A stretch of 64,000 bases of DNA, taken from contig CAMYMC010000030.1 in the NCBI GenBank assembly GCA_947259365.1, forward strand, positions 1 to 64,000, in the 5' to 3' direction. The DNA is from an uncultured Acidimicrobiaceae bacterium. Its GTDB lineage: Bacteria > Actinomycetota > Acidimicrobiia > Spongiisociales > UBA5794. The notes under the pieces are model-generated. The model did not search any database and had not been told where the DNA came from. It worked only from the letters and a program-made list of their open reading frames with translations. A program made the translations under genes and the position numbers. Shown here piece by piece: positions 1 to 64,000 of this stretch; the first letter of the stretch is position 1; each line of letters opens with the position of its first letter.

Positions 1-393
1 CCGCTGTGGTACCTCGGCAACGTCATCGGATCGATGGTGGGTCCGAACGGGTTCCTGGTGTGGTCACCGTTCCTCCTCGTCCTGCTGCCGGGGCTTCCCA
101 GGGCGTGGCGAGCTGCCCCCGAATGGGTTCGGGCGGCCGCGCTCGGCGGTGCCTTCTACATGCTCGTGCACCTGTGGCTCAACCGGCAGTCGGGCGGCCT
201 CGCCTACAACTACCGGTACCCGCTGGCGATGCTGACGATGGCGGCGCCGCTGCTCCTCCTCTCCTATCGGGAGTGGGTGGCCGGCGGCGGCAAACGAGTG
301 AAGCGGTACTTCGCGATTGCGGTCGTCATCTCGGTCGGCATCCAGGCAGCCGAGGCCTGGGTGACGCACCAGAGCCTGTTCCTCCTGACGTAG
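1..393 (+). CDS. C-terminal part of a polytopic membrane protein (cut by window edge)
   Basis: The frame is open from base 1, so the true start lies outside the window. The visible 130 residues hold at least three hydrophobic segments: around VWSPFLLVLLPGL, AFYMLVHLWL and MLTMAAPLLLL, plus a last one near AVVISVGIQA. A conserved-looking stretch, NYRYPLAMLT, resembles the C-terminal membrane region of lipid-linked-sugar glycosyltransferases (GT39/GT87-like), but I cannot assign it firmly. It ends at TAG 391-393 just before a strong hairpin. Function unknown; inner-membrane location is inferred from the hydrophobic segments. Confidence 0.7.
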   Translation, partial: PLWYLGNVIGSMVGPNGFLVWSPFLLVLLPGLPRAWRAAPEWVRAAALGGAFYMLVHLWLNRQSGGLAYNYRYPLAMLTMAAPLLLLSYREWVAGGGKRVKRYFAIAVVISVGIQAAEAWVTHQSLFLLT

Positions 394-396
394 ACG

Positions 397-428
397 GAGC
401 CCCGCGAGCGTCTCCGCTCCCGGGGCTC
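397..428. terminator. GC-rich hairpin between convergent genes
   Basis: Eight pairs (397-404 with 421-428), a C/C mismatch, then five pairs (406-410 with 415-419) close a TCTC loop. It lies just after the stop of the membrane protein and before the 3' end of the opposing protease gene. It probably ends transcription from both sides, although there is no clear T-tract. Confidence 0.6.
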
Positions 429-554
429 TCGCCCGGCGGTCCCTCGGGAACCGCCCTGCCCGTCCATCGTGATCCGGCCCCCGGGCCTACGTGTCCCGAA
501 CAGGCATCTCCGAATCTACCCGGCGGCGGCACGGCGCGTCAACGAGCCATCCGA

Positions 555-1646
555 TCAGATCTCGATTCCGACGAGGACGACGCCGACGGAGCGCCGGTCG
601 CCGTCGCGAACATACATCACTGTCACTTCCGTACCCGGACGACGGGTCACCACCGCAGCGAAGAGCTTCGTGGGCTCGGTGATCGGCTCGTCGTCGACGG
701 CGACGATGCGATCACCGACTTCGAGCCCGGCGCGCCCTGCGGGCGATCCGTCGAGGACCTCGCGTACGATCGCGCCGCCCTCTCCGGTCATCGAGGGGAT
801 CGTGTTGACCCCGAGCACCGAGAGCTGGACCTCGTCGCCTGCGGTCAGCTGGTCGGCGACGACGATGGCGACGTCGATGGAGATGGCAAAGCCGATGCCG
901 TCGTTGCCGCCGCCGCGGGTGAAGATGACGTCGTTGATGCCGATGACCCTGCCCGCTCCGTCGACGAGCGGGCCGCCCGAGTTCCCCGGGTTGATCGCGG
1001 CGTCGGTCTGGACCATCGGGACTCCGTTGACCGTCCGGTTGACGGCGGAGACGATTCCAGCGGTGACGGTCTGATCGAAGCCGAACGGGCTGCCGAGGGC
1101 GACTGCGAGCTCCCCGACCCGGATCGGGCTGCCGTAGCCGAGCACCGCGACCGGGAGATCAGAGGCTCCGAACACCTGGACGACGGCGACATCGGTGAGG
1201 CGGTGAGCGCCGATGACCATCCCGCGGAACAGCCTCCCGTCGGCAAGACGCACGTCGACGGACTCCGCTCCCGACACGACATGGGCTGCGGTGAGGATGA
1301 GGCCGGAGGCGTCGTAGATCACCCCGGAGCCAAGGCCCGAACTCGACTCGAGCTGGACGACCGTCGGGGCGACGGCCTCTGCGACGGCGGCGACCCGGCC
1401 GACGTCCTCCGGGGACGTGATCGGCGGCGGTGCCGGGCTCCGCTCCTGTGGTGACCCGCCGCCGTCCGCCGGGCTCGCGGCCCGGGCGAGGCCGAACCCC
1501 GATGAGACGGCGAGGACGAGACCGGCGGCGAGCCACGGCCACCGCCGCGGCGTGGATACCGTCGGGGGCTGCGGCGGCTCCGCCGGATCCGGGAAGAGCT
1601 CGTACGGCTCCCCGGTGCGTGCCGTGTCGTCGAGTCGCGTGGCCAT
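555..1646 (-). CDS. S1C (HtrA/DegP-type) serine protease with PDZ domain, membrane anchored
   Basis: A 363-residue protein. After a short acidic and proline-rich cytoplasmic segment there is one transmembrane helix (WLAAGLVLAVSSGFGLA), a Pro/Ser-rich linker and then a trypsin-like domain. The triad is visible: His122 in LTAAHVV, Asp152 in LTDVAVV and Ser223 in GNSGGPL. A C-terminal PDZ domain follows (VREVLDGSPAGRAGLEVGD). This is the usual actinobacterial PepD/HtrA layout for quality control of misfolded exported proteins. I chose the ATG at 1646 because GGAAGG lies about 8 nt upstream; an ATG 27 nt further upstream has no such site. It is divergent from the aminotransferase. Confidence 0.92.
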   Translation of the reverse strand: MATRLDDTARTGEPYELFPDPAEPPQPPTVSTPRRWPWLAAGLVLAVSSGFGLARAASPADGGGSPQERSPAPPPITSPEDVGRVAAVAEAVAPTVVQLESSSGLGSGVIYDASGLILTAAHVVSGAESVDVRLADGRLFRGMVIGAHRLTDVAVVQVFGASDLPVAVLGYGSPIRVGELAVALGSPFGFDQTVTAGIVSAVNRTVNGVPMVQTDAAINPGNSGGPLVDGAGRVIGINDVIFTRGGGNDGIGFAISIDVAIVVADQLTAGDEVQLSVLGVNTIPSMTGEGGAIVREVLDGSPAGRAGLEVGDRIVAVDDEPITEPTKLFAAVVTRRPGTEVTVMYVRDGDRRSVGVVLVGIEI

Positions 1647-1768
1647 ATCGTGATCCTTCCTTCCCACCGGCAAGCCGGTCCCCTTCGACCACGATTCACC
1701 GAAGGTCGCTGAGGCGACACTCGTCGGTCACGGTCCGGATCGCAAGCGGCTCCTCTAGCCTGCCGCCC

Positions 1769-2920
1769 ATGCCGACGGCCCGCAGACTTCAGCCGTTCGG
1801 CCAGTCGATCTTCACGACGATGACGCGCCTGGCCGCCGAGCACGACGCGATCAACCTCGGCCAGGGGTACCCGGACTTCGACGGGCCGGCGTTCGTCACG
1901 TCCGCCGCAGTCGAGGCGATCGAGGCCGGTGAGGGCCAGTACGCCCGGTCGGCGGGAATCGGCGCGCTCGCCGAGGCGATCGCGGCCCGATTCACCGCGG
2001 ACACCGGGCTCGAGATCGACCCGATGGGTGAGGTGACGGTGACCTCCGGCTGCACCGAAGCGCTCGCCGCGTCATTCCTCGGCCTCCTCGAGCCGGGCGA
2101 CGAGGTCATCCTCATCGAGCCCACCTACGACGCGTACCGCCCGGACGCATCGCTGGCCGGAGCCGTCCCACGGTACGTGACGTTGCGTCCTCCGGAGTTC
2201 GCGCTCGACGGCGACGAGTTGCGGGCCGCGTTCTCGCCGAAGACGGCCGCCGTCGTCGTCAACACGCCGCACAACCCGTCCGGCCGGGTCTTCACGAAAG
2301 CCGAGTTGGCGACCATCGCACAGCTCTGCCTCGAGTACGACGCGATCGCCATCACCGATGAGGTCTACGAGCGGATCGTCTTCGACGGCGAGCACGTGTC
2401 GCTGGCAACGCTGGAGGGGATGGGGGACCGCACCGTCACTCTGTCCTCGCTGGGGAAGTCCTTCTCCCTGACGGGGTGGAAGGTCGGGTGGGCGATCGCT
2501 CCCCCCGCGCTCACCGCCGGGGTGCGGGCGGCGCACCAGTTCCTGACGTTCGCCACCGCCACCCCGCTCCAGCACGGTGCGGCCGCGGCGCTCGCCGCCG
2601 GCGAGGAGTACTACCGGGCGCTCGAAGCCTCATACCGGTCGCGACGAGACATGCTCGCCGCCGGCCTCGACGCAATCGGCTTCGAGGTGTTCGTCCCAGA
2701 GGGGACGTACTTCATGCTCGCCGATCACACCCGGTTCGGGCTCGCCGGCGACGTCGCGTTCGTGGAGCATCTCATCCGCACGACCGGGGTGGCCGCCATC
2801 CCGCCATCGGCCTTCTATCACCGTCCCTCCGACGGGGCGCCCCTCGTGAGGTTCGCGTTCTGCAAGGACGAGGCGACGCTCGCCGCAGCCCTCGATCGTA
2901 TGGAGCAGCTTCGTGCGTGA
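1769..2920 (+). CDS. PLP-dependent class I/II aminotransferase (kynurenine/glutamine-K transaminase type)
   Basis: A 383-residue fold type I aminotransferase. The sequence shows the substrate-binding NLGQGYPDF block, the NTPHNPSGRVF motif, ITDEVYER with the PLP-binding Asp, and the Schiff-base Lys230 in SSLGKSFSLTGWK. Order and length match the YbdL/KAT/cysteine-S-conjugate beta-lyase branch, which moves amino groups from methionine, glutamine, kynurenine or aromatic amino acids to 2-oxoacids. The exact substrate cannot be read from sequence. The ATG at 1769 begins the family N-terminus (RLQPFGQSIFTTMT); the upstream open frame is not coding. Its stop overlaps the next gene by 8 nt, so the two are probably co-translated. 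Confidence 0.88.
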   Translation: MPTARRLQPFGQSIFTTMTRLAAEHDAINLGQGYPDFDGPAFVTSAAVEAIEAGEGQYARSAGIGALAEAIAARFTADTGLEIDPMGEVTVTSGCTEALAASFLGLLEPGDEVILIEPTYDAYRPDASLAGAVPRYVTLRPPEFALDGDELRAAFSPKTAAVVVNTPHNPSGRVFTKAELATIAQLCLEYDAIAITDEVYERIVFDGEHVSLATLEGMGDRTVTLSSLGKSFSLTGWKVGWAIAPPALTAGVRAAHQFLTFATATPLQHGAAAALAAGEEYYRALEASYRSRRDMLAAGLDAIGFEVFVPEGTYFMLADHTRFGLAGDVAFVEHLIRTTGVAAIPPSAFYHRPSDGAPLVRFAFCKDEATLAAALDRMEQLRA

Positions 2921-3356
2921 CGTCACGGCGAGGCGGCTCTCCGCGATCCATCGCGGCGTGTACCGGGCCACGGCCGGAGCCGTCGGTCGCAGGCTCGTCG
3001 GCAACGACATGGTGCTCCTCACCACCCGCGGCCGCCGCACCGGGAGGTCCCACACCGTCCCCCTTCTCGGTCTTCCCGACGGCGCCGACATCGTCGTCGT
3101 CGCCTCCTGGGGCGGGCGGGACACCCACCCCGAGTGGTATCTCAACCTCCTCGCCGAGCCCGCCGTCGAGATCCAGCGGGGTAACCGCCGCGATGCAGCC
3201 GTCGCCGTCCCGATGGAGGAGCCGGAGCGTGACCGCTGGTGGGAACGGGCGGTCGCCGCGTACCCGGGCTACGAGACCTACGAGCAACGCACCAAACGGC
3301 TGATCCCCGTCGTGCGCCTCCATGTCGACGGCGAGGCTCGGTACGGCCCACCGTGA
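2913..3356 (+). CDS. F420H2-dependent nitroreductase-family protein (DDN-like)
   Basis: 147 residues starting at GTG 2913, inside the end of the aminotransferase gene. The stretch LLTTRGRRTGRSHTVPLLG, followed by VASWGGRDTHPEWYLNL and a C-terminal RLIPVVRL, is the pattern of the deazaflavin-dependent nitroreductase (Ddn) split beta-barrel family. These proteins bind reduced F420 and reduce quinones or other electrophiles. The family is common in actinobacteria, which supports the taxonomic guess. The substrate is unknown. Confidence 0.85.
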   Translation: MRDVTARRLSAIHRGVYRATAGAVGRRLVGNDMVLLTTRGRRTGRSHTVPLLGLPDGADIVVVASWGGRDTHPEWYLNLLAEPAVEIQRGNRRDAAVAVPMEEPERDRWWERAVAAYPGYETYEQRTKRLIPVVRLHVDGEARYGPP

Positions 3357-3390
3357 GGTACGCTGCGAAGGCCCGAGAGCCAGAGACGTG

Positions 3391-4071
3391 ATGGATCTCC
3401 AGCAGCTGGCAGATGAGCTCGACCCCGACTTCGAGGAGCTCTACTTCGAGGCCGAGGGCGTCACCGTTCTCGCCCCGCCCGTCCCGATCGACCTCTCGAT
3501 GCTCGCCGCCGAGCTCTACCCGGACGACTGCGACGAGAACACCGCGTACGACGTCGTCGGCGGCGTTGCCGGGCTCATCCCGATGGTGAACTTCGAATGG
3601 GTCGAGGACGGAGCCAAGCCGTTCCACATGTCGCTCGACCTCATGGCGCTGGGTGAGAGCGTCTATCTCACGATCTCCCCGGACGACGCCATCGGCCAGG
3701 CCTGGGAGGCAATCGCGGCCCTCGAGAACTACACACCGGCGGTGCTGGCCCCGCTGCTGCTCCACATGCTGCGCGACAACGGGACGAGCCTGGGCTGCGA
3801 CCTCCTCTCCAGCCTCCCGACCCGCATCCAGTCGAGCTTCATCAAGCCGATCACGTTTCTCATCGGGTTTCGCGACTACCTCGACTGGGACGAGGAGCGC
3901 AACCACGGCGCGTGGGAGACGGCCGGGGCCTACCTACCCGATCGCCTCAAGTCGCACGAGCGTCTCGCCCGGGCCGCGGCCGAGGTGGCGGCCGGAGCGC
4001 AGGGCGACCCTCGCGACGAGTTCCTCGCCGCGTACGTCGTCGCGACGTTCGACGGGGACATTCCGATGTGA
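3391..4071 (+). CDS. Conserved hypothetical acidic protein
   Basis: 226 residues from ATG 3391; a GTG one codon upstream is equally possible. The protein is soluble and acidic, with no signal peptide or transmembrane segment. A central block (AIAALENYTPAVLAPLLLHMLRDN) is helical, and the rest has mixed alpha/beta character. I recognise no domain. The preceding 34-nt gap and the shared strand suggest it is in the same transcript as the nitroreductase. Its TGA lies right where the amidase frame begins. Confidence 0.7.
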   Translation: MDLQQLADELDPDFEELYFEAEGVTVLAPPVPIDLSMLAAELYPDDCDENTAYDVVGGVAGLIPMVNFEWVEDGAKPFHMSLDLMALGESVYLTISPDDAIGQAWEAIAALENYTPAVLAPLLLHMLRDNGTSLGCDLLSSLPTRIQSSFIKPITFLIGFRDYLDWDEERNHGAWETAGAYLPDRLKSHERLARAAAEVAAGAQGDPRDEFLAAYVVATFDGDIPM

Positions 4072-4111
4072 GCGCGCCGTCGGGCTGGCGTCCCTCGTCG
4101 CCGACGGCGAG

Positions 4112-5545
4112 ATGAAGCCCGCCGAGCTCGTCGCGGCGGCACTCGACAGGATCGAGCGGCGCAACCCGAAGCTGAACGCGGTTGTCAGGGTCGACGCCGA
4201 CCGAGCCCGGACGGCTGCCGACGACCCACCCGACGAAGGCCCGTTTGCCGGCGTCCCCTTCCTCGTCAAGGACCTCGAGCTCGTCGAAGGAGAGCGCACG
4301 ACCTTCGGCTCGGTCTTCTTCCGGGAGTACATCGCCGAGACGTCCTCGGAGCTCGCCCGCCGCATGGATCGCGCCGGGCTCATCTCAGTCGGCCGCACCA
4401 ACACCCCGGAGTTCGGGCTGCTCCCCACCACCGAGCCGGTGCTCTTCGGCGCCACGGCAAACCCGTGGGACCTCGCCCGCAGCCCCGGCGGATCGAGCGG
4501 CGGTGCTGCGGCGGCGGTCGCCGCGGGCATCGTCCCGATGGCCCACGGCGGGGACGGTGGTGGGTCGATTCGCATCCCGGCGGCGAACTGCGGCATCTTT
4601 GGGCTCAAGGCGTCGCGGGGCCGCATCCCGCAGCATCCGGCGGCGCCGTCCGACATGCTCGCCCTCGGCGGATGCCTCAGCCGCACCGTGCGGGACACGG
4701 CTGCGTTCCTGGACGCCACCGCGGGGCCGGTGCCGGGCGCACGGTACGCCGTCGCCGACCCGGAAGCACCGTTCGCCGAGGCCCTCACCGCCGACCCCGA
4801 CCGGCTACGGATCGCAGTGATGCGCACGGATTTCGCCGGTGACGCGCTCCACCCGGACTGTGCGGCGGCGCTCGAGACGACGGTGGCGATCCTCGACGAC
4901 CTCGGGCACCACCTCGAAGACGCCCGGCCCGCCATCCCACCCGACGACGTGGAGGATGCCTTTCTCGTCGTGTGGGCCGCCCTCGCCGCCTCGATCTTCG
5001 AGCTCATCCTCGAGGAGGCAGCGAAGACGCGCAGGGGCAGGGCCATGCGGCGCGTCTTCGGAGACCGGCGGGCCGTCAAGATCATCACCCGCCTCGATGA
5101 GCGCAAGAGCGGGCTCGAGGCGTTCGAGCCGTTCACGGTCGGACTCGCCGAGCGCTCCGGCCGCCAGACGCCGGCGAAGCTGGCGATGGCTGACACGGTC
5201 CTCCAGACGGCGTCGTACCGGCTGGCCGAGTTCATGGGCGGCTACGACATGCTGCTCACGCCGACGCTGGGAGCCCCCCCGGTGCTCACCGGTGAGATCG
5301 ATCAGACCGAGCCGTGGGATGATCTCGAGCGCCGGCTGCGGGCGTACGTCCCGTTCACCCCGATGGCCAATTTCACCGGCAGGCCGGCGATGTCGGTGCC
5401 GTTGCATTGGAGCGACGACGGGCTCCCGATCGGGTCGCATTTCATCGGAGCCGAAGGAGGCGAGTTCGCCCTGCTGCGCCTCGCCGGTCAGCTCGAGCGG
5501 ACCCGGCCCTGGGCGCAGCGAACCCCCGCCGTGGCAGCGATCTGA
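4112..5545 (+). CDS. Amidase-signature family enzyme (possible 5' frameshift)
   Basis: About 477 residues. The Ser-cisSer-Lys amidase site is visible: the Lys in VPFLVKDLE, the glycine/serine signature ARSPGGSSGGAAAAVAAG, and GGDGGGSIRIPAANCGIFGLKAS with the nucleophilic Ser region. Such enzymes hydrolyse amides, including GatA-like, aryl and fatty amides, but this gene stands alone without GatB/C. ATG 4112 is the first standard start in frame. However, homologous-looking sequence (LASLVADGE) continues upstream to about 4079 without an ATG/GTG/TTG, while a GTG at 4069 overlapping the previous stop is one frame off. The real start may be CTG 4085, or a single-base indel may have occurred. Confidence 0.85.
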   Translation: MKPAELVAAALDRIERRNPKLNAVVRVDADRARTAADDPPDEGPFAGVPFLVKDLELVEGERTTFGSVFFREYIAETSSELARRMDRAGLISVGRTNTPEFGLLPTTEPVLFGATANPWDLARSPGGSSGGAAAAVAAGIVPMAHGGDGGGSIRIPAANCGIFGLKASRGRIPQHPAAPSDMLALGGCLSRTVRDTAAFLDATAGPVPGARYAVADPEAPFAEALTADPDRLRIAVMRTDFAGDALHPDCAAALETTVAILDDLGHHLEDARPAIPPDDVEDAFLVVWAALAASIFELILEEAAKTRRGRAMRRVFGDRRAVKIITRLDERKSGLEAFEPFTVGLAERSGRQTPAKLAMADTVLQTASYRLAEFMGGYDMLLTPTLGAPPVLTGEIDQTEPWDDLERRLRAYVPFTPMANFTGRPAMSVPLHWSDDGLPIGSHFIGAEGGEFALLRLAGQLERTRPWAQRTPAVAAI

Positions 5546-5561
5546 GCGATGAGCTGCGCCC

Positions 5562-6083
5562 TCAGCGGCGCAACCGCACCCCCTCGAAGAAGGTAGGCAG
5601 CACGTAACCGACGAACCGACCCCGGTCCGCGATCGCGATGACGACGATCGTGGCCACCGCGACCACGAGCGCCGGCGCCGACTTCGCGGCGAAGAGGAAG
5701 AGCAGCGGGCCGTATCCCGTTGCCTGGAGGAGCATCCCGTAGGCGAAGTTCCCCGTCGCCATGAGGACGACGCCGAAGACGAGACCCGCTGCCGCGAACG
5801 GCAGCACCGGGACGTGGCCGCCGGCGAGCACGCCGACGAGCACTCCCGCCCCCACCATCGCGTCGGCGTAACCGTCCCAGGCCCCGAGCCGCGTTCCGGT
5901 CGTCGACTTGGCGACGCGGCCGTCGAAGAAGTCGGTCCACCAGGCGATGCTGAGCAGGATCCCGGCACCGAGCCAGTGATCCCCGGCGATGACCGGAACG
6001 AGGACGAATCCCAGCGGCACCCGGGACGCGGTGAGGGCATCCGCCAGGTGCGCCCGTGTCAGGGCAGCCGACCGCGAGGTCAT
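5562..6083 (-). CDS. CDP-alcohol phosphatidyltransferase family membrane protein
   Basis: 173 residues with four to five hydrophobic helices. The diagnostic motif D-x2-D-G-x2-A-[RK]-x8-G-x3-D-x3-D is present as DFFDGRVAKSTTGTRLGAWD followed by GYAD, with Lys where Arg is usual. Family members use a CDP-linked lipid and an alcohol acceptor to make phospholipids (PgsA/Cls/PIP synthase). The acceptor is not evident, and the Arg-to-Lys change may mark an atypical subgroup. The chosen ATG 6083 gives the family start (LADALTASRVPLG); longer upstream frames are low-complexity. It converges with the amidase, 16 nt apart. Confidence 0.82.
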   Translation of the reverse strand: MTSRSAALTRAHLADALTASRVPLGFVLVPVIAGDHWLGAGILLSIAWWTDFFDGRVAKSTTGTRLGAWDGYADAMVGAGVLVGVLAGGHVPVLPFAAAGLVFGVVLMATGNFAYGMLLQATGYGPLLFLFAAKSAPALVVAVATIVVIAIADRGRFVGYVLPTFFEGVRLRR

Positions 6084-6216
6084 GCCCGAAGGGTAGATCC
6101 CGGCTGCACCACACCCCGGCGTTCCGCGTGGTCGACTCCCGACGCGGCCGCTGCCAGTGCGCCCGTGGCCGCCCTCTCCCCCGATCCGGAGACGTGAGCC
6201 GGCTGAACCGAGCGCC

Positions 6217-9108
<2,892 letters not shown>

Positions 9109-9164
9109 CTCGGCTCCTGATGACGGCGGCCAGCCGGGCTCCGGGCCCGGTCGTCTGCCCCGTT

Positions 9165-9345
9165 CTGTCATCTGCGCCTGAGAGATTCACCGGCCGCTGC
9201 CGGCTTTCACCTTCGGCGGGGCGGCGGCCGCCCGCTTTCCAGAGTCGCCTTCCCCCAGCGGTACGGGTGCCTGAGAGTTTCCCGGGGCGGTTGCTCCTTC
9301 GGCGTCGAGTCGCGGCTCGCTCTCTCCCGCAGGGGGTCTGCGGCA
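9165..9345 (-). promoter_or_regulatory. Tandem glycine riboswitch in the gcvP leader
   Basis: Read on the minus strand, the leader shows two copies of the glycine (gcvT-type) aptamer signature. The first has GCGGGAGAG, CGCCGAAGGAGCAA and GGAAACTCTCAGGCA. The second has ACTCTGGAAAGC, CGCCGAAGGTGAAAGCC and AATCTCTCAGGCGCAGATGACAGA-like 3' sequence. The order and spacing are those of the tandem class. It ends about 57 nt before the gcvP ATG, leaving room for a short expression platform. Glycine binding normally turns such leaders on. Confidence 0.93.
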
Positions 9346-9430
9346 CCTTCGAGCGTACACGAACTCGGGTGGCAGCCCCGGCGGGCACGGGACCGCCCTC
9401 GGTACACTCGCTCCGGCGAGGAGGAACTTC

Positions 9431-10414
9431 TTGGGGGACATACCGCTGCCAGCACCGCCGCCTGAGACTCAGCTGGACCTGTACCGCTGGATGGTGCTGA
9501 CCCGCACCCTCGACGACAGGATCATGGCGCTGTGGAAACAGGGCCGCGGCGTGGGCGGAACCTTCAGCGGCAAGGGTCACGAGGCCATCGCCGTCGGCGC
9601 CGGGCTCGCACTCGGGGCCGACGACGTCGTCGCCCCGATGCATCGCGACCTCGGCTGCTACCTGGTGCGGGGGCTGACGCCCGAGCGGATCGTGGCCAAC
9701 CAGCTCGGCCGTATCACCGGTGTCACCGCCGGCCGTGACGCCAACCTCCACGGCATGGGGGACCTCGAGCTCGGGATCATCGGGTTCGTGTCCCACCTCC
9801 CCCAGTCGATGTCCACCGCGGTGGGGGCGGCGATGAGCTTCACGTATCGCGGCGAGCCCCGGGTCGCCATGGCGTTCGCCGGGGACGGATCCTCGAGCAC
9901 CGGTCTGTTCCACGAGGCCCTCAACCTCGCCGCGGTGCAGCGAGCGCCTCTCGTCCTCGTCGTCGAGAACAACCAGTACGCGTACTCGACACCGCTGTCC
10001 CAGCAGATGGCCATAGACGACATCGCCGATCGCGGCGCCGCCCACGGGGTGCCGGCGACGATCGTCGACGGCAACAACGTCGAGGAGGTCCATTCCGCTG
10101 CGCTGAGCGCCGTCGCCAAGGCCCGCGCCGGAGGCGGTCCGACGATGATCGAGTGCAAGACGATGCGCATGCTGGGCCACGCCATCCACGACGGTGCCGA
10201 GTACGTCCCCGCCGAGCTCCTCGAGCACTGGCGACGGAGGGATCCGATCGACCGCTATCGCAAGCGCCTGCTCAAACGCGGCGTCATCGACGACGAAGGC
10301 GTGTCGACCATCGACAAAGAGTGCGCCGACGCCGTCGAAGCCGCCGTCGAGTTCGCCGAGTCCAGCGAGTGGCCCGACCCGGCATCGGTCGAGCGGGGGG
10401 TCTACGCACCGTGA
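9431..10414 (+). CDS. 2-oxoacid dehydrogenase E1 component, alpha subunit (ThDP-dependent)
   Basis: 327 residues from TTG 9431, with GAGGA about 6 nt upstream. It carries the E1-alpha pattern: YRWMVLTRTLDD at the N-terminus and the ThDP/Mg motif GDG-x-NN, seen as FAGDGSSSTGLFHEALNLAA, then LVVENNQYAYST. It works with the next gene as an alpha2beta2 heterotetramer that decarboxylates pyruvate, acetoin or branched-chain 2-oxoacids and acylates a lipoyl E2. No E2 or E3 gene lies next to it, so the substrate class is undecided. It is divergent from gcvP and its riboswitch. Confidence 0.92.
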   Translation: MGDIPLPAPPPETQLDLYRWMVLTRTLDDRIMALWKQGRGVGGTFSGKGHEAIAVGAGLALGADDVVAPMHRDLGCYLVRGLTPERIVANQLGRITGVTAGRDANLHGMGDLELGIIGFVSHLPQSMSTAVGAAMSFTYRGEPRVAMAFAGDGSSSTGLFHEALNLAAVQRAPLVLVVENNQYAYSTPLSQQMAIDDIADRGAAHGVPATIVDGNNVEEVHSAALSAVAKARAGGGPTMIECKTMRMLGHAIHDGAEYVPAELLEHWRRRDPIDRYRKRLLKRGVIDDEGVSTIDKECADAVEAAVEFAESSEWPDPASVERGVYAP

Positions 10415-11436
10415 CCGGCGCCAACTTCGGGTTCGCCGCGCCCACCGCAGAGGCCGCCGGCACGGAGATGACGTACATCGCGGCGATCAGCGAGGCGCTG
10501 CGGGAGGAGATGCGACGCGACGGCGACGTCGTCGTCCTCGGCGAGGACGTCGGCGGGTCCTTCGGCGGGGCGTTCAAGGTCACCCAGGGGTTCGCCGACG
10601 AGTTCGGCGACCGGAGGGTGATGAACATGCCGATGACGGAGAACGCCTTCATCGGTGCCGCCACCGGTATGGCGCTGATGGGGCTCCGGCCCGTCGTCGA
10701 GGTGCAGTTCGCCGACTTCATCACGACCGGGTTCGACGCGATCGTCCAGTTCGCCGCGACGAACCACTACCGGTGGGGCGCGGCGGTGCCCTGGGTCATC
10801 CGGGCCCCGGCGGACGGCGGCATCTCGTCGGGCCCGTTCCACAGCCAGAACCCCGAGGCCTGGTTCGTGCACACCCCGGGCCTCAAGGTCGTCGTCCCCG
10901 CCACCCCGGCCGACGCCAAAGGCCTGCTCATCAGTGCGATCCGCGACGACAACCCGGTCGTCTACTTCGAGTCGAAGCCCCTCTACCGGTCTCTGCGAGG
11001 CGAGGTCCCCGAGGGTGACCACACGGTGCCGATCGGGCGGGCGCGGCTGGCGAGAGCGGGAACCGACGTCGCCGTCGTCACCTACGGCGCCATGGTCCAC
11101 CAGGCCGTCACCGCCGCCCAGACCCTCGAAGCCGACGGCATCGACGTCGCCGTCCTCGACCTGCGCAGCCTCAAGCCGCTCGACACCGAGGCGGTGCTCG
11201 AGCTCGCCGTCGCCACCGGGCGGGTGCTCGTCATCCACGCCGCCAACCGGCTCGCCGGTGTCGGCGCCGAGATCGCGGCGCTGATCGCCGACGAGGCGTT
11301 CGACCGCCTCGACGCCCCGGTGCGGCGGATCGGGGGTCTCGATGTCCCGGTTCCCTTCAGCCCTCCACTGGAGGCGGCGTACAGGCCGGACGCGACACGA
11401 ATCGCCGACGAGGTGCGGGCGCTGGCGCGCTGGTGA
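10411..11436 (+). CDS. 2-oxoacid dehydrogenase E1 component, beta subunit
   Basis: 341 residues from GTG 10411, which overlaps the alpha-subunit stop by 4 nt (GTGA), a typical translational-coupling arrangement. The transketolase-like pyrimidine domain is clear (VVVLGEDVGGSFGGAFKVTQG, MPMTENAFIGAATGMAL, GLKVVVPATPADAKGLL), followed by the C-terminal transketolase domain (VAVLDLRSLKPLDTEAVL). The subunit completes the ThDP active site of E1. An ATG at 10468 is an alternative start that would drop 19 residues lying before the conserved fold. Confidence 0.93.
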   Translation: MTGANFGFAAPTAEAAGTEMTYIAAISEALREEMRRDGDVVVLGEDVGGSFGGAFKVTQGFADEFGDRRVMNMPMTENAFIGAATGMALMGLRPVVEVQFADFITTGFDAIVQFAATNHYRWGAAVPWVIRAPADGGISSGPFHSQNPEAWFVHTPGLKVVVPATPADAKGLLISAIRDDNPVVYFESKPLYRSLRGEVPEGDHTVPIGRARLARAGTDVAVVTYGAMVHQAVTAAQTLEADGIDVAVLDLRSLKPLDTEAVLELAVATGRVLVIHAANRLAGVGAEIAALIADEAFDRLDAPVRRIGGLDVPVPFSPPLEAAYRPDATRIADEVRALARW

Positions 11437-11484
11437 CGCACCGGGCGTGCGGCGTGGACGCGCCGCAGCCAATACCATCTGCCG

Positions 11485-12564
11485 ATGCCGCGGATCGCCG
11501 TGCTCACCTCAGGAGGGGACGCCCCCGGGATGAACGCCGCCGTCTGGGCGATCATCAAGCTCGGAGCGGCGAACGGAGTCGAGATCGTCGGCGTCGAGCG
11601 CGGCTACGACGGGCTCATCGATGGTGAGTTCCGGCCGCTGACTCGGGCCACGGCCGGTGGACTCGTGCCCGTTCCCGGCATCGCCTGGCTCGCCGGAACG
11701 GGGGGCACGTTCCTCGGCTCGACGAGATGTGCCCGGTTCCTGACCCCCGAGGGGAGGAAGGCCGCCGCCGATCGACTCACCGGCGCCGGCATCGATGCAC
11801 TCGTCGTCATCGGTGGCAACGGATCGCTCACGGGAGCCCACCGGCTCGCGGCCGAGACCGCAACGACGCTCGTCGGCATCCCGGCCTCGATCGACAACGA
11901 CGTCGGTGGCACGACGGACGCCCTGGGGGTCGACACCGCGCTGAACACCATCCTCGAGGCGTGCGACCGAATCTCGGACACGGCCCGGTCGCACCACCGG
12001 GCGTTCATCATCGAGGTCATGGGGCGCCGCTCCGGGTACCTGGCGATGGCCGCGGGGGTGGCGGCGACGGCGGACGCGGTGCTCCTTCCCGAGCAGCCGA
12101 AGACCTCGGGCGAGATCCTCGACCAGCTCGAAGGCCTGATCCGGGCGAGCTTCGCCCCCGAGCGGGACAAGCGCCGGCTGCTCATCGTCAAGGCCGAGGG
12201 GGTCCCGATCCCGACGATCCAGCTCGCGAGCGACCTCGAGGAAAGGGTCGCCGACCTCGACGATGTCTCGGTGCGCGCCAGCGTCCTCGGGCACCTCGTG
12301 CGCGGAGGCCGGCCCACCTACCAGGACCGGATGCTGGCGGGACGCCTGGCTCTGGCTGCGATCACCGCTCTCGGCGACGGCCATTCCGACGTCATGACCG
12401 CATGGAGTTCCCCGATGGGCACGCCGACGATCGACACCAGCGTGACCCTCGTCCCCCTCGCCGCCATGATCGAGGAGACGAAGGCGATGCTCGACGGGTC
12501 ATCTGAGGTCGTTCGGCGCCGGGTGCGGCTGCTGCGCGAGGTGCAGGGCGTCCTCGCCCTCTGA
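11485..12564 (+). CDS. pfkA: 6-phosphofructokinase (PfkA family)
   Basis: 359 residues. It phosphorylates fructose 6-phosphate in glycolysis. Visible motifs are the nucleotide-binding TSGGDAPGMNAA at the N-terminus, the catalytic PASIDNDVGGT loop and the MGRRSGYLA fructose-6-phosphate motif. The position-104 equivalent is Gly (ATP-type rather than the PPi-type Asp), but the neighbouring GGDGS motif reads GGNGS, so the usual Mg-binding Asp is Asn. The position equivalent to 124 is Ala, not the usual Gly or Lys. The phosphate donor is therefore not certain. The gene stands alone on its strand after the E1 operon. Confidence 0.9.
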   Translation: MPRIAVLTSGGDAPGMNAAVWAIIKLGAANGVEIVGVERGYDGLIDGEFRPLTRATAGGLVPVPGIAWLAGTGGTFLGSTRCARFLTPEGRKAAADRLTGAGIDALVVIGGNGSLTGAHRLAAETATTLVGIPASIDNDVGGTTDALGVDTALNTILEACDRISDTARSHHRAFIIEVMGRRSGYLAMAAGVAATADAVLLPEQPKTSGEILDQLEGLIRASFAPERDKRRLLIVKAEGVPIPTIQLASDLEERVADLDDVSVRASVLGHLVRGGRPTYQDRMLAGRLALAAITALGDGHSDVMTAWSSPMGTPTIDTSVTLVPLAAMIEETKAMLDGSSEVVRRRVRLLREVQGVLAL

Positions 12565-12665
12565 ACGGGATTCCCCCCGGAACGACGCGCCGCCGCGTGC
12601 GCCGACCGCCACCCCTTCCCCTATCCGGCGATTCGAGGGAGAATGGGTGAGGATCGCAGCGGGGA

Positions 12666-13127
12666 GTGAGCAACGTGGCTGCCTACCGCTTCACCGCGGA
12701 GCTCCACCACGTGGGGCTCAACTACGGGGTCCTCGTCCCGCGCCACATCGTCGAAGAGCTCGGTGGAGACCTCTACATCCTCGTGCGGGGCACGGCGAAC
12801 GGGATCGAGTTCCAGAACCGCCTCGTGCCGGCGGGGGACGGATTGAGGATGCTCTACCTCGACCGGGGAATCCGCGACGCCTGCGAGCTCGAGGTCGGGT
12901 CCCCCGTAGAGGTCGAGCTCGTCCTCGACCTTCGCGAAGAGGACCACAGCGTGCCTCCCGAGGTCGATGCCGCCATCGCCTCGATCCCGGCCGGATGGGG
13001 GGTCTGGGAGGACTTCGGCGCCGCCAGGCGCGACGAGATCCTGGGGTGGATCGCCCGAGCGCGCCGGAAGGCCACGAGGACGAGACGCATCGAGCAGCTG
13101 CGCCGCGAGATACGCGCCCGCCTGTAG
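12666..13127 (+). CDS. DUF1905 / YdeI-OmdA-like protein
   Basis: 153 residues from GTG 12666; a GTG 9 nt later is also possible. The N-terminal ~90 residues (YRFTAELHHVG..., VPRHIVEELGG, NGIEFQNRLVPAGDG) match the DUF1905 beta-barrel pattern. The C-terminal part with IARARRKATRTRRIEQ matches the YdeI/OmdA helical tail (bacteriocin-protection or OmpD-associated). The biochemical role of this family is not established. Its 3' end lies 44 nt before the NDH-2-like gene. Confidence 0.75.
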   Translation: MSNVAAYRFTAELHHVGLNYGVLVPRHIVEELGGDLYILVRGTANGIEFQNRLVPAGDGLRMLYLDRGIRDACELEVGSPVEVELVLDLREEDHSVPPEVDAAIASIPAGWGVWEDFGAARRDEILGWIARARRKATRTRRIEQLRREIRARL

Positions 13128-13171
13128 CCGGCCCACCGGGGCCGCCGTCCGTGCCGGTACGCTTCCGGGTC

Positions 13172-14455
13172 ATGGCGCGATGCGACGTCCTCGTCGTCGG
13201 GGGCGGCTTCGGCGGGGCGTTCTTCGCCCGGGAGCTGGAACGGCTCATGGGGGGCCGGCCGCCGCGGGTCTTGCTCGTCGCCCCCGAGAACTTCCTCCTC
13301 TTCTCGCCGCTGTTGCCGGAAGCCGCTTCGGGCACGATCGAGCCTCGCCACGCGGTCATCCCGCTGCGCGAGCTCCTCGCCACCACCGAGCTCCTCATCG
13401 GCACCGTCGAGCGGCTCGATCTCGACTCGCGCCGCGCCCTCGGCCGCGACCTCAACGGTGACGAGCACGAGATCGAGTACGACAGGCTCGTCCTCGCACC
13501 CGGATCGGTGCCGGCGACGGTGCCGGTCCCGGGGCTGCGAGAACACGCGGTCGGCTTCAAGACGCTCGCCGACGCGATCTGGCTCCGTAACCGGGTGCTT
13601 CGCCAGCTCGACGCGGCCGACGCCGCGGACGATCTGGCCGAACGGCGCCGCCTGCTCACGTTCACCTTCATCGGTGGCGGCTACGCCGGGGTCGAAGCCC
13701 TCGCCGAGCTGGAGTCGCTCGTCCGCGACGCGGTGCGGCGGTATCCCCGGATCACGGCGGCGGACTGCCGCTGGGTGCTCGTCGAGGCCGGGACGTCGCT
13801 CCTGCCCGGCCTCGACCCGGACCTGGCGACGTTCACCGAGCGCACCCTGGGTCGTCGCGGGGTCGAGGTCATGACCGAGACTCGCCTCGCCTCGTGCACC
13901 GGAGGCGTCGTCGTTCTCACCGGCGACCCGGTGCGGCCCTTCCCCTCGGGCACGATCGTGTGGACGGCGGGTCAGCGGCCGCATCCCATCCTCGGAGAAT
14001 GGGGCCTCCCGCTCGACGAGGGCGGCTCGGTTCCGGTCGACCGCTACTTGCAGGTCCGCGGGCTCGAAGGTGTCTACGTCGTCGGCGACGCGGCGACGGT
14101 GCCCGACCCGGAAGGTGGCATCGCCCCGAACACGGCTCAGCACGCACTCCGCCAGGCCCGCACCGCCGCACGCAATGTCGCAGCCGGGTTCGGGGTGGGT
14201 GAGCAGGTGCCGTTCTCGTATCGCACCCGCGGTCTCGCGGTCACCCTGGGGAAGTGGCAAGGAACGGCCCAGGTGCGCCGGACGACGTTCACCGGTCCGC
14301 TGGCGTGGTGGATGGGCCGGTCGTACCACCTGCTGATGATGCCGGGCCTGGGCCGCAAGCTGCGCGTCGTCAGCGACTGGACGATCGCGCTGTTGTTCCC
14401 TCGCGACGTCAGCCAGCTGGGTCAGCTGGGCTCGCCCACCCCTCTCGACGGCTGA
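13172..14455 (+). CDS. NDH-2-type FAD-dependent NADH:quinone oxidoreductase
   Basis: 427 residues with two Rossmann motifs: VLVVGGGFGGAFFARELE at the N-terminus for FAD and FTFIGGGYAGVEALAELE for NADH. The family motif VYVVGDAATV, followed by APNTAQHALRQART, lies before a C-terminal membrane-associating region (WWMGRSYHLLMMPGLGRK). Such enzymes feed NADH electrons into the quinone pool without proton pumping. Related actinobacterial proteins can instead be carotenoid- or sulfide-quinone-type. The ATG at 13172 starts directly at the dinucleotide-binding strand. Confidence 0.87.
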   Translation: MARCDVLVVGGGFGGAFFARELERLMGGRPPRVLLVAPENFLLFSPLLPEAASGTIEPRHAVIPLRELLATTELLIGTVERLDLDSRRALGRDLNGDEHEIEYDRLVLAPGSVPATVPVPGLREHAVGFKTLADAIWLRNRVLRQLDAADAADDLAERRRLLTFTFIGGGYAGVEALAELESLVRDAVRRYPRITAADCRWVLVEAGTSLLPGLDPDLATFTERTLGRRGVEVMTETRLASCTGGVVVLTGDPVRPFPSGTIVWTAGQRPHPILGEWGLPLDEGGSVPVDRYLQVRGLEGVYVVGDAATVPDPEGGIAPNTAQHALRQARTAARNVAAGFGVGEQVPFSYRTRGLAVTLGKWQGTAQVRRTTFTGPLAWWMGRSYHLLMMPGLGRKLRVVSDWTIALLFPRDVSQLGQLGSPTPLDG

Positions 14456-14461
14456 GCGTCG

Positions 14462-15490
14462 TCAGCTCCAGGTCACCGCGCCGCGGCCGAGCAGGGTTCC
14501 CGCCCGGACATCGTCGTGCACCGAGGGCACCCCCGCCGGTGCCACCGTACGCCCGACAACGGGCTCGACTGCGCCCTCGGCCACGAGCCGGGCGCCACGT
14601 GCGAACTGGCTGCGCGAGGCGTAGCGGGAGCCGATGATCCTCGCCTCGCGGCGCACGAGGTCCCTGGGGTTGAGGGCCATGACCCGGTCGGGGAACGTGG
14701 TCACGACGACCATACGGCCGCCCATCGTCAGCGACCGCAGCGACCACTCGAGCGTGTCGGGGGTGCCGACGAAGTCCACCGCCACGGTCGGGGGCTCTCC
14801 GATGTCCCGGACGTAGTCGATCTCGGTGATGTCGCCGACGGCGACCGCGGTCACCCCCAGCGCCTCGATGGCTTCGAGCTTGTCGACGGACTGCTCGAGG
14901 CCCACCACGGTCGCTCCGTCGAGCCCGGCGACCTGGATCATGTGGATGCCGACGCCGCCACCGGCGCCTACCACCACCACCCGATCGGCAGGCGTGATCG
15001 CGGCGAGGGCGGCGACGTGGACCGGGGTGGCGACCGCATCGCAGATCACGGTCGCTTGCGCCGCAGGAAGCGATTCGGCAACGGGGATCGCGTTGAACGC
15101 CGGGAGCGTCGCGTAGGGGGCATAGCCGCCGTCGCGGTGGACGCCGACGCGGCCGCCGGGCCGGAGGCATCGCGACTCGTCACCCGCCGAGCACGACGGG
15201 CACGACCCGCAGGAGAGATAGAAGTAGGCGCCCACCCGAGTGCCCACCAGTTCGTCATCCACACCGTCGCCGACGCCCACCACCCGGCCGACGTACTCGT
15301 GGCCGGGGACGACGGGAAGCAGGGCCGGGTCGTTCGCCATGTTGCCCTGCATGTAGTTGAGGACGGTGAGCCCGATCGAACAGGCCTCGACCTCGACGAG
15401 CACCTCGCCCGTTGCGGGAGCCGGACGCTCGATGTCGTCCCACTCGAGAGCTCCGCCCCATTCGTGCAGCCGCCAGCCGCCGTCACCCAT
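14462..15490 (-). CDS. MDR-family (zinc alcohol dehydrogenase-like) oxidoreductase lacking the catalytic Cys
   Basis: 342 residues. Start ATG 15490 is supported by GGAAGGAG 6-7 nt upstream. The GroES-like domain keeps VPGHEYVGRVV and a four-Cys structural zinc lobe (CGSCPSCSAGDESRC). The Rossmann domain has VVVVGAGGGVGIHMIQVAG. In the position of the usual A-C-G-x-C-x-T-D zinc/substrate motif the protein reads ACSIGLTVL, so the catalytic-zinc Cys appears to be Gly. It lies 36 nt downstream of the M24 gene on the same strand and is probably co-transcribed from the operator-bearing promoter at 16.69 kb. Substrate unknown. Confidence 0.85.
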   Translation of the reverse strand: MGDGGWRLHEWGGALEWDDIERPAPATGEVLVEVEACSIGLTVLNYMQGNMANDPALLPVVPGHEYVGRVVGVGDGVDDELVGTRVGAYFYLSCGSCPSCSAGDESRCLRPGGRVGVHRDGGYAPYATLPAFNAIPVAESLPAAQATVICDAVATPVHVAALAAITPADRVVVVGAGGGVGIHMIQVAGLDGATVVGLEQSVDKLEAIEALGVTAVAVGDITEIDYVRDIGEPPTVAVDFVGTPDTLEWSLRSLTMGGRMVVVTTFPDRVMALNPRDLVRREARIIGSRYASRSQFARGARLVAEGAVEPVVGRTVAPAGVPSVHDDVRAGTLLGRGAVTWS

Positions 15491-15526
15491 CCTTCGCTCC
15501 TTCCTCCTCACACCGGAGATCGGTTC

Positions 15527-16678
15527 TCATCCCGCCCCGCCCCGCCACATCCCGCCAGGCACTGCGTGGAGCCGCGTTGGACCCTCGCTCCCGATAGCTA
15601 CGAGCTCGCCCGTCTGGACTCCCGCCCGCTCGTCCGAGGTGATGACGTTCGGCTGGACGACGACGGTCATGCCTTCGGCGAACTCGATGTCGGGCAGCGG
15701 GCTGTGCATCGTGGCCGCGGTCCTGAGCACGGGCGGGAAATAGCCGCCGCCGTAGCCGTGGACGAGATCGTCGTAGATGGTGAACCCGGCGTCTTCGATG
15801 ACCCCCGCAGCGGTCACCACGTCGACGGGCCGAGCCCCGGGACGGAGCACACCAAGGACCGCGTCGAGGGCGGCCTCCGCCACCTCGTGCAGCTCGGCAT
15901 AGAGCGGCGTCGGATCCGACTCGACGGTGATCGTGCGGAGGACCTGACCGGGGTAGCCCCACCACGACGCAGAGATCTCGGCGGTGACGACGTCGCCGGT
16001 GCGGAGCCGGCGGCGGGTGGGCCACTGCGCCGGGACGCAGGATGCCGGCTCCTCCATGGCGGTGACTCCGAGATAGTGGATGTGGGTAGCCCCGCCCTCG
16101 GCGAGATATGAGGCCTCGATGGCGGCAACGAGATCGAGCTCGCTCGCCCCCGGCGTCGCGTGCTCCCTGAGCGCGATGATGCCCGCGTCCGAGAGAGCAG
16201 CACCGCAGGCGAGCCACTCGACCTCTTCCGGAGACTTCACGAGGCGCATCTCGGTGTACGCGGCGTCGAGCGGCACGGGCTCGGCAGCGCTGGCGAGCCG
16301 CTGGTGGCTCCGGTACCCGATCGGTCCCACGAGCCCGACACGGCTCGCAGCCCGGGCGCTGAGGAGCTCGGCGACCGAATCGAACGTGGAGGGCCCACCC
16401 CACCGGACGTCGGCGTCGACGGCGAGGCGGCGAGCGTTGGGGAGATGGTTGTAGAACTGGACGAGCAGGACGTCGCGTTCTCCGGGCGCCACGACGAGGG
16501 CAGCCTCGCGGGTGACCGGCCACCCGCAGATCCATTGCACCGCGCTCCCCGACCGGTCGGCCCCGTACGCCACGAGATGGTCGATCTCGGCGCGGGCCAT
16601 CGCCGCCTCGATGGCGCGCCGGCGCCGCGCCATCTCCCCCGCCGAGAAGCGGGGGACGTCGAACTCTTCCTCCATCAT
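15527..16678 (-). CDS. M24 (creatinase / Xaa-Pro peptidase fold) protein with degenerate metal site
   Basis: 383 residues with a creatinase N-terminal domain (residues ~15-150) and a pita-bread C-terminal domain. The usual five metal ligands (D, D, H, E, E) are mostly changed. The block TAEISASWWGYPGQVLRT has Glu and Gln for the two Asp. LVHGYGGGY keeps the His. VVVQPNV has Gln for the first Glu, and VQTGELVAI has Thr for the second. That resembles creatinase- or ectoine-hydrolase-type members, which act without the dinuclear metal, more than true aminopeptidases. A LacI-type operator lies 9 nt upstream of the start. Substrate unknown. Confidence 0.82.
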   Translation of the reverse strand: MMEEEFDVPRFSAGEMARRRRAIEAAMARAEIDHLVAYGADRSGSAVQWICGWPVTREAALVVAPGERDVLLVQFYNHLPNARRLAVDADVRWGGPSTFDSVAELLSARAASRVGLVGPIGYRSHQRLASAAEPVPLDAAYTEMRLVKSPEEVEWLACGAALSDAGIIALREHATPGASELDLVAAIEASYLAEGGATHIHYLGVTAMEEPASCVPAQWPTRRRLRTGDVVTAEISASWWGYPGQVLRTITVESDPTPLYAELHEVAEAALDAVLGVLRPGARPVDVVTAAGVIEDAGFTIYDDLVHGYGGGYFPPVLRTAATMHSPLPDIEFAEGMTVVVQPNVITSDERAGVQTGELVAIGSEGPTRLHAVPGGMWRGGAG

Positions 16679-16686
16679 CGTCGTCC

Positions 16687-16700
16687 TACAATCGTTTGCA
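16687..16700. promoter_or_regulatory. LacI-type operator O1 (M24 / EamA divergent promoter)
   Basis: TACAATCGTTTGCA differs by one base from the consensus palindrome seen seven times in this window. It lies between the divergent M24 (start 16678) and EamA (start 16731) genes. On the plus strand TACAAT could be the -10 element for the transporter. Confidence 0.75.
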
Positions 16701-16730
16701 GACGGAGGCTAGCGGGAAGGAGATGACCGG

Positions 16731-17612
16731 GTGAACGGGGTGCTGTGGGCGATCACGGCCGGGATCGGATTCGGCGTCTTCCAGGCCTTTCACCGCCGCG
16801 CCAACCAGCTCATCGACGCCTTCGTCGCCACCTTCATCCTCTGCTGCGTCGCCGTCGTCGTCATCGGCGGGGGCACGGCACTCACCCACGACTTGAGCGT
16901 GCTCGGCCGGACGCCGGTCTGGGCGTTCGGCGCGTTCGCCCTCGGCGGCCTCTTTCAGTTTCTCGGCGGCTGGACCTTCCTCACACTCAGCCAGCAGCGG
17001 GACGGCGCAGCGCGGACCGGCATCGCCATCGCGGCGACGCCGCTCATCGGCAGCGTGGCGGCTGCGGTCTTCTTGAAGGAGCCGCTGCCACCGATCACGA
17101 TCTTCGGTGTCCTGTTGGTCGTAGCGGGCGTCGCCCTCCTCGCCGACCCGAACCGGTTGAGCGGCAGCCGCCTCGCCGCGGTGCCCTGGTACGGGCTCGG
17201 CTCGGCGTTCTGCTGGGGAGTGGCTCCGCTCTTCGTCCGCTGGGGACTGCGCGGTCTCGACGTGCCGCTGATGGGCGTGACGGTTGCCCTCGCCGGTGCC
17301 GCGGTCGTGTACGGCGTCATCCTCTCCGTCGGCTTCGCCGGCCGGCGGCTCCGCGTTCCGAGGCCTGCGGTGCGCTGGATCGCCATCAGCTCGCTGCTCG
17401 TCGCCGGCTCCATCGCTGCCCAATGGCAGGCGTGGGATCTCATCGAGATCACCGTGGCGATCACGCTCATGCAGCTCGCCACCCCCGTCGTCGTCCTCGT
17501 CGCCCCTCTCGTCGTCGGCAGCGAGCTCGAGCGGCTCACACCGATGATCTTCGCCGGGATGGCGGCCGTCATCGCCGGGTCGATGCTCGTCGTCTGGACC
17601 GGCCAGGCCTGA
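16731..17612 (+). CDS. EamA/DMT-family transporter
   Basis: 293 residues with about ten hydrophobic helices in two EamA repeats (residues ~1-140 and ~150-290). The second repeat begins at WYGLGSAFCWGVAPLFVRWGLRG. Members export amino acids, metabolites or drugs, and direction and substrate cannot be told from sequence. Start GTG 16731 has AAGGAG about 9 nt upstream. The gene is divergent from the M24/ADH pair and shares operator O1 with it, so it is predicted to be induced together with them. Confidence 0.88.
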   Translation: MNGVLWAITAGIGFGVFQAFHRRANQLIDAFVATFILCCVAVVVIGGGTALTHDLSVLGRTPVWAFGAFALGGLFQFLGGWTFLTLSQQRDGAARTGIAIAATPLIGSVAAAVFLKEPLPPITIFGVLLVVAGVALLADPNRLSGSRLAAVPWYGLGSAFCWGVAPLFVRWGLRGLDVPLMGVTVALAGAAVVYGVILSVGFAGRRLRVPRPAVRWIAISSLLVAGSIAAQWQAWDLIEITVAITLMQLATPVVVLVAPLVVGSELERLTPMIFAGMAAVIAGSMLVVWTGQA

Positions 17613-17621
17613 CGGAGGACA

Positions 17622-18076
17622 CGACCGACGACGACTTCGGCGTCGCCGGAGTAGGACACAACAGCCTGACGACGGCCGCGTATCTCGCTGCCGCCGGCCT
17701 CCGCCTGGCGCACCCTCGACGCTCGCCCCATCCCCGGCGGCGTCGCCGCCACCGAAGAGATCCTCGTGCCCGGCTTGGGCATCGACACCTGCTCCACCGG
17801 TCACACGCTCATCCAGTCGAACCCGCTCATCGCGGACGACGAGCTGGGGCGGGTCCGCCGCTACCGGCTGGAGTCATGTCGACCCGACCCGGTGGCGCAC
17901 GTGCGCTTTCCCGCCGGCGAGCACATCACGACTCGCACCGGCCGCCCGTCCCGGGCCTCTACGAGACCGGCGGGACCAGCCACCCGGCGGGTCGATCACC
18001 GGCGCCCCCCGGCCGCAACGCCGCCGTCGTGATCCTCGAGGACCTCGGCACCACCATCGACGCCGTCGTGGACTGA
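17622..18076 (+). pseudogene. Remnant of a phytoene-desaturase-type FAD oxidoreductase
   Basis: Pieces of one protein appear in different frames. The N-terminus (VAGVGHNSLTTAAYLAAAGL) is at 17641-17702 in one frame. LDARPIPGGVAATEEI and IDTCSTGHTLIQSNPLIADDELG follow at about 17716-17850 in another. The family C-terminus (GLYETGGTSHPAG, then PGRNAAVVILEDLG) is at 17957-18050. Intact CrtI-like NAD(P)-binding amine-oxidase proteins have about 400 more residues between the last two pieces, so the gene has frameshifts and a large internal deletion. It is not expected to be functional. It fills most of the 17613-18244 gap. Confidence 0.75.
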
Positions 18077-18193
18077 CTCCACCGCCTCCCGGCATCGGCG
18101 AACCCGTCGAGGTCGATCACCTCGCCGGCTTCACATGCGCGGCTCAGACAACGTCTGCGGCGGTGGGTCGAGACCGGTTGAGTGGAGACAGTT

Positions 18194-18220
18194 GTGGGGC
18201 CCGGCGTGACCGGGCCCCAC
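18194..18220 (-). terminator. Perfect 11-bp hairpin after the ABC transporter operon
   Basis: Arms 18194-18204 and 18210-18220 pair perfectly around a 5-nt loop (CGTGA). It lies 25 nt downstream of the stop of the substrate-binding protein gene. It is the likely end of the ABC operon transcript. Confidence 0.75.
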
Positions 18221-18244
18221 ACGATGCCTCGATGCGCTGATTCG

Positions 18245-19411
18245 TCAGAGGTTGGTGACCCCTGTGTTGACATCGACCGGATTCAGCGGCAATCCCAGCG
18301 CCTCCTGGGCCGCGTGCAAATGGCTGAGGTCGACGTAATCCCGCCATGGCAGGTTCTCGCGGTAACCACCGAGCTCCTGTTGGAACGCCATCAGCGTGTC
18401 CATGTCGTCGGGACTCCAGCCGAGGTCGCTCGTCATGATCCCGGCGTCGATGTCCATCGCCGCGAACGTGTTGTCCGGGTAGTCGATCCCGAACTCCGTC
18501 ACCAGGATCTCGCGTCCTTCCTCCCAGTTGGCCGAGTCCTTGACCCACTGCTGCGACTTGATGTAGGCGTAGTTCCAGGCCGTGGCGAAGGTCGGGTACT
18601 CCTGGAGCGTCGACTGGAGCAGGCCGAGACCCGCCTGAGGATCCAGCCGGGGCTTGTTGTAGATGGCGCCGCCACCCTCTGCCTCGGCAAGCGCGATGTG
18701 GCGAGGGAAGGCCAGCGTGGCATCGATCTGCCCGGTGAGCATGGCCGTCACCCAATCGTTCGAGCCCCCGGTCAGGTTGACGCAGTTGACGTCGGTTTCC
18801 CAGGCGTAGCCGAGTTCGCCGAGGACGAACTTGGCCAGGACCTCATTGGTGCTTCCCGCCCGGGCGCATCCGACCGTCTTGCCCTCCAGATTCTCCGCCG
18901 TGACACCGGGGTTGGCGATCATGATGATCGGCTGCGCACCCAAGACGCAGCCCACCCAACGGAGCCCGTTCGGGGAGCCGTCCAGGACGGCTGCGTCCTC
19001 CGCGGGGAAGATGATGCTTGCGTCCATGAGGGCGATGTCGATCTCGCCGGCGAACATCGGGGGCAGGTACTCGTCCAAACCCGTGATGTTGTCGGGCCGG
19101 AGGTCGATTCCCACTTCCTCGAAGAAGCCTTTGGACATGCCGATCCAGTACGGAGCCTGGAGGTTCACATTCGGCGTGTTGAAGTCGAAACGCACGACCT
19201 CGAGTTCCGACTGTGGGGCAGTCATCGGGGCCTCGGTGCCCGTAGGTGCTGCGGTCGTGGCAGGCGCCGCGGTGGTCGTTGCCGCAGTCGTGGCTGCAGG
19301 CTCGTCGTCGTCACCGCACGCGCCGACCAGCAGGCCGCCGGCCGCCAGTCCCGACATCTGGAGGAACCTCCTGCGTGTGATGCCGGGTCGACCGAGATCT
19401 CTTGTCGTCAT
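18245..19411 (-). CDS. ABC transporter substrate-binding lipoprotein (NMT1/SsuA/TauA-like)
   Basis: 388 residues. The N-terminus has a twin-arginine-like ITRRRFLQMSGLAAGG stretch ending in the lipobox LVGAC, so Tat export and lipid anchoring are likely. A Thr/Ala-rich linker follows. The mature part has the NMT1/SsuA periplasmic fold: PYWIGMSKGFFEEVGIDL, MFAGEIDIALMD and LEGKTVGCARAGSTNEV. Family members bind taurine, alkanesulfonates, thiamine precursors, nitrate or aromatics; the ligand here is unknown. ATG 19411 has GGAAGGAC upstream. It is the last gene of the ATPase-permease-SBP operon, behind an intergenic hairpin. Confidence 0.9.
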   Translation of the reverse strand: MTTRDLGRPGITRRRFLQMSGLAAGGLLVGACGDDDEPAATTAATTTAAPATTAAPTGTEAPMTAPQSELEVVRFDFNTPNVNLQAPYWIGMSKGFFEEVGIDLRPDNITGLDEYLPPMFAGEIDIALMDASIIFPAEDAAVLDGSPNGLRWVGCVLGAQPIIMIANPGVTAENLEGKTVGCARAGSTNEVLAKFVLGELGYAWETDVNCVNLTGGSNDWVTAMLTGQIDATLAFPRHIALAEAEGGGAIYNKPRLDPQAGLGLLQSTLQEYPTFATAWNYAYIKSQQWVKDSANWEEGREILVTEFGIDYPDNTFAAMDIDAGIMTSDLGWSPDDMDTLMAFQQELGGYRENLPWRDYVDLSHLHAAQEALGLPLNPVDVNTGVTNL

Positions 19412-19432
19412 AGTCGTCCTTCCTCCCATTCG

Positions 19433-19453
19433 GTCAGGTCGTTGTGACCTGAC
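19433..19453 (-). terminator. 8-bp hairpin between permease and binding-protein genes
   Basis: Perfect arms GTCAGGTC (19433-19440) and GACCTGAC (19446-19453) enclose GTTGT. The hairpin straddles the permease stop codon. It may act as a partial terminator or as an RNA-stability element giving the binding protein a different dose from the membrane parts. Confidence 0.45.
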
Positions 19454-20339
19454 GCCACGGAGCGATCCTCGCCTCCATGGATCTCGTCCCTTGCACGAGC
19501 ACTAGAGCGAACACCGCCAAGCTCAGCAGCGAGGCGTAGGTGAGTGGAGCATTGAAGGCCGCCGCCGACCGGAACACGAGCCATCCGATCCCGCCCAATC
19601 TCGTGGCGCCCGACAGGAATTCGGCCAGCACGACACCGATCAGACCCCGGCTCAGACTGAGTTGCACACCGGACACGACGAACGGCAGCGTGTACGGCAA
19701 CACCACCTTGCGGTAGATATCGCGCCTCTTCGCACCGAACACCCTGGCGGCGTTGATCAAGGATTGTTCGGTTGTCTTCACCCCGGCCCACGTGTTGATG
19801 ATCACGGGGAAGATCGCGGTCGACAGGATGATCGCGTACTTGATTTGGGTCCCGATGCCCAGGAACAGCAGGAGGATGGGGTAGATGGCAATGCGAGGCA
19901 GCGAGGACAGCGTCCACACGTAGGGACTCAGGATGGCGTCGACCCACTTGCTCCCGCCCATGGCCAGTCCGATCGGGATGCCAGCTCCGATGGCGATCAC
20001 CATCGCCACGCTGTAGATCTTGAGCGTCTCCCAGAAGTTCTGCACGATCACGAAATCGGCGAGCATGCGGTTGTTGAATCCCTCGAGGTTGCCGCCGCCC
20101 AGCCAGCCGATCTTGAGCGAACGCAACACATCGGTGAACTTGGGGAAGACAAGCGGATTGACACGGCCCGACGTGGCGAACCACTGCCACAGAAGGAAGA
20201 ACACCGTGAGGTTGATCACCGTGATGATGCCGTAGCGGTAGCGGGTCCAGATTCGCGCCCATGTCCAGTTCGCATCGCGAAGTCGCGGTTGGGACTCGAT
20301 GCCGGTGCCATCGGTCTTCTTGACTGGTGTCTGCGTCAT
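19434..20339 (-). CDS. ABC transporter permease (SsuC/TauC-like)
   Basis: 301 residues with about six transmembrane helices. The BPD_transp_1 EAA loop is visible near AARVFGAKRRDIYRKVVLP, where the ATPase docks. The N-terminal 35 residues are cytoplasmic and polar. ATG 20339 is the first Met that leaves a sensible N-terminus. It lies between the ATPase (64 nt upstream) and the binding protein on the same strand. It should form the channel of a small-molecule importer. Confidence 0.9.
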   Translation of the reverse strand: MTQTPVKKTDGTGIESQPRLRDANWTWARIWTRYRYGIITVINLTVFFLLWQWFATSGRVNPLVFPKFTDVLRSLKIGWLGGGNLEGFNNRMLADFVIVQNFWETLKIYSVAMVIAIGAGIPIGLAMGGSKWVDAILSPYVWTLSSLPRIAIYPILLLFLGIGTQIKYAIILSTAIFPVIINTWAGVKTTEQSLINAARVFGAKRRDIYRKVVLPYTLPFVVSGVQLSLSRGLIGVVLAEFLSGATRLGGIGWLVFRSAAAFNAPLTYASLLSLAVFALVLVQGTRSMEARIAPWRQVTTT

Positions 20340-20403
20340 CCGATGACCTCGCCTCCGGCGGTCTCGCCCAACTCGGACACGTGTGGTTGCTGTCCGTAAC
20401 GAC

Positions 20404-21246
20404 TCATGCTTCGGCGCCTTCATCGACTGCGACGTCCTTTGCGCCGAAAGCCTCGTCCTTGACCAGGCTCCACAGGTGCTCGCGCAGCTCGCCGTGTTTG
20501 GGATGTCCGGTGATCTCACCCTCGGCCAGGCGGGGTCTGGGGATGTCAACCTCGACGATCTCACGAATGGTTCCGGGCCGGTGGGAGATGACCGCCACGC
20601 GGTCGCCGAGGGCGATGGCTTCGTCGATGCTGTGGGTGATGAACACCACGGTTTGGCCGGCGTTCATGACCAGCGTCTCCAGCTGACCCTGGAGCACTTC
20701 GCGGGTCATGGCATCCAAGGCGCCGAACGGCTCGTCGGCCAGCAGCACTTTGGGCTGAGTGACCATCGCCCGGGCGATACCGACTCGCTGCCGCATTCCG
20801 CCGGACAACTCATGCGGGTATGAGTCCTCGAACCCGCCCAACCCGACGTCGCTGATCATGGCCCGTGCTCGCCGCTGTGTTTCGTCCTTGGAGATCCCGT
20901 GATCTCGAAGTTCAAACGGCAGCAGCACGTTCTGCTGAACGGTGCGCCAGGGCATGATCGCGTAGTCCTGGAACACCATCGCGCGATTGGGGCCGGTGCC
21001 CTGAATCGGTTTGCCCTCGAACGTGATGGTGCCTTCCCACGGCTTCACCAACCCCGCGATGACGTTGATGAAGGTGGTCTTGCCGCAGCCGGAGGGCCCG
21101 ACGAGGACGAGGAACTCGCCCTCGTGAACCGTCAGCGTGATGTCGACAAGGGCGGTGAGGAGCTTGCGCTCCCGTTCGAGTTCGTAGCCGCACGTGAGGT
21201 TCTCGGCCACGATGAGGGGCCGGGAGCCGTTGTCGGATGCGGTCAT
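20404..21246 (-). CDS. ABC transporter ATP-binding protein (SsuB/TauB-like)
   Basis: 280 residues. Walker A is GPSGCGKTTF, the signature is LSGGMRQRVGIARAM, Walker B is VLLADEPFGALD, and a switch His is present in FITHSIDEA. This pattern is typical of the taurine/nitrate/sulfonate importer group. ATG 21246 is preceded by AAGGG at good spacing, and a GTG two codons upstream is less likely. It is the first gene of the importer operon, and operator O2 sits 9 nt upstream of the start, so the LacI-family regulator probably blocks it directly. Confidence 0.93.
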   Translation of the reverse strand: MTASDNGSRPLIVAENLTCGYELERERKLLTALVDITLTVHEGEFLVLVGPSGCGKTTFINVIAGLVKPWEGTITFEGKPIQGTGPNRAMVFQDYAIMPWRTVQQNVLLPFELRDHGISKDETQRRARAMISDVGLGGFEDSYPHELSGGMRQRVGIARAMVTQPKVLLADEPFGALDAMTREVLQGQLETLVMNAGQTVVFITHSIDEAIALGDRVAVISHRPGTIREIVEVDIPRPRLAEGEITGHPKHGELREHLWSLVKDEAFGAKDVAVDEGAEA

Positions 21247-21255
21247 CGCCACCCT

Positions 21256-21269
21256 TGCAACCGATTGCA
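21256..21269. promoter_or_regulatory. LacI-type operator O2 (ABC importer operon)
   Basis: TGCAACCGATTGCA differs by two bases from the consensus. It ends 9 nt before the ATPase start codon and lies in the 266-nt divergent region shared with the alpha/beta hydrolase. A weaker look-alike (CGCAAACGGTTGTG) is at 21413-21426. The rest of this gap shows nothing else recognisable. Confidence 0.75.
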
Positions 21270-21512
21270 GTCGAGATTACCCGGCCGACGGAGACAGCGT
21301 CAACCGGGGCCGTCACATGTGACGCTCCCGCCCAGCGACGGCGACGGGCACCAGCGTGTGGCGATGCCGGCGGCCGGCAGTGCCCCCTCGAGGCCCCGAC
21401 GCTTTCCGCTGCCGCAAACGGTTGTGGCGGCGGCAGCGTTGGTGCCAGGTCGTCACGTTGACAGCACCCGGAGCCGTCTGAGAGGCTGGTCGGGGCAACG
21501 AAGGGAGCATGG

Positions 21513-22586
21513 GTGGCCGACCCGAGAGTGGAGGCGGCGATCGCGCACTGGGCGCCGCGCTATGTCGAGAACGGGGTCCCGGTCGGGGACTTCCGCGAGG
21601 TGAGCGAGTCGGTCGAGCGCTGGGACGACTGGTGCCGTGCCTGGTCCGACCGGGCCGCGCTTCACGAGGCCGAGGGTGATGCCGCCGGCGCCCGAGGCCG
21701 CAACAAGAGCGCTGCGTATCATCTCCTCACCGCCGCGGTGTGCTTCCATTTCGGCAAGTTCCTCTTCGTCCACGACCTCGACCAGATGCGGGCTGCGCAC
21801 GAGCGCGCCGTGCGGGCTCATCGCAAGGCGCACGCACTCCTCGCCCCTCCCATCGAGCGGATCGAGATCCCCTACGGTGACGGCCCCGGCCTCGTCGCCA
21901 ACCTCCGCAAGCCCGTAGGGCTCGAACGGCCCCCAATCGTCGTCATGTTCCCCGGTCTCGACTCGGCGAAGGAGGAGCTCGGCGCCTACGGGCGCTGGTT
22001 CGTCGAGCGGGGCATGGCGACCGTCGAGATCGATGGTCCCGGTCAAGGCGAAGCGGAATACGACTACCCGATCGAACCGCATTACGAGAAGCCCGCGGGC
22101 GCCGTCATCGACGTCCTCGAGCAACGTGATGATCTCGACACGGACAGGCTCGGAGCCTGGGGAGTGAGCCTCGGCGGCTACTACGTCGTGCGCGCCGCAG
22201 CGTACGAGCCCCGGATCAAGGCGCTCGTCTCGCTCTCCGGTCCGTTCCGCTTCGTCGAGAAGTGGGACGAGATCCCCGACATCTCCCGCCTCGCGTTCCA
22301 GGTGCGCTCCCATGCGCCCGACGAGCCATCTGCCCGCGCCATAGCCGAGCGTCTCGATCTCACCACGGTCGTCGGTGACGTGACGTGTCCCGCGTTCGTC
22401 GTCGGTGGCGACCGCGATCGTCTCATCCCCCCCGAGGCCGCGACCGCGATCGCAGCCGGTGTCTCCGGCACCGCCGTCCTCCATGTCGTCCCCGGAGGCA
22501 ATCACGTCGTGAACAACAAGGCGTACCTCTACCGACCCCAGACCGCCGACTGGATGGCGGATCAACTCGGGGTTGCCGCGGGCTGA
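21513..22586 (+). CDS. Alpha/beta hydrolase, 2,6-dihydroxypseudooxynicotine hydrolase-like
   Basis: 357 residues from GTG 21513, with AAGGGAG upstream. An N-terminal helical cap (~100 residues; AYHLLTAAVCFHFGKFLF) precedes an alpha/beta hydrolase core. The nucleophile Ser is in WGVSLGGYY, the acid probably in GGDRDRLIP, and the His in PGGNHVVNN. The layout matches the DHPON hydrolase/FrsA-like family, some of which break C-C bonds in diketones. Its substrate here is unknown. It is divergent from the ABC importer in the same regulated block, and a distant paralog is at 25.9 kb. Confidence 0.8.
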   Translation: MADPRVEAAIAHWAPRYVENGVPVGDFREVSESVERWDDWCRAWSDRAALHEAEGDAAGARGRNKSAAYHLLTAAVCFHFGKFLFVHDLDQMRAAHERAVRAHRKAHALLAPPIERIEIPYGDGPGLVANLRKPVGLERPPIVVMFPGLDSAKEELGAYGRWFVERGMATVEIDGPGQGEAEYDYPIEPHYEKPAGAVIDVLEQRDDLDTDRLGAWGVSLGGYYVVRAAAYEPRIKALVSLSGPFRFVEKWDEIPDISRLAFQVRSHAPDEPSARAIAERLDLTTVVGDVTCPAFVVGGDRDRLIPPEAATAIAAGVSGTAVLHVVPGGNHVVNNKAYLYRPQTADWMADQLGVAAG

Positions 22587-22605
22587 CCCCGTCCGAACAT
22601 CTGCC

Positions 22606-22619
22606 TGCAATCGATTGTA
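22606..22619. promoter_or_regulatory. LacI-type operator O3 (dehydrogenase / creatininase-like operon)
   Basis: TGCAATCGATTGTA is an exact consensus match, 61 nt before the GTG at 22681. TAAAGT at 22618-22623 overlaps its right end and could be the -10 box of this operon. Confidence 0.8.
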
Positions 22620-22680
22620 AAGTCGGGGCACCGGCATCGAGCGACGACGAGCCGGGCCCGGCCCGGCACGAGGAGTGACA

Positions 22681-23655
22681 GTGGCAACCGTGGCCATCCT
22701 GGGGACTCGCTACCGGGACGTCTCGGTCGAGGAGGAGATCCTCGCCCCGCTCGGAGCGCGGATCGTCGTCGGGTCGGGCGCAGACCACGACGCGATCATG
22801 GGGACGGCCGGAGACGCCGACGTCATCCTCGCCGGGTCCCGCCCCCGATTCGACGCGCGAACCATCGATGCACTCGCCTGCACCGCCATCGTTCGCTACG
22901 GCGTCGGGGTGGATTCGATCGACCTCGATGCGGCTCGGCGCCGCGGGTTGTGGGTCGTCAGCGTGCCCGACTACGGCACCGACGCCGTGGCCGTGCACAC
23001 GGTCACGCTCGTCCTCGCTGCGCTCCGCCGGCTCACCGAGGCCGACCGCTCGTTGCGCGGCGGCGAGTGGGGCTTCGGCCATCTCCGCCCCCTGCACCTG
23101 CCCGCCTCGCTCACGGCCGGCGTCGTCGGCTTCGGCCGGATCGGGCGGAGGGTGGCGGCGTTGCTTCGTGGCCTCGGCTTCGGGCGCATCGTGGCCCACG
23201 ACGCGTTCAGCGCCGTGGACGAGCCGGGAGTCGAACCCATCGAGTTCGCGACCCTCCTCGGCGAGAGCGACGTCGTCACGCTCCACGTGCCCGGCGACCC
23301 GTCCGCACCGCTCCTCGACGCCGGGGCCATCGGCATGCTCAAGCCCGGTAGCGTCCTCGTGAACACCGCCCGCGGCAGCCTGATCGATGCGGGAGCACTC
23401 GCCGCCGGGCTCGCCGCAGGAAGGCCCGCCGTCGCCGCCCTCGACGTCTTCTCGCCGGAACCCGCGCAGCTCGACGTGTTCGAGGCCGTCGCCGACCGGA
23501 TGATCCTCACCCCGCACATGGCCTGGTACACCGAGGAGACCGAACGGGACCTGCGGGTCAAGACGGCGCAAGAAGCGGGACGCATCCTCACCGGCGCCGA
23601 GCCGCTCCACCCGGTGGTGCGCCCGCACCTCGCTTCAGCCAAGGAGGAATCGTGA
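22681..23655 (+). CDS. D-isomer-specific 2-hydroxyacid dehydrogenase (CtBP/phosphoglycerate dehydrogenase type)
   Basis: 324 residues. The NAD-binding site is GVVGFGRIGRRVAALL. The catalytic Arg is in NTARGSLID, a Glu/Asp in LDVFSPEP, and the His in LTPHMAWYTEET. GTG 22681 is chosen because AGGAG lies 5 nt upstream; a GTG 6 nt earlier would overlap that site. It is the first of four genes joined by 4-nt overlaps and preceded by operator O3. It probably oxidises or reduces a 2-hydroxy/2-oxoacid intermediate of the pathway. Confidence 0.88.
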   Translation: MATVAILGTRYRDVSVEEEILAPLGARIVVGSGADHDAIMGTAGDADVILAGSRPRFDARTIDALACTAIVRYGVGVDSIDLDAARRRGLWVVSVPDYGTDAVAVHTVTLVLAALRRLTEADRSLRGGEWGFGHLRPLHLPASLTAGVVGFGRIGRRVAALLRGLGFGRIVAHDAFSAVDEPGVEPIEFATLLGESDVVTLHVPGDPSAPLLDAGAIGMLKPGSVLVNTARGSLIDAGALAAGLAAGRPAVAALDVFSPEPAQLDVFEAVADRMILTPHMAWYTEETERDLRVKTAQEAGRILTGAEPLHPVVRPHLASAKEES

Positions 23656-24410
23656 GCCGATCCATCTACGACCTCACCGGTCCCGAGATCGGCGCAGCGC
23701 TCGACGCGAACCCCACGGTCGTCCTCCCCTTCGGGAGCGTCGAGCAGCACGGGCCCCACCTCCCCAACGGCACCGACTCGATGGCGGCAGAGCTCGTCGC
23801 CTCCGCCGTGGCCCAACGCCTGGGGGCGATCTTCGTCCCCTTCGCTCCCTACGGCATCACTCCCATCCACGCCGGGCACCCGGGGACCATCTCGCTGTCT
23901 CGCGACACCTTCGAGGCGCTGCTGCGCGACATCGGTTCCGAGCTCATCACGATGGGAGCCCGCCGGCTCGTCTTCGTGAACTGGCACGAAGGGAACAACG
24001 CGTCGCTCGACGCCGTCGCCACCGAGCTGCAGGCGGCGCACGACGTCGTCGTCATCACCGCCCACGCCTGCTACGTCGCCCAGCGAATCTATGCCGGGCG
24101 CGGCGGCGAGCTCACCCACGGCGGCGGCATCGAGACGCTCGCCGTCCTCGCCCACGACCCCGGGCTCGTCCGCATCGAACGCGCCGGGGCGGCGCCGCGA
24201 CCCGAGGGCGCCGACGCGCTCGACGCCATGCGGCGCTCGGTCGAGGTGCACGGCTACATCACCGACGTCACCGAGATCGCAGACGAAGGCTGGTACGGGG
24301 ACCCCTCCTGGGCCGATGAGGACCTGGCTCGCGGCTTTGCCGAGGAGGTCGCGGACGCAGTGTGCGCTCGGGTCCGCGAGATCTTCGCCATGCGGGAGGA
24401 GGATCGATGA
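23652..24410 (+). CDS. Creatininase-family amidohydrolase (variant metal motif)
   Basis: 252 residues from GTG 23652, which overlaps the previous stop (GTGA) and has AAGGAGG upstream. The N-terminal metal motif VLPFGSVEQHGPHLPNGTD with Glu, His and Asp ligands is typical. The second motif reads NWHEGNNA, instead of NGHGGN (formamide hydrolases) or NGHYEN (creatininase). This is a cyclic amide or formamide hydrolase fold, and the substrate cannot be told. The location between a 2-hydroxyacid dehydrogenase and a cupin suggests ring opening or amide cleavage in the regulated pathway. Confidence 0.88.
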   Translation: MSRSIYDLTGPEIGAALDANPTVVLPFGSVEQHGPHLPNGTDSMAAELVASAVAQRLGAIFVPFAPYGITPIHAGHPGTISLSRDTFEALLRDIGSELITMGARRLVFVNWHEGNNASLDAVATELQAAHDVVVITAHACYVAQRIYAGRGGELTHGGGIETLAVLAHDPGLVRIERAGAAPRPEGADALDAMRRSVEVHGYITDVTEIADEGWYGDPSWADEDLARGFAEEVADAVCARVREIFAMREEDR

Positions 24411-24793
24411 GCATCGTCGGCGACGACGACCTTCGCTTCGTCGACCTGCCGGGACGGCGGACGGCCGATCCCCTGGCAGACCATGACGACGTCACCTCGA
24501 GCGTGCGCATCGTCCGCCTCGAGCGCACCGAGGGCCGCACCGCACACCGCCATCCCCACACCGAGGAGGTCATCCACGTCGTCTCGGGGACCGGCGTCGT
24601 GTGGATCGACGGAGCAACCGCGCCGGTGGGACCGGGCGACACGGTGCTCGTGCCGGCGAACGCGGCGCATGCCACGATCCCCGACCCCGCCGTGGAGATG
24701 AGGCTCGTGTGCTTCTTCCCCCACCCCGACCTCGCCGCCAACACCGAGGACACCGAACTCATCGTCACCGACCCGAACGGAGCGAACACATGA
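24407..24793 (+). CDS. Cupin-domain protein
   Basis: 128 residues with one small cupin barrel. The metal-binding motif 1 is seen as HRHPHTEEVIHVVSG and motif 2 as GPGDTVLVPANAAH. The start overlaps the previous stop (ATGA), with GGAGGA upstream. Such single cupins act as isomerases, lyases or binding proteins. Here it is likely a small enzyme of the same operon, and the function is not defined further. Confidence 0.85.
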   Translation: MSIVGDDDLRFVDLPGRRTADPLADHDDVTSSVRIVRLERTEGRTAHRHPHTEEVIHVVSGTGVVWIDGATAPVGPGDTVLVPANAAHATIPDPAVEMRLVCFFPHPDLAANTEDTELIVTDPNGANT

Positions 24794-25851
24794 ACGACAA
24801 GGTGAGGCTGGCGTCGGTCGGCCTCGGGCGGTGGGCGAAGGTGCTGGCGCGGGGGGCACAACGGGGTGACGTCATCGAGCTCCACAGCTGCTTCAGCCGC
24901 AGTGAAGAGAAGCGGAACGCGTTTCGCGAGGAGTTCTCCGTGCCCAAGGCGGCGGCGACGTTCGACGAGCTGCTCGCGGACCCGGAAGTCGAGGGGGTGC
25001 TCGTGACGACGCCCAACGACACCCACCGCGAGATGATCCTCGCCGCCCTCGATGCCGGTAAGGCCGTCTACACCGACAAGCCGATCGCCCACACGCTCGA
25101 GGACGCGATGGCCATCAGCGACGCCGTCACCCGCAGCGGGCTCGTCTTCGCCGTCGGCCACAGCGCCCGGCGCCTCTCGGGGCATCGCATGATGAAGCAG
25201 TGGATCGACACCGGCAGCCTCGGCAACGTATCGCTCGCCGAGGCGAACTTCTCCAACGAGCGAGGTCTCGAGCTCACCACCGACACCTGGCGGTGGTATG
25301 CGGACAAGAGCCCGGGCGGGACGCTCATCCAGCTCGGCGTCCACCACGCCGATACGCTCCAGTACCTCCTCGGCCCGGTGGCGGCGGTGTCCGCCCACGT
25401 CCGCCGCCTCTACACCGCGTCGGAGGTCCCCGACGCGACGATGGCGATCCTCGAGTTCGAGTCCGGCGCCCTCGGCTACCTCGGATGCGGATGGGCATCG
25501 CCCGGCGTCTACCAGATGCGGCTCCAGGGCACCGAGGCCAACCTCCAGTACGACCTCGACTTCACCCACTGGGACGAGTCCCACCTCGCCGACGACTGGT
25601 CGAGCCTCGTCTCGCAGGCCTACCGGGAGTCGGTTCGGACCCCCGTCGACCTGCCGCGGACCGACATGTTCCGCGAGCAGCTCGAGGAGTTCGCGCTGGC
25701 GATCCGCGGCGAGGCGACCGTCGAGGTCGGTGCGGAGGACGCGATCCGCGCTCTCGCGATCGTCCGGGCGGCCCTGGAATCGTCGGCGGCACGAGGCGCC
25801 GCGATCGAGCTGCGCCCCCTTCTCGACTCGATCGGCGTCGCCGCCTCGTGA
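24790..25851 (+). CDS. Gfo/Idh/MocA family NAD(P)-dependent oxidoreductase
   Basis: 353 residues. The N-terminal Rossmann strand is SVGLGRWAKVLA. The conserved E/D-K-P motif appears as TDKPIAHTLEDA, and the substrate-side His pair is in LIQLGVHHADTLQYLLG. The C-terminal alpha/beta domain follows. Family members oxidise sugars, inositols and related polyols. It is the last gene of the O3 operon, with an ATGA overlap. With a LacI regulator nearby, a polyol- or sugar-like intermediate is possible, but this is inference. Confidence 0.88.
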   Translation: MNDKVRLASVGLGRWAKVLARGAQRGDVIELHSCFSRSEEKRNAFREEFSVPKAAATFDELLADPEVEGVLVTTPNDTHREMILAALDAGKAVYTDKPIAHTLEDAMAISDAVTRSGLVFAVGHSARRLSGHRMMKQWIDTGSLGNVSLAEANFSNERGLELTTDTWRWYADKSPGGTLIQLGVHHADTLQYLLGPVAAVSAHVRRLYTASEVPDATMAILEFESGALGYLGCGWASPGVYQMRLQGTEANLQYDLDFTHWDESHLADDWSSLVSQAYRESVRTPVDLPRTDMFREQLEEFALAIRGEATVEVGAEDAIRALAIVRAALESSAARGAAIELRPLLDSIGVAAS

Positions 25852-25879
25852 CTGCAGCCGGTGCGCCGGAGCCGCCCGG

Positions 25880-27028
25880 TCAGCCGAGCTTGTCGCGCAG
25901 CCAGCGGAACGACGCCGGTGCCCACTCGGCGTAGTACTTGAACGCGCAGTGCCCGGCGTCGGCGTACACCCGCGCCTCTTTCCCGGTGACGGGCCCGTGC
26001 TCGAGCATGAAGTAGATGTTGCCGATCGGCGCCAGGTGGTCGAGCTTCCCGTTGATCATGAGGACGGGGCAGGTGATCCGATCCACGAGACCCAGCTCCG
26101 AGAGCGCCCACCTCGAGAAGGTCGCCTCTTCCTGTTCCACCGACGTCGGGGGGAACGTCGGCGGGTCGCCCTCGGCGCCGAACTGGAACGTCGCCCGTCG
26201 CGACCGCATGGCGACGTACGCGTCCATCTCCTCGGCCGTCATCCGGTAGCCGAACGGGTGCCCGGCAACGGCGACGACGGCCCGCACCATCTCCGGGTAC
26301 GTCCCGGCGAGCTGCATGACCGAGTAGCCGCCGCGGCTGATCCCGAAGGCTGCGATGCGCGTACGGTCGACCTCCGGTCTGGCGGCGAGGTGATCGATCG
26401 CAGCCATCCACGCCACGACCGACTCCGGGGCGTACGGGAACGGGTTCTCGCCGGTGCCGGGCGCGTCCATGACGAGCGCGGCGAGGCCCTCGTCGAGGAC
26501 CATCTCGGCGGCCCACCCTCTGTCCTCCTTGAAGACGTCGGCGCCGCACATGACGAGAACCGCACCGACCGGCTCCTCGGCGCTCGCGTGGTTCGGCGCG
26601 CGGTAATGCGTCCGGATCCGGCGGCCGTCACAGACGACGTCGACCTCCTCGAGGGGCGGATCGAGGTAGGCGGCGGCGTGGCGGTAGGCACGCTTGCAGT
26701 CGTCGCCGACGAGGCGCTTCACCGGCGACAGCTCGCCGGGAAAGCGGCCGATCGAGTAGTAGGTCTTGGCCTGGAGATAGGCCCGACGCGCCCCTTCCCG
26801 ATCGCCGGCGTCGTGGAGGCGGTGACCTTCCTCCTCGTAGTCCCTCCCCACCTCCCGCCACACCGGCACCCAGAGGTCCTCGGTCGTGCCCCGCAGCGAC
26901 GCCACGGTGCGCTCGAGGACGGACAGGTCGTCGATCATCGAGAACCAGCGGCGATAGAAGCCGCCGTGCTCGACGACGAACGGATCCTCGCTCGGGGCGA
27001 ATCCCAGCGATCCGGTCTCTGATGCCAT
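25880..27028 (-). CDS. Alpha/beta hydrolase (DHPON hydrolase/FrsA-like), second copy
   Basis: 382 residues. A helical N-terminal cap (EGHRLHDAGDREGARRAYLQAKTYYSIGRFP region) precedes a hydrolase core. The nucleophile is in FGISRGGYS, the acid in INGKLDHLAP and the His in DAGHCAFKYY. It shares its domain order with the 21.5-kb hydrolase but the sequences are clearly different. ATG 27028 is preceded by GAGGAGG. It converges with the O3 operon and is divergent from the selenoprotein gene. No operator-like palindrome is visible in its 56-nt upstream gap. Confidence 0.82.
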   Translation of the reverse strand: MASETGSLGFAPSEDPFVVEHGGFYRRWFSMIDDLSVLERTVASLRGTTEDLWVPVWREVGRDYEEEGHRLHDAGDREGARRAYLQAKTYYSIGRFPGELSPVKRLVGDDCKRAYRHAAAYLDPPLEEVDVVCDGRRIRTHYRAPNHASAEEPVGAVLVMCGADVFKEDRGWAAEMVLDEGLAALVMDAPGTGENPFPYAPESVVAWMAAIDHLAARPEVDRTRIAAFGISRGGYSVMQLAGTYPEMVRAVVAVAGHPFGYRMTAEEMDAYVAMRSRRATFQFGAEGDPPTFPPTSVEQEEATFSRWALSELGLVDRITCPVLMINGKLDHLAPIGNIYFMLEHGPVTGKEARVYADAGHCAFKYYAEWAPASFRWLRDKLG

Positions 27029-27084
27029 CGGTCCTCCTCGGCGGCCGCAGTAGCCTGTCGCGCCAGGCTATCGAGGGACCGACG

Positions 27085-27867
27085 TTGGCGCTCGATCACG
27101 AGATCCTCGACGAGAAGTACCGGTCGTGGCTGTCGCGGATCGCCTCCACCCACCACGGGGCGAACCACCGGGTCAACGACGAGGCCGGGTTTGCCCGCCT
27201 CTCCGCCCCGCTCGAACGCACGACGGTGGCGCTCGTGACCACCGCAGGCGCACACGTTCGGGGCCAGCAGCCGTTCACGGTCGACGACGTCGCCGGGGAC
27301 CCCACGTTCCGCCCCATCCCGGGTGATGTGGAGACGGCCGACCTGCGGTTCTCTCACACCCACTACGACACGTCGAGCGCGGAGACGGACCCGAACGTTG
27401 TCTTCCCCATCGACCGGCTCCGCGAATCCGCCGCCGCCGGGCGGATCGGCGACGTGTCGAGCATGCACATCGGGATGATGGGCTTCAACCCGGACCCGAC
27501 GGAGATCGCCGACGTCACCGCCGGGCGGGTCGCGTCGATCCTCGCGGAGGCCGGCGCCGGCGCCGTCCTCCTCGCTCCCGGCTGACCGATGTGCCACCGG
27601 TCGGTCGGACTGGTCCAGGGAGCCATCGAACGGGCCGGCATCCCCACCGCAGCCCTCACGCTCCGGCCGGAGATCACGATCCACATGAACGTGTCGCGAG
27701 CGGCCTACGTGCGGTTCCCCCTCGGCAATCCGTTCGGTGAGCCGCACCGGCCCGGCCAGCACCGGCTCGTCCTCGAGGACCTGTTCACGCTGCTCGAGAC
27801 AGCGACCGGGCCCAACACGCTCATCGAGCTCCCGTACCGATGGAAGAGATGGGGGAAGTGGCTGTGA
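27085..27867 (+). CDS. GrdB/PrdB-family reductase subunit, probable selenoprotein read through UGA
   Basis: 260 residues if TGA 27583-27585 is decoded as selenocysteine (residue 167). Before it, the family block HTHYDTSSAETDPNVVFPIDRLRE and GRIGDVSSMHIG are present. After it, in the same frame, come PMCHRSVGLVQGAIERAGIPT and the family C-terminus LIELPYRW. The TGA falls exactly at the U/C of the U-P-x-C-H redox motif of the D-proline/glycine-reductase B-type family, with the partner Cys at residue 170. Start TTG 27085 has GAGGGA about 6 nt upstream. Its reaction in an apparently non-clostridial genome is unknown. A nonsense mutation of a Cys codon is the main alternative. Confidence 0.82.
27597..27613 (+). 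promoter_or_regulatory. Candidate bacterial SECIS hairpin
   Basis: CCGGUC (27597-27602) pairs with GACUGG (27608-27613), six pairs including one G-U, closing the loop GGUCG. The loop's GGU starts 17 nt after the TGA. That is within the range expected for bacterial SECIS elements and close to the E. coli fdhF arrangement as I remember it. Confidence 0.7.
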
Positions 27868-28148
27868 CGATCCACGACGACGTCAAGACGCGCACCGAGG
27901 CGCTCGAGGCTGCCGTGTATGCCGCTCTGGAGGCCTGCGACGCCTACCGGGACACCGTCGTCGGCCACCTCGACGAGCTCGGTCGCCTCGACGGTCCCAG
28001 CGAGATGGTCGTCAAACGGCTCCGCCAGTTCCAGGCCCGCGCCGAGGCCATGATCCGGATCATCGAGGACGACGTGCTCGACGAGCTGTTGTTCTGCATC
28101 GACAGGCTGGCCATGTTCGACCTCGCCGAGCGGGGACGGTTCATCTGA
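27864..28148 (+). CDS. Small helical protein coupled to the selenoprotein gene
   Basis: 94 residues from GTG 27864, overlapping the selenoprotein stop as GTGA, with GGGGGAA upstream. It is almost all charged and hydrophobic helix (TRTEALEAAVYAALEACDAYRD, then VVKRLRQFQARAEAMIRIIEDD) with no transmembrane segment. It looks like a two- or three-helix coiled-coil protein. I recognise no family. The tight coupling suggests a partner subunit or chaperone for the GrdB/PrdB-like protein. Confidence 0.72.
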   Translation: MTIHDDVKTRTEALEAAVYAALEACDAYRDTVVGHLDELGRLDGPSEMVVKRLRQFQARAEAMIRIIEDDVLDELLFCIDRLAMFDLAERGRFI

Positions 28149-28155
28149 GGGAACC

Positions 28156-29169
28156 TCACCCGCCGGCGCGTTCGCCGATCTCGTCGACGAGGCGGCGGGC
28201 GTTGCCGTCGAGGATCATGCGGCGCTCGTCCTCCGACAGCCCCGGGATCGAGGCCACAGTGGCCACCGGGTCCGGGTCCCCCATCTCGAATGGATAGTCC
28301 GTGCCGAGGAGCACGTGGTCGGCACCGACGACGTCGACGAGGAACCGCAGGCTCGAGGCGGAGTGGAGCACCGTGTCGAAGTAGAGGCTCCGCATCAGCT
28401 CCGTCGGGCCCCTCACCATGTCGCCACCCATGAGCGACCGTTTCTCGTCGAACCCTCGCTGGAGACGGCCGACCTGGTACGGCAGGAACCCTCCGCCGTG
28501 GACGATGCACATCCGCAGCTCCGGGTGACGGTCGAGGACGCCGGTGACGAGGATGCGAGCGACCGCGAGGGTCGTCTCGGCGGGCCGGCCCACCATGTTG
28601 TGGAGGAAGTGGGCCGACAGGTCGATCCCGGGAAGCGGCTGGTGGGGGTGGACGAGGACGAGGCACCGCAACTCCGCGGCCTTCGCCCAGAAAGGCTCGA
28701 GGGACGCGTCGGCGAGCGGCGCCCCGTCGACGGTCGTTGCGATCTCGACCCCGACGGCCCCGAGCGACGCGACGGCGTATTCCAGCTCGGCCGCGGCGAT
28801 GTGTCCTTCCTGGAGCGGCACCGTCGCCAGCATCATGAACCGATCGGGATGGGTCGCGACCTCGGCCGCCAGCGCTTCGTTGAAGAGGCGGGAGTAGACC
28901 CCGCCGGCCTCGGGGTCCAGCTCGTACCCGGTGAGGTCGATCCAGCTCGACAGCATCTGGATCTCGACCCCGGTGGCATCCATCGTCCCCAGCCGGAGCA
29001 CGGGATCCATGAGCTCGGTGCGGATCGGGCCCGCGATGCGGCGTCCCGCGAGCACCGCGGTCGAGCCCCTCCCGTCCTCTTGGATCTCGACGCCGAGAGC
29101 GGCGCCCTCGTTGCGCAGCGCCGGCAGCAGCCGGGTGGGGACGCAGTGGGCGTGGACGTCGATGCTCAC
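28156..29169 (-). CDS. Amidohydrolase-2 family protein (ACMSD-like)
   Basis: 337 residues from GTG 29169, with GGAGGAGG upstream; it overlaps the LVIVD-gene stop by 4 nt. The metal ligands are visible: HxH in IDVHAHC, a His in CLVLVHPHQ, a further His in CIVHGGGFLPYQVGR, and the Asp in VLLGTDYPFEMG. This is the TIM-barrel pattern of 2-amino-3-carboxymuconate-semialdehyde decarboxylase and gamma-resorcylate decarboxylase. Non-oxidative decarboxylation or hydrolysis of a cyclic acid is likely. It is the third gene of the operon starting at operator O4. Confidence 0.87.
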   Translation of the reverse strand: MSIDVHAHCVPTRLLPALRNEGAALGVEIQEDGRGSTAVLAGRRIAGPIRTELMDPVLRLGTMDATGVEIQMLSSWIDLTGYELDPEAGGVYSRLFNEALAAEVATHPDRFMMLATVPLQEGHIAAAELEYAVASLGAVGVEIATTVDGAPLADASLEPFWAKAAELRCLVLVHPHQPLPGIDLSAHFLHNMVGRPAETTLAVARILVTGVLDRHPELRMCIVHGGGFLPYQVGRLQRGFDEKRSLMGGDMVRGPTELMRSLYFDTVLHSASSLRFLVDVVGADHVLLGTDYPFEMGDPDPVATVASIPGLSEDERRMILDGNARRLVDEIGERAGG

Positions 29170-30332
29170 CGTGAGGCCTCCTCCATCCGTGCTCTCAGGT
29201 CGTCGTCGGGCTCGAGGACGTAGACGCCGCCGTTCACCCGGTCGGTGACGAACACCGTCCCCCCGTGATCGACGAAGACGTCGTTGATCTGCGCCGCCGC
29301 CTGCCCAGGGGGGCATTGCGGGATCCAGTGTGCGATCTCGCGTGGCCGGGAGGCATCGGCGAGGTCGTAGACCCGAAGACCTGCGTTGAAGTACGTCACG
29401 AACACGACCTCGTCGCTCCGGTAGCTGCCGGGACGGTTCTCGTGGAGGCAATGGGCGCCGAAGCGCAGGCCCCGCTCGCAGAAGTCGCCCTCCGGCACGG
29501 GGCAGATCGACAGGACCCGGGGGTGGGCTTCGTCGGCGACGTCGACGACGCGCACCATGTGCGGCGGGCCATCGCATCCGTCCTCGATCGCCTCGTCCGT
29601 CACGACCACGAGATCACGGCCGATCAGCGGCAGGCAGGTGTGAGTGTGGCCGCCGACCTCCCACTGGAGGTGGGACACCACGCCGGGGTTGGCGAGATCG
29701 GTGATGTCGAGGATGACCATGCCGGAGTCCCAGAATCCGAGGTACGCCCGATCGCCGTGGACCATCGCGTGGTGGACCGACCGCGACTCGGTCGCAGGCC
29801 AGTCGGGCACCTCGCCGCCACCGGTGAACATGCCCGGCCACCACCAGCGGCCGGCCTCGACCGGGTGCTCCGGATCATCGAGGTCGACGATGACCCAGAT
29901 GCGCTCGGCGAACCCTTCGGGTGTCGCCGAGACGTACGCGTAGCGACCGCCCTCCCACACGATGCGGTGGACCCCGCTGCCACCCGACGAGTAGAACCCG
30001 ATCTGGCGGGGGTCGAAGGGATCGGCGAGGTCGTAGATCGCGAACCCGGCCGAGGAGTGGTTCCCGCCGCGGAACTGCTCGTGGTTGACGAGGAGCAGCC
30101 CGTCGGCGACCTGGACCTTGTGGCTGTGGCCGCCCGGTGGCGCCGGCCACTGGTTCGCGAGACGCGGATCGGCGAGATCGGAGACATCGAGGATGCTCGT
30201 GCCCATCCCGCTCGGGCCGAAGTGCCCGACGTAGAGAGCATCCCCTTCCCGCATGACCTGCATCCCGTCCCCGTGTCCACCGAGATCGGATGACCCGACG
30301 AGACGGAGGCCGACCGCCGACTCCGGATGCAT
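29166..30332 (-). CDS. LVIVD-repeat beta-propeller protein
   Basis: 388 residues with repeated units of the form V-x-D-[LV]-x-D-P (ILDVSDLADPRLANQW, IYDLADPFDPRQIGFY, IVDLDDPEHPVEAGRW, ILDITDLANPGVVSHL, VVDVADEAHPRVLS, VYDLADASRPREIAHW). These are the marks of LVIVD propellers. Many His residues (GGHSHK, SVHHAMVHGD, GGHTHTC) could bind metal. No signal peptide is seen, so it is probably cytoplasmic. ATG 30332 has GAGGAG upstream. Some relatives are annotated as selenium-binding-like or lactonase-like; I have no firm function. Confidence 0.83.
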   Translation of the reverse strand: MHPESAVGLRLVGSSDLGGHGDGMQVMREGDALYVGHFGPSGMGTSILDVSDLADPRLANQWPAPPGGHSHKVQVADGLLLVNHEQFRGGNHSSAGFAIYDLADPFDPRQIGFYSSGGSGVHRIVWEGGRYAYVSATPEGFAERIWVIVDLDDPEHPVEAGRWWWPGMFTGGGEVPDWPATESRSVHHAMVHGDRAYLGFWDSGMVILDITDLANPGVVSHLQWEVGGHTHTCLPLIGRDLVVVTDEAIEDGCDGPPHMVRVVDVADEAHPRVLSICPVPEGDFCERGLRFGAHCLHENRPGSYRSDEVVFVTYFNAGLRVYDLADASRPREIAHWIPQCPPGQAAAQINDVFVDHGGTVFVTDRVNGGVYVLEPDDDLRARMEEASR

Positions 30333-30352
30333 GAGATCTCCTCCGAGGTCGC

Positions 30353-30913
30353 TCACCCGGTCGTCGCCGCCGACCGCATCGCCTCCGCGAGCTGACCCTG
30401 GGCGGCCCCGAGCGTCTTGAGCCATCGCTGGCCGCCGAAGGTGAATCCCACCCAGTAGCCGATCTCCACGATCTCGGCCTCGGTGAACTCGGCACGCAAC
30501 GCCGCCCACATCCCGTCGTCGGCACGCGCCGGGTCCCACATGATCGTGTCGGCGTACCGGAGGGCGAGCTTCTGCCGAGGGGTGTACCGCTCGGATGTGT
30601 CGAAGTGGAGGAGGTCGTGGAGCTCGTCGTGGTCCTGGGCGATGTCGCGAGCGATGCCCTGGTTGGCGCAGTAGGTGCACTCCCCGGCGAGCGAGATGTA
30701 CGCGCGCAGCAACTCCTTGAGGTCGAAGTCGACGACGCCGTCGTGATAGATCCACTCCCGGGTCTTCGTGAACGAGCGCATGACGCCGGGCTGGTGGGCG
30801 CGGATCGACTGGAACTCCGGTCCCGGCTTGCCACGCTCGATCGCGGCTTCGAGCCAGGCGCGACACTCGACGTCGTCGACCTGATCCGGGAGCCGGTAGC
30901 TGATGTGGGCCAT
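30353..30913 (-). CDS. Carboxymuconolactone decarboxylase / AhpD-like peroxidase-family protein
   Basis: 186 residues. The all-helical CMD domain carries the redox CxxC motif in GECTYCANQGIARDIAQDH, as in AhpD-type alkylhydroperoxidases. True decarboxylases lack that pair. ATG 30913 is preceded by AGGAGG. It is the first gene of a three-gene operon with the LVIVD protein and the amidohydrolase, read from a promoter overlapping operator O4. A redox partner role with the GrdB/PrdB-like protein is conceivable but only a guess. Confidence 0.85.
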   Translation of the reverse strand: MAHISYRLPDQVDDVECRAWLEAAIERGKPGPEFQSIRAHQPGVMRSFTKTREWIYHDGVVDFDLKELLRAYISLAGECTYCANQGIARDIAQDHDELHDLLHFDTSERYTPRQKLALRYADTIMWDPARADDGMWAALRAEFTEAEIVEIGYWVGFTFGGQRWLKTLGAAQGQLAEAMRSAATTG

Positions 30914-30936
30914 GGGGGACCTCCTGCGCGACGTGC

Positions 30937-30950
30937 CGCAATCGATTGTA
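30937..30950. promoter_or_regulatory. LacI-type operator O4 (CMD-LVIVD-amidohydrolase operon)
   Basis: CGCAATCGATTGTA matches the consensus at 13 of 14 positions. On the minus strand its TACAAT half is a good -10 element for the operon starting at 30913. It is 97 nt centre-to-centre from O5. Confidence 0.8.
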
Positions 30951-31033
30951 GCGGCGACACCGAAACGTGACCCAGCCGGCCTGTGGACGGCGAATGCGCG
31001 CCCACCGACGCAACCCCGTCGCGGGCTGCCCGG

Positions 31034-31047
31034 GACAATCGATTGCA
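31034..31047. promoter_or_regulatory. LacI-type operator O5 (autoregulation of the lacI-family gene)
   Basis: GACAATCGATTGCA matches the consensus except at the first base. It sits just upstream of TACACT (31053-31058), a likely -10 element for the regulator gene, whose ATG is at 31084. O4 and O5 together could support looping across the divergent promoter. Confidence 0.8.
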
Positions 31048-31083
31048 GTCGCTACACTCCGGCCAAACCGCCGGGGCAGACGT

Positions 31084-32118
31084 ATGAACGATCGAGTGAC
31101 ACTGCGCGATGTCGCCCGTGAGGCCGGCGTCCACGCTTCGACGGCGTCTCGCGCCCTCAACCCGGAGACCCGCGGCGTCGTGAGCGAGACGACGGTCCAC
31201 CGGGTCCTCGAGGCAGCGAGACGGCTGTCCTACCGCCCCCATGCCGTCGCCCGCGGGCTGCGCACCAACCGGACGATGACCGTCGGGATGGTGGTCCCCG
31301 ACCTCGAGAACCCGCTGTTCCCCCCCATCGTTCGCGGCGTCGAGGCCGAGCTCGGCGGCGCCGGCTACTCGATCCTCGTCGGTAACACCGACAACGACGC
31401 GGAACGGCTCCGCACGATGGTGGCCTCGCTCCTCGCCCACCAGGTGGATGGGCTCATCCTCGCCACCGCCGCGGCCCACGACGACCTCGTCGACGAGCTC
31501 GTCGAGCGCCGGGTCGCGCTCGTTCTCGTCAACCGCTTCGCCGAGGACGTCCCCACCTCCGCCGTGGTCGGCGACGACAGGGCGGGCATCGAGCTCGCCG
31601 TTGCCCACATCGCGTCGCTCGGCCATCGCGTCGTCGGCCATGTCGCCGGGCCCGGCGTGCTGTCGACGGGACGGGTCCGCGCCAAGACCTTCCTCGAAGC
31701 CGCCATCCGCCACCGGCTCGACGTCGACCCCGGGCTCGTCGAGGAAGCGGGATGGTTCCAGGTCGAGCCCGGCCGCCACGCCTGCCTCGCCCTCCTCGAT
31801 CGCCGGCCCGACATGACCGCGGTCGTCGCCGCCAACGACCTGCTCGCGCTCGGGTGCTACGCGGCCGCCGCCCAGCGCGGCCGCCACGTCCCGCAGGATC
31901 TCTCGGTCACCGGCTACAACGACATGCCGTTCGTCGACCTCATGGAGCCGGCGCTGACGACGATCTGTGTGCCGTACCGGGAGATGGGCCACGTCGCCGG
32001 TGTGAGCCTGCTCGAGCTCATGCGTCGCAACCCGGACCTGCCGTCCCCGCCGGCCGAGACGATCCGCCTCACCCCGAGCCTGACCGTCCGGGCCTCGACG
32101 GCCCCGCCTCGTTCGTGA
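31084..32118 (+). CDS. LacI-family transcriptional regulator
   Basis: 344 residues. The N-terminal HTH is classical (VTLRDVAREAGVHASTASRALN), then the hinge (YRPHAVARGLRT) and a periplasmic-binding-protein-like effector domain (MTVGMVVPDLENPLFPPIVRGVE to TAVVAANDLLALG and VTGYNDMPFV). ATG 31084 starts right at the HTH; the open frame upstream runs through the promoter. It is the only such regulator in the window and lies centrally among the seven operators, one in its own promoter, so it is the likely repressor of the whole set. LacI effectors are usually sugars or nucleosides. Confidence 0.93.
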   Translation: MNDRVTLRDVAREAGVHASTASRALNPETRGVVSETTVHRVLEAARRLSYRPHAVARGLRTNRTMTVGMVVPDLENPLFPPIVRGVEAELGGAGYSILVGNTDNDAERLRTMVASLLAHQVDGLILATAAAHDDLVDELVERRVALVLVNRFAEDVPTSAVVGDDRAGIELAVAHIASLGHRVVGHVAGPGVLSTGRVRAKTFLEAAIRHRLDVDPGLVEEAGWFQVEPGRHACLALLDRRPDMTAVVAANDLLALGCYAAAAQRGRHVPQDLSVTGYNDMPFVDLMEPALTTICVPYREMGHVAGVSLLELMRRNPDLPSPPAETIRLTPSLTVRASTAPPRS

Positions 32119-33323
32119 CGACGCCGGGGCCCGGCGCGGCGACGCCGGCGCCGGGCCGTGGGCCGCGGACCGGCATCGTCATCGGAGCCGGCCTGCTCGC
32201 CATCACCACCGCTGCGTTCGTCCGACCGCCGCTGCTCCCCGACATGGGTCGCGATCTCGACCTCTCGCCCACCGGTCTCGGTGCGCTCGGATCGGTCTTC
32301 GCGCTCGGGCGGATCATCACCGACATCCCGGTGGGCCGCCTCACCGACACCAAGCCTTCGGGCCGCATGCTCGCGGCCGGTGCCGCCCTCGTCGGCGCCG
32401 GCAGCGTCGTCTCCGGTCTCGCCCCGGTGAGTGCGCTCGCGTTCGCCGGCGCTTTCGTCCTCGGCATCGGGTCGGCGTGGACCAACACCACCGGCATGGC
32501 TGCGTTCGCCACGGCACCCCGCCACCGCCGGGGCGTCGCCATGTCGGCATTCGCCGCCGGCCTCCTCCTCGGCCAGGCCGTCGGGCCGGCGTTCGGGGGT
32601 CTCGTCGCCGCGGCGAGCGACTGGCGGATCGCGTTCTTCGCGGCAGCCGGGCTCATGGGCGGCGTGGCCGCGTGGCTCCTGCTCATCCTGCGCTCGCAGC
32701 CCGCCCCGCGAGCACCGACGGTCGGCGTGGCAGCGTCCCCACCCGCACCGGAGCTGCCGCGCCGGCGCGTGTTGGCCGCCCTCTACCTGCTGCCCGCCGT
32801 CCAGTTCGGCATCGGCGGAGCGATGGTGCAGACGCTCGTTCCGATCGTCGGTGACGCCGAGCTCGGGCTCGGTGCCGGCATCGTCGGGCTCGCCATCGGG
32901 CTCGGAGGGTTGTTCCGTCTCGCCGGGGCAGTCATCAGCGGCAGGATCGCCGATCGTCGCTCGCGGCGGTGGGCGCTGTTCCCGGGTCTTCTCATCCAGT
33001 TCGCCGGCCTCGTCGTGTTCGCCGCTGCCGGGTCGAGGGCCGGCTGGGCGATCGCGATCGGCCTCGTCATGCTCGGATCGGTCGGCGTCAACGTCGGCGC
33101 GACGATCCTCGCCGACCTCACCGAGGGCGGCGGCCTCGGCCGCAGACTCGGCATGTTCCGCCTGACGGGCGATCTGGCGCTGCTCGTCGCCCCCGCCCTC
33201 GCCGGTGCCCTCTACGACGTGGCCGGCCGCGGGATCTCGGTGCTCCCCCTCATCGTCTTCGTGGCCGCAGTGATCGCATTTGCCTTCGTCGTCGTCCCCG
33301 AGACGGTGGCTCCCGACGGATGA
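32115..33323 (+). CDS. Major facilitator superfamily transporter
   Basis: 402 residues from GTG 32115, overlapping the regulator stop as GTGA. About twelve hydrophobic helices are seen. The loop 2-3 motif reads DIPVGRLTDTKPSGR, and its second-half counterpart is SGRIADRRSRR. Being co-transcribed with the lacI-family gene, it probably moves the inducer or a pathway product. Substrate and direction cannot be told. Confidence 0.88.
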   Translation: MTTPGPGAATPAPGRGPRTGIVIGAGLLAITTAAFVRPPLLPDMGRDLDLSPTGLGALGSVFALGRIITDIPVGRLTDTKPSGRMLAAGAALVGAGSVVSGLAPVSALAFAGAFVLGIGSAWTNTTGMAAFATAPRHRRGVAMSAFAAGLLLGQAVGPAFGGLVAAASDWRIAFFAAAGLMGGVAAWLLLILRSQPAPRAPTVGVAASPPAPELPRRRVLAALYLLPAVQFGIGGAMVQTLVPIVGDAELGLGAGIVGLAIGLGGLFRLAGAVISGRIADRRSRRWALFPGLLIQFAGLVVFAAAGSRAGWAIAIGLVMLGSVGVNVGATILADLTEGGGLGRRLGMFRLTGDLALLVAPALAGALYDVAGRGISVLPLIVFVAAVIAFAFVVVPETVAPDG

Positions 33324-33349
33324 GGTCGCATCGACGCCGGGCACCCGGA

Positions 33350-33363
33350 TGCAATCGTTTGTA
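33350..33363. promoter_or_regulatory. LacI-type operator O6 (OsmC gene)
   Basis: TGCAATCGTTTGTA differs by one base from the consensus. It lies 37 nt before the OsmC ATG. TAGACT (33362-33367) overlaps its right edge and fits a -10 element. Confidence 0.78.
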
Positions 33364-33400
33364 GACTCGTCACCCGACTCGACGACGAAGGGATCCCACG

Positions 33401-33895
33401 ATGGCCACCGAGGTGACGAGCGACGACCAGATGGCCGAGCCCATCATCCGGCGCAAGACGCTCACCGCACAGAACGACGCGACGATGATGACGATCATCG
33501 ACTTCGGCGAGCACGGGCACGTCGTCACGGACGAGCCGCTCGCTCATGGCGGCTCCGGCGAGGGTCCGTCTCCGCTGCAGACGGTGCTCGCGGCCCTCTG
33601 CGGGTGTGAGGGCGTCACGTTCCGGAGGACGGCGAGCGAGATGGGGTTCGAGTACGACTCGATCACCTTCGAGGCCGAATACACGATCGATATCCGCGGC
33701 CGCATGGGCAAGCGCGACGTCAGACCTCACTTCCAGACGATCCGCGTCGAGGCGAAGGTCGCGACCGACGAGCCTGAGGAGCGGTTGGCGGAGGTCGTCG
33801 AGGAGACCGAGCGCCGCTGCCCCGTCTTCAACCTCGTCTCCGACGCGGGCGTCGACCTCGTCGTCCGCTGGGTGCGGACGTCTCCCGCCGGTTGA
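33401..33895 (+). CDS. OsmC/Ohr-family protein
   Basis: 164 residues. The two conserved Cys of the OsmC fold are visible: one in VLAALCGCEGVTF and one in TERRCPVFNLVSDAG. These proteins reduce organic hydroperoxides with thiols. The first Cys lies in a CGC doublet. ATG 33401 follows operator O6 and a plausible -10 box, so it belongs to the LacI-type regulon. Peroxide or reactive-intermediate detoxification for the pathway is the simplest role. Confidence 0.87.
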   Translation: MATEVTSDDQMAEPIIRRKTLTAQNDATMMTIIDFGEHGHVVTDEPLAHGGSGEGPSPLQTVLAALCGCEGVTFRRTASEMGFEYDSITFEAEYTIDIRGRMGKRDVRPHFQTIRVEAKVATDEPEERLAEVVEETERRCPVFNLVSDAGVDLVVRWVRTSPAG

Positions 33896-33913
33896 CCGGC
33901 CCGGAGGGCGAGA

Positions 33914-34855
33914 TCAGCCGCCCTCGCCGAGACCGTCGGTGACGTCGCGGTTCTCGGAGACGATCGTGCGACCGGCGGCGCCGGCCTCGAGCTCGAGCAG
34001 GGCGCCGAAGTCCTGATCCCCGTACCCGCGGCCGATGCCCTCGAGGACCATCTGGTGGACGGCGGCCGCGGTGGGAAGCGGGACGTCGAGTTCCCTCCCC
34101 TCGGCGAGGCCCAGCTCGAAGTCCTTGCGGAGGAGGTGCCACGTGAACGTCGGCGTCCAGTCGAGGTTGACGAACGCCGGCGTCTTGTACTTCGTGAAGG
34201 TCGAGCCCATGACGCTGTCGTTGAGGAACTCGAGGAAGTCCGCCCTGTTCACCCCCGAGGCCTCGGCGAGCATCGTGACCTCGGCCAGGGACTGGGTGAC
34301 GACGCCGAGGTGGAGGTTGTGGCACAGTTTGACGAGCCGCGCCTCGTCGACCGGTCCCACATACGTCACTTTGCGCCCAAAGGTCTCGAGATAGGGCAGC
34401 GCGACGTCGTAGGCCTCACGGGGGCCGGAGACGACAACGGTGAGCTTCCCCGATTTGACGACCTTGGGGTTGCCGCTCACCGGAGCGGCGAGGATCGCGG
34501 TGCCCGCGCCGGCCACCGTCTCGCGCAGCCGCCGCGACGTCGGGGGGTCGATGGTCGTCGAATCCACGAGGATCGACGGGCTCTCGGTGCCCGAGAGCAC
34601 ACCGTCGTCGCCGGCGGTCACCTCCATGACGTCGGCCGGTCCGGCCACCATCGTGAAGACGATGTCGCGATCCCCGAGCTCGCGGGGACTGTCGACGACG
34701 GTCGCTCCGAGATCGGCGAGCGGCTCCGCCTTCGCCCGGGTCCGGTTGTAGACGCCGACGTCGTGACCCGCCTTGAGGAGCCGTTCGGCAAGTGCATACC
34801 CCATGCGTCCGGTGCCGATCCATCCCAGACGCTGGCTCTGGCCGCTCACTGTCAT
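33914..34855 (-). CDS. NAD(P)-dependent beta-hydroxyacid dehydrogenase (3-hydroxyisobutyrate dehydrogenase-like)
   Basis: 313 residues. The dinucleotide motif is LGWIGTGRMGYALAERLLKAGHDV. The substrate loop is VSGNPKVVKSGKLTVVVSG, and the catalytic Lys/Asn pair lies in LVKLCHNLHLGV. Family members oxidise 3-hydroxyisobutyrate, tartronate semialdehyde or related acids. ATG 34855 begins the fold; longer upstream frames cross operator O7 and are not coding. It converges with OsmC, 18 nt apart. Confidence 0.9.
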   Translation of the reverse strand: MTVSGQSQRLGWIGTGRMGYALAERLLKAGHDVGVYNRTRAKAEPLADLGATVVDSPRELGDRDIVFTMVAGPADVMEVTAGDDGVLSGTESPSILVDSTTIDPPTSRRLRETVAGAGTAILAAPVSGNPKVVKSGKLTVVVSGPREAYDVALPYLETFGRKVTYVGPVDEARLVKLCHNLHLGVVTQSLAEVTMLAEASGVNRADFLEFLNDSVMGSTFTKYKTPAFVNLDWTPTFTWHLLRKDFELGLAEGRELDVPLPTAAAVHQMVLEGIGRGYGDQDFGALLELEAGAAGRTIVSENRDVTDGLGEGG

Positions 34856-34885
34856 CGTGCAACACTCCCGGGGTCCGTCGGAGGC

Positions 34886-34899
34886 TGCAATCGATTGTA
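34886..34899. promoter_or_regulatory. LacI-type operator O7 (hydroxyacid dehydrogenase promoter)
   Basis: TGCAATCGATTGTA is an exact consensus match. Five more symmetric bases on each side (GAGGC and GCCTC) make an almost perfect 24-bp palindrome, the longest of the set. Its minus-strand TACAAT fits the -10 box of the gene starting at 34855. The L-2-hydroxyglutarate oxidase gene starts 139 nt away on the other side. Confidence 0.82.
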
Positions 34900-35038
34900 G
34901 CCTCGGTGGGATGACGACTGCACCCGCACCGCCGGCTCGCCGCGACACCCGAGGCTGGTCCTGTGGAGCCCGGTACACTCGCCGCCTGCGCTGCGGCGGC
35001 CACGGAGCGCATCGGACGAGGGTCCCGGGAGATTGGTG

Positions 35039-36253
35039 ATGGCGCCCACCTGTGACGTGTGCATCGTCGGCGGTGGCATCGTCGGCCTCGCCACCGCCCG
35101 CGCCATCGTCACCCGGTACCGGGGCGTCGCGGTGACCGTGCTGGAGAAGGAGCCCGAGGTCGGCCTTCATCAGACCGGACACAACAGCGGGGTCCTCCAC
35201 TCGGGTCTCTACTACCGGCCGGGATCGCTGAAAGCCCGCCTCTGCGTCGACGGCCAGCGCCGCATGGACGAGCTCTGCGCCGAGCTCGACGTTCCGCTGC
35301 AACGAACGGGGAAGATCGTCGTGGCGACGAGGCCGGAGGAGATCCCCGCGCTCGAGGAGCTCCACCGAAGGGGCACGGCAAACGGTCTGCGGGGCCTCGA
35401 ATGGCTCGACCCCGAAGGGATGCGCGCCGTCGAGCCCCACGCCACCGGGGTGCGGGCGGTCAGAGTGCCCGAGGCCGGCGTCGTCGATTTCCACCTCCTC
35501 GCCCGGCGACTGGCGGCGCTGCTCGCCGACGAGGGCGTCGTCGTGGAGACCGGTGCCGCCGTCACGGCGATCGAACCGGGCGCGGCGAGTGTGGCGGTCT
35601 CGACGGCGGCGACGACGATCGCCGCCCGGCTCCTCGTCAACTGCGGCGGGCTCCACGCCGACACGATCGCCCGCCTCGCCGGTGTCGACCCCGCGGTGCA
35701 GATCGTGCCGTTCCGCGGCGAGTACTACTCGCTCGGGCCCGGGGCGGAGCACCTCGTCAGGGCCATGATCTACCCCGTCCCCGACCCCCGCTTCCCGTTC
35801 CTCGGCGTGCACTTCACCCGCCGCATCGACGGGACCGTGGAGGCGGGGCCCAACGCCGTGCTCGCGATGGGCAGGGAGCACTACCGGGGCTCCCGACCCG
35901 ATCTCGGCGAGCTCGCCAGGACGATCCGGTATCGGGGGTTTCGGCGGCTGGCGCGCCGCTACTGGCGGACCGGACTGACCGAGGCAGCCGGTTCCCTGAG
36001 CCGGCGGATGTACGCACGGAGGGCCCGCCTCCTCCTCCCCGAGGTGCGCCACGACGACCTGGCGCGAGCGGGCGCCGGGGTGAGGGCACAGGCGGTGACA
36101 CCAAAGGGTGACCTCGTCGACGACTTCGTCCTCGAGACTGGAGGACGGATGGTGCACGTGCTCAACGCCCCGAGCCCGGCGGCCACGGCCTCGCTGGCCA
36201 TCGGCGAACACATCGCGGGCATCGCGGCGCGGAGCCTCGAGCGTGGGCCCTGA
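35039..36253 (+). CDS. lhgO: L-2-hydroxyglutarate oxidase
   Basis: 404 residues. The FAD motif is CIVGGGIVGLATARAI. It is followed by the family hallmark LHQTGHNSGVLHSGLYYRPGSLKA in two overlapping blocks, and the C-terminus has HVLNAPSPAATASLAIGEHI. The enzyme oxidises L-2-hydroxyglutarate to 2-oxoglutarate and passes electrons to quinone. ATG 35039 has GGGA at 7-8 nt; in-frame TTG and GTG lie just upstream. The gene is divergent from the O7-controlled dehydrogenase, and whether O7 also controls it is unclear. Confidence 0.92.
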   Translation: MAPTCDVCIVGGGIVGLATARAIVTRYRGVAVTVLEKEPEVGLHQTGHNSGVLHSGLYYRPGSLKARLCVDGQRRMDELCAELDVPLQRTGKIVVATRPEEIPALEELHRRGTANGLRGLEWLDPEGMRAVEPHATGVRAVRVPEAGVVDFHLLARRLAALLADEGVVVETGAAVTAIEPGAASVAVSTAATTIAARLLVNCGGLHADTIARLAGVDPAVQIVPFRGEYYSLGPGAEHLVRAMIYPVPDPRFPFLGVHFTRRIDGTVEAGPNAVLAMGREHYRGSRPDLGELARTIRYRGFRRLARRYWRTGLTEAAGSLSRRMYARRARLLLPEVRHDDLARAGAGVRAQAVTPKGDLVDDFVLETGGRMVHVLNAPSPAATASLAIGEHIAGIAARSLERGP

Positions 36254-36926
36254 TCGCCGTCCTGCCCCGGGCCACCGGGAAACGGTCCTCGTCGTCGGTG
36301 CCAGCCGGGGCATCGGGCTCGAGATCGCTGCGCAGTACCTCGCAGCCGGGTGGCGAGTCCACGCCACGACCAGAACGCCGCAGAACCCGGGCGCCCTCGG
36401 TGAGCTCGGCGACGGTCTCGTCATCCACCCACTCGACGTTCGCAGCCGGGCCGACGTCGCCGAGCTTCACGCCACCCTCGGCGGCACCGCGCTCGACGTC
36501 CTCATCCACAACGCCGGGGTCTACCACGGCGTCTCTCGCGAGGAGATGCACGATGTGAACGCCGTCGCCCCCATCCGCGTCGCCGACGCGCTCCTCGATC
36601 GTGTCGCCGCCTCCCGTCGGGGCCGGCTCGTGCTGATGACCTCGCAGGCGGGGGCACGGCGGGGCACGAGCGGGAGCCTCGGCGCCTACGGCGACTCGAA
36701 GGCGGCGCTCAACGACGCCTTTCGGCGCCGGGCCCCGGACTGGGCGCGCCGGGGCGTGATCGCCATCGTGATGCACCCCGGATGGGTGCGGACCGACATG
36801 GGGGGCGCAACGGCGCCGCTCGGAGTGGCGGAGAGCGTCGCCGGGATCCGCGGCGTCGTCGACGGGCTCACCACCGACCACCACGGGCGCTTCTGGACCT
36901 GGGAGGGGCAAGAGCACGCCTGGTGA
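36243..36926 (+). CDS. Short-chain dehydrogenase/reductase
   Basis: 227 residues from GTG 36243, overlapping the previous gene by 11 nt. The NAD(P) motif is VVGASRGIGLEIAAQYL, the structural motif is IHNAGVY, and the catalytic Ser and Y-x3-K are in LMTSQAG and AYGDSKAALN. The protein is shorter than typical classical SDRs at the C-terminus and resembles the sniffer/CsgA-like subgroup. It is translationally linked to lhgO. Confidence 0.88.
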   Translation: MGPDRRPAPGHRETVLVVGASRGIGLEIAAQYLAAGWRVHATTRTPQNPGALGELGDGLVIHPLDVRSRADVAELHATLGGTALDVLIHNAGVYHGVSREEMHDVNAVAPIRVADALLDRVAASRRGRLVLMTSQAGARRGTSGSLGAYGDSKAALNDAFRRRAPDWARRGVIAIVMHPGWVRTDMGGATAPLGVAESVAGIRGVVDGLTTDHHGRFWTWEGQEHAW

Positions 36927-36985
36927 CGGTGGAATGGGTGCGCCCCGGGATCGGTTCCCCGAGACGACGAACTCGAGGAGCCATC

Positions 36986-38260
36986 ATGTCGGAGACGTCG
37001 GAGACGACGTCGGGGAGTTCGCAACGCGTCGCCGTCATCGGCGGTGCCCGCACCCCGTTCGCCAAGGCGGGTGGCGCGCTCGCCGGTCACCGCGCCCTCG
37101 ACCTCGCCACCCATTCGGTGGCGGGCCTCCTGAAGAAGCTCGACGTCGACCCCGGCATCGTCGACGAGCTCACCTACGGGATCGTCACCCTCGACCCCCG
37201 CGTCCCCCAGCTGGCGAGAGAGGTCAACGTCCGCTCGGCGCTGCCGGACTCGGTGCGGTCGCACACCGTCACCGACAACTGCATCACGAGCATCACCGCC
37301 ATCTCTCATGTGGCCGACTCGATCCGGGTGGGTCGAGCCTCGGTCGGCATCGCCGGCGGGGTCGAGTCGATGTCCAATCCGGCGATCATGCTCTCCCGGA
37401 ACGCGTCCCGGATCTTCTCCGACCTCGCCGGCGCCCGCGGCCTTCCCGAGCGTCTCAAGGTGCTGAGCCGGCTCCGGCCTCGTGATCTCCGCCCCACCGC
37501 CCCCGGCGTCACCGAACCGTCGACGGGCCTCTCGATGGGGGAGCACACCGAGATCACCGTCAAGGAGTGGGGGATCTCGAGGACCGAACAGGACGAGATC
37601 GCATACGCCAGTCACATGCGGGCGGCGGCCGCGACCGCCGACGGGAGACTGAAGGCGGAGATCCACCCGGTCGACGGTCTCGACCACGATCCCATCGTCC
37701 GCCCCGGAACCTCCATGGAGAAGCTGGCCGGGCTGGCGCCGGTGTTCGATCGGAGCCCCGCCGGCACCCTGACCGCGGGCAACTCCAGTCCGCTCACCGA
37801 CGGAGCGGCGTCGGTGCTCCTCGCCTCTGCGGATGCCACCGAGGCCCACGGGCTCGAGCCCCTCGCCTGGATCCGGGACGTCGAGTTCGCCGCCCTTTCG
37901 CCCGCCGCCGGGCTCCTCATGGCGCCCGGCGTCGCCGTGCCTCGACTCCTCGCTCGCAACGGCCTCCGGCTCGAGGACGTCGACCTCGTCGACATGCACG
38001 AGGCGTTCGCCGGCCAGGTCGCGGCGAACATCGCCGCCTGGGAACAGGGCTGGAAAGAGGCGCCCGTGGGCAAGGTCGACCGGGACCGGCTCAACGTCGG
38101 CGGTGGTTCGATCGCGATCGGCCACCCCTTCGCCGCCACCGGGGCGAGGATCGTCAACCAGTCCGCCAACGAGATGGCGCGGCGCGACGCGAAGCTGGCG
38201 CTGGTGAGCGTGTGCGGGGCCGGTGCCACGGCGGCGGCGCTCCTGCTCGAGCGGGACTGA
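36986..38260 (+). CDS. Thiolase-family acetyl-CoA acyltransferase (FadI/HADHB-like)
   Basis: 424 residues. The first active-site Cys is in TVTDNCITSITAISH. The second half carries DLVDMHEAFAGQ, GGGSIAIGHPFAATGAR and CGAGAT with the catalytic His and Cys. The GHPFAATGAR form is typical of the trifunctional-enzyme beta-subunit branch, which cleaves 3-ketoacyl-CoA in beta-oxidation. No hydratase/dehydrogenase partner lies next to it. ATG 36986 has GAGGAG upstream. Confidence 0.9.
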   Translation: MSETSETTSGSSQRVAVIGGARTPFAKAGGALAGHRALDLATHSVAGLLKKLDVDPGIVDELTYGIVTLDPRVPQLAREVNVRSALPDSVRSHTVTDNCITSITAISHVADSIRVGRASVGIAGGVESMSNPAIMLSRNASRIFSDLAGARGLPERLKVLSRLRPRDLRPTAPGVTEPSTGLSMGEHTEITVKEWGISRTEQDEIAYASHMRAAAATADGRLKAEIHPVDGLDHDPIVRPGTSMEKLAGLAPVFDRSPAGTLTAGNSSPLTDGAASVLLASADATEAHGLEPLAWIRDVEFAALSPAAGLLMAPGVAVPRLLARNGLRLEDVDLVDMHEAFAGQVAANIAAWEQGWKEAPVGKVDRDRLNVGGGSIAIGHPFAATGARIVNQSANEMARRDAKLALVSVCGAGATAAALLLERD

Positions 38261-38327
38261 CCCCCGGACCCGAACGCCGCCCGTCGGCCGGGGCGTAACC
38301 TTCGGGGAGGCGATCGGAAGGAAGGCC

Positions 38328-39668
38328 ATGACGGCGCCGAGCGGCGACGACCTCCGGCATCTCATCCTCCACTTCACCAAGGCGGCGGCGTGGAAGGCGG
38401 GGAAGCTCCCCATCTACGTACGCGGTGAGGGCTGCTACTTGTGGGACGACGCCGGGAGACGGTACTTCGATGGGCTCGCCGGGCTCTTCGTCGTCCAGAT
38501 CGGCCACGGGCGCTCCGATCTCGCCGCCGCTGCCGCGAAGCAGATGGAGCAACTCGCCTACACGCCGGCATGGAGTGCGGCGCATCCACCGGCGATCGAG
38601 GCGGCGAAGCTCGTCACCTCGCTCGCACCCGGCGACCTCGACACCGTCTTCTTCGTCACATCGGGGTCGGAGGCCGTGGAATCGGCGATCAAGCTCGCCC
38701 GCCAGTACCACGCGGCCAGGGGCAACCCGGCGAAGACGAAGGTCATCAGCCGCGACCTCTCCTACCACGGGACAACGATGGGGGCCCTGTCCGCCACCGG
38801 TCTCACCGCGATCACCGAGCCCTTCGAGCCGCTCCTTCCCGGGTTCCGCAAGGTGCCGAACACGCTCGGAGCCACCGACGGGGTGGCGGCGGCGTCGGTG
38901 TTCGAGGAGGCGATCCTCGAGGAGGGTCCGGACACCGTCGGCCTCGTCATGGCGGAGCCGGTCCAGAACAGCGGCGGGGTGCTCGTGCCGCCCCCCGGGT
39001 ACTGGCCGGAGCTGCGCCGGATCTGCGACGAGCACGACGTCCTCCTCCTCGCCGACGAGGTCATCAACGCGTTCGGCCGGGTCGGACCCTGGTTCGGATC
39101 GGAGCTCGTCGGCGGCGACCCCGACCTCGTCTCGTTCGCCAAGGGCGCGACGTCCGGATACGCCCCGGTCGGCGGGCTCATCGTCCGCAGGTCGGTCGCC
39201 GACACGCTGCTCGAGGGTGGCGTCGGCACGTTCACCCACGGCGCGACATGGGGCGGGCACCCGGTGTCGATGGCGGTCACCATCGCCAACCTCACCGCCA
39301 TGCGGGACGAGAAGGTGGTGGAGAACGTCCACGCCAACGAGGGTCATTTCGCCGAAGGGCTCGCAGGCCTCGCTGCCGCCCATGACGTCGTCTCCGAGGT
39401 GCGCGGCGCCGGGTACTTCTACGCGGTGGAACTGTGCGTCAGCCGCAGCCGGGGCGAGCACCTCGACGAGGAGACCACGGCGCGGCTCATCGACGACGAG
39501 CTGCCGGCGCTCATCCAAGACGCCGGGCTGCTCATCCGCGGCGACAGCCGGGGACGGGCGAAGCTGACGTTGTCCCCGCCGCTGATCGCCACGAAGGACG
39601 AGCTCGACGAGCTGCTCGCCGGCGTCGACCGCGTCCTGGCCGGGGTCCCCGCCGCACTGGCCGGGTGA
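38328..39668 (+). CDS. Class III (omega) aminotransferase
   Basis: 446 residues of fold type I. Motifs are VTSGSEAVESAIKLARQY, the PLP aromatic SYHGTTMGALSATG, LLLADEVINAFGRVG with the PLP Asp, and the Schiff-base Lys in VSFAKGATSGYAPVGG. Relatives transfer amino groups from beta-alanine, GABA, taurine or diamines to pyruvate or 2-oxoglutarate. GGAAGGAAGG lies just before ATG 38328. The substrate is not determined; the nearby thiolase could fit a beta-amino acid route. Confidence 0.92.
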   Translation: MTAPSGDDLRHLILHFTKAAAWKAGKLPIYVRGEGCYLWDDAGRRYFDGLAGLFVVQIGHGRSDLAAAAAKQMEQLAYTPAWSAAHPPAIEAAKLVTSLAPGDLDTVFFVTSGSEAVESAIKLARQYHAARGNPAKTKVISRDLSYHGTTMGALSATGLTAITEPFEPLLPGFRKVPNTLGATDGVAAASVFEEAILEEGPDTVGLVMAEPVQNSGGVLVPPPGYWPELRRICDEHDVLLLADEVINAFGRVGPWFGSELVGGDPDLVSFAKGATSGYAPVGGLIVRRSVADTLLEGGVGTFTHGATWGGHPVSMAVTIANLTAMRDEKVVENVHANEGHFAEGLAGLAAAHDVVSEVRGAGYFYAVELCVSRSRGEHLDEETTARLIDDELPALIQDAGLLIRGDSRGRAKLTLSPPLIATKDELDELLAGVDRVLAGVPAALAG

Positions 39669-39673
39669 GGGCC

Positions 39674-40825
39674 TCACCCTCCACCGCCAGGCGGGGGGCG
39701 AGGCTCGAACGCCGGGTCGGTCGGGGGCAGGCGCTCCCGGCCTTCCTGCACGCCCGTGACCGCCAGCCCCGCCACGGCGATCCCTCCGCCAGCGACGAGC
39801 GCCAGACCGGTGACGGCCCCGGCGTCGGCGAAAACGCCGCCCAACGCCGGGCCGAGTGCTCGCCCAAACGCCATGACGGCCTGGGCATCCCCGGCCCTCT
39901 CCCCCGGCTCGCGTGACCGCTCGGCGAGCATCTGCATGATCCCGGGCACACCCATCCAGAACGCGAACCCCCACCACGTCATCGAGATGAGATACGACGC
40001 CGCGTTGCCACCTTGAATCGTGAGGTAGGCGGCGGGTCCACCCGTGGCCAACCACCATCCGGGGCGCCGGTGCCGGGAGGCGAGACGGGCACCGAGAAGA
40101 CCTCCGGCGGCGTTGAGGCTGAAGCCGAGCGACGCGACCGCAGGGCCGAGGCCGAGCTGATCCCGGGCCAGCACGACTTCGTAGATGAACAGTGACGAAC
40201 CGCTGAACGTCAACACGAACATTGCCGCCAGAAGGATGCGATTGGACCGGGAACGGCTCACGCCGCTCCTCCGGGCCGCGCCGATCTCCGGCCCCGGCGG
40301 GACCACCGCCGCCGGCACGGCAACGACTGCCATCACGGCGAACACGAGGCGGTCCCCGGACGCCGAGAGGGCGGCGAGGACGGGGGATCCAACAAGCACG
40401 GTCACCGGGCCGGTCGCGGCGATGCTGGCGAGCGAGCGTGGCCGGCGCATGGCGTCACTCCACGCCACCCACGTGAGGAGCCCCGCGGCGGCACCCGCAC
40501 CGGCGCGGACAGCGAGCAGACCCGAGAAGTCCGTCAGCGCGGCGCTCGCCCCGTTCGTCGCCACCAGTGCCCACGCGGCCGAGCGCCAGGCCACCGCCGA
40601 CGGTGCCAAGAACCGGGGCAAGACGAGGTTGACCACGGCAAACGCGCCGACCTGGGCTACCGAGATGAGACCGGCACGTCCCTCCGTCACGCCGAAGCGG
40701 GCCGCGACCTCTGGGATGAGGAAAGGGGTTGCGGCGAACAACACCGCCACTGCAGCAGCTCCGGCGACCAGCCCTGCGGGCGCCCGGGGCTGGAATGCGT
40801 AGGCGACACGCGTGGGGCCGATCAT
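39674..40825 (-). CDS. MFS-type transporter
   Basis: 383 residues from ATG 40825. About eleven to twelve hydrophobic helices are seen, with a basic central loop (GAARRSGVSRSRSNR). The second half contains an ARLASRHRRPGWW loop like MFS motif A. The C-terminal tail is Pro/Gly-rich. The substrate is unknown. It converges with the aminotransferase (5 nt apart) and is divergent from threonine synthase. Confidence 0.8.
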   Translation of the reverse strand: MIGPTRVAYAFQPRAPAGLVAGAAAVAVLFAATPFLIPEVAARFGVTEGRAGLISVAQVGAFAVVNLVLPRFLAPSAVAWRSAAWALVATNGASAALTDFSGLLAVRAGAGAAAGLLTWVAWSDAMRRPRSLASIAATGPVTVLVGSPVLAALSASGDRLVFAVMAVVAVPAAVVPPGPEIGAARRSGVSRSRSNRILLAAMFVLTFSGSSLFIYEVVLARDQLGLGPAVASLGFSLNAAGGLLGARLASRHRRPGWWLATGGPAAYLTIQGGNAASYLISMTWWGFAFWMGVPGIMQMLAERSREPGERAGDAQAVMAFGRALGPALGGVFADAGAVTGLALVAGGGIAVAGLAVTGVQEGRERLPPTDPAFEPRPPPGGGG

Positions 40826-40893
40826 GGCTCGGAGTCTCCCACGTCGGCCGGCAGCCGGAGCGGTGAGCACGGGCAGTAGCCTGCCGCCCGCAC

Positions 40894-42150
40894 ATGTCCT
40901 TCGTCACCCACCTCGAAGCCGCCATCGACGGCACGGAACTGCCCCACGACGAGCCGCAGACGATGCATGCGGGGCGGCCGCTGTGGGTCCGTTACGACCT
41001 CGCCGCGGTCGCCGCCGTCGCCGATCGGGACGCGCTCGCCGTCAGGACGCCGTCGATGTGGCGCTACCGGGAGCTGCTTCCGATCGAGGACGAGGCCAAC
41101 GTGGTGAGCCTCGGTGAGCAGATGACCCCGCTGCTGCGCTGCGACCGCCTCGGCGCGGCGCTCGGTGTGCACGATCTGTGGGTCAAGGACGAGTCCGGCC
41201 TGCCGACGGGCTCGTTCAAGGCGCGTGGCCTCGCGATGGCCGTGACCAGGGCAAGAGAGCTCGGCGTGACCCGTCTCGCCATCCCGACTGCGGGCAATGC
41301 CGGGGGGGCACTCGCCGCGTATGCGGCCCGGGGCAGGCTGGAGGCATGGATCTTCATGCCGGCCGACACACCGGTCGTCAACAAGGCGGAGGCGGCGAAT
41401 CACGGCGCCCACGCCTACCTCGTCGACGGACTCATCACCGATTGCGGCGCCATCGTCCGCGACGGCATCGAACCCATGGGGTGGTTCGACGTCTCGACCC
41501 TGAAGGAGCCGTACCGCATCGAGGGCAAGAAGACGATGGGCCTCGAACTGGCAGAGCAGCTCGACTGGCGCCTCCCCGACGTCGTGCTCTACCCCACCGG
41601 AGGCGGCACCGGGCTCATCGGCATGTGGAAGGCGTTCGCCGAGCTCGACGCCATCGGATGGCTCGAGGACCCGGCCAGGCCGCGCATGATCTCCTGCCAG
41701 GCGGCGGGATGCGCCCCGATCGCCACCGCCTGGGCAGCCGGCTCGAGGTTCGCCGAGCCCTTCCCGGACCCGGCGACGTCGGCGAGCGGCTTGCGGGTCC
41801 CCTCCGCCGTCGGCGACTTCATGATCCTCGACGCAGTGCGCGAGTCGGGCGGTGAGGCGAGGGCGGCCGAGGAGTCACGCCTCGTCGGCTGGGCCCGTCG
41901 CGGTGCTGCGCTCGAGGGCATCTCGTTCTGCCCCGAGGCGGGCGCCGCCCTCGCCGTGCTCGAGGACATGGTTCGCGACGGCAGCGTCGATCCGAACGAG
42001 CGCATCGTCGTGTACAACACCGGCGCCGCGCAGAAATACGTCGAGGTCATCGAGCTCCCGCTCGAGACGGTCGGGACGCCCATCGACTGGAGCGCCCTCG
42101 GCGCCGCCTCAGTCCTCGGCGAGCACGTCGGCGAGCCTCGTCCCCCATGA
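40894..42150 (+). CDS. thrC: Threonine synthase
   Basis: 418 residues of the fold type II PLP family. The Schiff-base Lys is in LPTGSFKARGLAMA, the phosphate/PLP Gly-rich loop in PTGGGTGLIGMWKA, and the AIPTAGNAGGALAAYAA block is typical. The N-terminal WRYRELLPI segment before SLGEQMTPL is a threonine-synthase hallmark. It makes threonine from O-phosphohomoserine. Related cystathionine-beta-synthase-fold lyases cannot be fully excluded. Its last 42 nt overlap the convergent SulP gene. Confidence 0.87.
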   Translation: MSFVTHLEAAIDGTELPHDEPQTMHAGRPLWVRYDLAAVAAVADRDALAVRTPSMWRYRELLPIEDEANVVSLGEQMTPLLRCDRLGAALGVHDLWVKDESGLPTGSFKARGLAMAVTRARELGVTRLAIPTAGNAGGALAAYAARGRLEAWIFMPADTPVVNKAEAANHGAHAYLVDGLITDCGAIVRDGIEPMGWFDVSTLKEPYRIEGKKTMGLELAEQLDWRLPDVVLYPTGGGTGLIGMWKAFAELDAIGWLEDPARPRMISCQAAGCAPIATAWAAGSRFAEPFPDPATSASGLRVPSAVGDFMILDAVRESGGEARAAEESRLVGWARRGAALEGISFCPEAGAALAVLEDMVRDGSVDPNERIVVYNTGAAQKYVEVIELPLETVGTPIDWSALGAASVLGEHVGEPRPP

Positions 42151-43695
42151 CCTGTTGAGCGTGCCGGCCGCGTGCTTGGGCACGTTGCGTAGCGCGGTCT
42201 CGAGCCCTGCTCCGTCGCATTCGTCGAAGAACGCCCGCAGGGCGATGGCTCCGGTGTAATCGATCCGACCCAACCGCTCGAGGTCGACGACGACGCGGCG
42301 GATCCCGTGGTGGGCGGCGAGCTCATCGATGAGGGTCTGGCCGAGCCGGGGCGCCGAGCCGAAATAGAGGACGCCGGACGGGCGCAGCTCGAGCACGGCC
42401 CCGTCGAGGCGGGTGTCGACCCGGATGAGCGCCTCCCGTCTGAGATGGACGGCCGTCGCCAGGCCGATGCCGATGAGTACCCCGAGATCGATACGCGGCG
42501 ACAGGGCCAGCGTTGCGACGAACGTGCCCCACGCCACGACCGACTGACCCCAGGTGACCCTGATGAGGCGCAGGAGCGTCACGACGCGGATCATCCTGGC
42601 GACGGCGACGATCACGATGGCGGCGAGGACGGCCCGTGGCAGCGCTTCGAGAACGCGGGCGAACGGCAGGAACAAGAGCACGACGAGACCGGCGATGCCG
42701 CCCGTCCAGCGGCTGTGTGCCCCCGCCAGGCGTGCCACCGAGCTGCGGGCGAAGGAGCCTCCAACCGGGAACGCGCCCGAGACCGCCGCCGCCAGGTTCG
42801 CCACGCCCTGGCTGAGGAACTCACGGTTCGGGTCCCACGGGTCCCGGTCGTGGGCGGCGAAGGTGCGGGCGATGGCGGCGGGCTCGGCGAAGCCGACGAG
42901 GGCGATCACGATGCCGGGCACGAGCAGCTCCGGGAGCGAGCTCCAGGGGAAGCTCAGCGACAGCGGGGGAAGGCCTTCGGGGATGGCTCCGACCATCGAG
43001 CCCTGATAGTCGAACACCTCACCGACGATCACCCCGAGGATCACCGCGACGAGGACGCCCGGGAACAGCCGATGGGCGAGCCGCCCCCCGACGACGATCG
43101 CGGCGGTGGCGACCGAGACGGCGATCGGGCCCCAGGACCAGTCCCCCGGAGCCCGCAGGGCGTCGTAGGCGCGACTGAGGAGGTCCCCTTCAGCGACGGG
43201 TGCACCCAGGGCCGTCGGCAGCTGCGAGGCAACGATGAGAATGGAGGCGGCCGACGTGAACCCGACGAGCACCGGCTGGGACATGAGATAGGCGACGACG
43301 CCGCCGCGGAGGAAGCCGAGACCGAGCCGGACGACGCCGACGACGAGGGCGAGCAGCGTCGCCAGGGCAACGTATTCGCCGCTGGCGGGCACGGCGATGG
43401 TCGACAGCGCGCCGAACGTGAGCAGGCTCGTCATCGCCACCGGGCCCGTCTGGAGGTACCGGGACGACGCCAGGAACGCGGCGACGATCGTCGGAAGCGC
43501 TGCGGCGTACAGGCCGACGTACGGGGGCATCCCGGCGATCTCCGCGTAGGCGAGCGCCTGGGGGATGAGGATCACGGCAACGGAGAGGCCGGCGATGAGG
43601 TCGCCGCGCGCCGGCAGGGCCGGACGCCTGGCCGCCACTGGGCCGCGGCTTGCCGCCGGCACGTCGGGTCGTTCTCGGTGGCGTTGGGATCCCAT
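42109..43695 (-). CDS. SulP-family anion transporter with STAS domain
   Basis: 528 residues. The first ~400 form the SulP membrane domain: PARGDLIAGLSVAVILIPQALAYAEIAGMPPYVGLYAA is the family signature in two overlapping blocks, with about 12-14 helices. The last ~110 residues are a STAS domain (RVVVDLERLGRIDYTGAIALRAFFDEC). Transport of sulfate, bicarbonate or other anions is known for the family. The nearby molybdoenzyme makes sulfate or sulfite worth testing. ATG 43695 is the nearest Met to the domain; a later internal start is possible. Confidence 0.9.
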   Translation of the reverse strand: MGSQRHRERPDVPAASRGPVAARRPALPARGDLIAGLSVAVILIPQALAYAEIAGMPPYVGLYAAALPTIVAAFLASSRYLQTGPVAMTSLLTFGALSTIAVPASGEYVALATLLALVVGVVRLGLGFLRGGVVAYLMSQPVLVGFTSAASILIVASQLPTALGAPVAEGDLLSRAYDALRAPGDWSWGPIAVSVATAAIVVGGRLAHRLFPGVLVAVILGVIVGEVFDYQGSMVGAIPEGLPPLSLSFPWSSLPELLVPGIVIALVGFAEPAAIARTFAAHDRDPWDPNREFLSQGVANLAAAVSGAFPVGGSFARSSVARLAGAHSRWTGGIAGLVVLLFLPFARVLEALPRAVLAAIVIVAVARMIRVVTLLRLIRVTWGQSVVAWGTFVATLALSPRIDLGVLIGIGLATAVHLRREALIRVDTRLDGAVLELRPSGVLYFGSAPRLGQTLIDELAAHHGIRRVVVDLERLGRIDYTGAIALRAFFDECDGAGLETALRNVPKHAAGTLNRSWGTRLADVLAED

Positions 43696-43815
43696 GTCCT
43701 GCCGATCATCGTCGCCGCCACCACCACCGTGCAAGGCGCCGGCGCCGTCGAGACCGGCACGGTGAGCCGCCAGATCTGGGAAACTCGGCACCCGACGAGA
43801 GAGACGAGGACCCTC

Positions 43816-44781
43816 ATGCCTGCCGTGACCGTCGACGATCTTCTCGCGCTGGCGCGCCTCGAGGCCCCCCCGCCCACCGGCACCGCCGATCGCCCCGTTC
43901 GCTCGGTCACGACCGCCCCGAGCGGCTTCGAGGGCGAGGGGTTTCCGGTCCGGCGGGCGTTCGCCGGAGTCGATCTCGCCGACCTCGACCCGTTCATCCA
44001 CCTCGACCAGATGGGAGAGGTGGAGTACGCCCCCGGCGAGCCCAAGGGCACCCCCTGGCATCCGCACCGCGGGTTCGAGACCGTCACGTACATGATCGAC
44101 GGCACGTTCGTCCATCAGGACTCCAACGGCGGGGGCGGCGTCATCACGAACGGGGACACCCAGTGGATGACCGCCGGCGCCGGGATCCTCCACATCGAAG
44201 CTCCCCCCGAAGAGCTCGTGATGTCCGGCGGGCTGTTCCACGGCTTCCAGCTCTGGGTGAACCTGCCGGCCAAGGACAAGTTCCTCCCGCCCCGCTACCA
44301 GGATCTGCGGGGCGGCGAGGTGAAGCTGCTGAGCTCACCCGACGGCGGGGCGCTCATCCGGCTGATCGCCGGCGACCTCTCCGATCACACCGGGCCCGGG
44401 TCCACGTTCACGCCGATCACACTGAGCCATGCCACCCTCAGCCCCGGCGCCCGCCTGCGCATGCCGTGGCAGGCGGAGTTCAACGCCCTCGTCTACGTGC
44501 TCAACGGGCGGGGCACCTTCGGTGTCGAACGTCGCCCTGCCGCGATGGGCCAGCTGGTCGTCTACGGGCCCGGCGACGTCATCACGATCACCGCCGACGA
44601 GACCCAGGAGTCCCGCAGCCCGAGCCTCGACGTGCTCATGCTCGGCGGGAGGCCGATCCGCGAGCCCGTCGCATGGCACGGCCCGTTCGTCATGAATACT
44701 CGGGCGGAGCTCATCGAGGCGTTCGAGGACTTCCAGGCCGGGAAGCTCGGGACGATCCCCGCCACCCGCGCCGGCGACTGA
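43816..44781 (+). CDS. Pirin-family protein
   Basis: 321 residues, a bicupin. The N-terminal cupin metal motif HPHRGFETVTYMIDG, followed by QWMTAGAGILHIE, matches pirin closely. The C-terminal cupin holds LVYVLNGRGTFGVE and YGPGDVITI. Pirins are metal-binding; some have quercetinase activity and others are regulatory. ATG 43816 is preceded by GAGGA. It is divergent from sulP and lies 33 nt before the iron-sulfur/NrfD gene on the same strand. Confidence 0.92.
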   Translation: MPAVTVDDLLALARLEAPPPTGTADRPVRSVTTAPSGFEGEGFPVRRAFAGVDLADLDPFIHLDQMGEVEYAPGEPKGTPWHPHRGFETVTYMIDGTFVHQDSNGGGGVITNGDTQWMTAGAGILHIEAPPEELVMSGGLFHGFQLWVNLPAKDKFLPPRYQDLRGGEVKLLSSPDGGALIRLIAGDLSDHTGPGSTFTPITLSHATLSPGARLRMPWQAEFNALVYVLNGRGTFGVERRPAAMGQLVVYGPGDVITITADETQESRSPSLDVLMLGGRPIREPVAWHGPFVMNTRAELIEAFEDFQAGKLGTIPATRAGD

Positions 44782-44814
44782 GGCTCTCGCCGCAAGCGAG
44801 GGCGGTCGTGTACG

Positions 44815-46407
44815 TTGCAGACTGCAAGGGAGGGCAGCCTGCGATACGGCTTCATCATCGACCAGGACACGTGCATCGGCTGTCACGCCTGCACCGTCGC
44901 CTGCAAGACCGAGCACAACGTGCCGCTCGGGGTCAACAGGACGTGGGTGAAGTACGTCGAGAAGGGGGCCTGGCCGGATACGACCCGGTTCTTCTCCGTC
45001 ATGCGGTGCAACCACTGCACCCACGCGCCCTGCGTGACCATCTGCCCTACCCGGGCGCTGTACACGCGGTCCGACGGGATCGTCGATTTCGACACGTCGT
45101 TGTGCATCGGGTGCAAGTCGTGCATGCAGGCGTGTCCTTACGACGCCCTCTACATCGACCCCGGGGAGAACACGGCGCAGAAGTGCAACTACTGCGTCCA
45201 CCGGGTCGAGATCGGGCTCGAGCCCGCCTGCGTCGTCGTCTGCCCCGAGCGGGCCATCATCGCCGGTGACCTCGACAACCCGGCATCACGGATCGCCCGC
45301 CTGATCGCCGGGGAACGTCTCACCGTCCGTGCGCCGGACCAGGGCACCGGTCCCAACCTCTTCTACAAGGGCGTCGAGGAGGCGAACATCGACCCGCTGG
45401 CGGCGACGTCGCTCACCGGAGGTGGGATCTGGAGGGACACGGGGTCGGCGACGAACCCACCCGCGGTCGACCTCGGCGACGGAGCCCGGCCCGGCGGTGG
45501 AAGCGGGCCGGTCGTGGATCGATCCAACGGAGGGCCGCCACGCGTCGTCTACACGACCGACCACCCCGCATCGTGGGGGTGGAAAGTGTCGTCGTACTTC
45601 CTCACGAAGGGCATCGCAGCCGGGATCGTCCTGGCCCTCGCCATCGCGGTCCTCGCCGGCGCCTCCCTCGACTCGGGCTGGGCGCGCTGGGGCACCCCAC
45701 TCGTCTCCGCCGTCTTCCTCGCCCTCACCGGGGCCCTCCTCGTCGCCGACCTGAAGCGACCGGACCGGTTCCACTACCTCCTCCTCAGGGGAAACCCGCG
45801 CTCTTGGCTCGTCCGCGGCGCATGGATCCTCACCTTCTACGGCGCCGTGCTCGGTCTCTGGGGCGCCGCCGGCATCGTCGACGCCGACCGGGTGCTCGTC
45901 GTCCTCGTCTGGGTCGCGGTTCCGCTTGCTCTCGCCACCGCCGGTTACACCGCGTTCCTCTTCGGCCAGGCGGAGGGCCGCGACCTGTGGCAGAGCCCAA
46001 CGCTGTTGTGGCACATGGTCGCCGGCGCGTTCGCCGTCGGCGGAGGCTCCGGTCTCGTCGCCGCGCTCGTGCTCGACCTCGAACCGCTGCTCGAGGACGC
46101 ATACGCGTGGGCGATGCTGGGCGGCGCCGCCGCCCTCGGCGTCATCGCCCTCGCCGAGCATTTCAGCCGCCACCCCACGAGCCGGATCGAGGCCGCGATG
46201 CACCACATGACCCGGGGCCGCTGGGGACCGCAGTGGTGGGTCGGCGGCCAGCTCATCGGTGTCGAGATCCCCATCCTCGCCGCGGCGATGACCCTCGCCG
46301 GCGGACCGGTCGCCATCGGCGCCGCCGGAGGCATCGCCGCCGCGGCGGGGCTGTGGCTCGCCGACGATGCGTTCGTGCAAGCCGGCCAGAGCGTGCCCCT
46401 GTCATGA
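44815..46407 (+). CDS. Fused four-cluster ferredoxin subunit plus NrfD-like membrane subunit
   Basis: Up to 530 residues. The N-terminal ~190 residues carry four 4Fe-4S Cys clusters (CIGCHACTVACK, CNHCTHAPCVTICP, CIGCKSCMQACP, CNYCVHRVEIGLEPACVVVCP). The C-terminal ~280 residues are an NrfD/PsrC-type membrane domain with about eight helices. In most complex iron-sulfur molybdoenzymes these are separate B and C subunits. TTG 44815 is the upstream limit. CTG 44839 is probably the real start, because AAGGGAGGG lies before it and the family N-terminus (M)RYGFIIDQD begins there. It passes electrons between the quinone pool and the next gene's product. Confidence 0.88.
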   Translation: MQTAREGSLRYGFIIDQDTCIGCHACTVACKTEHNVPLGVNRTWVKYVEKGAWPDTTRFFSVMRCNHCTHAPCVTICPTRALYTRSDGIVDFDTSLCIGCKSCMQACPYDALYIDPGENTAQKCNYCVHRVEIGLEPACVVVCPERAIIAGDLDNPASRIARLIAGERLTVRAPDQGTGPNLFYKGVEEANIDPLAATSLTGGGIWRDTGSATNPPAVDLGDGARPGGGSGPVVDRSNGGPPRVVYTTDHPASWGWKVSSYFLTKGIAAGIVLALAIAVLAGASLDSGWARWGTPLVSAVFLALTGALLVADLKRPDRFHYLLLRGNPRSWLVRGAWILTFYGAVLGLWGAAGIVDADRVLVVLVWVAVPLALATAGYTAFLFGQAEGRDLWQSPTLLWHMVAGAFAVGGGSGLVAALVLDLEPLLEDAYAWAMLGGAAALGVIALAEHFSRHPTSRIEAAMHHMTRGRWGPQWWVGGQLIGVEIPILAAAMTLAGGPVAIGAAGGIAAAAGLWLADDAFVQAGQSVPLS

Positions 46408-46414
46408 CGTCACG

Positions 46415-49180
46415 ATGGACGAGGAGCGGATCACCGTGATCGACGATCAGCAGCCGATCGAGATCCCCAGGCTCGTCCCCCCCGGGGAGCTCACGAGCTT
46501 TCCGCCGGCCGACCGGTGGGACGACTGGGAGGAGTACGACGCCGAGGCGTGGCCGCGCAAGGTCAAACGCCGCTACCGGCTCGTCCCGACGACGTGTTTC
46601 AACTGCGAGTCGGCGTGCGGCCTCCTCGCCTACATCGACCGGGACACCGGGATCGTGCGCCGCTTCGAGGGCAACCCCGCCCACCCCGGCTCACGCGGCA
46701 GAAACTGCGCCAAGGGCCCCGCCACCCTCAACCAGATGTACGACCCCGACCGGATCCTTCACCCGCTGCGGCGGTCCGGTCCGCGCGGCTCGGGGAGCTG
46801 GGAGCGGGTGAGCTGGGACGAGGCGCTCGACGACATCGCGGCCCGGATGCGCACCGCACTCGGCGAAGGCCGCCACGACGAGATCATGTATCACGTGGGA
46901 CGGCCCGGCGAGGACGGGTTCATGGACCGCACCCTCAAGACGTGGGGGGTCGACGGGCACAACTCCCACACGAACATCTGCTCGGCGGGGGCCCGCACCG
47001 GCTACGCGATGTGGATGGGCTACGACCGCCCGTCCGCCGACTTCGCCAACGCCGCGTTCATCCTCCTGCTGTCGAGCCATCTCGAGACCGGCCACTACTT
47101 CAACCCCCACGCGCAACGGATCATGGAGGGCAAACAGGCCGGCGCCAAGATCGCGACCATCGACCCGCGCCTGTCCAACACGGCGTCGCTGTCCGACATC
47201 TGGCTCTCGCCGTGGCCCGGCACCGAGCCGGCCATCTTCCTCGCCATCGCCCGTCACCTCCTCGAAACCGACGCCGTCGATCGCGGCTTCGTCCGCAGGT
47301 GGGTCAACTGGGAACAGACCCTGTCGCTGCGCCACCCGGAGCGGCCGAAGTCGTTCGAGTCGTTCATCGAGCTCCTGCGCGAGACGTACGACGAGTGCAC
47401 CTTCGAGTGGGCCGCCTCCGAATGCGGCGTGCCCGCAGACCGGATCCGGGCCGTCGCCGACGAGGTCGCCAGGGCCGGGCGCCGGTTTGCGTCCCACACC
47501 TGGCGGGCCACCGGATCGGGCAACCTCGGCGGGTGGCAGGCCGCCCGCACCCTGTGGCTGCTCCACGTCCTCACCGGCTCCGTCGGCACGAAGGGGGGAA
47601 CCTCGCCGAACGGCTGGGCCAAGTTCAAGCCGGCGCACTGGAATGCCCCCCCGCCACACGACCGATGGAACGAGCTGCTGTGGCCGGCCGAGTACCCGTT
47701 TGCCCATCACGAGATGTCGTTCCTCCTCCCCTACTTCCTCAAGGAGGGGCGGGGCAAGCTCGACGTGTACTTCACCCGGGTCTACAACCCGGTGTGGACG
47801 AACCCCGACGGGTTCTCGTGGATCGAGGTCCTCACCGACGAGGAACTGGTCGGACTCCACGTCGCCCTCACCCCCACCTGGTCGGAGACGGCGTGGTATG
47901 CCGACTATGTCCTCCCGATGGGGGTGGGCTCGGAGCGCCACGACACCCACTCCTACGAGACGCACGCGGCGCAGTGGATCGGGTTCCGCCAGCCGGTGCT
48001 GCGGGTCGCCGCCGAGCGGGAGGGACGCAGCGTCGAGCGCAGCTACGAGACGAACCCGGGAGAGGTGTGGGAGGAGACCGAGTTCTGGATCGACCTGTCG
48101 TGGCGCATCGACCCGGACGGGTCGTTGGGCATCAAGGAGTGGTTCGCCTCACCGAACGACCCGGACCGCCCCGTCAGCGTCGACGAGTACTACGGCTGGA
48201 TGTTCGAGAACTCGGTGCCCGGCCTTCCCGGGGCCGCCGCCGCCGAGAGCCTCACCCCGCTCGGGTACATGCGCAAGTACGGCGCCTTCGAGGTCGCCCG
48301 CGACGTGTACGAGGTCCACGAGCGCCCCGCGACGAAGGACGCCGGGGTGGAGGTCGGCGGCACCCGCCTCACCGGGTTCACCTCGGAGTCCCGGCTGCTG
48401 GAGTGGTGGTCGAAGACGATGGACGACTGGGGTTGGGACGACGCCGCGATCCCTACCTACCTCCGCACCCACGTCCACTGGAGGGACATCGACCTCGACG
48501 GCGACGAGCGGATCCTCCTGCCGATCTTCCGCCTTCCCACCCTCATCCACACCCGCTCCGGCAACGCCAAGTACCTCTACGAGATCAGCCACGGCCACCC
48601 CTTGTGGGTCCACCCCGGTGATGGCGAGGCGCTCGGGATCGACACCGGAGACCTGGTGCGGGTGACGACCGAGACCGGGCACTTCGTGATCCGGGCGTGG
48701 AGGACGGAGGGGATCCGGCCCGGCGTCGTCGCCGCATCCCATCACCTCGGCCGATGGCGGCTCTCCGATGCCATGGGCAACGAACGATGGTCCTCGGCGC
48801 TCGTCGAGATCGACCGGCCCGGCGACCGGACGTGGCGGCTTCGTCACACCAAGGGCATCGAGCCGTTCCCATCGGACGATCCGGACAGCGAGCGGATCTG
48901 GTGGAGCGACGCCGGCGTCCACCAGAACCTCGCCTTCCCGCCGCACCCGGACCCCGTCTCGGGCATGCACGCCTGGCACCAGCGGGTGAGGATCGGCCCG
49001 GCCCAGCCGGGAGATCGGTACGGCGACGTCGTCGTCGACACGGAGCGCTCGTTTGCGATCTACCGGGAGTGGCTCGATCTCACCCGACCCGGACCCGGAC
49101 CCGGCGGCCTTCGCCGGCCCCTGTGGCTCAACCGGCCGGTGAAGCCGACACCGGAGGCATACCGGGCGCATCGGGAATAG
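46415..49180 (+). CDS. Molybdopterin oxidoreductase, catalytic subunit (Psr/Soe-like)
   Basis: 921 residues of the DMSO-reductase family. The N-terminal 4Fe-4S motif has Cys61, Cys64, Cys68 and Cys98 (CFNCESAC ... GRNCAKG). A molybdenum-binding region follows (NICSAGARTGY), and a C-terminal dinucleotide-binding domain (GNAKYLYEISHGHPLWVHP, DTGDLVRVTTETG). No Tat signal is visible, so it should face the cytoplasm, as SoeA-type sulfite dehydrogenases do. It starts 7 nt after the ferredoxin/NrfD gene. Sulfite, polysulfide or another oxoanion are possible substrates; sequence alone does not decide. Confidence 0.88.
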   Translation: MDEERITVIDDQQPIEIPRLVPPGELTSFPPADRWDDWEEYDAEAWPRKVKRRYRLVPTTCFNCESACGLLAYIDRDTGIVRRFEGNPAHPGSRGRNCAKGPATLNQMYDPDRILHPLRRSGPRGSGSWERVSWDEALDDIAARMRTALGEGRHDEIMYHVGRPGEDGFMDRTLKTWGVDGHNSHTNICSAGARTGYAMWMGYDRPSADFANAAFILLLSSHLETGHYFNPHAQRIMEGKQAGAKIATIDPRLSNTASLSDIWLSPWPGTEPAIFLAIARHLLETDAVDRGFVRRWVNWEQTLSLRHPERPKSFESFIELLRETYDECTFEWAASECGVPADRIRAVADEVARAGRRFASHTWRATGSGNLGGWQAARTLWLLHVLTGSVGTKGGTSPNGWAKFKPAHWNAPPPHDRWNELLWPAEYPFAHHEMSFLLPYFLKEGRGKLDVYFTRVYNPVWTNPDGFSWIEVLTDEELVGLHVALTPTWSETAWYADYVLPMGVGSERHDTHSYETHAAQWIGFRQPVLRVAAEREGRSVERSYETNPGEVWEETEFWIDLSWRIDPDGSLGIKEWFASPNDPDRPVSVDEYYGWMFENSVPGLPGAAAAESLTPLGYMRKYGAFEVARDVYEVHERPATKDAGVEVGGTRLTGFTSESRLLEWWSKTMDDWGWDDAAIPTYLRTHVHWRDIDLDGDERILLPIFRLPTLIHTRSGNAKYLYEISHGHPLWVHPGDGEALGIDTGDLVRVTTETGHFVIRAWRTEGIRPGVVAASHHLGRWRLSDAMGNERWSSALVEIDRPGDRTWRLRHTKGIEPFPSDDPDSERIWWSDAGVHQNLAFPPHPDPVSGMHAWHQRVRIGPAQPGDRYGDVVVDTERSFAIYREWLDLTRPGPGPGGLRRPLWLNRPVKPTPEAYRAHRE

Positions 49181-49223
49181 CGACGCGGCGGGGACGCCGA
49201 TACCCGGCGGGTAACGTCACGGC

Positions 49224-49949
49224 GTGCTCCCCATCGCCATCCTCCAGCACGGCGACGAGGTCCCGCCGGGGTACCTCGGCGGAGTCCTCGAGGACTCCGC
49301 CACGCCGTTTCGGGTCTTCCCCCTTCACACCGGCGCAACCCTCCCCGGCGTGGAAGGGTGGTCCGCCGTCGTCTCGCTCGGCGGGATCATGGGAGCGTAC
49401 GAGGAGGAGCATTACCCGTTTCTTCACGCCGAGAAGCAGCTGATCCGCGACGCGGTCGCTGCCGCGGTCCCGGTGCTCGGGATCTGCCTCGGCTGCCAGG
49501 TCATCGCCGATGCGCTCGGCGGCCGCGCCTATAAGGCCGAGCATCCCGAGGTGGCATTCGCCACGCTGACCCACGTCAACGCCGGCGATCCCGTCCTCTG
49601 TGAGCTCGACGGCCCCGTCGTCGTGTTCCACGAGGACACGTGGGACCCGCCGCCGGGCACCGCCGTCCTCGCCCACTCGGACCGGTACCCGCAGGCATTC
49701 CGCACCGGCTCGGCACTCGGCATCCAACCCCACCCCGAGGCGACGCCCGAGATGGTCGAGCGCTGGCTCGACACGCCACGGGGCCGGGCCGAGGCGGAGG
49801 CGGCCGGTGCCGACCCGGCCCGGTTCCTGGAGCGGCTGCGAGGCGCCCGGCACACCGGAGAGGACCTCGCCCGGCGCCTCTTCGGTGCCTGGCTCGAGGA
49901 AGTTCGCCGCGCCGGGGGCGGGGCCGGGGCGGGCGGCGCCTCGACGTAG
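49224..49949 (+). CDS. Class I glutamine amidotransferase-like protein
   Basis: 241 residues from GTG 49224. The triad is visible: Cys in LGICLGCQVIADALGG and the His/Glu pair in GIQPHPEATPE. The LSLGGIMGAYEE-type oxyanion strand is present. It resembles stand-alone GMP-synthase-like amidotransferases that release ammonia from glutamine or cleave gamma-glutamyl bonds. No synthetase partner is adjacent. The C-terminal tail is Gly/Ala-rich. Confidence 0.88.
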   Translation: MLPIAILQHGDEVPPGYLGGVLEDSATPFRVFPLHTGATLPGVEGWSAVVSLGGIMGAYEEEHYPFLHAEKQLIRDAVAAAVPVLGICLGCQVIADALGGRAYKAEHPEVAFATLTHVNAGDPVLCELDGPVVVFHEDTWDPPPGTAVLAHSDRYPQAFRTGSALGIQPHPEATPEMVERWLDTPRGRAEAEAAGADPARFLERLRGARHTGEDLARRLFGAWLEEVRRAGGGAGAGGAST

Positions 49950-50005
49950 ACGCCCGGAGAGGGGACAATCCCGGGGCGGAGACGCTCCGCACGGAGGGAG
50001 GAGAC

Positions 50006-52726
50006 GTGCCCGGCGCCGTGACGGTCCTCGAGCCCATCGCCGCCGACCCGCGCCGCGGCGTCCGCCCGCCTCCCCCGCCCCCGGCCTCGCCCACACCGGT
50101 GCTCGTCCTTGCCGCCGCCGGCGCCGTCGCGCTCGCCGGCTTCCTCGCCGGGGTGGCGCTCCCCGAACCCGCTCCCGACACCCCGCCACCGGCACCGCCC
50201 GCCGCCGTCGAGCCGGACACCCTTCCGATCAGCAGCGAAGCTCCGGGGGGGCGCGTCGGCCCGTACCCGCTGATGTGGAACAAGGTGGCGGGGCTCGACC
50301 GCGGGGGCATCGAGATCGCCGACATGCTCGTCGTCGACGAACTGCTCGTCGTCGCCGGTCGCGACGGACGCGATGCAGCGATCTGGATCACGACGCTTTC
50401 GGGGTTCAACCCTGCGCTGTCCGGGCCGACCGACGTCTTCGTCGCCGGCGACGGCCCGGCCCGGGAGATCCACGCCCTGGCCGGGGACGGGTCGGGGATG
50501 ATTGCAGTCGGTGCGATCGGGGCCCGGCCGGCGATCTGGCTGGGTGCGTCCCCCGACTCGTGGCGGCTCGTGTCGCCCGACGAGAGCGGCTTCGATCTCT
50601 CTCTCGTGCTCGTCGACGTGGCGAAGCGGCCCGGAGGCGCCGCAGTCGCCGTCGCCGCCGGCCCCGGTGACACCACCGAGCTGTGGGCATCGGAAGACGG
50701 GCGGCGCTGGAGACGCGCCGAGACGCCCAACGGAGTGCGTCCGGTCCGCGTCGTCGTCCACGGTGAGGCGTTCTTCGCCGCCGGATCCATTCCCGGCGAT
50801 GGCACCCCGGCGCCGGCGGCGTGGCGATCAGTCGATGGACAGACCTGGACCACGATGCCGGGAATGGATGCCGCCTGGGCGGGCGGTGCCGTCACCGACC
50901 TCACCGCAACGCCGGAGGGTCTCGTCGCCGTCGGGGTCGCGTTCACCGACGCCGATCGGCTCGACCGCGCCGCCGTGTGGGCCAGCGCCGACGGCGAGGA
51001 GTGGGTGCCGCGAGCGCTCGACGAGGATGCGTTGCGTCCCCGGCGGACCGTCGTCGAAGTCGAGGCGGTCGAACGGGTCCGCGACGAGTGGCGGGCGACG
51101 ATCGACGGGCCTGGGGGCATCGTGACCATCCGCAGCGGCACCGTCGCCCCCGGGGTCGCCCTCGAGGACGTCGCCCGTGACGCGGCCGGCTTCCGCGCCG
51201 GGGACCGCCGCATCGACGTCACAGTCGGCGACGAGCTCGCGCTGTCGGGGTCCCGCTTCATGACGGGGCTCGCGCCGTACGGATCCAGGCTCGTCGCCGT
51301 GGGGACGGACGTGGCGCCTGCGACCCGGGAGACGACTCCGATGGTGTGGTCCAGTGACGACGGCGGGGCGACGTGGGAGGCGAGCGCCGTCGGCGAGGGC
51401 GGCGTCGACCTGCTGGGCGGGCTCGTGCCGTACGGCGACGTGCTGCTCGCCACCGGGTCCGGGCCCGACGGGGGCGGCTCCCAGCTCTGGATCGCGGAGC
51501 CCGACACCGCCGCCGTCGAGGCCGCGGCCATCGCGACCGTCGAGCGCTTCGCCGTGCTCGTCGACCGCGGCTTCACCCACACGGTCGTCGACATGCTCGC
51601 CGCCGACCTGCCACTGGAGCCCGACCTGGGAAGGTCGGCCTGGCCGGGACTGCCCACCTCGCCGCGCTTCTGGCAGGAGGATGCCGGGCACCTCGACCTC
51701 GACACCGACGCCGTGGTCGACTTCGTTGGCTACGCCGTCACCGCCCCCGGCCTCGTCCTGCTGTCCGACTGCACCGCCCGGGTACGCGCCGCCACCGACG
51801 CCCGGGCGGCGGTCCACTGTGACTTCGAGACCAGGCGCACCGTGCTCGAGCCGCTCGGCATCCCCTCGACGTCGGGGAGGCTCGCCGTCGCTCTCTCGAA
51901 CGGCGCGATCGCAGACATCACGCTCGACGGCGGAGCCCAGCTCCGGGTCTGGGAGCGGCTCTCGCGCTGGGCCGCAACGCACCAGACAGAGACCTGGGCA
52001 CGCGGGTTCGACGCCGGGCCGGCTCCGGCGCCGCGCTACACGCCGGCCGCGGCCGCCGCGCATTTCGAGGCGGCTGAGGCCCTTGCCGCGGCCGCCCTCG
52101 CCCCGGGGCCACCTCGTCCGATCGCGACGCCGTTCGGCCCGGCCCGGGTCCGCCTCGTCGCCGACACCACGGCCCCGGGTTCGCTCGAGACCGTCCAGGC
52201 GATCGACGACGGGTTCGTCGGCTTCGACCGCGCCGGGCTGTGGACCACGTCCGACGGGGTGCGGTGGACTGCGGTCCCCGTCCCCGACGACGTGGGTGAG
52301 ATCGTCGCCGTGGTCCCCGGAGAGGAAACAACGAGCGTCGTTGCGCAATCGGGCGATACCCGGACGATCTGGCGGGCCGATGCGGAGTGGCGCTGGGAGC
52401 GAGTCCCGGCGCTACCCGACGACAACGAGGAGGCGGTCGCAGCGCCCGTCCTCTCCGGCGTCGGGCCGCTCACCGGGCTCGCCTCCGGGCACCTCGGCCA
52501 CGTGGCGTGGGGTTCGGGTCCCGACCCGGTGCTGCTCTGGTCGGCGGACGGGAGGGTCTGGGAGCCGCCGCGTTTCGAGCTGCCCCTGGGACCGATCGAA
52601 ACCGGGATCACGGTGCGCTGGGTCGTGGTGGGTGACGACACCATCGTCGTGGGGCTCCATCCCCCGATCAGGGCCCTGTTCAGCGCCGAGACGCTCGTCC
52701 TCATCGTCGAACTCGTCGACGGCTGA
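50006..52726 (+). CDS. Large membrane-anchored extracytoplasmic protein with propeller-like repeats
   Basis: 906 residues from GTG 50006, with GGAGG upstream. A Pro-rich cytoplasmic stretch (RPPPPPPASPTP) is followed by one transmembrane helix (VLVLAAAGAVALAGFLAGVAL) and a Pro-rich linker, so most of it is outside the cell. Repeats with W/S-x-D-G elements (SEDGRRWRRAETP, SVDGQTWTTMPG, SADGEEWVPRAL, SSDDGGATWEAS, TSDGVRWTAVPV, SADGRVWEPP) resemble BNR/Asp-box sialidase-type propeller blades. Around residues 500-650 lies a non-repeat domain. No catalytic function is evident; binding or sensing is possible. Confidence 0.75.
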   Translation: MPGAVTVLEPIAADPRRGVRPPPPPPASPTPVLVLAAAGAVALAGFLAGVALPEPAPDTPPPAPPAAVEPDTLPISSEAPGGRVGPYPLMWNKVAGLDRGGIEIADMLVVDELLVVAGRDGRDAAIWITTLSGFNPALSGPTDVFVAGDGPAREIHALAGDGSGMIAVGAIGARPAIWLGASPDSWRLVSPDESGFDLSLVLVDVAKRPGGAAVAVAAGPGDTTELWASEDGRRWRRAETPNGVRPVRVVVHGEAFFAAGSIPGDGTPAPAAWRSVDGQTWTTMPGMDAAWAGGAVTDLTATPEGLVAVGVAFTDADRLDRAAVWASADGEEWVPRALDEDALRPRRTVVEVEAVERVRDEWRATIDGPGGIVTIRSGTVAPGVALEDVARDAAGFRAGDRRIDVTVGDELALSGSRFMTGLAPYGSRLVAVGTDVAPATRETTPMVWSSDDGGATWEASAVGEGGVDLLGGLVPYGDVLLATGSGPDGGGSQLWIAEPDTAAVEAAAIATVERFAVLVDRGFTHTVVDMLAADLPLEPDLGRSAWPGLPTSPRFWQEDAGHLDLDTDAVVDFVGYAVTAPGLVLLSDCTARVRAATDARAAVHCDFETRRTVLEPLGIPSTSGRLAVALSNGAIADITLDGGAQLRVWERLSRWAATHQTETWARGFDAGPAPAPRYTPAAAAAHFEAAEALAAAALAPGPPRPIATPFGPARVRLVADTTAPGSLETVQAIDDGFVGFDRAGLWTTSDGVRWTAVPVPDDVGEIVAVVPGEETTSVVAQSGDTRTIWRADAEWRWERVPALPDDNEEAVAAPVLSGVGPLTGLASGHLGHVAWGSGPDPVLLWSADGRVWEPPRFELPLGPIETGITVRWVVVGDDTIVVGLHPPIRALFSAETLVLIVELVDG

Positions 52727-52780
52727 GGACGCGAACGCCGGGGCGGCAGCGCGATTCCGCCCCGCCGGTAGCCTGCGACG

Positions 52781-54265
52781 GTGGTCATCCGGCTCGTCGC
52801 CCCCTGCGTCGTCGTGCTCGTCGGCCCATCGGGGTCCGGCAAGTCGACATGGGCGGCGAAGCACTTCGCCCGCAACGAGATCGTCTCGTCCGATGCGTTG
52901 CGCGCCTCCGTCGGCCTCGGTCCCTACGACCAGAAGGCCTCGGAAGATGCGTTCGCAGCCCTCGACCTCATACTGTCGCGAAGGCTGGCGCGCCGGCTCA
53001 CCACCGTCATCGACACGCTCGGGTTCGACGACGACCTGCGCCGCAACGCCATCGAGGCGGCCCGGACCACCGGCATGGCGGCGTACGCGATCGGCTTCGA
53101 CACCCCGCCCGCCGAGTGCCGTGCCCGCAACAAGCGACGGACCCGGCCCGTTCCCGCCCGGGTCCTGACCCGTCAGATCGAGCGATGGGCGGAGATCAAG
53201 GGCCGCCTCGAGGCAGAGGCGTTCGACGGCGTCTTCACCGCCGGCGACGCCGTCGCTCTCGTCCCGCCGGTCTTCTCCGACGCACCCGCCGCCGCCCGCC
53301 GCCAATGGGAGGCACCGCTCCCGCTCGAGTTCGGGATCCAGGTGTCCCGCTTCGACTTCGGAGATGGGCCGGAGGAGATCCGCAGCCACCTGCGAAACAT
53401 CGCTCGGCGCGCCGAGGATGCCGGGTTCCGGAGCCTCTGGGTGATGGACCACTTCGTCCAGATCCCCCAGATCGGCCCGGTGTGGCACGACATGCTGGAG
53501 AGCTACACCACGCTCGGCTACCTCGCCGGGGTCACGGAGCGGATCCGCCTCGGCACGCTCGTGACCGCGGCCGGGTACCGCAACCCTGCGCATCTCGCCA
53601 AGATCGTCGCCACGCTCGACGTCCTCAGCGGCGGCCGAGCGATCTGCGGGCTCGGTGCCGGCTGGTTCCGCCGAGAAGCCGAGGCGTACGGGTTGCCGTT
53701 TCCCGGCGCCCGCAGCCGTCTCGACCTCCTCGAGGACGCGCTGCGGCTCCTCCCCATGATGTGGGGACCGGGGAGCCCCGGGTTCGAGGGCAAGCTGATC
53801 CGGGTGCCCGAGGCGATCTGCTATCCCCGTCCCGTCCAGGACCGCATCCCGATCCTCGTCGGCGGGCAGGGAGAGCGCCGCACGCTGCGCCTCGTCGCCG
53901 AACTCGCAGACATGTGCAACCTCTTCGGCGACGCAGCGACGGTGCGCGCCAAGATCGGGGCGCTCGAGCGCCACTGCGCAGACGTCGACCGCGATCCGGC
54001 CGAGATCACGGTCACCCATCTCGGGCCGGCCCTCGTCGGTAGAACCCGCGACGACGTCGACTCGCTCGTCGCCGGTCTCAGCCCGGCAGACGCAGACCGG
54101 CGCGCCGCAGCCGCCTCGCTGAACGCCGGCACCGTCGCCGACCACATCGGGCGATTTCGCGAGCTCGCGGATGCCGGCGTGCGCCACGCCATCGTCGCCT
54201 TGCCGGACCCGGCGTCGCCGGAGGCCATCGAGCGGGTCGGTGAGATCGTCGCCGCCTTCGGGTGA
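52781..54265 (+). CDS. Fusion: P-loop kinase (AAA_33) plus LLM/F420-class oxidoreductase
   Basis: 494 residues from GTG 52781. Residues ~1-160 are a small P-loop kinase-like domain with Walker A GPSGSGKSTWA and a T4-kinase-like lid (RARNKRRTRPVP). Residues ~185-494 are a luciferase-like monooxygenase domain (EFGIQVSRFDFG, FRSLWVMDHF, RIRLGTLVTAAGYRNPA, DVLSGGRAICGLGAGW, PILVGGQGERRTLRLVAE) of the F420-dependent subfamily. The join is continuous with no stop or frameshift. What couples a kinase to an F420 oxidoreductase is unknown. Confidence 0.85.
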   Translation: MVIRLVAPCVVVLVGPSGSGKSTWAAKHFARNEIVSSDALRASVGLGPYDQKASEDAFAALDLILSRRLARRLTTVIDTLGFDDDLRRNAIEAARTTGMAAYAIGFDTPPAECRARNKRRTRPVPARVLTRQIERWAEIKGRLEAEAFDGVFTAGDAVALVPPVFSDAPAAARRQWEAPLPLEFGIQVSRFDFGDGPEEIRSHLRNIARRAEDAGFRSLWVMDHFVQIPQIGPVWHDMLESYTTLGYLAGVTERIRLGTLVTAAGYRNPAHLAKIVATLDVLSGGRAICGLGAGWFRREAEAYGLPFPGARSRLDLLEDALRLLPMMWGPGSPGFEGKLIRVPEAICYPRPVQDRIPILVGGQGERRTLRLVAELADMCNLFGDAATVRAKIGALERHCADVDRDPAEITVTHLGPALVGRTRDDVDSLVAGLSPADADRRAAAASLNAGTVADHIGRFRELADAGVRHAIVALPDPASPEAIERVGEIVAAFG

Positions 54266-54290
54266 TCCGCGTCGCACCGCGGCGGGTCAC
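54262..54290. terminator. Convergent hairpin across two stop codons
   Basis: GTGATCCGC (54262-54270) pairs with GCGGGTCAC (54282-54290), nine pairs including one G-T wobble. It spans the stop of the fusion gene and the stop of the opposing membrane-protein gene. It probably serves as a two-way terminator. Confidence 0.5.
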
Positions 54291-55423
54291 CCGCCGGAGG
54301 CGGATGCGGTCTGCCGCCGGCTCAGGAAGGCCACGAGACCCATACCCGCCAGCACCTGGGCATGCATCATCGTCCGCAGCGCCTCACCAGGGAAACGCCA
54401 CACGTTGGGCCCGAACACGACGATGGAGAGGGCGACGAGTACCGCGGCGTGGCTGACCGGGTACCACGGGGCGCGAACGGCGACGAGCACCGCCACACCC
54501 ACCGTGACCGCGCCGAGGGCGGCGACGAAGACGAGCACCCCGTCGGCGCCGAGCTCGGAGAACGCGCGAACGACGCCCGCCAACGGATAGTCGACCGCCT
54601 CCCGGCGTGAGACCGATCCGTCGAGCACCGGCAAGGACCCGACCCGCTGCCATACCCAGATGTGCCACGCGACCGGTATCACGACGACAGCGGACCACCG
54701 CGCCAGCCCGGCTCCTGCGTCGCGCCGTAGATCGTGCAGGATGATGGGCACCAGGGCGAGCACCATCACCTCCCGCGAGACCAGGACGAGCGCGAACACG
54801 ACTCCGGCCCAGCGGCGCCTCCCGTCGAGCTCGAGGAGAAACGCGACGAGGACGAGCCCGAGGACGAACCATTCGGAGAACGCACCACGGAGGCCCATCC
54901 AGATCGCGGGGACGACGAGCAGCCATCGCATCGCCCCGGGGCCGACCCCTCGCCGCCGCAGTAATTCGACGGCCGCTGCGACACCGAGGCCCAGCCCGAG
55001 CGTGCTCACCGCGAGCAACGAAACGTCCACCCATTCCGGTTGGCCCAACGCCAGGGCCCAGGCGACAAGGGGGAAGAGGATCCTCCCGTACCGGTACGCG
55101 TCTCCGTACAGCTCGGGCGCATCGATGGCTCCGCCGTCGCCGAACGGGTCGCCGGCGACCCTGAGGAAGAGATCGGCGTCCGAGGGAAACAGCGAGTCGA
55201 GACCCGAGGCCGTCGACTGCAGCGCGAAGATCGCCCCGGCGAGCGCAGCCGCCGAGATCCCGGCGCCGACGGCTGTGCGTCGGATCAACGGGGAGCGACC
55301 AGGGCTCACGGGGGCGAAGCCGGTGCCGCCGGGCCCGGATCTCGCCCCGGCGGCCGCGCCGGAGATCGCTCGCATCCAGCCACGGCGCCACCGTAGCCAC
55401 GGCGCCGACCGGCGGTGCGGCAC
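54287..55423 (-). CDS. Polytopic membrane protein, unknown function
   Basis: 378 residues from GTG 55423; ATG 55375 is an alternative start that removes a basic leader. About eight to nine hydrophobic helices are visible. A loop after the first helix contains DADLFLRVAGDPFGDGG and YGDAYRYGRILFP, a pattern seen in integral-membrane glycosyltransferase-like or DUF2029-type proteins, where acidic residues in the first loop act in catalysis. No firm family call. It may be distantly similar to the partial protein at the window start. Confidence 0.7.
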   Translation of the reverse strand: MPHRRSAPWLRWRRGWMRAISGAAAGARSGPGGTGFAPVSPGRSPLIRRTAVGAGISAAALAGAIFALQSTASGLDSLFPSDADLFLRVAGDPFGDGGAIDAPELYGDAYRYGRILFPLVAWALALGQPEWVDVSLLAVSTLGLGLGVAAAVELLRRRGVGPGAMRWLLVVPAIWMGLRGAFSEWFVLGLVLVAFLLELDGRRRWAGVVFALVLVSREVMVLALVPIILHDLRRDAGAGLARWSAVVVIPVAWHIWVWQRVGSLPVLDGSVSRREAVDYPLAGVVRAFSELGADGVLVFVAALGAVTVGVAVLVAVRAPWYPVSHAAVLVALSIVVFGPNVWRFPGEALRTMMHAQVLAGMGLVAFLSRRQTASASGG

Positions 55424-55528
55424 CGCGCCGCACAGCCCGTTCCGGGCGATGGCCCATTTGACCCCGAGGGTGGCGACGAGGGCATCATGTCCCCGGACGG
55501 CTCGACTCTTACGCCGAAGGAGACACCC

Positions 55529-55975
55529 ATGGACGACACCGGTGACGTGAGCAAGATCCTCGTCACCCTCGACACGTCACGGCTCGCCGACCGCGGGGTC
55601 GACCACGCCGCAGCCCTCGCCTCTCGCCTCAGCGCCGAGCTCGTGCTCTACACCGCGATCGATGCGCCCGTGACCCGTGGCCTCGCCGAGTTCGCCGAGG
55701 TGGAGCGGGTGACACCCGACCGGGCCGTGGCGACCTACCTCGGCCGGCTCGCCGCCGATCTGACGTCGAGTGGCCTCACCGCCCGCACCCACGAGGAACC
55801 ATCCGAGGACGCGGCGCGGTCCATCATCGAGTTCGCCACCGCGAGCGGGGTCGACCTCATCGTGATGACGACCCACGGCCGGTCCGGGCTCGAGAGGCAG
55901 CTCCTCGGCTCGGTGACCGAGGAAGTCCTGCGCCGGTCTCCGGTCCCCGTCTACGTCGTGCCGGCGAACGGCTGA
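55529..55975 (+). CDS. Universal stress protein
   Basis: 148 residues, one UspA domain. KILVTLDTS lies at the start, and the ATP-binding G-2x-G-9x-G(S/T) motif appears as THGRSGLERQLLGSVTEEVL. ATG 55529 has AAGGAG at ideal spacing. A GACCCC-containing stretch near 55459-55476 slightly resembles the DosR-like motif found downstream, too weak to annotate. The protein is likely part of a hypoxia or dormancy response with the nearby two-component system. Confidence 0.92.
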   Translation: MDDTGDVSKILVTLDTSRLADRGVDHAAALASRLSAELVLYTAIDAPVTRGLAEFAEVERVTPDRAVATYLGRLAADLTSSGLTARTHEEPSEDAARSIIEFATASGVDLIVMTTHGRSGLERQLLGSVTEEVLRRSPVPVYVVPANG

Positions 55976-56012
55976 GACACCGACGCAGGCGTCACCCGAA
56001 GCACCCGGCGAT

Positions 56013-56471
56013 TCAGAGCCGGCCGGGGCGCGTCTTCGTGCCGAGGAACCGGCCGGAGCAGCGCCCTTCGACCGAGTCGAGCGGGACCCGAACGACATGG
56101 CCCGGTGCCGGCAGCGGCCGGTTGGGGACGCCGAAGAGCTGCTCGAACGACTGGTCGTATTTGCGGAGGAGCTGGGCCACGAACGCACCGGCGACGACGT
56201 CGTCTTCCACCAGCTCCGCATCGCCGAACCCGATGACACTCGACCAGTCGCCCGTCTCCTCGTCGTAGCGGGTGACCTCGATACAGGTGCGGGGGTTCGC
56301 CCGCAGGGCGCGGACGCGCCTTCCCTCGAGGGTTCGGAAGGCCACGGAGCCGTTCGTGTAGATGTACGACAGTGGCGACACGTACGGCACTTCGTCGTCG
56401 ACGACCGCGATGTGAGCGACACGGCCTTCATCGAGAAGCTGTTCGATCTCTTGGAGGTTCAGAGCGTCCAC
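56013..56471 (-). CDS. Pyridoxamine-5'-phosphate-oxidase-like flavin/F420-binding protein
   Basis: 152 residues from GTG 56471, with GAGGA 7 nt upstream. An ATG at 56522 would add a basic, non-domain leader. The split-barrel pattern is VAHIAVVDDEVPYVSPLSYIY and VRALRANPRTCIEVTRYDE, then VIGFGDAELV. Small members of this family bind FMN, F420 or heme, and several are part of DosR-type regulons. It is divergent from the second universal stress protein, with a DosR-like motif between them. Confidence 0.82.
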   Translation of the reverse strand: MDALNLQEIEQLLDEGRVAHIAVVDDEVPYVSPLSYIYTNGSVAFRTLEGRRVRALRANPRTCIEVTRYDEETGDWSSVIGFGDAELVEDDVVAGAFVAQLLRKYDQSFEQLFGVPNRPLPAPGHVVRVPLDSVEGRCSGRFLGTKTRPGRL

Positions 56472-56513
56472 GGCGATCCTCGGTGGTGACCGGCGGCCGC
56501 GACGGACGGCAAC

Positions 56514-56531
56514 ACCGGCCATAGGACCCTA
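56514..56531. promoter_or_regulatory. DosR-like motif, site 1
   Basis: The 18-mer ending ACCCTA matches the best site (58476-58493) at 11 of 18 positions. It lies between the divergent PPOX-like and universal-stress genes. Low confidence taken alone. Confidence 0.35.
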
Positions 56532-56608
56532 GTGCGAACGGTCCGGCTGAGTCACCGTGAAGGGGCAGCGGGGAAGGCGACGCCCGCTGCCAGAAGAAGG
56601 AGGATACG

Positions 56609-57022
56609 GTGCTCATCGTGACCGGTTACGACGGCTCCCCTCACGCCGATGAGGCCATCCGGCGCGCCGACATGTTCGCCACCCGTCTCGGCGCGGAGCA
56701 CCACGTCGTGATGGTCGCCCACGTCTCGCCGATCGAGTTCACCGCAATGGCGAACCCGTACCAGGTCGACCTCTACGGCCTCGAGGAGGAACGCCTCGTC
56801 GGGGCGTTCGATGCGATCCGCAACGGCCTCGACACCCAGCCGGAGACGGTCGTCGTGAGGGGCAACCCCGTTCTCGAGCTCACGGCCCATGCCGAGGAGC
56901 ACGACGCGGACCTCATCGTCGTCGGATCGCGGGGACGGGGTGCAGTGGCGACGGTGCTGCTCGGCTCCACGAGCCACGGCGTCCTGTGGAGAGCACGCAC
57001 CGACGTGCTCGTCGTCCACTGA
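56609..57022 (+). CDS. Universal stress protein (second copy)
   Basis: 137 residues from GTG 56609, with AAGGAGG upstream. VTGYDGSPHADEAIRRA is the domain start, and VGSRGRGAVATVLLGSTSHGVL is the ATP-binding Gly motif. It is divergent from the copy of 55.5 kb in sequence. It sits downstream of a DosR-like motif and before a hairpin terminator. Confidence 0.92.
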   Translation: MLIVTGYDGSPHADEAIRRADMFATRLGAEHHVVMVAHVSPIEFTAMANPYQVDLYGLEEERLVGAFDAIRNGLDTQPETVVVRGNPVLELTAHAEEHDADLIVVGSRGRGAVATVLLGSTSHGVLWRARTDVLVVH

Positions 57023-57030
57023 TCGGACCG

Positions 57031-57051
57031 GGACGGGTCTTTCGGCCGTCC
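57031..57051 (+). terminator. Hairpin after universal stress protein gene
   Basis: A 6-bp stem GGACGG/CCGTCC closes a 9-nt loop containing TCTTTCG. It starts 8 nt after the stop codon. Confidence 0.45.
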
Positions 57052-57054
57052 TCA

Positions 57055-57072
57055 TCGGGGCCTGCGACCCTA
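57055..57072. promoter_or_regulatory. DosR-like motif, site 2
   Basis: An 18-mer with the right half CGACCCTA identical to the site in the DosR/DosS divergent promoter. It lies in a gap with no annotated gene start close on either side. Confidence 0.35.
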
Positions 57073-57403
57073 GCCGCGCGGCGGGTCGAGCAGCACTCTG
57101 AGCGTGGCAGGGCATCCGATCCGCAGGAGGTCTCACACCCCACAGCTCTGGTTGCGCCCGTCACGGTCGTCCCCCGGTGACGGACCACACCCTGCCTGGC
57201 TTTGGCCGGGTCCGGGTGTGGTTGAGGTGCGACCTACCACCTCGTCATCATCGACCGAGGGCCGGTGCGCTTCACTGCATGCACCGTTCCCGCGGTGATG
57301 GGCACTTGAGCCTGATGCGTCGCTTCCCGTCCTCCGGTGAGTCGCAGCAGGATGCCGCTCGCGAACCCACGACGCGAGCACGAGGAACAGCCCGGCGGGT
57401 GAG

Positions 57404-58444
57404 CTACGGCTTGCTCGCCGGGCTGCGCGTCTTGGCCTGGTTGTCGGGCAGCGGCACCCACCACGTCACCGCGCTCCCTCCGGAGTCGACCTCACCGAAG
57501 GAGAACCCGCCCCCGAGCGCCGCGGCACGGTTTGCCATGTTGTCGAGGCCGAACCCCACTCCCGCCGACTCACCCGGGCCGACGCCGTCATCGCTGACCC
57601 TGACGATGCATTCCCTGTCGGTGACGTGCACATCCACGAGCGCATGATGGGCGCGGGCGTGACGGACGACGTTGGCCACCGCCTCACGGATCGTCGCCAC
57701 GAGGTGCTCGCGGATCCGGGCCGTCAACGACTCGAGCGGTCCGCCGAACTGGACGTCGGCCTGGACCCCCGACCCGGCGACGAGGCGGGCGACGACTCGC
57801 TCGACGGTCGTCGTGATGCCTTCACCGGTCCTCACCCGCAGGTCGAAGATCACCCGGCGCAGCCGGGCGATCGCGGAGTCGAGCTGGTCGACGGTCGAGT
57901 TGACCCGTTGCACGGCATCTGGGTCGGTGAGCGTCGCCTGGATGGCCTTGAGCCCGAGACCGGCAGCGAAGATGTCCTGGATGACCGTGTCGTGGAGGTC
58001 CCGGGCGATCCGGTCCCGGTCCTCCATGATGGCGAGCTGGGAGCGTGACGACTCGAGCTGTTCGCGCGTGTCCACCAGCGTCGTGAGGTCGCGCATCGAG
58101 GCGACGACGTGGGGAGCACCGTCGATCTCGACGGTGCTGAGGGCGATGTCGACCGGAAACAGTGTGCCGTCACCGCGACGGGCGACGAGGTCGTGACCGG
58201 CTCCCATCCGACGCGTCGAGCCCTGAGCGGCGAAGACCTCGCGGTAGCCGCGGTGGGCGGCCCTCGCCGGTTCCGGCACGAACTCGTCGACGCTGCCGCC
58301 GACGAGGTCTTGGGCGCCGAGGAGGTCGTGGGCTGCGGAATTGGCTGCCACGATGACGCCCTCGGTATCGACGACGACGATGGCGTCGGCGGCGCCGCTG
58401 AAGACGGCCTCGAGAAGACCGGGATCGTCCCGTGTGGCGCTCAC
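57404..58444 (-). CDS. PAS-domain sensor histidine kinase (NarL/DosS-type, HisKA_3)
   Basis: 346 residues from GTG 58444. A PAS domain (~residues 10-125; AIVVVDTEGVIVAANSAAHDLLG) is followed by a short coiled coil, the HisKA_3 dimerisation helix with His151 in RIARDLHDTVIQDIF, and the ATPase domain (EAVANVVRHARAHHALV, VSDDGVGPG, GFGLDNMANRAAALGG). No GAF heme domain is present, unlike mycobacterial DosS/DosT. It is divergent from its likely response regulator and should phosphorylate it. Confidence 0.92.
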   Translation of the reverse strand: MSATRDDPGLLEAVFSGAADAIVVVDTEGVIVAANSAAHDLLGAQDLVGGSVDEFVPEPARAAHRGYREVFAAQGSTRRMGAGHDLVARRGDGTLFPVDIALSTVEIDGAPHVVASMRDLTTLVDTREQLESSRSQLAIMEDRDRIARDLHDTVIQDIFAAGLGLKAIQATLTDPDAVQRVNSTVDQLDSAIARLRRVIFDLRVRTGEGITTTVERVVARLVAGSGVQADVQFGGPLESLTARIREHLVATIREAVANVVRHARAHHALVDVHVTDRECIVRVSDDGVGPGESAGVGFGLDNMANRAAALGGGFSFGEVDSGGSAVTWWVPLPDNQAKTRSPASKP

Positions 58445-58459
58445 GATCGAGAGGGTAGC

Positions 58460-58475
58460 GGCGCCAGCTGGCGCC
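58460..58475. repeat. Perfect 16-bp palindrome next to the DosR-like site
   Basis: GGCGCCAGCTGGCGCC is its own reverse complement. It lies in the kinase/regulator divergent promoter and touches the DosR-like motif that starts at 58476. It may be a second regulator's site or a cruciform. Confidence 0.6.
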
Positions 58476-58493
58476 TAGGGACCAACGACCCTA
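58476..58493. promoter_or_regulatory. DosR-like motif, site 3 (best), in the DosS/DosR divergent promoter
   Basis: TAGGG-ACCAACGA-CCCTA is an imperfect palindrome with perfect TAGGG/CCCTA arms, like the GGGAC...GTCCC core of DosR boxes. It is 32 nt from the kinase start and 36 nt from the regulator start, well placed for autoregulation. Confidence 0.55.
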
Positions 58494-58528
58494 CACACTG
58501 CGCTGCCGTTGTCCGTACAGTGCTCGCC

Positions 58529-59218
58529 ATGGCGGACCGCCCGACTCGAGTCCTCGTCGTCGATGATCACGCCGTCGTCCGGGAGGGGCTGCGGGCGCTT
58601 CTCGATGCCCAGGACGACATCACCGTCGTCGGTGAGGCGGGCACCGCCGAGGATGCGGTGAGGAGGGTCGGGTTCGACGAGCCGGACCTCGTCGTCATGG
58701 ACGTGCAGCTGCCCGACGGCACCGGTGTCGACGCCTGCCGGGAGATCCGGTCCCGGTGGCCGCACGTCAAGGTGCTCATCCTGACCTCGTTCGCAGACGA
58801 CGGCGCGCTCCATGCTGCGATCCTCGCCGGAGCCGCCGGCTACGTCCTCAAGAGGATCCAGTCCGACGAGCTCATCGCCGCCATCAGGGGAGCAGCCGCC
58901 GGCGAGGCGCTCCTCGATCCCGCCCTGGTCGACGCCGTGTTCCGCCGCATCCGGGGAGAGGTGCCGGGCGATCCGCTCCTGGAGCGGCTCAGCGCCCAGG
59001 AGCTTCGCGTCCTCGAGCTCATCGAGCAGGGCATGACGAATCGTCAGATCGCTGCGGAGCTTCACCTCGCCGAGAAGACGGTCAAGAACTACGTGTCGAA
59101 CATGCTCGCGAAGATGGGCATGTCGCGTCGCTCCGAAGCCGCCGCATACGCGGCCCGGCGGGCGGCCAACACCGCCACCCAGTTCCCGCCCGGCTCGTGG
59201 GACGAGGCGCACGGCTGA
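58529..59218 (+). CDS. NarL/LuxR-type response regulator (DosR/DevR-like)
   Basis: 229 residues. The receiver domain has Asp12/Asp13, the phospho-acceptor Asp58 in VVMDVQLPDG and the Lys in GYVLKRIQ. The C-terminal LuxR HTH is LSAQELRVLELIEQG, then NRQIAAELHLAEKTVKNYVSNMLAKMGMSRRSEA; the KTVKNYVSNML helix is typical of DosR/DevR. It is divergent from the PAS kinase. Its surroundings (universal stress, CBS and PPOX proteins) match the usual dormancy/hypoxia regulon, which supports the DosR-like role. Confidence 0.92.
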   Translation: MADRPTRVLVVDDHAVVREGLRALLDAQDDITVVGEAGTAEDAVRRVGFDEPDLVVMDVQLPDGTGVDACREIRSRWPHVKVLILTSFADDGALHAAILAGAAGYVLKRIQSDELIAAIRGAAAGEALLDPALVDAVFRRIRGEVPGDPLLERLSAQELRVLELIEQGMTNRQIAAELHLAEKTVKNYVSNMLAKMGMSRRSEAAAYAARRAANTATQFPPGSWDEAHG

Positions 59219-59254
59219 CCGGCTCTGCCGAGACGGGGCTTTCGTCCATTCCGC

Positions 59255-59272
59255 CTGGACCCCTCGGCCCTA
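59255..59272. promoter_or_regulatory. DosR-like motif, site 4
   Basis: An 18-mer ending GGCCCTA (11 of 18 matches to site 3), 51 nt before the GTG of the hypothetical gene at 59324, ahead of the CBS gene. Confidence 0.35.
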
Positions 59273-59323
59273 TCGCCGAGCACCCAACGGCGTCACGCTT
59301 GAGACGTCGGCGAAGAGGCGCCA

Positions 59324-59815
59324 GTGGCTCAGGTTGAGAAGAGCGTCGTCGTGTCGGCATCGTACGACCTCGTGTCGGCGGTGATGATGGAGTTCGGCCG
59401 CGATCTCGTGACACCCGAAGCCGGTCGCTTCGTCATCCGGTTCGGATCGCGGATCGTGCACCGGGACGTCGTGACGACGGCGGAGGCGCCGTTCCGGGAT
59501 ACGAGACCGGTCCGCTTCACCACCATCCCGTTCCAGATCGCCGACCGCACCCATCCCCGGGCCTTTCCCCGACTCGATGCCGAGCTCGAGGCGCTTGCGA
59601 GGCCGGACGGGGCAACGGACGTCACAGTCGTCGGCTGGTACGACCCGCCATCGCGCTCGCTCGGCGACGCCATCGACGCCATCGGGTTCCACCGGCTCGC
59701 CCGTCCCGCCATCGAACGGCACTTCGATGCCGTGCTCGCCAGAGTCCAGCTGGCGGTGCGCGCTCGGCTCGAGGAGATCAGAACGCGCCCGGCCGTGATC
59801 GGAGGTCAGGGATGA
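59324..59815 (+). CDS. Conserved hypothetical protein upstream of CBS protein
   Basis: 163 residues from GTG 59324. It begins VEKSVVVSASYDLVSAVMMEFGRD and ends in a helix (ERHFDAVLARVQLAVRARLEE). The beta-rich middle and final long helix look like a SRPBCC/START-type fold, but I cannot confirm it. The gene overlaps the CBS gene start by 4 nt (ATGA) and follows a DosR-like motif, so both are probably co-induced. Confidence 0.75.
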   Translation: MAQVEKSVVVSASYDLVSAVMMEFGRDLVTPEAGRFVIRFGSRIVHRDVVTTAEAPFRDTRPVRFTTIPFQIADRTHPRAFPRLDAELEALARPDGATDVTVVGWYDPPSRSLGDAIDAIGFHRLARPAIERHFDAVLARVQLAVRARLEEIRTRPAVIGGQG

Positions 59816-60201
59816 AGCTGCAACAGCTCATCGGTGACGTCATCGAATGCGCACCGGCAGCATCGCTCCAGGAGGCCGCCCGGCTCATGAGGGGAGCCGG
59901 CATCGGGGCACTCATCGTCATGGACGGCGATGCGCTCGCCGGGATCATCACCGAGCGCGACATGCTGAGCGCTGCGGCCGAGGGGAGGAGCCTCGAGGAC
60001 GAGACCGTCAAGGACTGGATGACCGCCAACGTCGGATCGGTGAGCGCAGCCACGAGCGTGGAGGAGGCCGCCGCCTGGCTTCTCGGCGCCGGCTACCGGC
60101 ACCTCCCGGTCACGTCGGGGTCCGGCCAGATCATCGGCATCGTCAGCATCAAGGACATCCTCTGGGCCCTCGTCGACGTCACGGAGACTTCGACGGCCTG
60201 A
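59812..60201 (+). CDS. Paired CBS-domain protein
   Basis: 129 residues made of two CBS motifs. The first contains LQEAARLMRGAGIGALIVMDGDALAGIITERDML and the second SVEEAAAWLLGAGYRHLPV, with IIGIVSIKDIL. Such stand-alone pairs bind adenosine nucleotides (AMP/ATP/NAD) and sense energy state. Homologs are frequent in DosR regulons. It ends one base before the convergent cyclic-nucleotide-binding gene. Confidence 0.92.
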   Translation: MKLQQLIGDVIECAPAASLQEAARLMRGAGIGALIVMDGDALAGIITERDMLSAAAEGRSLEDETVKDWMTANVGSVSAATSVEEAAAWLLGAGYRHLPVTSGSGQIIGIVSIKDILWALVDVTETSTA

Positions 60202-60657
60202 TCAAGGCGCGTCGACCCGAGCCCGACCCGCCGCCGCCGATCGGGCCCGATCGAGTCGGTCGAAGAGGGCGGCGTTCACCTCGTCGAGGACGATGAGACG
60301 CATCCGCTCGTCGATGTCGCACCGGGTCCGCACCGCATCCGCCGGGAACACGGCGGCAACGACATCCGTGGCGGCGCGGGCCGACCACCGCCATCTCCGG
60401 TCCTCGCGCAGCCAGCTCAGCCCGACGAGGTCGCCGCGCCCCAGCACATCGACGACGACCGGGACGACCCGTCCCTGGGTCATCTCGACGATGCCGCTGC
60501 CCAGGATGTAGAACCTGTCCGCGGACCCGCCCTCGTCGAAGAGGGTTGCTCCCGCGTCGAAGAAGGCTTCGCAAGCGATCGATGCGAGGAACCGGCGCTC
60601 CGGTGCCGGCATCCGCGCCAGGAGGCTCGATGCCGTGTAATCCGGGTAGAGATCCAC
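60202..60657 (-). CDS. Stand-alone cyclic-nucleotide-binding domain protein
   Basis: 151 residues from GTG 60657, with AGGAG 7 nt upstream. The cNMP-binding beta-barrel is visible (FFDAGATLFDEGGSADRFYILGSGIVEMTQ, then LGRGDLVGLSWL). After it only one helix follows, with no HTH, so it is not a Crp-type activator. It lies 76 nt downstream of the K+ channel gene on the same strand. It may act as a separate cNMP-sensing partner of that channel or of another protein. Confidence 0.82.
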   Translation of the reverse strand: MDLYPDYTASSLLARMPAPERRFLASIACEAFFDAGATLFDEGGSADRFYILGSGIVEMTQGRVVPVVVDVLGRGDLVGLSWLREDRRWRWSARAATDVVAAVFPADAVRTRCDIDERMRLIVLDEVNAALFDRLDRARSAAAGRARVDAP

Positions 60658-60733
60658 GTTGACTCCTGGCTCCACCGTACCCGCGAGGACGCCGCGAGCA
60701 AGAGGAGAAGGGCCCTGGCGGGGCTGATCCGCC

Positions 60734-61738
60734 TCAATCGCCGAGGGCAATGCTCCGCAGTTTGTCGAGCTGCTCGTCGGTTCCGAGAGAGACGAGCACG
60801 TCACCGGGGCGGATGCGCGTGGCGGGCGTCGGCGGAGCCGAGATGGCGCCGTCGGCGTGATGGATCGCGAGCACGAGCACGCCGCACTCGGACCTGATTC
60901 CGCTGTTCCGCAGCTCCGAGCCTGCGAACTTGGCGCCGGCGCGCACCGGGAGCTCCTCGATCTGGAACTCGAAGATGCTGTCGCCGGTTGCGACCTCGAC
61001 GAACTCGGTCAGCTCCCGATGGCTGATGAGCCGGGCAAGCCGGTCGGCCCCGGCCGCTTCCGGAGCCACCACCCGATCGGCGCCAGCAAGCCTCAGCTTG
61101 CGCTCCGACTCGGCGTCGCCTCCCCTGGCGACGATGTAGATGTCCCGACGCCGGGACCGGGCGGAGAGGACGATGGCGAGGTTGTCCGCCTCGGCACCGA
61201 CGCAGGCGACGACGGCCTCCGCCCTGTCGATGCCCGCGGCCTCCATGAACTCGTCCCTGCCGGCGTCGCCCAGGATCACCGCCACCTCCCGCTCCCTTGC
61301 TTCCTCGACACGAGCGTCGTCGATCTCGACGACGACGGAGGGGAGACCCTCACGATCCAGGACCTCCTGAACCCGACGCCCCACCCGGCCGTAGCCGCAC
61401 ACGATCACGTGGTCGGAGAGCTTGTCGATCACCGCTGCCTCACGTTGCCTTCTCCTCCGATCGCCCGACATCGCATCGAGCACGAGGTCGGCGAGACCGC
61501 GCGCCGTGTACAGCGCACCACCGACGCCGACGACGATCAAGATAATGGTGATGAAGCGCCCACTCGCACTCAACCCGCCGCTCGGCTCGCCGAACCCGAC
61601 GGTGGAGAGCGTGATGACGACCTGGTACAGGGCGTCGAGCGCATTGAGATCCTCGACGATCATGTAGGCCGCGGTCGCCGACGCGGCCACGGCGACGAGT
61701 ATCGCCAGTCCGGTGATGACGCGTCTTCGATTCGCCAT
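60734..61738 (-). CDS. Two-helix K+ channel with RCK (TrkA-N/TrkA-C) domains
   Basis: 334 residues. Two transmembrane helices flank a pore with the selectivity filter TVGFG (residues 46-50). A cytoplasmic TrkA-N domain follows (VIVCGYGRVGRRVQEVLDREG), then a TrkA-C domain (residues ~250-330; GVLVLAIHHADG, IRPGDVLVSLGTDEQL). This is the MthK-like arrangement, gated by ligands such as Ca2+ or nucleotides. GFG rather than GYG is tolerated in K+ channels. Confidence 0.92.
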   Translation of the reverse strand: MANRRRVITGLAILVAVAASATAAYMIVEDLNALDALYQVVITLSTVGFGEPSGGLSASGRFITIILIVVGVGGALYTARGLADLVLDAMSGDRRRRQREAAVIDKLSDHVIVCGYGRVGRRVQEVLDREGLPSVVVEIDDARVEEAREREVAVILGDAGRDEFMEAAGIDRAEAVVACVGAEADNLAIVLSARSRRRDIYIVARGGDAESERKLRLAGADRVVAPEAAGADRLARLISHRELTEFVEVATGDSIFEFQIEELPVRAGAKFAGSELRNSGIRSECGVLVLAIHHADGAISAPPTPATRIRPGDVLVSLGTDEQLDKLRSIALGD

Positions 61739-61825
61739 GTGGTCCCGTCGCTCTCGTATCGCCGGAAAGGTACCAATCGCGCACCGTCGCTCGCGTGACC
61801 GCGACCCGGGACCGATCAGGCGCCC

Positions 61826-62338
61826 TCATCCGCCGCGCTCGGAGAGCCTCCCCTCGAGGTCGGCCACGACGGCTGCGAGCTCTTCGACCTCGGCGACGAG
61901 GCGGTCCCGCTCCTGGCGGGACTGCTCGAGCGCGGTGGCGAGCGTTTCGACCGGCGCGGGCGTGTCCGCTTCCGCACCGCTGCCCGCACCCGCTGTCCCG
62001 AGATCGTCACCGATCTGCCGTGCGGGGTCGACGGGATCGGTGACGGAGACCCCGGCGGAGCGGGATTCGTCGAGCCTCGTACGCAATCCCGCCAGCTCGG
62101 CGGCGAGCTCTTCGACCCGCGCCTGCCCCGACGCCAGGTCGGCGCGACAGGACGAGAGCTCGGCGCTGAGCCGCTCCCGCTCGGCTCTGCCGGCGACGAG
62201 CGCCGCCTCATGGTCCCGGGTGATACGGCGCAGACCGATCCAGCGGCGCAGCAGCCACCCGACGGTGCCGCCGAGGACGGCCGCACCGATCATCCAGAAG
62301 ATGATCTCGGCGATGGCGTAGCCGGACCCGCGCAGCAC
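61826..62338 (-). CDS. Membrane-anchored coiled-coil protein
   Basis: 170 residues from GTG 62338, overlapping the previous stop by one base. An N-terminal transmembrane helix (IIFWMIGAAVLGGTVGWLL) is followed by two heptad-like Leu/Glu/Arg stretches (residues ~40-90 and ~130-165), separated by a Pro/Gly/Asp-rich linker. I recognise no family. The cytoplasmic or extracytoplasmic side cannot be decided. It is co-transcribed with the BON-domain gene. Confidence 0.72.
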   Translation of the reverse strand: MLRGSGYAIAEIIFWMIGAAVLGGTVGWLLRRWIGLRRITRDHEAALVAGRAERERLSAELSSCRADLASGQARVEELAAELAGLRTRLDESRSAGVSVTDPVDPARQIGDDLGTAGAGSGAEADTPAPVETLATALEQSRQERDRLVAEVEELAAVVADLEGRLSERGG

Positions 62339-62655
62339 TAGCCGCTGCTCCCACCGGCGGCCGCGGCCGGGTCCACGGTCACGTCGACGGTGACCCGGCG
62401 CACCCCGCGAACGGCCGAGACGAGATGGCCGGCGAGCGCCGCCTCTCCGTCCGAGGCGACGCTGCCGGACAGCGACACGTCTCGGCCGTCGACACGGACC
62501 GCGAGATCGAGGCCCGCCCGCTCCAGCTCTGTCGCAGATCTCGCCCCGAGATCGTCCTCGAAGTGGGACAGACCCCAGACGACCGCGCCACCCGTCGTGA
62601 GGGCGATCAGCAACACGACCCAGAGCAGACCGATGGGAAACCTCGCCGTCGTCAT
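62338..62655 (-). CDS. Membrane-anchored BON-domain protein
   Basis: 105 residues from ATG 62655. One N-terminal transmembrane helix (LLWVVLLIALTTGGAVVWGL) precedes a BON domain (DLAVRVDGRDVSLSGSVASDGEAALAGHLVSAVRGVRRVTVDVTV, given here in overlapping memory of its blocks: DVSLSGSVASD and VRGVRRVTVDV). BON domains bind phospholipids or other envelope parts and are common in stress proteins such as OsmY. It is divergent from dnaK. Confidence 0.82.
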   Translation of the reverse strand: MTTARFPIGLLWVVLLIALTTGGAVVWGLSHFEDDLGARSATELERAGLDLAVRVDGRDVSLSGSVASDGEAALAGHLVSAVRGVRRVTVDVTVDPAAAAGGSSG

Positions 62656-62726
62656 GAGCGTGCGGACCCTCCTTGCGCCGGCTCCAACGGGTGAGGACGC
62701 AGCGTACCCCACACGGAAGAGAACGG

Positions 62727-62772
62727 AATATGACAATGTCCGACTCAAGTTATAAACTGTGATTCGACTCAA
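62727..62772 (+). promoter_or_regulatory. AT-rich dnaK promoter region with CGACTCAA direct repeat
   Basis: This is the most AT-rich stretch of the area, with ATGACA (62730-62735) and TATAAA (62751-62756) as possible -35 and -10 boxes. CGACTCAA occurs at 62741-62748 and again at 62765-62772. ACTCAA is half of the HspR (HAIR) operator of actinobacterial dnaK, but here the copies are direct, not inverted. Confidence 0.5.
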
Positions 62773-62843
62773 CCACAAGTCCGCGCCGGGTTCGTCGAGC
62801 CCGGTCGACAGAGCCACCATCCCACCGCGAACAAGGAGCACAC

Positions 62844-64000
62844 ATGGGACGTTCCGTCGGAATCGACCTCGGAACCACGAACTCCGTCCTCGCGATCCTC
62901 GAGGGCGGGGACCCCCGCGTCATCGCCAACGCAGAGGGTCATCGCACGACGCCTTCTGTCGTGGCCCTCGCCAAGAACGGCGAAGTCCTCGTCGGTGAAC
63001 AGGCGAAGCGACAGGCGATCACCAACCCCGGCAGGACCGTCCGTTCGGTGAAACGGCACATGGGGACGGACTGGACGTCCGAGATCGACGCCAAGAAGTA
63101 CACCGCACAGGAGATCTCCGCCCGGATCCTCATGAAGCTCAAGCGCGACGCCGAGCAGTTCCTCGGCGAGGAGGTCACCCAGGCGGTGGTCACGGTCCCG
63201 GCCTACTTCGGGGACGCACAGCGCCAGGCGACAACCGAGGCCGGTCAGATCGCGGGTCTCGAGGTGCTCCGGATCGTCAACGAGCCGACGGCGGCGGCGC
63301 TCGCCTACGGCCTCGACAAGAACAGCGACCAGCTCATCCTCGTCTACGACCTCGGTGGCGGGACCTTCGACGTCTCGGTCCTCGAGATCGGCGAGGGCGT
63401 CTTCGAGGTGAAGGCGACGAGCGGCGACACCCAGCTCGGGGGTGACGACTGGGACCAGCGGATCATCGACTGGCTCGTCAAGGAGTTCAAGAACGACCAC
63501 GGCGTCGACCTCGGCGCCGATCCGATGGCGCTGACCCGGCTCAAGGAAGCCGCCGAGAAGGCGAAGATCGAGCTGTCGTCGGTGGCCGAGACCGAGATCA
63601 ACCTCCCGTTCATCACCGCGACGAACGAGGGCCCGATCCACCTGCTCAAGACGCTCACCCGGTCCGAGTTCCAGCAGATGACCGAGGATCTCGTCGAGCG
63701 AACGAAGGCGCCGTTCCTCCAGGCGATGAAGGACGCCGCCATCAGCGTCGACGCCATCGACCATGTCATCCTCGTCGGCGGATCGACGCGGATGCCCGCC
63801 ATCCAGGACCTCGTCGAGGAGCTGTCGGGCAAGGAGGCGCACCAGGGCGTGAACCCCGATGAGGTGGTGGCGCTCGGCGCCGCGATCCAGGCGGGTGTGC
63901 TCACCGGCGACGTCTCGGGCATCCTGCTCCTCGACGTGACCCCCCTCACGCTCGGGGTCGAGACCGAGGGCGGTGTGTTCACCAAGATGATCGAGCGCAA
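62844..64000 (+). CDS. dnaK: Molecular chaperone DnaK (Hsp70), truncated by window end
   Basis: The first 385 residues of DnaK. The ATPase domain motifs are all present: [65 protein letters not shown] and [13 protein letters not shown]. The start of the substrate-binding domain is reached ([17 protein letters not shown]). It refolds proteins with DnaJ and GrpE, probably encoded just beyond the window. ATG 62844 has AAGGAG at good spacing. Confidence 0.98.

Follow-up and report, generated by a model that had tools for sequence, protein, structure and literature searches.

Does a reading frame interrupted by an in-frame TGA in the genome of an uncultured Acidimicrobiaceae bacterium encode a selenoprotein, and, if so, what might that protein do in its locus? 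In the window, i.e., the whole 64,000-nt stretch of DNA analyzed here, a single reading frame runs on the (+) strand from TTG 27085 to a stop codon at 27865–27867, with one internal TGA at 27583–27585. A preliminary description of this DNA had reported two open frames in the same reading frame, split only by that codon, and had taken them for one conserved, probable selenoprotein; its coordinates proved exact. Translation with TGA read as selenocysteine (Sec) yields a protein of 260 aa (27085–27867) with Sec at residue 167 and the motif G-U-P-M-C-H, and both Pfam GRDB and an alignment with 12 relatives mark it as PrdB/GrdB-like. TTG 27085 is the probable start codon: it is preceded by GAGGGA, and close relatives have candidate starts at about the same distance upstream of the UGA. 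Six in-frame TGA junctions in the window, including that at 27583–27585, are flanked on either side by a GC signal of the coding type; a homolog search was made for this one of the six, and it found homology across the codon. Gene calling that depends on stop codons breaks a selenoprotein gene such as this into two open frames.

Conservation and decoding of the in-frame UGA

Homologs were found in 26 of 50 family genomes searched, at 33 places, of which 32 carry one internal TGA and one is a fragment ending before the site. The 11 close loci (GTDB set) all come from metagenome-assembled genomes, six labeled Acidimicrobiia/Acidimicrobiaceae, three labeled only "bacterium" and two labeled Chloroflexi. 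Overall, 76 sites reduced to 54 distinct 48-base stretches from many genera, and TGA stood at the aligned codon in 54 of 54; this count covers the loci fetched by the earlier searches, includes one locus (L046) that lacks the UPxC motif and whose alignment is doubtful, and leaves outside it two site-spanning matches without TGA (in genomes G198 and G252, from the class search). Together with six homologs from the phylum listing, these two make up the eight non-TGA homologs read later, all of which span the site; their aligned codon is TGC (Cys) in seven and GCG (Ala) in one. Given the TGA in all 54 stretches and the TGC or GCG in the other eight, the site is one of Sec, Cys or, rarely, Ala, in keeping with the earlier claim of a Sec-or-Cys family position. 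Downstream of the TGA, identity within the clade of closest relatives is 63–76%; with homology on both sides of the codon, the view of one conserved protein across the TGA was borne out. In one other family of the phylum (f66), PrdB-like homologs in G402, G594, G608, G451, G500, G509 and G570 are listed with two TGA codons, or a TGA plus a TAA or TAG, inside the match.

Across the class, 92 of 296 genomes (each at least 70% complete) contained a homolog, some of the matches being weak (E-values of 1e-8 to 1e-16), and across the phylum 77 of 396 genomes did, with TGA in most places among the matches listed. Symbiobacterium, once counted among the Actinobacteria, has since been moved out of that phylum. 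In a 2006 survey, it was the richest member of the Actinobacteria, then one of three selenoprotein-rich phyla (PMC1794560). The GOS survey lists PrdB with UxxC among the commoner selenoproteins (235 Sec and 110 Cys forms) and reports PrdB/GrdB-like homologs as common in seawater (PMC2398784), and a 2016 survey counted 131 proline reductases across 110 organisms (PMC5029168). Sec-containing PrdB-like proteins are thus already known (PMC2398784, PMC5029168), and, because homologs are common both in the phylum and in seawater, the earlier remark that an actinobacterium would be an unusual place for one is not supported.

Bacterial SECIS elements are hairpins located just 3′ of the UGA, with a G among the first bases of the loop. 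A SECIS-like hairpin lies at 27596–27614 on the (+) strand: the 6-bp stem with a GGU-containing loop noted earlier (27597–27602 paired with 27608–27613) begins 11 nt past the TGA and encloses the loop GGUCG (27603–27607), which lies 17 nt past the UGA, and A27596–U27614 adds a seventh pair. L046 has no UPxC motif and was set aside here. Among the other 53 distinct sequences, standard pairs fill 87.6% of the stem cells (seven pairs per sequence), compared to 70.2% (sd 1.9; maximum 75.7% in 1,000 draws) in a control that redraws synonymous codons and leaves the protein unchanged. Sliding the 3′ side of the stem by 1 to 4 bases lowered pairing to 23–46%. Within the close clade (ten distinct sequences), 98.6% of cells were paired versus 76.6% in the control. 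Compensatory swaps of both kinds, C-G/G-C and U-A/A-U, were seen: pair 15–29 reads C-G in 28 of the 53 sequences and G-C in 20, and pair 16–28 is U-A in 18, A-U in 17 and G-U in 11. Since pairing exceeds the coding control, we infer that the hairpin is under selection where the UGA is present. In the small set of eight non-TGA homologs, selection on the hairpin was not detectable (62.5% paired versus 58.2 ± 4.3% in the control), and three of the eight nonetheless pair at six of the seven stem positions.

The window thus has the covarying 7-bp stem and GGUCG loop that the bacterial rule describes; the isolated stretch has another minimum-energy fold, with other pairings favored when 38, 42 or 48 nt were folded. 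Nor did the fold energy lie clearly below that of synonymous recodings (z of −0.19 for the isolated stretch and a mean z of −0.54 over the 53 sequences). As isolated folds and energies are unconvincing, the case for the hairpin stands on the comparison between sequences. An Rfam scan of positions 26500–28500 gave four matches, none reaching its gathering score. The same genome holds a second, distant PrdB-like gene with an in-frame TGA (G000:C1:171165-171827; loci L044 and L060), whose post-TGA stretch is one of the 53 sequences counted above.

The preliminary description had also proposed a check of the genome for selA, selB, selC and selD. All four are present above curated or gathering cut-offs in the source genome (3.34 Mb in 50 contigs, 94% complete). 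selA (420 bits) lies just upstream of selB (321 bits) on contig 31, their matched stretches being 23 bases apart; tRNA-Sec (selC) scores 72.9 bits, above its gathering score of 47, and is called tRNA-Sec(UCA) by ARAGORN; and selD scores 391 bits. selD (G000:C37:25583-26506, L016) carries an in-frame TGA and is therefore probably a selenoprotein gene itself; a motif inspection found nothing. tRNA-Sec occurs twice, with 72.9 bits each time (G000:C37:5-95 and G000:C41:77748-77838); judged by locus lengths, each copy lies within a few bases of the end of its contig, and they may be one gene in overlapping contig ends.

selB scored above its cut-off in 81 of the 92 homolog-bearing versus 83 of the 204 homolog-free class genomes (Fisher p = 2.6e-15), a hand count from the search listing (164 in total) in which G079 and G129 were judged from E-values. 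Among the 11 homolog-bearing genomes in which selB did not reach its cut-off, ten list the TGA form and one (G198) has Ala. Four of the TGA-form genomes (G011, G303, G107 and G307) are 93–96% complete; gaps in the drafts are a likely, but unproven, explanation for the TGA-form genomes that miss selB.

With the codon conserved, the hairpin covarying and the sel genes in place, these comparisons strongly support a selenoprotein gene rather than a nonsense mutant, and UGA 27583–27585, which opens the UPMCH motif, is almost certainly decoded as Sec, as had been proposed.

A small partner gene and a neighboring hydrolase

The closest relatives of the selenoprotein form a clade of 12 rows (SH-aLRT 100% in a quick tree without bootstrap) within a mostly Sec-bearing family, and this clade is present in 9 of the 296 class genomes (E-values below 1e-129). 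In all nine, the selenoprotein gene is followed directly by a small gene that, together with the conserved hydrolase described below, was absent from the preliminary description. In the window, this partner gene occupies 27864–28148 on the (+) strand and encodes 94 aa from GTG 27864, which overlaps the selenoprotein stop (GTGA). Its longest open frame, from ATG 27840, would give 102 aa, the first conserved residues of which overlie, in the other frame, the C-terminal RWxRWxKWL of the selenoprotein. Among 11 distinct loci, nine have the partner start lying over the selenoprotein stop as ATGA or GTGA; L018 has TTGA, and L055 has no start codon there. An NTG overlapping the stop is the likelier start compared to ATG 27840. 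A profile of the partner matched in ten of the 296 genomes, i.e., the nine clade genomes and, marginally, G270 (E = 3e-4). The protein has no Pfam or NCBIfam match, and its structure is predicted to be a two-helix hairpin (pLDDT 90.9). Sec decoding in combination with a two-gene module of selenoprotein and small partner is a reading that we hold with good confidence.

One Chloroflexi relative (L057:1519-1794) has a 91-aa frame at the place of the partner (local HMM E = 0.03; hhalign probability 34%), and in the other, L056, the same local HMM search gave no partner-like frame. As a weak lead, the L057 frame may represent a diverged version of this partner; if it truly does, the pairing is older than the Acidimicrobiia clade. 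Within the open-licence literature, we found no description of this clade with its small partner and hydrolase.

Divergent from the selenoprotein gene is a gene for an FrsA-like alpha/beta hydrolase (25880–27028, (−) strand; Pfam FrsA-like). By PDB sequence matches, its nearest solved relatives are Ayg1 (8qd1; 6e-29) and 2,6-dihydroxypseudooxynicotine hydrolase (2jbw; 1e-12), both of which are carbon-carbon hydrolases. The hydrolase adjoins the selenoprotein in all nine clade genomes with 65–70% identity, the copy in G257 being cut by a contig end. It also occurs in nine genomes that do not carry the selenoprotein clade, one of them (G248) with a fragment only, so that the pathway, if there is one, can dispense with the selenoprotein. 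Among the eight clade-free hydrolase loci fetched (L108 to L116), an amine-oxidase-like flavoprotein and an S15-type hydrolase adjoin in L110, L113 and L115, where they may substitute for the selenoprotein.

Downstream of the partner, three genes lie on the (−) strand. The first, at 28156–29157, encodes an amidohydrolase-2 family enzyme (PF04909), relatives of which stand beside the module in L019/L052 and in L058, where the relative falls into the same sequence cluster; in L113 and L115, relatives lie close to the hydrolase. The second, at 29166–30350, encodes an LVIVD-repeat protein (PF08309), relatives of which lie not far from the hydrolase in L107, L108, L112, L113 and L115. The third, at 30353–30913, encodes an AhpD-like (CMD) protein (PF02627) in its Cys form, with a CTYC motif; relatives with 63–70% identity occur in L047, L049, L052, L053, L054 and L058. 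Near a PrdB-like gene in another locus, an AhpD-like gene has an in-frame TGA (CDY-TGA; L047:207-716 on the (−) strand, the same site as L106:2556-3065 on the (−) strand), and an AhpD-like frame in L058 (14445–15020, (+) strand), also near a PrdB-like gene, is interrupted by a stop codon roughly where that motif lies. These AhpD-like proteins of L047/L106 and L058 are likely a second selenoprotein of the neighborhood.

Two further genes follow on the (+) strand: a LacI-type regulator at 30967–32118 (Pfam LacI and Peripla_BP_3; scanned from 31084), with relatives in 6 of the 11 close loci, and a frame for an MFS transporter at 31752–33323, whose true start lies inside that stretch and whose NCBIfam MFS matches all fall below their own cut-offs. 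Amidohydrolase, LVIVD-repeat, AhpD-like, LacI and MFS genes recur in parts of the clade, as do those for a D-2-hydroxyacid dehydrogenase, a creatininase-family protein and a GFO/IDH/MocA oxidoreductase. The hydrolase, amidohydrolase, AhpD-like, LacI and transporter neighbors indicate a substrate-regulated catabolic pathway in which the selenoprotein would be one step.

Proposed role of the selenoprotein and its alternatives

The best reading of these data is a selenol-dependent catabolic enzyme made with a dedicated small partner. SelB and tRNA-Sec would read UGA 27583–27585 as Sec under direction of the hairpin at 27596–27614, and translation would continue to UGA 27865, giving a 28-kDa protein. 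A ribosome finishing the selenoprotein would be in place to start the 94-aa partner, whereas one stopping at the first UGA would end ~280 nt upstream of the partner start; with that start lying across the second stop, the amount of partner made should track the selenium supply. In the structure model of the selenoprotein (pLDDT 91.6, pTM 0.91), Sec167 directly precedes a predicted helix (168–183) with Cys170 in its first turn. By analogy with GrdB/PrdB, the selenolate of Sec167 would most likely attack the substrate and expel a leaving group, and the selenium adduct could then be resolved via Cys170 and recycled by cellular thiols. Since the small protein is strictly linked downstream and no pyruvoyl-subunit match was found among the scanned neighbors, its function may be that of a subunit for structure or for binding the substrate. 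Selenoprotein and partner would together carry out a single step in a catabolic pathway under LacI control, and this pathway would have a substrate or a product in common with the hydrolase. That this step is a reductive cleavage is plausible, at somewhat less than an even chance. Only tentatively do we propose the full picture of a two-component enzyme: a PrdB-like subunit with Sec would have swapped its pyruvoyl partner for a dedicated 94-aa helical subunit, co-translated by way of the overlapping stop and start, with Sec decoding controlling the supply of both, and would reductively cleave a non-amino-acid intermediate in a hydrolase-centered catabolism of Acidimicrobiia.

The alternative that survives best, possible though rather unlikely, is a non-reductive role in which Sec is the nucleophile of a thiol- or peroxide-handling or an isomerizing enzyme, for instance one working with the AhpD-like protein, and the main substrate is not attacked. 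Such a role fits the presence of AhpD-like proteins at the locus, relatives of which include two that seem to be Sec forms, and the similarity of UxxC to thiol-redox motifs, but Foldseek of the selenoprotein model against the PDB gave no match with an E-value <0.001, to a thioredoxin-like fold or to any other, and characterized members of the family are, as generally held and in line with a recent review (PMC13188914), substrate reductases. A PDB sequence search with the selenoprotein gave no match at E-values up to 1. A profile search of the PDB returned three matches with E-values of 0.0004–0.53 (a de novo design, a dihydrogenase and a phosphate-loop protein), which were taken as chance.

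We consider it improbable that the locus is a selenium switch, in which the 166-residue form would have a role of its own when selenium is short, and the full form with its partner would be made when it is plentiful. In most of the clade, the partner start overlaps the second stop, which would suit such a switch because termination at the first UGA deprives the partner of an upstream ribosome, yet any selenoprotein gene partly shows such behavior. Moreover, with the UGA as first codon of the invariant UPxCH motif, the short form would miss the presumed active site.

Still less probable is a true D-proline reductase (PrdB) or component B of a glycine, sarcosine or betaine reductase serving as an electron sink. 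PrdB (TIGR04483) is the best-scoring named NCBIfam model (1.7e-44, residues 33–254), followed by the various_sel_PB subfamily, GrdH, GrdF and GrdB models, and the Pfam GRDB family (PF07355) scores 33.6 bits against a cut-off of 22 over profile positions 222–345 of 347. Every NCBIfam model, however, remains below its cut-off: the PrdB equivalog reaches 152.1 of 300 bits, and the GrdB models TIGR01917 and TIGR01918 reach 41.4 of 602.2 and 48 of 65.45 bits, respectively. These scores place the protein among the PrdB/GrdB-like proteins and outside the D-proline reductase equivalog; the kinship given in the preliminary description therefore stands, but an identity as D-proline reductase subunit does not. 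Against a true reductase are also the neighbors, which are hydrolases and oxidoreductases of other kinds and, as scanned, include no pyruvoyl-subunit match, and the active-site motif: the sequence has U167, C170 and S173, and all 13 aligned rows show Ser where UxxCxxC has its third Cys. The pyruvoyl-subunit profile PF09338 had no match in 30 genomes, the nine clade genomes included, and was silent in 14 controls as well, so that this uncalibrated search does not speak for the absence of such a subunit. Finally, a nonsense mutation leaving a pseudogene or only a truncated peptide of ~166 residues, for which the in-frame stop and the unfavored fold of the isolated hairpin RNA might speak, is hardly credible against the TGA shared by all 54 distinct sites in many genera, the strong conservation past it and a complete Sec machinery with a covarying hairpin.

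Comparison with known selenoproteins

To our knowledge, the PrdB-like members characterized so far are reductases of anaerobes. That the closest relatives here share one small partner points to a little-studied kind of actinobacterial selenium enzyme. In this clade, a PrdB-like protein has a fixed genetic setting, made up of the strictly linked small partner, a regulator and a hydrolase whose relatives can be identified, which makes substrate and chemistry directly testable.

PrdB itself (TIGR04483; ~26 kDa, Sec in UxxC) shares its size, the position of Sec and the UPxC motif with the protein described here. In place of a PrdA-type pyruvoyl proprotein or PrdC, neither of which was matched among the scanned neighbors, this locus has the 94-aa helical partner and the FrsA-like hydrolase. 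A 2026 review describes D-proline reductase with UxxC and the operons prdB-prdC and grdA-grdB (PMC13188914). GrdB, GrdF and GrdH (PF07355) have Sec followed by Cys at +3, as found here, and Pfam GRDB is above its cut-off; the present protein differs in its length (260 aa, compared to 431–435 positions of the GrdB-type models) and in Ser173, where the UxxCxxC motif has its last Cys (PMC13188914). The "Proline reductase PrdB" selenoproteins of the GOS survey, with PF07355 and UxxC, are reported in Sec and Cys forms; in its PrdB account, that survey names neither a small partner nor a hydrolase (PMC2398784). The clade described here is of this broad kind. A further comparison is with FarB/FarE, a GrdB/GrdE-like pair put forward for the reduction of monofluoroacetate (PMC10838667). 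FarB/FarE belongs to an operon of anaerobic Synergistota and has a GrdE-like partner, whereas the partner here is a short helical protein without a family match. The likeness, as that report presents its system, lies in a GrdB-like selenoprotein, a proposed substrate that is not an amino acid and a partner that forms no pyruvoyl group.
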